IMG/VR virus record: IMGVR_UViG_3300025128_000324
Location: 1-24,306 of that record
Origin: a virus
Length of the DNA stretch: 24,306 bases
Direction: 5' to 3' (one strand)
Shown: one piece after another, positions 1-24,306 of the stretch
How positions within the stretch are numbered: the stretch's first letter is position 1
Layout: every line of letters starts with the position of its first letter
Position numbers and translations under genes: made by a program
Notes under the pieces: model-generated
Database searches by the model: none
Seen by the model: only the letters and a program-made list of their open reading frames with translations
What the model was told of the DNA's origin: nothing

Positions 1-3
1 GTA

Positions 4-1812
4 TTGGCAATGGTACAGCCCACCATAATGATGACAGAAGAAGGGGCTATGAACTCAGGCATTGGTGAATTGATGCAACAACTCACCTCAGATGTCGAAA
101 TGGCTACGGAAGGTGGTGCGCCAACAGACATGGGTCAGGGTGTCGGCGCATTGATGATGGCAGGAGCACCGGAACAGCCCGTACAGCAGTTTGCGGCGGG
201 TGGTGCTGTGCAGTATTTTAAAGATGGCACACGAAACGACCCCATAACCGGACAGAGTCTGGCAGCAAGCGGAGCCTTGATGCGGACGTCTGCATTGGAC
301 AAATTACGAGGCGCAGGAACGGGGACCGGAAACCTCCAAACTTATTTCGATGAGTATTTACCGCTTTACGAAAACCTGATACGAGACAGCGAATCTGAGG
401 AAGATAGGAGGAAAGACAGAGCACTTGCTCTGGCGAAGGCGGGTTTTAGGTTTGCGTCGGGCGTAGGCCCGAAAGGACAAAACATTGCAGGCCAGCCGTT
501 ACTTTCACAAGCAGCAGCCGCTGCAATCCCGGCCATAGACGAATTAGGAGACATCGAGTCACAACGTCGCAAACAAGATACGGCACTACGAACCCTTGCC
601 GCACAATCGGCCATAAAAGCACAAGATACTGCGACGACACGGTCACAAAAAATAGCAGAACTAGAATACGACGCTGGCGTCAAACTCCAAGAAAAAGCAC
701 TCGATCTCCTCTTGAAAGACCCTAAATATAAAATAGAAAAAATTGCGGTGGGAGATGGAAAAGAAATCCCTGTTCTTCTAGACGAAACGACCGGTAATTT
801 CAAACGCTTGGACTTGGGGGCTTTCACGGCTACACAAGCCGGTGAGTTGCCTTCTAATCTTACCAATCCGAAGAAAGAATCTCTTTTATTTAATTCTCTC
901 AGTGATATGTCAAAAGGCTCGATAAAGGGAGACGAATTGAGCAGGCTGGATACCCTTGTGGATGACCTTTACCCCGCAGAAACGGTGATAGATGGGGTGA
1001 AAAAAACCCCAACCATACCTGTAAACGTGCTTGATATGGTCAATACCCGTTTAGCAAGAGGAGACGTCCCGAGAATACAAAAAAGGATTATACGACAAGC
1101 TCAAAATTTAAAAGCTAACCGCCCCGAAGCTTTGTCAGCAATGACAGATCTAGCTCTAAACAATTTTGATGCTGCTGTTGAGGCGAATAGATTGGTTGCG
1201 GGTGTCCCCGAAGAGGATGTTTTGATTGATCCCGATTTTGACGCGAGTAATCAATATGGCTTGATGACAGGTGTCATATCTCCTTTCAATGCTGTCTTGA
1301 CTACTTTCGAGGCCGAACTCGCTGGTTACGGTGCCGCTGGTGCAGAGAGATCTGCGGCTGTTCAAAGATTCTACAAAGATAAAGGATTCTTGAAGAAACT
1401 AATTAGTGTTACAAATAGGGAGTTACTGCAAGCGATGGGGGGCACCAGACTTTCCAACGAATTGAAGCAGATAACTGAACAAACAGAAGTTCTCGAGGGC
1501 AGCGGACTTACCTTTGATGTGACGGCAAAGACTGCGGCGGAAGGTATTCTCATAGAACTTAATACAGCCTTGAAACAAGCGGTTCAAATCCTAGAGGACA
1601 ACGAGGTCGTACCAGGTAGTATCCCGGCAGCCGACGTAAATGATGCCCAAAAGGTTAGAAGAACTGTTCCTAAATTAATCAGGGCTTACAATAACCTTCT
1701 TCAAGGGTTTGACGTGACGATGGAGCGTACACCGGGCCAGATGCCCCGAATGACCGGAAACGTGCCCCTAGTCCAAAATAAAACAGCCCTTAGTGGTACT
1801 ATCAAGCAATAA
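4..1812 (+). CDS. Virion-type structural protein, 602 codons (5' end uncertain)
   Basis: I do not recognise a named family. The N-terminal 70 residues are rich in Met, Gly, Ala and Gln and contain the stretch QQFAAGGAVQYF (about residues 61-72). I have seen similar Gly-rich 'FAAGG' segments near the start of structural proteins of uncultured marine phages, but that is recollection. The remainder is mostly helical and charged, without membrane segments or catalytic motifs. The frame is open back to base 1, so the gene may start outside the window; inside it, possible starts are TTG at 4 and ATG at 10. The stop TAA shares one base with the ATG of the next gene (TAATG at 1810-1814), so the two are probably translated together and made late with other virion proteins. 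Structural role is inferred from size, composition and pairing with the 1322-codon gene. Confidence 0.6.
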   Translation: MAMVQPTIMMTEEGAMNSGIGELMQQLTSDVEMATEGGAPTDMGQGVGALMMAGAPEQPVQQFAAGGAVQYFKDGTRNDPITGQSLAASGALMRTSALDKLRGAGTGTGNLQTYFDEYLPLYENLIRDSESEEDRRKDRALALAKAGFRFASGVGPKGQNIAGQPLLSQAAAAAIPAIDELGDIESQRRKQDTALRTLAAQSAIKAQDTATTRSQKIAELEYDAGVKLQEKALDLLLKDPKYKIEKIAVGDGKEIPVLLDETTGNFKRLDLGAFTATQAGELPSNLTNPKKESLLFNSLSDMSKGSIKGDELSRLDTLVDDLYPAETVIDGVKKTPTIPVNVLDMVNTRLARGDVPRIQKRIIRQAQNLKANRPEALSAMTDLALNNFDAAVEANRLVAGVPEEDVLIDPDFDASNQYGLMTGVISPFNAVLTTFEAELAGYGAAGAERSAAVQRFYKDKGFLKKLISVTNRELLQAMGGTRLSNELKQITEQTEVLEGSGLTFDVTAKTAAEGILIELNTALKQAVQILEDNEVVPGSIPAADVNDAQKVRRTVPKLIRAYNNLLQGFDVTMERTPGQMPRMTGNVPLVQNKTALSGTIKQ

Positions 1813-4800
1813 TGGCTGAGACGCTACCAACACCAGATCCTCGAGTCTCTTACGGTGACTTTGCGTCTTTCGTGCGTCAAAACGGTCTGTCATCCACTGT
1901 AAAAAGTTACGTAACAGAAATCAGTGGCAACGAGCAGATATACGATGATCTTGCTGCTCAGGGTCTTTCCGACTTTCAAATTGCCAACGATTTTTTTCGT
2001 TTGGAAAAATTAGATCCAACTTTCATCGAAAAGGAACGTCGTGAGGGGTTGGATTTACGACAGTCAGCAAACCTACTGGCTCAAGACATGGGTCTGGATC
2101 TTGAAACTTTAAGGGACGAACAGGGGTTTTCAACAGCCGACTTCCTAGAGTTTTTTACAAGTGGACGCCGACCCTCACCCGCCGAAGCGGCGGCTGAAAC
2201 AGTTGCCTCCGGAACAATTAGCGGCGGGTCGATTGCCGCTGGATTTGGAATTGGGGCGGCGGCTGGAGCCATGACACCAATTCCGGGTGGTACTTTAATC
2301 GGTGGGTTGATAGGTGCTGGTGCGTTTGGTCTGCTTGGTGAAAAAGTCAAAGAAGAGGTTTTACCACAAGAGCCAATCATTGAACCGGGCATGCGTCCCA
2401 TGATGGTTTTTGGCGAGACTTTAATTGAAGCCTTGATGGGCACTACGCTTTTGAGGGGTGGTAAAGAGCTACAAGAATTTGCTTTTGATAAAGTCGGGGA
2501 TGAATTCAAAAACCGGGGATTTTTTGCTGAAAAGTTGAGAGAAAATGCCGCTGGTAGAAGTTTCAACGTTGTAAAACAAGAAATGTTCCGGCCAAATGCT
2601 ATTAACCCCGAGCAAATGGAACGTTATATATCTCGTATTGCAAAAGATGATCCGGTTTTGTTTGGTTATTTGCGTTCGTATATGAAAAACCCTCGTGCGA
2701 CGTTGGTTGCAGAGTCCGCCGGAGGCGTAGGAGCGGCGGCGGGTGCAATGGGTGCTGAACGGTTTTTCCCCGGAGATCCGGGTGTTCGAGCGGTTTTTGA
2801 AATCACGGGAGCCACTCCACTTTCATACCTCACAATGTTTCCTTACTTTGTTGTTGCAAAAGATAGCTTGAAACAAGGCGCAGAGGCCCTGCAAGGAGCT
2901 ATGAGTGTAGAGGAGCAGCAAGAGAGGGTGGGTCAGGCTCTCATTAATTTTATGCAGGAGATGGGAGACGATCCACAAAACTTTATAAATGCTATTGAGG
3001 CAGGCTCTTTTCGCAGAATCGTGGATGACACATTAGAAGCACACGACGCTGCTTACGGAGACTTGTCCGTTGACCAGATTGCTGACTTGCCTATCACCAC
3101 GAGAATGTTGGCTTCTCTTGATAGCAATGATCTTACCGAGAACTCATCTTTAGATCTGTTAGAGGGTGCTATCTTGCGTAAAGTGCCACTGGAGGCGCAA
3201 AAGTTTTCGAATCAATACCGAGAACAAGGCAAAAGAATACAAGAATTAATCGGAGCCGTGATCGCCAGCGGCAAAAATGCAGATGTGCTCAAAACTGCGG
3301 GTCGGATGCGTAAAAAGTTTTTTGAAGACACATTAAATGCCCGTCTGGACCAAGCTATCGCAGACCAAACCAGGGTAATTAAAACTTTTGGTACAGGGTC
3401 TTCCAGTGCCGCCGCTCGTCGAGAGGCGGGTAAAAAACTTGATTTAATCATGGAAGGCGCGTTCAAAGATATTCGAGACCAGCAAAAACAACTCTACGAC
3501 CAAATCCCGAAAGATTTGGAGATTGGATCGACCAACCTTCTTGCTGCTATCAAAGATTTGAGTGCTGATCTGCCGCCGGAGGCTAGGGCTGAGATTATTC
3601 CCGCAATGGCTCGAGGCACCCAGAAACGGTTTGCCGACATAGCCCGGAAAGCCCGTCTGGAGAGTGATATTCAAAGCCTCGAAACGGATTTGACGGAGTT
3701 GAAGAGCTACCAAGGTTTTGTGCTAGACAGAGGTCCGTTGCAAGGCACCAATAAACAAACACCGGCAGAGGTGAAAAACAGGCTCGAACAAAAATATGAC
3801 GTTCGATTTGACCAAGTAGAAAAAGAAATAAAAGACCGGCTTGGGGTGGCGCAAGAAGCCAATGAAAAGTTAGGTGACGTAGATGACTCGCCATTGACCC
3901 GAGCGCAGATGTCAAGTTATCGATCAATTATGTTGGGCGAAGCGAGAGAGGCTGGTGCGGCAGGTAAAAATGAACTAGCTCGTATTTATAGCACCATCGC
4001 TGACGGCATTGAAAAAGATTTTGCAGATGTAAAAACGATAACAGAATTAAACGACATACCTGATTACGAACAAGGCAAATTAGTTTTACAGATCGATGCG
4101 GCGAATGCTTTTACAAGGTCCTTCAAAGATGCTTTTGCAAGATCTTTTCCGAACAAACTACAAAAAGAAAGAAGAACCGGCGAAGCTATTATCAATCCAG
4201 AGCTTCTGTACAAAGAAATCGTTCGAGGGGGCACCCCAGAACAAGACATCAAGATGGAACAAATTTCAGATGCGGTGACGTTTCTTGAAAGGAGTTTGAT
4301 TGGTGATCAAATTGGTGGTCCGCAATTTGCACCGATCAGCCCAGAAGATGCCGCACGGATCAGGATCACCACGGAAGAAAGAATCCGCACGATGGACGAG
4401 GCTTACGAAGATATTTTCAGAGCCTTGGCTAGATCTAAAATAGTCAATTTGCGGGGCGATAAGCCAGAAATAAACCTGCCTGCTTTGAGAGTCTTCATTG
4501 ATGAAAATGAAGACATGCTAGACCAAATTCCCAATCTAAGACGGGACCTTGAGGATGCTAGGACAGCAAAAGTAGCTCTGAATAAAGTGTATGAGGACCA
4601 AAAAGAAGGCGAATTACCGGAATTTTTTACCTCTAGGTTGTTTGAAGAGGTAACCGGTGAAAAGCCTGCACTAGCAATTGACAGCTTATTAGGATCCACG
4701 GTTCCGAACTCCAGAGAAAGGTTTTACGATTTACTTGGGAAACTACGAACAAGGGGTGCCCAACTGGGCGAAGGTTCGGTGACCGACGAGCAGATCGAGC

Positions 4801-5780
4801 AGCGGTTGAAACAAGCCGTTCTTTCTTGGGCACGAGGTAGATCTATTGGGAAAAGACCAGGTGAAGCATTCGGAGAAGCTACCGATCCAGCTTTGATGGG
4901 TGACGATGTTGCGCCATTCCAAGCATTGGCCGAGAAGCCTAATTTTCAAAACATGTACAACTCCTTGTTCTCAGGCGTAGACGGTGGACCAAGTCTGATG
5001 AGTATCCTTGCAAGGCCGGGTCCAGACGGCGAGGCTCCTTTGTTCTCGTCGATGGAAAGACTAAATCTGCAAAAGATATTCAAGCGCGGTATAGAGCTTG
5101 ACAGAACTGTCTTAGATCCAAAATTCAAAGAGGTTATTGATGAGGTGACCCCCGAAGTTGACTTGCTTACTGGTTTGATGATCAAACTTGCTGGTTCTCA
5201 AATTGGTACCACTGCGGCCAAACTGATACCTGGACGTGGACAAGGTCTTATTGAAGCTGGTGCTGGTGTACGCTTTCTAGAAAAAGTATTGGCTCCGGTC
5301 CCTTCTGGTGCTGTAGACGACGTATTGTTGCAGGCTGCAAAAGATCCAGACTTTATGAGGTTTTTATTGAAAAAAGGTCTGGAGGGCAAACCTTTTGAAC
5401 CGGGCAAGGCCGTACAACAAATAGGTAAAACTATCCGTCAACAAGTTGGAGAAATCCGAAGACTGAAAACGTTTTTGTTGCCCGTGTTGGGAAGTGGTAT
5501 CCAAGAGGCTTTGACAGAAACTGAGGAAGAGATCCTACAAAAACAGTTCCAACCTTTTGAAGAACAACGTTCTGAGCGTTATCAACCGGCTTTCGAAACC
5601 GGTATCGAGCCTGTCGCACCACCAATCGCGCCACCTGTATCAGCGGCTATGCCTCCCCCGGCACCCACTGCAGCAAATCCGCAACTCCGACAGCGGTTTG
5701 CGGCACTTTACCCGGATGATCCGATATCGCCGTTGATCGAGGCCCAAGGCATAGGAACACTTCCACAAGCGAGGGTTTAG
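1812..5780 (+). CDS. Very large virion protein, possible internal/ejection protein, 1322 codons
   Basis: Homology was not recognised. Residues about 134-175 form a glycine/alanine-rich hydrophobic run with spaced glycines (GAAAGAM, GGLIGAGAFG), a glycine-zipper-like segment. A second hydrophobic stretch lies at about 298-350 (GGVGAAAGAMG, then TMFPYFVVA). The middle (about 440-1150) is long, charged and helical with coiled-coil character. The C-terminal 60 residues are proline-rich and end with QLRQRFAALYPDDPISPLI. Membrane-prone segments in a giant helical protein placed at the end of the morphogenesis block fit an internal virion or DNA-ejection protein, but a tape-measure or other tail component is possible. 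The ATG at 1812 overlaps the previous stop by one base. The stop at 5778-5780 overlaps the 3' end of the opposing helicase gene. Confidence 0.6.
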   Translation: MAETLPTPDPRVSYGDFASFVRQNGLSSTVKSYVTEISGNEQIYDDLAAQGLSDFQIANDFFRLEKLDPTFIEKERREGLDLRQSANLLAQDMGLDLETLRDEQGFSTADFLEFFTSGRRPSPAEAAAETVASGTISGGSIAAGFGIGAAAGAMTPIPGGTLIGGLIGAGAFGLLGEKVKEEVLPQEPIIEPGMRPMMVFGETLIEALMGTTLLRGGKELQEFAFDKVGDEFKNRGFFAEKLRENAAGRSFNVVKQEMFRPNAINPEQMERYISRIAKDDPVLFGYLRSYMKNPRATLVAESAGGVGAAAGAMGAERFFPGDPGVRAVFEITGATPLSYLTMFPYFVVAKDSLKQGAEALQGAMSVEEQQERVGQALINFMQEMGDDPQNFINAIEAGSFRRIVDDTLEAHDAAYGDLSVDQIADLPITTRMLASLDSNDLTENSSLDLLEGAILRKVPLEAQKFSNQYREQGKRIQELIGAVIASGKNADVLKTAGRMRKKFFEDTLNARLDQAIADQTRVIKTFGTGSSSAAARREAGKKLDLIMEGAFKDIRDQQKQLYDQIPKDLEIGSTNLLAAIKDLSADLPPEARAEIIPAMARGTQKRFADIARKARLESDIQSLETDLTELKSYQGFVLDRGPLQGTNKQTPAEVKNRLEQKYDVRFDQVEKEIKDRLGVAQEANEKLGDVDDSPLTRAQMSSYRSIMLGEAREAGAAGKNELARIYSTIADGIEKDFADVKTITELNDIPDYEQGKLVLQIDAANAFTRSFKDAFARSFPNKLQKERRTGEAIINPELLYKEIVRGGTPEQDIKMEQISDAVTFLERSLIGDQIGGPQFAPISPEDAARIRITTEERIRTMDEAYEDIFRALARSKIVNLRGDKPEINLPALRVFIDENEDMLDQIPNLRRDLEDARTAKVALNKVYEDQKEGELPEFFTSRLFEEVTGEKPALAIDSLLGSTVPNSRERFYDLLGKLRTRGAQLGEGSVTDEQIEQRLKQAVLSWARGRSIGKRPGEAFGEATDPALMGDDVAPFQALAEKPNFQNMYNSLFSGVDGGPSLMSILARPGPDGEAPLFSSMERLNLQKIFKRGIELDRTVLDPKFKEVIDEVTPEVDLLTGLMIKLAGSQIGTTAAKLIPGRGQGLIEAGAGVRFLEKVLAPVPSGAVDDVLLQAAKDPDFMRFLLKKGLEGKPFEPGKAVQQIGKTIRQQVGEIRRLKTFLLPVLGSGIQEALTETEEEILQKQFQPFEEQRSERYQPAFETGIEPVAPPIAPPVSAAMPPPAPTAANPQLRQRFAALYPDDPISPLIEAQGIGTLPQARV

Positions 5781-7219
5781 ACCAACCAAGCCCTAGCTTC
5801 TTCGCCCAGCACCTTCTGGGCAATATCAATCTTCCCTTTCAATGCTTTGATAATCTTTTCATCAACTGTTTTCGGGCTGACCAGGTCAACATAAAGAACA
5901 TGGTGCTCTTGCGTCATGCGGTGCGCTCTGTCCTCTGATTGTAAACGTATCTCCAAGTCGTAGGAGTTGTTGTAGTACACTACGTTGGTCGCAGCCGTAA
6001 GCGTCAGACCATACCCCCCGGTCCTCGGGTTTGCGACGAAAAAACGCACTGGACTGTCTTTGTCTTGAAACTGCGCTACAATTCCGTCTCTTTGGTCCTG
6101 CGGCGTTGCTCCATAGAAGGTTACAACAGACTCTTCTCCAAACTTCTCAGCCAGTGTCTTTTCAATCTCTTCGATGTCATACACGTAACTGGCCCAAATA
6201 ATAACCTTACCGATCATCTCGCCAATCGCCTCGAGCATTTCGTCCATACGGTTGCTGGCAAGTGGTTGTATCTCTCCATCGTCAGTTCTCAGATGACCAC
6301 AGGTGATCTCTTGCAGCCGCATGATCTGGGTCAACACGCTTTGTGTGGTCGATAGCTCCCCCTGATCCAGCATGGCTAACGCAAACTCCTGCATCTGTTT
6401 GTATGCTTTCGCTTGTTCTTCAGTTAGTGCTACTTGTCTTTGCATGTAGATCTTGTCTGGCAGATCCAGACAATCTTCTTTCAAAACACGGTGACTGTGC
6501 TTCTCAAGCTTGCAGTTCAACTCCTGGAGGTTTCTGTACCCGGTTATCTGTTGGAAGCTACGTGCTCCAAACTTACGCTGTTGCACCACGGCATACCGAC
6601 CTTGGAATGCGTAATAACTGTCATAATTCAGCATACTTTTATTCAAAAAAGCACACTGAGAAAACAGGTCCATCGGGTTTTTGGTCACCGGGCTACCTGT
6701 CAGTATTCTCTTGTACTTGGCCTGTTTACCAAGCGCAATGATGTTTTTAGTTCGCTGTGCCTGACGATTCTTGATGGTGGTGCTCTCATCCACCACTACG
6801 AAACTGTCGGCATTCAGCTTTAAAAAGTCCTGTGCGACCTGGTTACCACGTTTTGTCGATAACGCCTCTACGTTCATAATTAGTATTCGCAGAGCGTCAC
6901 CCGAACCCCGCGCCACCTGGATCAACCTCTTCTGGAACTTCTGAGTGGTCTTTGGCTCCCACAGTAAAGAGTCAACTCTGACATCTTCTGACATATGTTG
7001 CGGTATCTCTTTGGCATGCCAGTTTGCGTAGACCCCTTTTGGAGCGATGATAAGTGCTGCTTCTATCTCACCTTGTTGAAAAAGCATTCCCATCGTGTCT
7101 ATCGTGACTTTTGTTTTGCCTGTGCCCATTTCCATGAACAGGGCATAAAAGCTGCGCTGCCAAGACTTTTCAAGCGCAACCTTCTGGTGTTCGTAAGGTT
7201 CTGTTTTAAATTTATACAT
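5777..7219 (-). CDS. SNF2-like superfamily 2 DNA helicase/ATPase
   Basis: The 480-residue protein carries a full SF2/SNF2 motif set: a Q-motif-like YEHQKVAL (9-16), Walker A MGTGKT (31-36), a DEAD/DEAH-position motif VVVDEST (141-147), motif III LTGSPVTKNP (173-182), and C-terminal motifs V and VI (GYGLTLTAATN at about 402-412, QSEDRAHR at 427-434). These enzymes translocate on double-stranded DNA; in phages they are found in replication or recombination modules. I chose the ATG at 7219 because the family starts just before the Q motif; a longer frame reaches 7390 but its first 57 residues look non-coding and overlap the divergent gene at 7322. There is no good Shine-Dalgarno site. It is transcribed alone, divergently from the other replication genes. 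Confidence 0.9.
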   Translation of the reverse strand: MYKFKTEPYEHQKVALEKSWQRSFYALFMEMGTGKTKVTIDTMGMLFQQGEIEAALIIAPKGVYANWHAKEIPQHMSEDVRVDSLLWEPKTTQKFQKRLIQVARGSGDALRILIMNVEALSTKRGNQVAQDFLKLNADSFVVVDESTTIKNRQAQRTKNIIALGKQAKYKRILTGSPVTKNPMDLFSQCAFLNKSMLNYDSYYAFQGRYAVVQQRKFGARSFQQITGYRNLQELNCKLEKHSHRVLKEDCLDLPDKIYMQRQVALTEEQAKAYKQMQEFALAMLDQGELSTTQSVLTQIMRLQEITCGHLRTDDGEIQPLASNRMDEMLEAIGEMIGKVIIWASYVYDIEEIEKTLAEKFGEESVVTFYGATPQDQRDGIVAQFQDKDSPVRFFVANPRTGGYGLTLTAATNVVYYNNSYDLEIRLQSEDRAHRMTQEHHVLYVDLVSPKTVDEKIIKALKGKIDIAQKVLGEEARAWLV

Positions 7220-7226
7220 TTTGCTT

Positions 7227-7232
7227 TCTATA
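7227..7232 (-). promoter_or_regulatory. Candidate -10 box, leaderless start for the helicase gene
   Basis: On the minus strand TATAGA lies 7 nt before the ATG at 7219, which would put the transcription start at or next to the start codon. The -35 is weak (TTACTA at about 7253-7248, 15-nt spacer). The call rests on the -10 hexamer and on the absence of a Shine-Dalgarno site. Confidence 0.3.
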
Positions 7233-7234
7233 TG

Positions 7235-7264
7235 TTGACATCTGCGATAGTAAGGGATTACTCT
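7235..7264 (+). promoter_or_regulatory. Candidate promoter for the replication operon
   Basis: A perfect -35 TTGACA (7235-7240) is followed after 18 nt by TACTCT (7259-7264), which keeps only the T1, A2 and T6 of the -10 consensus. It lies in the 102-bp divergent gap and would give a leader of roughly 50 nt before the ATG at 7322. The weak -10 suggests dependence on an activator or a low basal level, if it is real. Confidence 0.4.
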
Positions 7265-7273
7265 CACATTGGG

Positions 7274-7291
7274 AAGTGTTGAAAGACACTT
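7274..7291 (+). promoter_or_regulatory. Inverted repeat in the divergent gap
   Basis: AAGTGT and ACACTT form a perfect 6-bp inverted repeat around the loop TGAAAG. It lies just downstream of the candidate promoter and upstream of the ATG at 7322, so it could be an operator or a 5'-leader hairpin. The sequence does not decide which. Confidence 0.35.
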
Positions 7292-7321
7292 AAACAATAA
7301 ACCACGAACGAGGACTGACGA

Positions 7322-7894
7322 ATGAGCGACCTTTTTGATGAAATGGCCGAAGATGCCGAAAAATCTCTCAATCTCCCCGAGGATGGACAACTGGGCAGCG
7401 TATCAAAGATCGCTGAACAGATCATTGCTGAACAGCAAAGAGTAGAAAATCTAGAGGTAGAGCACAAGGCTGCAAAAGCCAAACTTCTGAAACTGACCGA
7501 TGAGGAACTCCCAGCAGCGATGCAGGAGTTGAACATGAGTGCCTTTGCATTAGCAGATGGCAGTCAGGTGACACTGAAACCAACGTATGGTGCCAGAATC
7601 CCCAAGGACAAAGAAGGTGATGCTTTTGAGTGGCTGAGACAACGGAACGAAGCTGATCTTATCAAGAACACCGTGACAGTGCGCTTCAACAAAGAACAGG
7701 ACAACGAGGCAAAAGCCTTGGTGGACGATCTGCGTAAGAAGCACATGGAACCAGAACAGGCTTCAACGATTCACCCCGGAACCCTGAGAGCTTGGGTCAA
7801 GGGCAGAGTTGAGGATGGTTTGGAACTGGACATGGAATTGTTCGGTGTGTGGGTTGGACAACGAGCAGAAATCAAGAGGAACAAAGATGGCTGA
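7322..7894 (+). CDS. Conserved phage replication-module protein of unknown function (190 aa)
   Basis: A helical, coiled-coil-like N-terminal half (about residues 30-65, rich in Glu, Lys and Ala) is followed by a compact part with AFALADGSQVTLKPTYGARIPKDKEGDAF... around 77-100, then FEWLRQRNEADLIKNTVTVRF and a closing ELFGVWVGQRAEI. I recall this arrangement (coiled coil, KPTY/ARIPK strand, WLR...DLIKN) from small unnamed phage proteins encoded next to single-strand-binding proteins; the function is not known to me. The start has a GAGGA Shine-Dalgarno site (in ACGAGGACTGACGAATG). The 3' end overlaps the next gene by 8 bp. First gene of the + strand replication operon, so probably expressed early. 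Confidence 0.75.
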   Translation: MSDLFDEMAEDAEKSLNLPEDGQLGSVSKIAEQIIAEQQRVENLEVEHKAAKAKLLKLTDEELPAAMQELNMSAFALADGSQVTLKPTYGARIPKDKEGDAFEWLRQRNEADLIKNTVTVRFNKEQDNEAKALVDDLRKKHMEPEQASTIHPGTLRAWVKGRVEDGLELDMELFGVWVGQRAEIKRNKDG

Positions 7895-8669
7895 TAAAGA
7901 AGTAAAAGAAACGAAAGAAGAAAAAAGCGTAGCTGTGATGGACGCGGCGATGTTTGAAGCGGATGCTGGTGCTGGTATGAGTATGGAACAGGATGATTTG
8001 GCACTGCCATTTCTGAAAGTTCTGAGTGCTCTTGATCCCCTCATACAAGAGGGTGAGATCGATGCAAAGCCCGGTGACCTCTACAACACCGTCACAAACA
8101 CCGTCTATCCAGGAAAAGCAGGGGTGCAAGTGATACCGGCTCACTATGAGCGACGGTTTCTCCAATGGGCACCTCGTGGCAGTGGCTCTGGTGCTCCTAT
8201 GAACATTTACGGACCGGACGATCAACGCCCGGAAACTAAGCGGGACGAGAACGACAACAAAGACTACGTTGTCGATGGGGAAGGATCTTACATTGATGAG
8301 ACCCATCAGCACTATGTCGTAGTCCTTGAAGAGGACGGATCGGCAAACACGGCTTTGATTTCTATGAAGTCAACGCAGTTGAAGAAGTCACGCAAATGGA
8401 ACTCGATGATTGCATCTAGGACGATGACAAATGCGAAGGGTATGAGCTTTCAGCCCCCACGTTTCAGTCACGTTTATAAGCTGTCTACCAGTTCTGAGAA
8501 GAACGATAAGGGTAGTTGGCATGGGTGGAACATTGAACTAGTCGGCACGGTCGAAGACGCGAATGTCTACCGTTCTGCTAAAGCCTTTCACGACAGCATC
8601 GCAAGTGGTGACGTGACGGTTAAGCACGAGCAAGAGACTTCAACAGGAAGGACCAACGAGCCTTTCTAG
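7887..8669 (+). CDS. Putative single-stranded DNA-binding protein (260 aa)
   Basis: The start was set at ATG 7887, preceded by AAGAGGAA, not at the longer in-frame Met at 7809. The N-terminal 35 residues are very charged (ADKEVKETKEEKS) and precede a beta-rich core: DDLALPFLKVLSALDP, YPGKAGVQVIPAHYERRFLQW, then APRGSGSGAPMNIYG and LISMKSTQLKKSRKWNSMI with basic and aromatic residues. The C-terminal part has FSHVYKLSTSSEKND...GWNIELVG. This resembles a family I know from marine phage replication modules, usually guessed to be an OB-fold ssDNA-binding protein in the place of T7 gp2.5. A direct fold assignment was not possible by eye. Its position between a conserved unknown and the primase supports the role. 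Confidence 0.6.
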   Translation: MADKEVKETKEEKSVAVMDAAMFEADAGAGMSMEQDDLALPFLKVLSALDPLIQEGEIDAKPGDLYNTVTNTVYPGKAGVQVIPAHYERRFLQWAPRGSGSGAPMNIYGPDDQRPETKRDENDNKDYVVDGEGSYIDETHQHYVVVLEEDGSANTALISMKSTQLKKSRKWNSMIASRTMTNAKGMSFQPPRFSHVYKLSTSSEKNDKGSWHGWNIELVGTVEDANVYRSAKAFHDSIASGDVTVKHEQETSTGRTNEPF

Positions 8670-8741
8670 CCGTATGGGGAACCCGGTCTCCACAGGTCCA
8701 GTATATTCGTCTTCGACTAGCTGGGCCATCCGGGCCTTATT

Positions 8742-10271
8742 ATGATAGAACAATTTTCAAACATATTTGACGGACTCAGGGCAGCTTACGGCACATATAA
8801 AATAAATGGCCGGGACACAAAGGGCAAAGCCACTGGCAAAGCTACCGTCGTAAAGGAATCACGGACCACGGAGACCTGGGAAGCGCATCTATCCGGGCAG
8901 CAGTCCATCGGTATTATCCCCATCAACGAAGAGAACGAATGCAAATGGGGCTGTATTGATATCGACGAGTACAACTTCGATCATCAGAAGCTACTCAAAC
9001 AATTACAAAACGCAAAATTACCTTTGGTGGTGTGCCGCAGTAAGTCTGGCGGTGCTCACGTATTTTTATTTACAGCAGAGTTTATACCAGCCAAAGACAT
9101 GCAACAGACGCTAAAACGTCTTGCAGTGTCTCTGGGCTACGGTTCTTGTGAGATCTTTCCGAAACAAGTGGTGCTGCATCTGGAGCGTGGTGATGTCGGG
9201 AACTTTCTCAACACACCTTACTTTGATCACGAGAATGGATTGCGTTATGCCTTTAAGGCAGACGGGACTGCCGCCACGATAGAAGAGTTTTTTGAGTTGC
9301 ACGAGCAGAACGTGCAAACCCATGAGCAGGTGCTGGCACTTACAGTAGAAGAGGACCCGGACTTGCCGTTAAAGGACGGACCACCTTGTCTTCAGATGCT
9401 ATGCCGGGACGGTATACCGGAAGGGGCTAGAAACAACGGGCTGTTCAATCTTGGAGTCTACTTACGCAAAGCAAACCCTGACGGTTGGGAATCAGACATC
9501 CTTGAACACAACATGAAGTTCATACACCCGCCGTTGCCTTTGGGTGAGGTCAACACAGTAGCCAAGCAGCTAGAGAGAAAAGACTACGCTTACAAGTGTT
9601 CTGACGCACCAATCAACTCGGTATGCAACCGAGAGCTTTGCATGACTAGGAAGTTTGGTATTGACGGTGTAGTCACTGGGGTACAGATAGCTAATCTTAG
9701 AAAGTACAACAGTACACCACCGGTCTGGTTCCTTGACGTGATGGGTCAGCCATTGGAGATGCAGACAGATGATTTGTTGAATCAAGCAGCGTTTCAAAAA
9801 GCTTGTGTAGATCAACTTAACTTCCTGCCCAGAACGATCAAAAAAGATATGTGGGAGACCCGCATCAACGGGTTGCTCGGTGAGATGTCAGATACAGAAG
9901 GCAGCATTATTGAAGTGTCTGAGGATGTCAGTGTCAATGGTCAGTTTAACGACCATTTAGAAGATTTCTGCACAGGGCATCAAGCGGCAGAAGAAAGAGA
10001 GCAAATACTGCTCAAGCGGCCTTGGACCGACGCAGAGAGAGGCGAGACCTACTTCAGATTGAAAGATTTGGAATCGCATTTGATTAAAGCGAACTTCAAG
10101 CATTTCAAGACACACCAGATTGCACAGCGGTTACGGGATCTTAATGGGCACAGTTCGTTGTTGAAAATACAAGGCAAGCAAATCAGACTGTGGCGGATAC
10201 CTTCGTTTGACATGGACAAATCTCAATTGCAAACACCCCAGTTCACAAAAGAAGAAGAGATACCTTTTTAA
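8742..10271 (+). CDS. Archaeo-eukaryotic-type primase (TOTE-system primase-like), 509 aa
   Basis: The N-terminal 190 residues match the AEP superfamily pattern: catalytic pair in WGCIDIDEYNFD (Asp73 and Asp75), the SKSGGAH motif ending in His106, and LERGDVGNFLNTPYF (148-161). The central part (PPCLQMLCRDGIPEGARNNGLF, 214-235) resembles a PriCT-like domain. It is followed by Cys286, Cys295 and Cys300 in CSDAPINSVCNRELC, a possible metal site. The family makes primers de novo; phage members prime replication. Cofactor use or polymerase activity cannot be judged here. The ATG at 8742 has no Shine-Dalgarno site and follows a 72-bp gap containing a short GGCC/GGCC stem. The stop overlaps the next ATG by one base (TAATG). 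Confidence 0.85.
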   Translation: MIEQFSNIFDGLRAAYGTYKINGRDTKGKATGKATVVKESRTTETWEAHLSGQQSIGIIPINEENECKWGCIDIDEYNFDHQKLLKQLQNAKLPLVVCRSKSGGAHVFLFTAEFIPAKDMQQTLKRLAVSLGYGSCEIFPKQVVLHLERGDVGNFLNTPYFDHENGLRYAFKADGTAATIEEFFELHEQNVQTHEQVLALTVEEDPDLPLKDGPPCLQMLCRDGIPEGARNNGLFNLGVYLRKANPDGWESDILEHNMKFIHPPLPLGEVNTVAKQLERKDYAYKCSDAPINSVCNRELCMTRKFGIDGVVTGVQIANLRKYNSTPPVWFLDVMGQPLEMQTDDLLNQAAFQKACVDQLNFLPRTIKKDMWETRINGLLGEMSDTEGSIIEVSEDVSVNGQFNDHLEDFCTGHQAAEEREQILLKRPWTDAERGETYFRLKDLESHLIKANFKHFKTHQIAQRLRDLNGHSSLLKIQGKQIRLWRIPSFDMDKSQLQTPQFTKEEEIPF

Positions 10272-11797
10272 TGTTCCGTTTGTTTGGACCACCAGGAACT
10301 GGCAAAACTACCACACTACTGAATTTGGTTGATAAGGCTCTTGCCGAGGGCACACCACCACACAAGATTGCATTCTTTGCGTTTACCCGGAAGGCAGCGT
10401 CCGAGGCAAAAGAAAGAGCTTCAATACGTTTTGGGTTAGATCCGAAAGCAGATCTGCCCTATTTTCGCACCATACACTCGTTGGCTTTCTTCTTGACCGG
10501 GCTAAAGAGCGACCAACTGATGACAGCAGCACATTACCGAGAGGTTGAGAAAAAAATAGGCATCAACCTGGTGTCTGGAGAAACCAGACTGCATGAGGTC
10601 GAGGAGGATCTCAGCAACAGCCTACGCAAGGAGTCACCCATACTGCGGTTGATTACACTGTCCCGCTTGAAAAAGACATTGCTGCGGCATGAATACAATT
10701 TTAGTGAGATTGAATACAACTGGCTGGAAGTGGATTACGTGGCACGGTCCTTGGACCAATACAAGAAAGAACACAACCTCTTTGATTACACCGACATGTT
10801 GGAGTTGTTTGCCAAGTCAGCGCACGAAACGTGTCCGAAGTTTGAGCTTGCGATGATCGACGAGGCACAAGATTTGAGTCCGTTGCAGTGGGACATCGCA
10901 CACCAAATAGAGAAGAAGTCACGGCAAATGTACTGCGCTGGCGACGATGACCAGGCTATCTACAAATGGAGTGGGGCAGACGTTGATCATTTCATTAATC
11001 TACCGGGTAGCAGCGAGGTGCTCGAGCAAAGCTACCGGGTGCCCAGTAAAATACATGAGCTTGCCAACCGGGTATGTGCCCGGATCGCGAGACGATTCCC
11101 AAAAAACTACCTGCCAAAGAAAGAAGAGGGTTCCGTCAAGCGGATTACCGGGTTTGAAGAATTAGATTTGAGAGAAGGCAGCTGGTTATTTTTGTCGCAG
11201 GCCAAGTTTCATTTGCAGGGGGCACATAACTTCTTGAAATCACAGGGTTATTTTTACGAATACAACGGCGGCATGCATAGCGTTCGTTTCAAGACACGTC
11301 AAGCACTCGAAGCGTGGCGATTGTTGCAAGCGGGTAAGCCTGTTGTGTTTGACCTGGTAAAAGTCTTATACAGCTATATGACAGGCAATGGTGTGAGGAT
11401 TGCCAGAGGACACAAGAAGATTATTGGGGAAGAAGACGACACTTTTACTTTTGAGGAACTAAGGGATCATCATGGTCTGTTGGCGAATCGAGAGATGGAG
11501 TGGCATGAGGCTTTGGATAAGATACCGGGCGTGGATGTGGCTTACGTCAACGCACTGGTACGGCGAGGCGAAGATCTCACCAAAGAACCTCGAATCAAGT
11601 TGTCAACAATCCACGGGGCAAAAGGTGGCGAAGCAGAGAACGTGGTTCTGTATACGGACCTGACAGTTGCAGCAGAAGAGTCAATGGAGCGTGATGCGGA
11701 TAGTATCCACCGGGTGTTCTATGTTGCTGTGACCCGCTCGATGCGTAACCTTTTTATCGTGGAACCCGAAAATTTTAACCGGAGTTATGCGTTGTGA
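10271..11797 (+). CDS. UvrD/PcrA-like superfamily 1 DNA helicase (508 aa)
   Basis: All SF1A landmarks are present: Walker A GPPGTGKT (6-13), motif Ia FAFTRKAA (37-44), Ib TIHSLAF (67-73), Walker B MIDEAQD (195-201), motif III GDDDQAIYKWSGAD (224-237), motif IV QSYRVP (253-258), motif V STIHGAKGGEAENVV (445-459) and motif VI VFYVAVTRS (482-490). It is a 3'-5' type helicase by family. At about 500 residues it is shorter than host UvrD or PcrA (about 700), consistent with reduced accessory subdomains in phage forms. The start directly overlaps the primase stop, so the two are probably translationally coupled and may act together at the fork. The stop overlaps the GTG of the DUF3310 gene. Confidence 0.93.
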   Translation: MFRLFGPPGTGKTTTLLNLVDKALAEGTPPHKIAFFAFTRKAASEAKERASIRFGLDPKADLPYFRTIHSLAFFLTGLKSDQLMTAAHYREVEKKIGINLVSGETRLHEVEEDLSNSLRKESPILRLITLSRLKKTLLRHEYNFSEIEYNWLEVDYVARSLDQYKKEHNLFDYTDMLELFAKSAHETCPKFELAMIDEAQDLSPLQWDIAHQIEKKSRQMYCAGDDDQAIYKWSGADVDHFINLPGSSEVLEQSYRVPSKIHELANRVCARIARRFPKNYLPKKEEGSVKRITGFEELDLREGSWLFLSQAKFHLQGAHNFLKSQGYFYEYNGGMHSVRFKTRQALEAWRLLQAGKPVVFDLVKVLYSYMTGNGVRIARGHKKIIGEEDDTFTFEELRDHHGLLANREMEWHEALDKIPGVDVAYVNALVRRGEDLTKEPRIKLSTIHGAKGGEAENVVLYTDLTVAAEESMERDADSIHRVFYVAVTRSMRNLFIVEPENFNRSYAL

Positions 11798-12036
11798 CCG
11801 ATGATAACGTAAACCAACCTAAGCACTACCTAATCGGCGGTATCGAGGCTATCGATGCAATGGTCATGGTGTTTGGGGCCAAGTCAGTCAAACTCTACTG
11901 TTTATGCAATGCTTTCAAGTATCTGTGGCGATGTATGCACAAAGGGAAAGAGACAGAAGACATTAAGAAGGCGATTTGGTACTTACGTTTTGCTATTGGT
12001 GATGACCCGCGAAAAGACGATGCAAAAAGAGACTAG
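11794..12036 (+). CDS. DUF3310 (SaV-like) protein, 80 aa
   Basis: The sequence NQPKHYLIGGIEAIDAM... followed by YCLCNAFKYLWRCMHKGKETEDIKKAIWYL is the DUF3310 signature (N-x-P-K-H-Y, then NAxKYLWR and KAxWYL). This small domain is common in phage replication modules and is sometimes fused or linked to nucleotide kinases; its biochemical role is unsettled. The start is GTG at 11794, overlapping the TGA of the helicase gene, with GGAG 10 nt upstream. Its 3' end overlaps the polymerase start by 17 bp. Confidence 0.9.
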   Translation: MTDDNVNQPKHYLIGGIEAIDAMVMVFGAKSVKLYCLCNAFKYLWRCMHKGKETEDIKKAIWYLRFAIGDDPRKDDAKRD

Positions 12037-13930
12037 ACTTCAGTTCCCCTTGTTCACCCCAAAATCGGAGTGGACACCACCATTCGAGTTACGAGATCTG
12101 ACGGGCTGCAAAGAGATAGCCGTGGACCTTGAGACACGTGACCCGAACCTCAAACAGAACGGACCAGGTTGGCCCCGAAAGGACGGGGATGTCGTAGGCA
12201 TTGCTGTCGCGACTGACGGTTGGGAGGCTTACTACCCAATTGCTCATATGGGTGGCGGTAACCTGGACAAAGGAATAGTGCTGCGTTGGCTGCAAAAACA
12301 AATGCAGACTGACGCAATCAAGATTATGCACAACGCGCCATACGACCTCGGCTGGCTTAAAGCATTAGGTATTCAAGTCAACGGGCCGATTATTGATACG
12401 ATGGTGATGGCTGCGCTATTGGATGAAAACCGATTTAGTTACAGCCTCAACGCCTTGTCCTACGATTATTTGGGTGAGGCAAAGTCGGAAAAGTTACTAA
12501 CCGAAGCTGCCGTTGAGTTTGGTGTCGATCCCAAGGGTGAGCTATGGAAGCTGCCCAGCCAGTTTGTTGGACCTTATGGCGAACAGGACGCACGGTTGGC
12601 TTATGACCTATACAAGTTTTTTAAACTTGAAATTAACAAGCAGGGACTTGAGACAATCTTCGATCTCGAAACACGACTTACTCCATGCCTGATTGATATG
12701 ACCTTCCGGGGGGTCAGAATCGACCTTGAAAAGTGTGAAAGGACCAAGCAAGAGCTCTTAAAGGAAGAAAAACAAAAACTCAAGAAGATCAAAGACTTAG
12801 CTGGCATGGACGTTGAGATTTGGGCAGCAGCATCTTTGGCAAAAGCGTTTGATAAATTAGGCATCAAATATGCCCGGACGCAGACGGGACAACCGTCATT
12901 TACCAAGGTCTTTTTGTCTGAGCACCCGCATGATTTCGCAAAGCTAGTTGTCGAAGCACGTAACCTCAACAAGGTGCAAGGCACCTTTATCACGTCGATT
13001 ATGAAGTATGTGAGCAAAGAGGGCCGCATACATGGTCACATTAACCAGTTGAGGAGTGACGGGGGAGGAACGGTAAGCGGACGACTGTCGATGAACAACC
13101 CCAACCTGCAACAGATACCGGCCAGAGATCCAAAGCTAGGACCCCTGATTCGTAGTTTGTTTTTACCGGAAGAAGATGAGCAGTGGGCTGCAATCGACTT
13201 TTCGCAACAGGAGCCACGGATCTTGTGCCATTACGCAGATATCTTCGGTGAGTGGAAGAACAACCCGCTCAAAGGAGCAAAAGAGTTTGTCGCTGCATAT
13301 AACGACGATCCAGACACCGACTTTCATACTATGGTGTCCGAGATGGCAAAAATACCCCGCAAGCAAGCCAAAACCATCAACCTGGGGCTGATGTATGGCA
13401 TGGGTGTCAATAAGATGGCTGGTGAGCTTGACTTGTCCGTAGACGAGGCCAAAGAAATCACTCAGCAGTATCATGCCCGAGTGCCTTTTGTAAGAGAATT
13501 GATGCAGGGCGTGTCAAGATCGGTAGATACCAAGGAAGATGGGTCTATACGCAGCCTTAAAGGCCGTAAGTGCCGTTTTAACATGTTTGAGCCAGTTGGG
13601 TACGACTTGAAGAAAGCGATGCCTAGAGCGGAAGCTAAGGCCGTCTACGGCGATACCACGCCTTTACGACGTGCATACACGTATAAAGCTTTGAATCGGT
13701 TGATACAAGCCAGTGCAGCCGATATGACCAAGCAGGCGATGGTTGACCTGTACGAAGCGGGAGAGCTACCACTTATCCAGGTTCACGACGAATTGGGCTG
13801 TAGTGTAATGAACGCAGATCACGCTCGACGGATTAAAAAGGTGATGGAAGACGCCATAGAGTTGAGAGTTCCCAATAAATGTGACATCGATATCGGTCCG
13901 TCATGGGGTGAGGCGAAAGAGCTTGCGTGA
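12020..13930 (+). CDS. Family A DNA polymerase with 3'-5' exonuclease domain (636 aa)
   Basis: Exonuclease motifs: AVDLETRDP (Exo I, DxE), IMHNAPYDLGWL (Exo II) and YGEQDARLAYDLY (Exo III). Polymerase motifs: A, AAIDFSQQEPRIL with catalytic Asp at about 393; B, RKQAKTINLGLMYG; C, QVHDELG with His589, Asp590 and Glu591. No 5' nuclease domain is present, as is usual for phage PolA proteins. Both active sites look intact, so proofreading is expected. ATG 12020 begins MQKETRLQFPLF; a Met at 12002 would add six residues. The frame is open to 11855, but that part reads the DUF3310 gene out of frame. This is the main phage replicase and the end of the six-gene replication operon. Confidence 0.95.
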   Translation: MQKETRLQFPLFTPKSEWTPPFELRDLTGCKEIAVDLETRDPNLKQNGPGWPRKDGDVVGIAVATDGWEAYYPIAHMGGGNLDKGIVLRWLQKQMQTDAIKIMHNAPYDLGWLKALGIQVNGPIIDTMVMAALLDENRFSYSLNALSYDYLGEAKSEKLLTEAAVEFGVDPKGELWKLPSQFVGPYGEQDARLAYDLYKFFKLEINKQGLETIFDLETRLTPCLIDMTFRGVRIDLEKCERTKQELLKEEKQKLKKIKDLAGMDVEIWAAASLAKAFDKLGIKYARTQTGQPSFTKVFLSEHPHDFAKLVVEARNLNKVQGTFITSIMKYVSKEGRIHGHINQLRSDGGGTVSGRLSMNNPNLQQIPARDPKLGPLIRSLFLPEEDEQWAAIDFSQQEPRILCHYADIFGEWKNNPLKGAKEFVAAYNDDPDTDFHTMVSEMAKIPRKQAKTINLGLMYGMGVNKMAGELDLSVDEAKEITQQYHARVPFVRELMQGVSRSVDTKEDGSIRSLKGRKCRFNMFEPVGYDLKKAMPRAEAKAVYGDTTPLRRAYTYKALNRLIQASAADMTKQAMVDLYEAGELPLIQVHDELGCSVMNADHARRIKKVMEDAIELRVPNKCDIDIGPSWGEAKELA

Positions 13931-13951
13931 TATCCCGGATAGTCCTATAAT
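13923..13951 (+). promoter_or_regulatory. Promoter with consensus -10, leaderless start for the RHH-like gene
   Basis: A perfect TATAAT (13946-13951) sits 17 nt after TTGCGT (13923-13928), which keeps the TTG of the -35. Only 7 nt separate the -10 from the ATG at 13959, so the expected start of transcription coincides with the start codon. No Shine-Dalgarno site is present, consistent with a leaderless message. The -35 lies inside the 3' end of the polymerase gene. Confidence 0.55.
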
Positions 13952-13958
13952 TTCCCGT

Positions 13959-14129
13959 ATGGACACAGAAAAATACAAATCAGTTGCAGTGCCGCGAGAT
14001 GTTTATCAGGACATCAAACTACTTGCGAAGCACGAAGACCGACCAATCAGTAAACAGCTTGCAAAGATCCTAAAGGAGTGGAAGCAGGACCGCATCAATG
14101 AAGCGGAATCGTTCTCTTCTTATAGGTAG
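13959..14129 (+). CDS. Small ribbon-helix-helix-like protein (56 aa)
   Basis: The sequence MDTEKYKSVAVPRDVYQDIKLLA... has the layout of an Arc/CopG-type ribbon-helix-helix protein: a short beta strand (KYKSVAVP, 5-12), helix 1 (RDVYQDIKLLAKHE), a turn with DRPIS, and helix 2 (SKQLAKILKEWKQDR). Such proteins bind DNA as dimers and act as transcription regulators or antitoxins. There is no toxin partner next to it, so a phage regulator is more likely. The start was set by the strong TATAAT promoter and by the domain; the open frame continues upstream into the polymerase gene. Family assignment is by pattern only. Confidence 0.6.
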   Translation: MDTEKYKSVAVPRDVYQDIKLLAKHEDRPISKQLAKILKEWKQDRINEAESFSSYR

Positions 14130-14472
14130 GGCAAGGTTTCATCAGACCTTCCGTGGGTTCGCGGCTGCCTTGACCCGAAAGCCGCAATCAATCATTATTC
14201 GGCCATCCTTTTCTTCTCCTCGAATAAAAGGTAGCGGTAGCAAGGCCAATCCTTTACGGCCTGACACGCCCCGCGCCGTCCGGGTATCGCGATGGCGGCA
14301 TTTATTCCTTTTGTTTTTTTTATTATTACCTGGCTGTAACGCTTTTGAACCTGCAAAAAAATCTGCTTGGGCATACAAAGGACACGAGTACGTGAACTGC
14401 CCTGATCCGAAGACTATCAAGATGTGTAAAAAGGCGGGGCCTTATATGATTTGTGAGTGCGCTCTGAGGTAG
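14098..14472 (+). CDS. Lipoprotein-like reading frame with unclear start (C-terminal part convincing)
   Basis: The last 62 residues look like a small secreted lipoprotein: basic SRWRH, hydrophobic LFLLFFLLL, lipobox-like LPGC, then a 45-residue mature part with four more cysteines (VNCPDPKTIKMCKKAGPYMICEC). If real, it would be lipidated and anchored in a membrane; a lysis (o-spanin-like) role is conceivable but not supported by any proline-rich segment. The only ATG in this frame (14098) overlaps the RHH-like gene and adds an Arg/Ser/Pro-rich stretch across hairpin-rich DNA that looks non-coding. An ATG at 14292 lies in another frame, with a run of eight T (14314-14321) between it and the lipobox; loss of one T would join them. 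The true start is therefore unresolved. Confidence 0.35.
   Translation: MKRNRSLLIGRARFHQTFRGFAAALTRKPQSIIIRPSFSSPRIKGSGSKANPLRPDTPRAVRVSRWRHLFLLFFLLLPGCNAFEPAKKSAWAYKGHEYVNCPDPKTIKMCKKAGPYMICECALR
14133..14185 (+). promoter_or_regulatory. Two adjacent hairpins downstream of the RHH-like gene
   Basis: AAGGTTT/AGACCTT (14133-14139 and 14144-14150) form a 7-bp stem with one G-U pair and a CATC loop, starting 4 nt after the stop codon. GCGGCT/AGCCGC (14161-14166 and 14180-14185) form a second, 6-bp stem. Neither is followed by a T-run, so a standard intrinsic terminator is not supported. Possible roles are mRNA 3'-end protection or a structured RNA. Confidence 0.35.
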
Positions 14473-14483
14473 GGAGGGGGCCG

Positions 14484-14517
14484 GTGTCTGGGAGTGACAC
14501 GCGACCCCACTGGGGTC
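14484..14517. terminator. Twin hairpins at the convergence of two operons
   Basis: GTGTC/GACAC (14484-14488 and 14496-14500) and GACCCC/GGGGTC (14503-14508 and 14512-14517, loop ACT) lie between the + strand frame ending at 14472 and the - strand gene ending at 14530. The position suits a bidirectional terminator, but there is no T-run on either side. Confidence 0.4.
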
Positions 14518-14529
14518 AAAGATAAAGTA

Positions 14530-14799
14530 TCACAAGACCTTCTTCGGTGTCACGTTGAAATCATCCCCAGCTAAAAATTGAGTCTGTTCCTTGAGTGCTT
14601 CTGGATGATGCGGTTCGCTTGTCATCGTCATGCCCATCAATTGAAGTGTCGGGGGGATTTGTTTCATGCCCTCTTCGATTTTTTTCATCAACGGATGTTC
14701 ACGGACCTGGTTCATTGACAACGACTGATAGACCACGGTCGAGGGTTTGTGAGTAGACAGGTTTTGATACGTGATCGCCATTGTAAACTTTCTAACCAT
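14530..14799 (-). CDS. Hypothetical protein, 89 aa, last gene of the minus-strand operon
   Basis: No family recognised. The N-terminal half is polar with beta character (MAITYQNLSTHKPSTVVYQSL); the second half is helical with several Met and Pro (KKIEEGMKQIPPTLQLMGMTM). No signal peptide, membrane segment or metal motif is seen. ATG 14799 has AAGGAG at a 7-nt spacing; a second Met at 14781 is less well placed. It overlaps the upstream gene by 8 bp, so it is translationally coupled. The downstream hairpins at 14484-14517 probably end the operon. Confidence 0.65.
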   Translation of the reverse strand: MVRKFTMAITYQNLSTHKPSTVVYQSLSMNQVREHPLMKKIEEGMKQIPPTLQLMGMTMTSEPHHPEALKEQTQFLAGDDFNVTPKKVL

Positions 14800-15202
14800 C
14801 CGTAAGCTCCTTGATGTTCTGGTTGATAATCTGACGTTTTTTCATCTCCAGCATCTCTTCCGGGGTGACTTTGCCGGTTTCAATCCGTTTGAGATCAAGC
14901 TCAGTTATCTTGATAGGTTCGATATCAACGTGGTCCATATCGCTGTTTTCCAAATACTCTAGCACTTCAGACATCAAATTACGGTCCCATGACATACCTT
15001 CGAAGTGAGCCTTCCAAGCTTCCCATAGCTCTTTGTCTTTCGGTGTTGGCTTCTCATCCAACCATTCCTCAACGGTCTTAACGCAAGCCCAGACCACGTT
15101 GAATTGGTCTTCGTTAAGGTGAAACTCTTTGTCGTTCTCCCCACCCATAACCAACGTAGCATAGGCATCATACTGTTTTGGTGTTTTGTCATTCCACTTC
15201 AT
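14792..15202 (-). CDS. Hypothetical acidic protein, 136 aa
   Basis: No family recognised. It is Glu/Asp/Trp-rich (FHLNEDQFNVVWACVKTVEEWLDE, WEAWKAHFEGMSWDR) and helical, with a charged C-terminal tail (TPEEMLEMKKRQIINQNIKEL). Acidic, Trp-bearing small proteins are common among phage host-takeover factors, but that says nothing specific here. GAGGAGA lies at a good distance before ATG 15202. It overlaps both neighbours by 8 and 14 bp. Confidence 0.7.
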   Translation of the reverse strand: MKWNDKTPKQYDAYATLVMGGENDKEFHLNEDQFNVVWACVKTVEEWLDEKPTPKDKELWEAWKAHFEGMSWDRNLMSEVLEYLENSDMDHVDIEPIKITELDLKRIETGKVTPEEMLEMKKRQIINQNIKELTDG

Positions 15203-15635
15203 TAGCTTTCTCCTCTAGTCGTACCAGCAAACTACTCTCTGGATCAGGTTGCAAAAACAGAGAAATGTAACCGTGATCCGATATCGGTTGGTCATACTCC
15301 TCGTTAATCTCTAACTCCACACCATGTGGCCCTTCGTCCGTGTCCAAATAAAAATTGAAACGACAGAAAAAGTAACTAAGCATATGAGAAAACTCTTGCA
15401 CGGACAGGATGTCACACAGACCACCAATGTCCCGCGCCTTGTATTTGTACTCAGCATGAAAATCCAGCATCCGTCTTTGCGACTTCTCCATCTTGTCCAG
15501 TTTTTCTCGGACATCCCCGGATTTGTCAATCTCGCCCTCAAGAGCAAGCTCCAGCGCATCAATCTTATCCAGATACTTGTCGCACTGCTTTTTCCAGTGC
15601 TCGACCTCTTCGATTAACTCAGCCTTCTTCTTCAT
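15189..15635 (-). CDS. Hypothetical coiled-coil protein, 148 aa
   Basis: Residues about 1-65 form a heptad-like, Glu/Lys/Leu-rich coiled coil (KKKAELIEEVEHWKKQCDKYLDKIDALELALEGEIDK). The rest is a compact part of about 80 residues with aromatic and acidic patches (SHMLSYFFCRFNFYLDTDEGPHGVELEINEEY). No family recognised. Oligomerisation through the N-terminus is likely. AGAGGAGA precedes ATG 15635, and the gene overlaps both the upstream 299-residue gene (17 bp) and the downstream one (14 bp). Confidence 0.7.
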   Translation of the reverse strand: MKKKAELIEEVEHWKKQCDKYLDKIDALELALEGEIDKSGDVREKLDKMEKSQRRMLDFHAEYKYKARDIGGLCDILSVQEFSHMLSYFFCRFNFYLDTDEGPHGVELEINEEYDQPISDHGYISLFLQPDPESSLLVRLEEKANEVE

Positions 15636-16518
15636 CTCTTTTCTCCTCTTTTCTTAACAAATGACGCTGCAAAAAGTCTGTCAACGCCTGCTTATGTTGC
15701 CCAGTGCCATACCACACCAGACCCTCCATCAAACGACCAATCACCCTTTGATACGTGAGTTTGCCCGTGCCACTACTGGCATTGGCCCTGATCGCCTTTT
15801 CCCTTACTTCTCTGACCGTGTACTGCATTTCTGAGAACCCGGTCCAATCCTGACCTACAGCCAGGACATAGAGATCATTACCGCGAGGCTTTTGCTTCTG
15901 TGCAATCTTCATCGTCATAAACGTGTTGACCAGCAAATCCAAATTGTCAATCGTGAAAGACGCATACCTCGAGTAGTCCTTCTTATCGACAACCTGTAGC
16001 TCCGGGCCAGGTTCCGTTTCCTCTTCCGGCTCCGGCTGCACAACTTCCTGCTTGATTACCACAACATTGCTCTTGCTTCGCGGACCTTGGTCCACTTTAC
16101 GGGCTTCTACGGCTTGTAGTGCCCGTGAGATCTTTTTTTCTGTGGATACGCCGACCTCCTCCGGTTGGACTTCTCTTTCGAACTCCTCCAGTGATATCGA
16201 CTTGTGATTCATAAACTCCACACGACGACTAGATATCTCGACAATGCGCTTCTCTTCCAACAAGACTGCATTCTCGTGATGTCTCCATGCCGTGGGGTTC
16301 AATAACTGCGCTACCTCGATCATCAATCCAGACTTGTCCACGAGGTTGCCCATCAGGACCTGATTGACAATGTAGCCGTTTAAATTCCGCTCCTCGTGCT
16401 CTACGACCTCGAAGAGTTGTTCTGGGATCACACTAGCCCCATCAGGCAGCGGATCTTTCTTCAATCTTCTTACTACACGCTCGAAGATCATTCCTTTTCT
16501 AAGTTGGTCTGCTTTCAT
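15619..16518 (-). CDS. Hypothetical two-part protein, 299 aa, largest gene of the minus-strand operon
   Basis: No family recognised. The N-terminal part (about 1-115) has a basic start (MKADQLRKGMIFERVVRRLKK) and beta/helix alternation. A Glu/Pro-rich linker (VVQPEPEEETEPGPELQVV, about 160-178) separates it from a C-terminal helical part (about 180-285) with DNLDLLVNTFMTMKIAQKQK and REVREKAIRANASSGTGKLTYQRVIGRLMEGLVWYG, followed by a very charged tail. The Arg/Lys-rich helices of the C-terminal part could bind nucleic acid, for example as a winged-helix domain, but this is only a guess from layout. ATG 16518 has AGAGGAGA upstream. It follows an 81-bp gap, the only real gap in this operon. Confidence 0.7.
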   Translation of the reverse strand: MKADQLRKGMIFERVVRRLKKDPLPDGASVIPEQLFEVVEHEERNLNGYIVNQVLMGNLVDKSGLMIEVAQLLNPTAWRHHENAVLLEEKRIVEISSRRVEFMNHKSISLEEFEREVQPEEVGVSTEKKISRALQAVEARKVDQGPRSKSNVVVIKQEVVQPEPEEETEPGPELQVVDKKDYSRYASFTIDNLDLLVNTFMTMKIAQKQKPRGNDLYVLAVGQDWTGFSEMQYTVREVREKAIRANASSGTGKLTYQRVIGRLMEGLVWYGTGQHKQALTDFLQRHLLRKEEKRDEEEG

Positions 16519-16599
16519 TCACTTCTCCTCTAAAAATCCCGCCAGACGGCCCACCCGGACGGGAACGGGTGTTCTAAGGCTGGAGTAGCCCTGGCCTAT
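16519..16599 (-). terminator. Possible attenuator inside the minus-strand operon
   Basis: On the minus strand CCCGTC and GGCGGG can pair (one G-U) and are followed by ATTTTTA, then the AGAGGAGA of the 299-residue gene. The stem is short and the loop is long (about 14 nt), so termination would be partial at best. The 81-bp gap is exceptional in an operon whose other genes overlap. Confidence 0.3.
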
Positions 16600-16842
16600 T
16601 CAATGAATCTCCATGCTTTGGTTTTCACGCATCTCGGCCTTGGCACTTTCCCAATCGAACTCAACCATGCTTCTCGCAAAATCTACTTCTCGTTCAGAAA
16701 GGTCCAACTCCGTGTCACCAAGACATTCTTTCAAGACCCTTTCAAAGTCTTTTTTTGATGAACCGTCTGTCGAAACCACGGCAATCCGTAAAGACAACAC
16801 AAAGAAAACAAAGTCGTTAGGAATTTTTGGATTACGGCTCAC
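16600..16842 (-). CDS. Hypothetical protein, 80 aa, GTG start
   Basis: No family recognised. The N-terminal third is hydrophobic and beta-like (DFVFFVLSLRIAVVSTDG); the rest is acidic and helical (KKDFERVLKECLGDTELDLSEREVDFARSM). GTG 16842 overlaps the previous gene's stop in a GTGA arrangement and is preceded by GAGGAA. The ending of helix 2 (EFDWESAKAEMRENQ) is amphipathic. Confidence 0.65.
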   Translation of the reverse strand: MSRNPKIPNDFVFFVLSLRIAVVSTDGSSKKDFERVLKECLGDTELDLSEREVDFARSMVEFDWESAKAEMRENQSMEIH

Positions 16843-17090
16843 GATTGTTCCTCACGGGCCTTGTACCTCGGCTCCATACGTTGCGTTGAAACGTTGTGGA
16901 CCCAGTTGGACCCGCTTTGTTCTTTGATCGTTTCAAACAAATCTTTCAATCGACACTGAGCTTGGTACAAAGCCGTGCTTGCATAACCGTTCAGTTCGTT
17001 CTCACTGCACTCGAACTCCACGTCTCCGTGCGCGTCCGACACGACATTGACCAACAATTCGAGTTGGTCGTCATTCAAATCAATTTGCAT
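16839..17090 (-). CDS. Hypothetical protein, 83 aa
   Basis: No family recognised. It opens with an acidic amphipathic helix (MQIDLNDDQLELLVNVVSDAHGD) and has a second helical part (ASTALYQAQCRLKDLFETIKEQ), ending in a basic tail (RMEPRYKAREEQ). AAGGAGAAG lies before ATG 17090, which overlaps the previous gene's TAA (TAATG). Small acidic start plus basic tail suggests a protein-interaction role, unproven. Confidence 0.65.
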   Translation of the reverse strand: MQIDLNDDQLELLVNVVSDAHGDVEFECSENELNGYASTALYQAQCRLKDLFETIKEQSGSNWVHNVSTQRMEPRYKAREEQS

Positions 17091-17257
17091 TAGTTCTTCT
17101 CCTTTTTAGATTTGGTTGCGGGTCTATCCAAGATCGCCATCTTCAAGATTGTGTCTTGGTCTTTCTTGACTTGTTCGACATCAGCCAGCAACTGCTGCCA
17201 CTGGCTCAAAAATTCTTCTACCTGTTCTTCGGGCAATGTGAGCTTGATTTCGATCAT
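17090..17257 (-). CDS. Hypothetical helical protein, 55 aa, first gene of the minus-strand operon
   Basis: The sequence MIEIKLTLPEEQVEEFLSQWQQLLADVEQVKKDQDTILKMAIL is one long amphipathic helix after a short strand, with a Lys-rich tail. No family recognised. I chose ATG 17257, preceded by GGAACAAA, over an upstream ATG at 17299; the extra 14 residues (LYVPIFPYLKWN...) look like untranslated leader. It sits next to the repeat-bearing intergenic region and should be among the first messages of this operon. Confidence 0.6.
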   Translation of the reverse strand: MIEIKLTLPEEQVEEFLSQWQQLLADVEQVKKDQDTILKMAILDRPATKSKKEKN

Positions 17258-17272
17258 TTTGTTCCATTTAAG

Positions 17273-17288
17273 ATATGGGAATATGGGA
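17273..17288. repeat. Tandem ATATGGGA repeat before the minus-strand operon
   Basis: Two perfect, adjacent copies of ATATGGGA (17273-17280 and 17281-17288) lie in the leader of the minus-strand operon. Further copies occur at 18707-18714 and 19473-19480. A binding site for a regulator is possible. Confidence 0.5.
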
Positions 17289-17289
17289 A

Positions 17290-17316
17290 CGTATAGCATA
17301 GCGCATATGAAAACAA
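17290..17316 (-). promoter_or_regulatory. Candidate promoter of the minus-strand operon
   Basis: On the minus strand TTGTTT (17316-17311) is followed, after 15 nt, by TATACG (17295-17290), which is preceded by TGC as in an extended -10. The short spacer and partial -10 make this tentative. It would give a leader of about 25-30 nt containing the tandem ATATGGGA repeats. Confidence 0.3.
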
Positions 17317-17359
17317 GCGTTTTTTGATTAAATCGCGTATATACATAGTACTTTTTCGG

Positions 17360-17390
17360 AAAAAAATATTTTTTTTAAAAAAGTTTTTTT
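17360..17390. other. AT-only tract (candidate DNA unwinding element or UP element)
   Basis: Thirty-one bases contain a single G and otherwise only long A and T runs (A7, T8, A6, T7). It lies within the 344-bp gene-free divergent region and directly beside the repeat cluster at 17398-17505. AT-rich tracts beside iterons are typical of replication origins; they also occur as UP elements of promoters. Confidence 0.45.
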
Positions 17391-17397
17391 CAAAAGG

Positions 17398-17505
17398 GTG
17401 TCGATAGTGTCGATAGTGTAACCTTCCCTTTAAAAACGGGCGTTTCAAGGGTTACACCAGGGTTACACCACTCAATAATGGTGTAACCTTCTGGCAAAAA
17501 ACGGG
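17398..17505. repeat. Iteron-like repeat cluster in divergent intergenic region
   Basis: Two tandem GTGTCGATA units (17398-17415) run into GTGTAACCTT (17416-17425). Two tandem perfect copies of GGGTTACACCA follow (17449-17459, 17460-17470). TGGTGTAACC (17479-17488) is the exact reverse complement of 17461-17470, giving a 10-bp inverted repeat with an 8-nt loop. A longer unit, GTGTAACCTT, ten bases, ACGGG, occurs at 17416-17440 and 17481-17505, 65 bp apart. In total there are four GGTTACAC half-sites, two in each orientation. This is the layout of an initiator, terminase or repressor binding region. Confidence 0.7.
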
Positions 17506-17564
17506 AAACCCCATTAAGGGCCTAAAATTTTTGGTTTTGTAATAAATTATTTTCTTCTGAAAAG

Positions 17565-17593
17565 TTGTATGTAGAAACGCTGTTTTATAGAAT
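17565..17593 (+). promoter_or_regulatory. Candidate promoter of the small terminase operon, near-leaderless
   Basis: TTGTAT (17565-17570) and TAGAAT (17588-17593, five of six -10 consensus bases) are 17 nt apart. Only 8 nt separate the -10 from ATG 17602, placing the start of transcription at or within about two bases of the start codon. The GGGA just before the ATG is too close to act as a Shine-Dalgarno site. Confidence 0.45.
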
Positions 17594-17601
17594 CTTGGGA
17601 T

Positions 17602-18141
17602 ATGGCAGAAGCAGTTAAGACCGAAACACGGGGTAGACCCCCAATTTCAGAGAGCACGAGGCTTACCGGCAAGCAGTTGAAGTTTGTTGAGCTTTTCTGC
17701 ACTCGAGAAGGAACTGAAACCCTCCAGAACTTAGCCATTGAAGCAGGCTTTAGCAAATCCGGTGCTCACACTAGGGCGTATGAGATGCTCAATCCAAAGA
17801 AAAGCCCTCACATATGCAAAGCAGTTAGAGAACGTAAGGCTGAACTGAATGAAAAATATGCTGTTACCTACGGGCAGCACTTGGCTGACTTGGGTAAGAT
17901 CAGAGACGCTGCTTATGCTAACCAGAACTTTGCCGGGGCGGTCGCTGCTGAAAAGGCTAGAGGGCAAGCTGCGGGATTGTATGTCAGCAAGTCAGAAATA
18001 CGACACGGCAGTATCGACCAGATGTCGAAAGAAGAAGTCAAAAAAGCACTGGATGATTTGAAACGTCAATTAGGCGAGAGGGTAATCGATCATGAACCAG
18101 ACCGAGTCGAGCTTTTGGAAGAGGTTGAAAAAGAGACTTGA
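17602..18141 (+). CDS. terS: Probable terminase small subunit (179 aa)
   Basis: The opening ESTRLTGKQLKFVELFCTREGTETLQNLAIEAGFSKSGAHTRAYEML matches the N-terminal helix-turn-helix part of Terminase_2-type small subunits (LTxKQxxFVE..., about residues 21-63). A central helical region (RERKAELNEKYAVTYGQHL, about 76-95) and a charged C-terminal tail follow, consistent with the oligomerisation and large-subunit-binding parts of the family. Small subunits bind the packaging site on phage DNA. Its gene lies 4.4 kb from the large subunit instead of next to it, and directly beside the repeat cluster at 17398-17505, a plausible binding site. The 3' end overlaps the nuclease gene by 50 bp. Confidence 0.75.
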   Translation: MAEAVKTETRGRPPISESTRLTGKQLKFVELFCTREGTETLQNLAIEAGFSKSGAHTRAYEMLNPKKSPHICKAVRERKAELNEKYAVTYGQHLADLGKIRDAAYANQNFAGAVAAEKARGQAAGLYVSKSEIRHGSIDQMSKEEVKKALDDLKRQLGERVIDHEPDRVELLEEVEKET

Positions 18142-18544
18142 GGCAAGTTACGAACAACCTGTAGTCACCCGAGTCGAAAACAGTTCGACCCCTGGGATAC
18201 CCGACCTCATTCTTTGCGACTCCAAAAAAAACATACACCTGATAGAACTCAAGGTTACGAAGGGCAACAAGGTGATCATCAGCCCCCACCAGGTTTCATT
18301 TGCAACACGACATAATAGTGCGCGAGTCTGGATGCTGATTGAAAAACAAACGACTGAAAACAACCAATGTTATTTATACCGGTCAAACAGTGTGATGAAG
18401 TTGGCTCAACTAGGTATGAAGGAAGTACAACCGGATCTTATTTTCGACTTGTCTCGAGACGCTGAAACATTTCTCTGTTGGTTGAAAAATTCTAAAAAGC
18501 TTGACACGTTGCACGAGCGTGATGTTAAGACTGCACAATGCTAG
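18092..18544 (+). CDS. PD-(D/E)XK-type nuclease, VRR-NUC-like (150 aa)
   Basis: The core reads RVENSSTPGIPDLILCD (G35-x-P37-D38) followed by HLIELKV (E52-x-K54) and SPHQVSF, the standard order of the VRR-NUC branch of PD-(D/E)XK nucleases. Phage members are thought to resolve or trim branched DNA, often before packaging. The C-terminal 60 residues are less conserved. ATG 18092 lies inside the terS 3' end and is preceded by GAGAGGG. The stop overlaps the next start by a few bases. Its position beside terS supports a role in DNA maturation. Confidence 0.8.
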   Translation: MNQTESSFWKRLKKRLEASYEQPVVTRVENSSTPGIPDLILCDSKKNIHLIELKVTKGNKVIISPHQVSFATRHNSARVWMLIEKQTTENNQCYLYRSNSVMKLAQLGMKEVQPDLIFDLSRDAETFLCWLKNSKKLDTLHERDVKTAQC

Positions 18545-18801
18545 TCATATTTGAAAGATTGAAAGAAAAACGCCAGCTTGCAGAATTGCACGAGAAACTT
18601 TTGGCCGACCGCCTCGAGCGGGAGCAGGCCGACCGGGACGCACTGAAAACCATCAAAGAAAAAACAACCGGATATCTGACTATTTTGATTAGACAAAAGC
18701 GAAATAATATGGGATTGTTCGCAGACACTAACAACAACGGTGCGAACAATGAAACGACGACCCAAGACACTCTTAAACCGAAACCCGGACGCGAATACTA
18801 A
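18538..18801 (+). CDS. Hypothetical coiled-coil protein, 87 aa
   Basis: The first 45 residues form a charged coiled coil (ERLKEKRQLAELHEKLLADRLEREQADRDALKTIKEK). Then comes a short hydrophobic stretch (GYLTILI) and an Asn/Thr/Pro-rich tail (DTNNNGANNETTTQDTLKPKPG) without structure. No family recognised. The start overlaps the nuclease stop; the 3' end overlaps the next gene by about 50 bp in another frame. The low-complexity tail may be partly a consequence of that overlap. Confidence 0.55.
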   Translation: MLVIFERLKEKRQLAELHEKLLADRLEREQADRDALKTIKEKTTGYLTILIRQKRNNMGLFADTNNNGANNETTTQDTLKPKPGREY

Positions 18802-19483
18802 AATCGCCAAAACTCAAAAGGGCTTTAATCCGTTCGATAAGCCAATCTTTATGGCCCACCTAAATCTATTCCCAGACCTGATAACTTGCCCAAGTAGCAA
18901 GGCAGCAAAATGCCTTGACCCGTGTTTAAATCTGGCAGGACGTGGCAAATTCAGTAACGTCCAAGAAGCGAGGAAAGCGAAAACCGAATTCTGGCATGAA
19001 GACCCGGACAAGTTTTTGGAATTACTCGATCACGAAATTACCCTGCATGAAGCAGCCAGGGCAAAAAAAGGACAACAGTCTGTTATAAGATTGAACGTTA
19101 CCTCGGACATTGCCTGGGAAGATCACGGTATTATCCAGAATCACCCCGACACTTTTTTTTACGACTACACCAAAAGAGCAAAGCGTATCGATAGAACGCC
19201 AGAAAACTACAAGCTTATGTTTTCATATAGTGGCGAACCCAGGTATCAGAAACAGGTAGAGATAGCCAAAAAAACCGATGCACCTATTGCAGTAGTATTC
19301 CGACACAAATTACCGGACTACTTCCACAAGCTGGACCGCAAAGTAAAAGACGGAGATAAAACCGACCTGGCTAACGCTTTCTCGGGTCCGGTGGTGGTGG
19401 GTCTCCTGGCGAAAGGACCAGCTAAAACCGACCAATCTAATTTTGTTCAAGATGTTGACCGCATACCGGTAAATATGGGATGA
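18749..19483 (+). CDS. GP88-like conserved phage protein (244 aa)
   Basis: Key parts: TCPSSKAAKCLDPCLNLAG with Cys47, Cys55 and Cys59; NVQEARKAKTEFWHEDPDKFLELL; RLNVTSDIAWED (114-125); FFYDYTKR (136-143). This order (Cys cluster, AR..KT..F, RxNxxSDI, YxYTK) resembles the phage 'gene product 88' family, whose function is not established; the cysteines suggest a metal site. The family name is recalled from pattern and could be wrong at the subfamily level. ATG 18749 was preferred; an in-frame GTG at 18740 is also possible, and neither has a Shine-Dalgarno site. It overlaps the coiled-coil gene. Confidence 0.6.
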   Translation: MKRRPKTLLNRNPDANTKIAKTQKGFNPFDKPIFMAHLNLFPDLITCPSSKAAKCLDPCLNLAGRGKFSNVQEARKAKTEFWHEDPDKFLELLDHEITLHEAARAKKGQQSVIRLNVTSDIAWEDHGIIQNHPDTFFYDYTKRAKRIDRTPENYKLMFSYSGEPRYQKQVEIAKKTDAPIAVVFRHKLPDYFHKLDRKVKDGDKTDLANAFSGPVVVGLLAKGPAKTDQSNFVQDVDRIPVNMG

Positions 19484-19512
19484 TTCCCAATTCTTAAATA
19501 GGAGTAACAAAA

Positions 19513-19962
19513 ATGACCGCACAACTTTACAAGACCCAACTTCACGAGGCCGGAATGGCCGGCACGAGAGCCGAGGCAATTACTGAAGCCATCAGTGAAT
19601 TGCACAAAGCTTTCGCGGCGTGTGATGTAACGAACCGGAACATTGTCCGAGATCTATTCGGAAATTTGACCGTCGATCAAATGATCACAGATTTTGCAAA
19701 GACTGAGGATCTCGCTAAAGATATCTTTGACCAAGACTCCGAACCCCTCGAGGATCGCGTTTACACCATGGTGAAAGAGCGGGTTGATGAAAACATTCAT
19801 TCCCGTGTCAAAGAGAGCTTGAACGAGGAACTGGATAGGATTGATTGGTCCGATTACGTTGACGACTATATAAAATCTAAAATTGACATGATCATAGAAG
19901 AACCCGTGAACGACGAAGTAACGAGAATTCTGGACAATGCGACTGTGAATTTTGTGCTGTAA
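19513..19962 (+). CDS. Hypothetical acidic protein, 149 aa
   Basis: No family recognised. It is strongly acidic and helical, with repeated amphipathic helices (EDLAKDIFDQDSEPLEDR, VDENIHSRVKESLNEELDR, WSDYVDDYIKSKIDMI). Good start: AGGAG ten nt before ATG 19513. The first strong intrinsic terminator of the region follows 19 nt after the stop. It shares the 5' motif GAT-N-ATTCCCA before the Shine-Dalgarno site with the gene at 20061. Confidence 0.65.
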   Translation: MTAQLYKTQLHEAGMAGTRAEAITEAISELHKAFAACDVTNRNIVRDLFGNLTVDQMITDFAKTEDLAKDIFDQDSEPLEDRVYTMVKERVDENIHSRVKESLNEELDRIDWSDYVDDYIKSKIDMIIEEPVNDEVTRILDNATVNFVL

Positions 19963-19981
19963 AATCCCCTCCACGAAAAAG

Positions 19982-20007
19982 CCCCGGTATGATCCGGGGT
20001 TTTTTTT
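19982..20007 (+). terminator. Intrinsic terminator, copy 1 of 3
   Basis: CCCCGG and CCGGGG (19982-19987, 19994-19999) with a TATGAT loop are followed by eight T (20000-20007). It closes the terminase-side operon after the acidic protein gene. A five-A run upstream would give weak activity on the other strand too. Confidence 0.9.
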
Positions 20008-20060
20008 GGCCTGCGAGTATGCGATCATTCCCAGACATCTAAAAAAGGAGAAAACAAAAG

Positions 20061-20297
20061 ATGAGATCTATTAACGAAATTGCCAGAGATATCGAACGAG
20101 ATTGGCAGGAAAAAGTAAACTTTGCTGCCCGTCCCTATCTCGAGGCTATGCACAGTTTGAACAGTGTAAACGATTATTTCGGACACGATTCTGCATCGAG
20201 CGTGATACGTTATTTCTTGAGTAACGCTACCACGTGGCGAGGACCGAAAGCGCGAGAGATCAAAGTAGAATTAAAGGAGATCTTAAAAAATGCATAA
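20061..20297 (+). CDS. Small conserved-looking phage protein, 78 aa
   Basis: The sequence INEIARDIERDWQEKVNFAARPYLEAMHSLNSVNDYFGHDS, then SVIRYFLSNATTWRGPKAREIKVELKEIL, recalls a small family of unknown function I have seen in unrelated phages (PYLEAM.SL.S, then YFLSNA..W.G..AR.IK.ELK). Helical, no membrane or catalytic motif. AAAGGAG lies before ATG 20061, and the gene overlaps the methyltransferase start by 8 bp, so the two are coupled. Confidence 0.65.
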   Translation: MRSINEIARDIERDWQEKVNFAARPYLEAMHSLNSVNDYFGHDSASSVIRYFLSNATTWRGPKAREIKVELKEILKNA

Positions 20298-20994
20298 AAT
20301 ATTAATTGGTTGTGAATCATCCGGGACCGTCCGGGACGCTTTCCAAGAGCGAGGATTCGACGCTTGGAGCTGCGATATAAAACCAAGTGAGACCCCAACG
20401 AATAGCCACTTGCAAATGGATGTCCGGCAGGCATTACGCGCACAAAAGTGGGATATGCTCCTAGTCTGTCACCCGCCTTGCACAATGCTTTGCAATAGTG
20501 GCGTCCGATGGCTTACTAAGGCCCCTCCTGGTCAAAGCTTAGCGGATCGTTGGCAGGAACTGGAGAACGGAGCGCGATTGTTCCGAGATCTCATGGACGC
20601 AGACATTCCAGCCATAGCCGTTGAAAATCCGGTAATGCATAAACACGCAAAAAAGCTTATCTGGGGATCGGATTATGAGCGCGATTGTAAAGATGACGGG
20701 ACGTTTATCCGTACATCCCAGCATCCCTACCAGTTTGCGGACAGTATCGACAGCCCGGACAATCAAAAGAAACTTACCCACTTTTGGATTAAAAACCTAC
20801 CGCCTTTGACTCCGACGGGATCGCTTACAAAAGAGACCGCCCGCGACGATATCCACAAGGCCCCGCCGGGACCGGATCGCTCGACCTATCGAAGCCGGTT
20901 CCACGTAGGTATGGCAAAAGCGATTAGCTCCCAATGGGGGAACTGGATACTCGAAAACGTGCGTCCCAGGTCGCACCAACTCAGTTTGATATAG
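20290..20994 (+). CDS. Solitary C5-cytosine methyltransferase-like DNA methylase (234 aa)
   Basis: Rossmann-type motif I ILIGCESSGTVRDAF (4-18), motif II acidic DIKPSE (29-34), catalytic-loop motif HPPCTMLCNSG with Cys64 in the position of the C5-MTase PPC cysteine, and ENP (112-114) in the position of ENV. The end, GMAKAISSQWGNWI, resembles motif X. At 234 residues it is shorter than typical C5-methylases and lacks an obvious long target-recognition domain, so specificity is unknown; the family also contains members of doubtful target. There is no restriction enzyme gene nearby, so it would act as an orphan phage methylase, for example against host restriction. AAGGAG precedes the ATG. Confidence 0.75.
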   Translation: MHKILIGCESSGTVRDAFQERGFDAWSCDIKPSETPTNSHLQMDVRQALRAQKWDMLLVCHPPCTMLCNSGVRWLTKAPPGQSLADRWQELENGARLFRDLMDADIPAIAVENPVMHKHAKKLIWGSDYERDCKDDGTFIRTSQHPYQFADSIDSPDNQKKLTHFWIKNLPPLTPTGSLTKETARDDIHKAPPGPDRSTYRSRFHVGMAKAISSQWGNWILENVRPRSHQLSLI

Positions 20995-21011
20995 TCACTC
21001 CTGGTCAAATG

Positions 21012-21038
21012 CCCCGGACTAGATCCGGGGTTTTTTTT
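21012..21038 (+). terminator. Intrinsic terminator, copy 2 of 3
   Basis: CCCCGGA and TCCGGGG (21012-21018, 21024-21030) with a CTAGA loop are followed by eight T (21031-21038). It lies 17 nt after the methyltransferase stop and has the same arms as copies 1 and 3. Confidence 0.92.
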
Positions 21039-21066
21039 GACTTCCAAAAGCCTTACACTATTTGAA

Positions 21067-21082
21067 CGTCGAGAGATCGACG
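21067..21082 (+). promoter_or_regulatory. 5'-leader hairpin with GAGA loop
   Basis: CGTCGA and TCGACG form a perfect 6-bp stem closed by GAGA, a GNRA-type tetraloop if transcribed. It lies in the leader between terminator copy 2 and ATG 21111. TTGACT (21037-21042) and TATTTG (21059-21064, 16-nt spacer) form a weak promoter just before it. An mRNA-stabilising hairpin or an operator are both possible. Confidence 0.4.
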
Positions 21083-21110
21083 CGAATCAATAAAAACGAA
21101 AGGAAAAAAT

Positions 21111-21677
21111 ATGACAGACAAAAAAATGATCGGTGAACCCGTCCAACCGGGCGAGATTCCATTCCTCGACGAGGGGTTGTCACTTCTCACCAAGAAATAC
21201 CCACCCGAGCCGGAAATCATCCAACTGGCTTTATCCGACGTTGTACTCGATAAAAAATACAATCCGCTAGCTGCTCAGGAGTACCAGTGGACCGCTAGGG
21301 AAAACTTGCGGGAAGCTTGCGGACTAATCCCCGAGTACTTCGCAATGGCCTTAGGTGCAACTGTGATGGATGAATACGGAGACCCGAAAGAGACAGCCCC
21401 GACGACACAAGAACTGGCAGAAGCTTTTGACCGGGAGCACAACGAATTCTCGGGATCTCGAACATTTACCAAGAACCCGGAGATTTGGTCACGCGCAAAA
21501 ATAGAAAACACGATATATAAATCGGGAGATGGAGACCCGGATCTGTGGCCGATCCTGCAAGCATGGCCCCGGGACATTGTTTTGTATGGCAACAAATCAT
21601 TGCTCGTTTATGAATACGGAATTTGCGCGATCATAAACCCGGACCGGGACGAGTACATTGTCGGCCATTGCGACTAA
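21111..21677 (+). CDS. Hypothetical protein, 188 aa
   Basis: No family recognised. Globular and acidic, Trp- and Pro-rich in places (WTARENLREACGLIPEYFAMALG, DPDLWPILQAWPRDIVLYG), with a C-terminal beta-like end (SLLVYEYGICAIINPDRDEYIVGHCD). No signal peptide or membrane segment. AAAGGA lies before ATG 21111. It has its own leader after terminator copy 2 and is followed 14 nt later by the next gene. Confidence 0.65.
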   Translation: MTDKKMIGEPVQPGEIPFLDEGLSLLTKKYPPEPEIIQLALSDVVLDKKYNPLAAQEYQWTARENLREACGLIPEYFAMALGATVMDEYGDPKETAPTTQELAEAFDREHNEFSGSRTFTKNPEIWSRAKIENTIYKSGDGDPDLWPILQAWPRDIVLYGNKSLLVYEYGICAIINPDRDEYIVGHCD

Positions 21678-21691
21678 GCTGGGGGCATCGA

Positions 21692-21919
21692 ATGAAGTAT
21701 TACGTTTCTAAATTAGTCGATGGCAAACCATCTCGGCTATATACCGTTTACGATAAATTAAGCGATATCGAGCACGAGGAAGGGGATCGGTTCCTAGTCT
21801 TAAAGAAACGACCCGATAAGCATTTTGCCGGTGGTGGGTGGATATCTGCCCCGGTGAGATTATCGGACGGGGAACAACTCAAACACGAGGGAGACATTGT
21901 GTTTGCGTCGATCCGGTAG
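21692..21919 (+). CDS. Hypothetical small protein, 75 aa
   Basis: The sequence MKYYVSKLVDGKPSRLYTVYDKLSDIEHEEGDRFLVLKKRPDKHFAGGGWISAPVRLSDGEQL looks like a small all-beta protein with paired strands. No family recognised. I chose ATG 21692, 14 nt after the previous stop, with only GGGGG as a possible ribosome site; a longer frame from 21623 would overlap the previous gene with unlikely sequence. Terminator copy 3 follows 19 nt after the stop. Confidence 0.6.
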   Translation: MKYYVSKLVDGKPSRLYTVYDKLSDIEHEEGDRFLVLKKRPDKHFAGGGWISAPVRLSDGEQLKHEGDIVFASIR

Positions 21920-21938
21920 AAGATCGGGAAAAACGAAG

Positions 21939-21965
21939 ACCCCGGCTAATCCCGGGGTTTTTTTT
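21939..21965 (+). terminator. Intrinsic terminator, copy 3 of 3
   Basis: ACCCCGG and CCGGGGT (21939-21945, 21952-21958) with a CTAATC loop; the closing T begins a run of eight (21958-21965). Same arm sequence as copies 1 and 2. Confidence 0.92.
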
Positions 21966-22075
21966 GGATTATCGAAAAATCCGACCGCCTGTAATGCTCT
22001 GTGAGCCGTTTTCCGGTCCCACCCCATACAATAGCACCCCCTAAAAACGACACTCCAGGCACGAGTACCCTAGTC

Positions 22076-22101
22076 GCGGCCGTGACACTTTCCACGGCCG
22101 C
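22076..22101. repeat. Perfect 9-bp inverted repeat
   Basis: GCGGCCGTG (22076-22084) and CACGGCCGC (22093-22101) are exact reverse complements with an 8-nt loop. No T-run follows. It could be an operator, RNA hairpin or part of a packaging site. Confidence 0.6.
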
Positions 22102-22256
22102 ACCTCGAAAACCCACGCCAGTATTAAAAAAGTGAAACTTGCCGGGCCAAGGCACCCGGTCCACCCACCAAAAATTTTTGGGATCGGTCCGAGATCCCCG
22201 GGTATTGAACCGCGAACCGAAAACCGCGCTCCCTGGCACCAGATCCGCGATCCAAG

Positions 22257-22309
22257 AAACGTGCGTCCTGGTCAAAATGACTTCCACGGACGTGAAAAAA
22301 TGACTTCCA
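22257..22309. repeat. Condensed copy of the methyltransferase 3' region
   Basis: AAACGTGCGTCC (22257-22268), TCCTGGTCAAA (22266-22276) and TGACTTCCA (22278-22286) occur in the same order as at 20955-20966, 20999-21009 and 21038-21046. Between them the methyltransferase stop region and the terminator stem are missing. AAAATGACTTCCA is repeated again at 22297-22309. Confidence 0.6.
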
Positions 22310-22397
22310 ACGATGGCCCCCGGGACAAAGTGATATCACCACGGGGCAAGGCCCCCGGTCCGGGTCCCCCGGCCAATTGAGGCTATCCGGACGGCCC

Positions 22398-22418
22398 CGG
22401 CTCGAGATCCGCGAGCCG
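22398..22418. repeat. Perfect 7-bp inverted repeat
   Basis: CGGCTCG and CGAGCCG flank the loop AGATCCG. It is the longest of the stems in the GC-rich part before terL. No T-run follows. Confidence 0.55.
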
Positions 22419-22500
22419 CGATCAGCGCAGGATGGCCCGGCCCGGCGCACCTGTACCGGTGCAACTTTTCCGCAAACAATTACCAAAAAAATAAGAATGG

Positions 22501-22529
22501 CTTTCACTGGCAAAAAAACCTGCTATTCT
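22501..22529 (+). promoter_or_regulatory. Candidate terL promoter with extended -10
   Basis: TATTCT (22524-22529) is preceded by TGC, the extended -10 form. CTTTCA (22501-22506, 17-nt spacer) is a weak -35. It would give a leader of about 20 nt before ATG 22558 and separates late-gene transcription from the unit ended by terminator copy 3. Confidence 0.45.
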
Positions 22530-22557
22530 GCCCCGAGATCCGTGGTCTGGGACCCCT

Positions 22558-24036
22558 ATGAATCTAGCCTTGGACACTGCCGAAGATACCCAAAAACTCC
22601 GCTTAGAACTGCGTCTAAAGCAGTTGGAGAAGGTTGAAGCTTGTCACCAAGAATTTTTACCATTTGTGCGAAGTATGTGGCCTGGGTTCATTGCAGGCCG
22701 TCACCACCACATCATTGCCGAGAAGCTTGAAGAGATTGCACAGGGCAAGTTGAAGCGTCTGATCATCAACATGCCGCCGCGACACACGAAATCTGAGTTT
22801 GCGTCGTTTTTGTTTCCTGCATGGATGATTGGCCGTAAGCCGGATATGAAGATCATTCAAGCAACGCACACGACCGAGTTGGCTGTGAACTTTGGTCGTA
22901 AGGTCAAAAACCTTTTGGAGACGGAGGAGTATCAGGAAATCTTTGAAAGTACGCAGTTGTCACAGGACAGTAAGGCATCTGGTCGGTGGGACACGAAGTC
23001 TGGTGGTATGTATTACGCCGTGGGCGTTGGTTCGAACTTAGCGGGACGTGGTGGTGATCTGATTATCATTGACGATCCGCACTCGGAGCAGACTGCGATG
23101 TCCGCGAGTGGGTTTGAAAATGCTTGGGAATGGTACACCGCTGGTCCTCGTCAGCGTTTACAGCCTGGTGGCGCGATAGTTCTGGTACAAACCCGGTGGT
23201 CCGAGAAGGACATGACGGGTAATTTGATCCGTCAAATGGCTAGGGACCCCCACGCAGATCAGTGGGAGGTTGTTGAACTGCCTGCCATATTACCGAGTGG
23301 CGAACCCACGTGGCCCGAGTTCTGGAAACGGGAGGAGTTGGAGAGTGTAAAAGCTTCTATACCCCCGTATCAGTGGAATGCTCAGTATCAGCAAGCTCCA
23401 ACCTCTGAAAGTCTGGCGATTTTAAAACGCGAGTGGTGGAAGATCTGGGAAGGGGCGAATGTCCCGAATCTTCAGTATGTAATACAGAGTTACGATACGG
23501 CGTTCTCGAAACGCGAAACAGCGGACTATAGTGCGATTACGACGTGGGGTGTGTTTTACCCGGAGGAGGCTGGTGGACCGGCGGCTTTGATATTATTGGA
23601 TGCGAAAAAGGGTCGGTGGGACTTTCCAGAGTTGAAACAGATAGCGTTAGAGGAGTATAAGTATTGGGAGCCGGAGACAGTTATTATTGAAGCGAAGGCT
23701 ACAGGGACCCCTTTGACTCACGAGTTGAGACAGATTGGTGTACCTGTTGTAAACTTTACGCCGAGCCGAGGTACGGATAAACTGTCGAGAGCACATGCTG
23801 TATCTCCGATGTTTGAAGCAGGCATGATTTACGCTCCTGATGAATCTTGGGCACATGAGGTTATTGAGGAATGCGCTGCGTTTCCGAATGGGACGCACGA
23901 CGACTTAGTGGATAGTACCACTCAGGCGTTGATGAGGTATCGACAGGGAAATTTTGTTAGTCTGCCTAGCGACGATACGTGGGGCGACTACGAAGGTAAA
24001 CAGATGACGATCACAGCAGAATCCTACTATGGCTGA
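22558..24036 (+). CDS. terL: Terminase large subunit (ATPase-nuclease packaging motor), 492 aa
   Basis: ATPase domain: Walker A-like PPRHTKSE (73-80), Walker B LIIIDDP (168-174) and the coupling motif LVQTRWS (209-215). RNase H-like nuclease domain: QSYDTAF with Asp313, VIIEAKATG with Glu378, and NGTHDDLVD with Asp448/Asp449. Both domains look complete, at the usual family length. It pumps DNA into the capsid and cuts the concatemer, together with the small subunit encoded at 17602. Only GGGA resembles a ribosome site. ATG 22558 was chosen since upstream in-frame sequence reads through non-coding DNA. The stop overlaps the next gene by 8 bp. Confidence 0.97.
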   Translation: MNLALDTAEDTQKLRLELRLKQLEKVEACHQEFLPFVRSMWPGFIAGRHHHIIAEKLEEIAQGKLKRLIINMPPRHTKSEFASFLFPAWMIGRKPDMKIIQATHTTELAVNFGRKVKNLLETEEYQEIFESTQLSQDSKASGRWDTKSGGMYYAVGVGSNLAGRGGDLIIIDDPHSEQTAMSASGFENAWEWYTAGPRQRLQPGGAIVLVQTRWSEKDMTGNLIRQMARDPHADQWEVVELPAILPSGEPTWPEFWKREELESVKASIPPYQWNAQYQQAPTSESLAILKREWWKIWEGANVPNLQYVIQSYDTAFSKRETADYSAITTWGVFYPEEAGGPAALILLDAKKGRWDFPELKQIALEEYKYWEPETVIIEAKATGTPLTHELRQIGVPVVNFTPSRGTDKLSRAHAVSPMFEAGMIYAPDESWAHEVIEECAAFPNGTHDDLVDSTTQALMRYRQGNFVSLPSDDTWGDYEGKQMTITAESYYG

Positions 24037-24306
24037 ACGAACTGCCGCCGAAGTGCTGGCGATGTTAGAAGACGAGCTTGCAAAACAGGATGCGGCTCGA
24101 CAGTTGTTTGAACCAGAACAACCCCCCGAACGAGAATTCGAATATGGAGCGATGCTTGGTCAGGGGGATCAGCAGGTCCCGTTTGATGTCATATCAGATC
24201 GTTTATACGACCAGAATCTTTTGGCGGGACTCATAGGGTCTGCAAAAGATGTTTTTACGGGTGAGCGGCGTGAGGTTTTGGAACCAGCTTCGGTAACATA
24301 CAAGGA
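24029..24306 (+). CDS. Unrecognised morphogenesis gene, N-terminal 92 codons only
   Basis: The frame starts at ATG 24029, overlapping the terL stop by 8 bp, and stays open to the window end. It reads MAERTAAEVLAMLEDELAKQDAARQLFEPEQP..., a helical acidic start followed by a Gln/Pro/Glu-rich stretch and FDVISDRLYDQNLLAGLIGSAKDVFTGER. The place after terL often holds the portal gene, but nothing here identifies it as one. A virion or assembly protein is the safest reading. Confidence 0.6.
   Translation, partial: MAERTAAEVLAMLEDELAKQDAARQLFEPEQPPEREFEYGAMLGQGDQQVPFDVISDRLYDQNLLAGLIGSAKDVFTGERREVLEPASVTYK

Follow-up and report, generated by a model that had tools for sequence, protein, structure and literature searches.

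A repeat cluster with a changeable word in a marine phage contig: a probable iteron-type replication origin with the phage's own AEP primase as its putative reader

Short repeated words packed into a gene-free stretch between two divergent genes raise the question of which phage protein reads them, and to what end. One such cluster lies in a 24,306-base virus contig, described as a marine phage and referred to here in its full length as the window, whose genes include an AEP (TOTE-type) primase, UvrD-like and SNF2-like helicases, PolA, and the small and large terminase. The first-pass annotation had named three readings together, a replication origin, a terminase site or an operator. That proposal is partly supported, in its origin part, by the comparisons presented here, which rest on sequences and predicted structures, and we put the probability at roughly 80% that these repeats form a replication origin of the iteron type, with the phage's own AEP primase as its reader.

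The region at 17255–17601, between the divergent genes, holds six copies of a word of about 8 bp (Table 1), which reads GTGTCGAT in copies 1 and 2 and GTGTAACC in copies 3 to 6. Across the 24.3-kb window, the 8-mer GGTTACAC is found without mismatch at just four places, two per strand and all inside the cluster; at least four copies of any non-AT 8-mer were seen in none of 2000 dinucleotide shuffles of 17255–17601, and no 8-mer with three copies inside 120 bp was found elsewhere in the window. Two features of iteron origins are present, namely several short direct repeats within a compact non-coding region and an AT-rich stretch adjoining them, a candidate unwinding element. The tandem repeats listed by the first-pass annotation, GTGTCGATA x2 at 17398–17415 and AGGGTTACACC x2 at 17448–17469, are there, as are its perfect 10-bp inverted repeats (17450–17459 and 17461–17470 against 17479–17488). 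Its larger unit, recurring at 65-bp spacing, corresponds to a pair of 28-nt segments that are 79% identical (17413–17440 and 17478–17505), but because the second half of that unit, AAAAACGGG, is not conserved in relatives, we do not regard the 65-bp element as a real unit, and the real repeated unit is the word of about 8 bp in its six copies. The tract described as 31 bp of AT only also exists, but is interrupted by one G, with pure AT running for 23 bp (17360–17382); a similar tract is seen in near relatives. The spacer has no hairpin potential in the window (z = 0.13), and across relatives this potential varies and is not conserved (mean z = -0.9), although it is strong in a few (L484, z = -8.9; L529, -4.6; L006, -4.2). 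A search of the region for structured RNA returned no Rfam family, the best matches lying far under the gathering scores.

Table 1. Positions of the cluster, its flanking AT tract and the primase segments in the window
Feature	Position	Strand	Remarks
AT tract	17360..17390	.	single G at 17383; just left of the iterons; candidate unwinding element (inferred)
Iteron 1, word GTGTCGAT(A)	17398..17406	+	
Iteron 2, word GTGTCGAT(A)	17407..17415	+	9 bp after iteron 1
Iteron 3, word GTGTAACC	17416..17423	+	9 bp after iteron 2
Spacer, 26 bp	17424..17449	.	between iterons 3 and 4
Inverted iteron 4, word GTGTAACC on the minus strand	17450..17459	-	
Inverted iteron 5	17461..17470	-	11 bp after iteron 4
Direct iteron 6, word GTGTAACC	17479..17488	+	
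AEP (TOTE-type) primase, inferred word reader	8742..10271	+	phrog_21866 E=7e-102; AEP-TOTE E=1e-14; 7nqe E=3e-10
Predicted C-terminal winged helix, residues 435–487	10044..10202	+	AlphaFold2 models
Beta2-wing-beta3 segment	10146..10223	+	word-linked residues 471, 473, 475, 478, 480, 481, 488, 490, 494

Alignment of the region in related phages, which had been suggested as a check, gave a divided answer: layout and spacing are conserved, but the letters of the word are not, and all copies within a relative's cluster change together. The shared layout consists of three direct words 8–9 bp apart, a spacer and two inverted words 10–13 bp apart, and usually ends with one further direct word. Near relatives collected through TerS carry the words GTGTCCCT/GTGTACCC, GTGTGACT/GTGTTACC, GCGGGACC, GTGTTCCA, GCGGTAC and GCGGGAT, and scans for the DNA pattern added phages with words such as TGTCGCGC, TGTCTCAA, TGTAGCAT and GTGTCACA; words differ even between phages whose neighbouring regions are near-identical. 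A detector built on this architecture (three direct words 8–10 bp apart plus two inverted words 10–13 bp apart) found nothing in 5.0 Mb of shuffled sequence, as against tens of clusters in real loci. The layout persists over deep divergence and despite a change of neighbours (terS, GP88 or primase): the window and many of its relatives have the cluster directly upstream of terS, while phages of the GCGGTAC group keep it before GP88 and carry terS kilobases away. The same layout with other words was also noted in six further contigs, mostly near TerS-like or GP88-like genes (L169, L183, L187, L194, L201 and L211).

Cultured phages place the cluster next to the gene of its putative reader. A tblastn search with the window primase led to 25 cultured-phage records, and the cluster stands directly upstream of the primase gene in Kokobel2, PMBT28, PSA28, VLCpiS6a and K21lambda1, and likewise in the Acinetobacter phages SH-Ab 15497, JeffCo, Barton, Bhz20, Bhz9, Ab53 and AbaSI_2; at the DNA level, no match to the window region was found in cultured phages. 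When six words were counted in eight complete cultured genomes, each genome formed clusters of its own word alone and never of another phage's. Seven of the eight have two clusters, the second carrying the same word 20–25 kb from the first, about half a genome away, and in Ab53 a single cluster qualified. Such pairs of same-word clusters mark the enteric-type and Acinetobacter phages (L399, L400, L401, L402, L403, L573 and L574), unlike the long marine contigs checked, which have one; in the parts examined of three of these (L583, L529 and L595), a second cluster was not found. In another record (L405, about 2870–2960) the region upstream of the primase has no cluster and contains, by eye, a tRNA-like sequence in the position that the cluster occupies in relatives. 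SH-Ab 15497 is described as a Z-genome phage (PMC8342488), Bhz20 at least is annotated with diaminopurine (Z-genome) genes, and the cluster-bearing cultured phages L400, L401 and L573–L575 belong to or resemble this type; in Z-genome phages, words and AT tracts would carry Z in place of A. The cumulative GC-skew change that the first-pass annotation expected at an origin gave no support: skew in the window tracks gene orientation, and in the eight cultured genomes its extremes lie mostly near the record ends, none at a cluster. Skew is thus uninformative about the origin in these phages.

The window primase has an AEP catalytic domain (AEP-TOTE, 55.1 bits against a cut-off of 27), and its N-terminal part matches in fold the CRISPR-associated prim-pol (CAPP) 7nqe and also RepB'. 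For the C-terminus, AlphaFold2 predicts a winged helix made of a strand (435–438), two helices (440–449 and 457–466), a second strand (470–476), a wing and a third strand (479–487). Among the structural matches listed for this predicted domain, most are winged-helix proteins, with modest scores (best Z 4.7).

Of the 16 window proteins compared, those with enough relatives were scored for columns that separate near relatives with the window's word (window, L010 and L016) from near relatives with other words (L021, L027, L095 and L182). Among the scored proteins, only the primase has a run of such columns, five in number, at residues 480, 481, 488, 490 and 494. A finer contrast is offered by 11 phages whose words differ in a single base, GTGTAAC or GTGTTAC, where position 473 of the primase holds Val in phages with the first word and Leu in those with the second. 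This is the sole significant column among 241 variable primase columns in the GTGTNAC clade; one further column is disjoint between the words, but is hypervariable. In UvrD, PolA, TerS, the RHH protein and two more proteins, no column separates these two words. Outside the window clade, the rule for residue 473 fits all 22 distinct tails, an additional phage group included (Val with GTAAC in 9, Leu with GTTAC in 7, Gln with GGTAC in 4 and Gln with GGGAC in 2), and the two-by-two Fisher test for Val and Leu gives P = 9e-5 when ancestry is ignored. On a primase tree built without the tail, the A/T change in the word occurs at least eight times; the well-supported independent pairs, few as they are, all agree (5/5, P = 0.06). 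Over 40 pairs, most of them uncultured contigs and with word registers aligned by hand, as in the other covariation tests, word and tail are correlated given the primase body (partial Mantel r = 0.385, P <= 0.0005). Column scans of all 40 pairs and of the enteric/soil group do not single out the wing, and deep ancestry dominates them.

The primases of L584 and L586 are 98.5% identical over their first 1376 bases, yet both their words and their tails differ. In L016/L088, the ori block is nearer to that of the window (91/96) than to that of the sister L021 (72/99), and primase codons 471–495 side with the window, whereas the remaining primase and terS side with the sister L021/L090, a pattern that, on this sequence evidence, is a two-site exchange. 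The window clade itself departs from the rule, since it combines Leu473 and a GTAAC word; there, reading by the wing seems to go through residues 480/481. Of forecasts fixed beforehand, that for L493 was correct; that for L595 was also correct, though its answer had already been glimpsed. The covariation supports matching of the word by the DNA-binding domain of the primase, even though one forecast largely failed: L546 has Gln473, but most words in its mixed cluster read GTTAC. The parts examined of three other forecast cases, L516, L517 and L134, contain no cluster, and a supposed cluster in L516/L517 proved to be a coding repeat. Clusters of the same architecture were also noted in phages whose primases are 39–40% identical (L614, L618, L621, L631, L640, L641, L648 and L650), with words such as TGTAAACA, GTATCCA, GTTCTCA and GACTCAA; in an informal comparison of this set, 'QAI' primase tails go with GTAAAC and 'QH' tails with GTATCC.

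The main rival to an origin is an operator, alone or alongside an origin role, in which the winged helix of the primase would bind the words and repress or time transcription rather than start replication, acting on its own gene in enteric-type phages and on the divergent terS/early promoters in the window. The cluster is suitably placed for this, between divergent genes in the window and ahead of the primase gene in enteric-type phages; a weak promoter-like match (17451–17479, +) overlaps the iterons, and covariation speaks for recognition, not for function. We nevertheless think this reading unlikely, as the layout persists among relatives whose neighbouring genes differ, the putative reader is a primase, and a layout with an AT tract is of origin type; moreover, autoregulation and origin function may coexist, as in iteron plasmids. 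It is very improbable that the cluster is instead a repressor or immunity operator with a regulator such as the RHH or the 299-aa protein as its reader. RHH proteins do bind direct and inverted repeats of the kind found in this divergent region; the beta-strand of the RHH protein, however, is invariant across words, relatives that retain the cluster lack the 299-aa protein, and no tested protein other than the primase changes along with the word.

A terminase site (pac/cos), with TerS binding close to the gene that encodes it, would suit the position directly upstream of terS in the window and many relatives, but the N-terminal half of TerS is identical over quite different words, so this reading is not supported. 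The words are not separated by any TerS column, the GCGGTAC phages have terS at a distance from the cluster, and enteric-type phages carry the cluster before the primase gene; we regard a TerS site as highly improbable. Separately, a GC-rich gene-free module upstream of terL (CCGGGTCCCCCGGCCAATTGAGGCTA, 22141–22450) closely resembles a GC-rich stretch upstream of terS in L029–L060, and would suit a packaging or late-control site better than the iterons do. It is scarcely credible that the words have no specific reader and are kept alike by mutation, through replication slippage and quasi-palindrome correction. Slippage could homogenise tandem copies 1 and 2, but one word at two sites 20–25 kb apart, as in the enteric-type phages, argues against a local mutational cause; the word also follows primase residues at least 7 kb away, and the layout is kept over deep divergence.

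An iteron origin read by the primase agrees with the kept layout, with the position before the primase gene in cultured phages and with the covariation of word and wing, and the primase wing and the start site seem to fit one another like lock and key. We infer that binding, opening of the AT tract and the start of replication would all take place at the cluster. Several primase molecules would attach to the direct and inverted words through their C-terminal winged helices, the conserved recognition helix probably contacting the bases that vary least (..G..AC) and the beta-wing those that vary. Binding would load the primase next to the AT tract; the strands may part there, and the primase domain could then supply the phage helicases (UvrD-like and SNF2-like) and PolA with their first primers. 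A wider picture, to which we give about even odds, is that of a large family of lytic phages in which the primase would be the origin-binding protein, word and wing would form a fast-changing lock and key, and near-identical co-existing phages would swap two short, distant segments. If that is true, specificity swapping is perhaps driven by competition, satellites or origin-targeting defences, and the wing would yield a readable residue-to-base code.

The origins of most environmental phages are unmapped, and the cluster offers a sequence mark by which the likely origin can be recognised in a widespread group of phages with TOTE-type AEPs. The present work names the most likely reader protein and gives explicit residue-to-base predictions, such that the published speculation that winged helices of AEP primases recognise origins becomes testable in cultured phages, diaminopurine ones included. 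The fast turnover of the word also raises the question of what drives phages to change it. We found no description of these clusters in the open literature, most subscription journals lying outside that coverage. Recognition of an origin by a primase is known in kind (P4 alpha, pRN1) and has been speculated for other primases; what appears to be new is the reader, the covariation of word and wing, and its fast turnover.

The alpha protein of P4 is a primase with a C-terminal DNA-binding domain that binds short origin iterons. The window type, with its inferred reader, would resemble it in both respects, but P4 alpha joins a TOPRIM primase to a helicase in one protein, and words of the window type vary between near-identical phages. 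A P4-type fusion was set aside, as no helicase family was found within the window primase (PHROGs, Pfam), the helicases being separate genes. ORF904 of pRN1, with which P4 alpha has been compared, joins an AEP primase, an SF3 helicase and a C-terminal winged helix with a presumed part in origin recognition, the origin being a large stem-loop without iterons (PMC4234260). The window primase shares the AEP domain and, by prediction, the winged helix; its phages conserve iterons rather than a spacer hairpin, and a large conserved stem-loop of the pRN1 type was not found. Kazlauskas et al. speculate that the C-terminal winged helices of PolpTN2-like and PrimQH AEPs recognise the origin, and the passages considered give no cognate DNA words (PMC5862659), whereas words and covarying wing residues are identified for the window family. 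The primase-polymerase of NrS-1 is a phage AEP with sequence-specific initiation at TTTGGTTA or GTG, the recognition being attributed to its HBD part; the portions of these reports that we draw on describe neither an iteron cluster nor covariation, unlike the window family (PMC8718748, PMC7102993). The C-terminal region of NrS-1 (6lrb) is among the structural matches to the predicted winged helix of the window (Z 4.2).

Two systems with unrelated or different initiators also show parallels in their iterons. Those of geminivirus Rep conserve their layout while their sequences, paired with the initiator, differ between close relatives (PMC12548392), much as the layout of the window type is kept while words change; geminiviruses, however, are ssDNA viruses with a rolling-circle Rep, a protein unrelated to the window primase. 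The mobile element PLE has three iterons at its origin, recognised by RepA, and the ICP1 nuclease Odn puts them under diversifying pressure (PMC8263062). The window cluster also contains a run of three direct iterons, and its word may likewise be under pressure to diversify; the iterons of PLE are longer (about 30 bp) and semi-palindromic and serve a RepA initiator, as against words of about 8 bp with a primase as the inferred reader. Among these systems, the window type would be an iteron origin whose reader, judged by covariation, is a stand-alone AEP primase.
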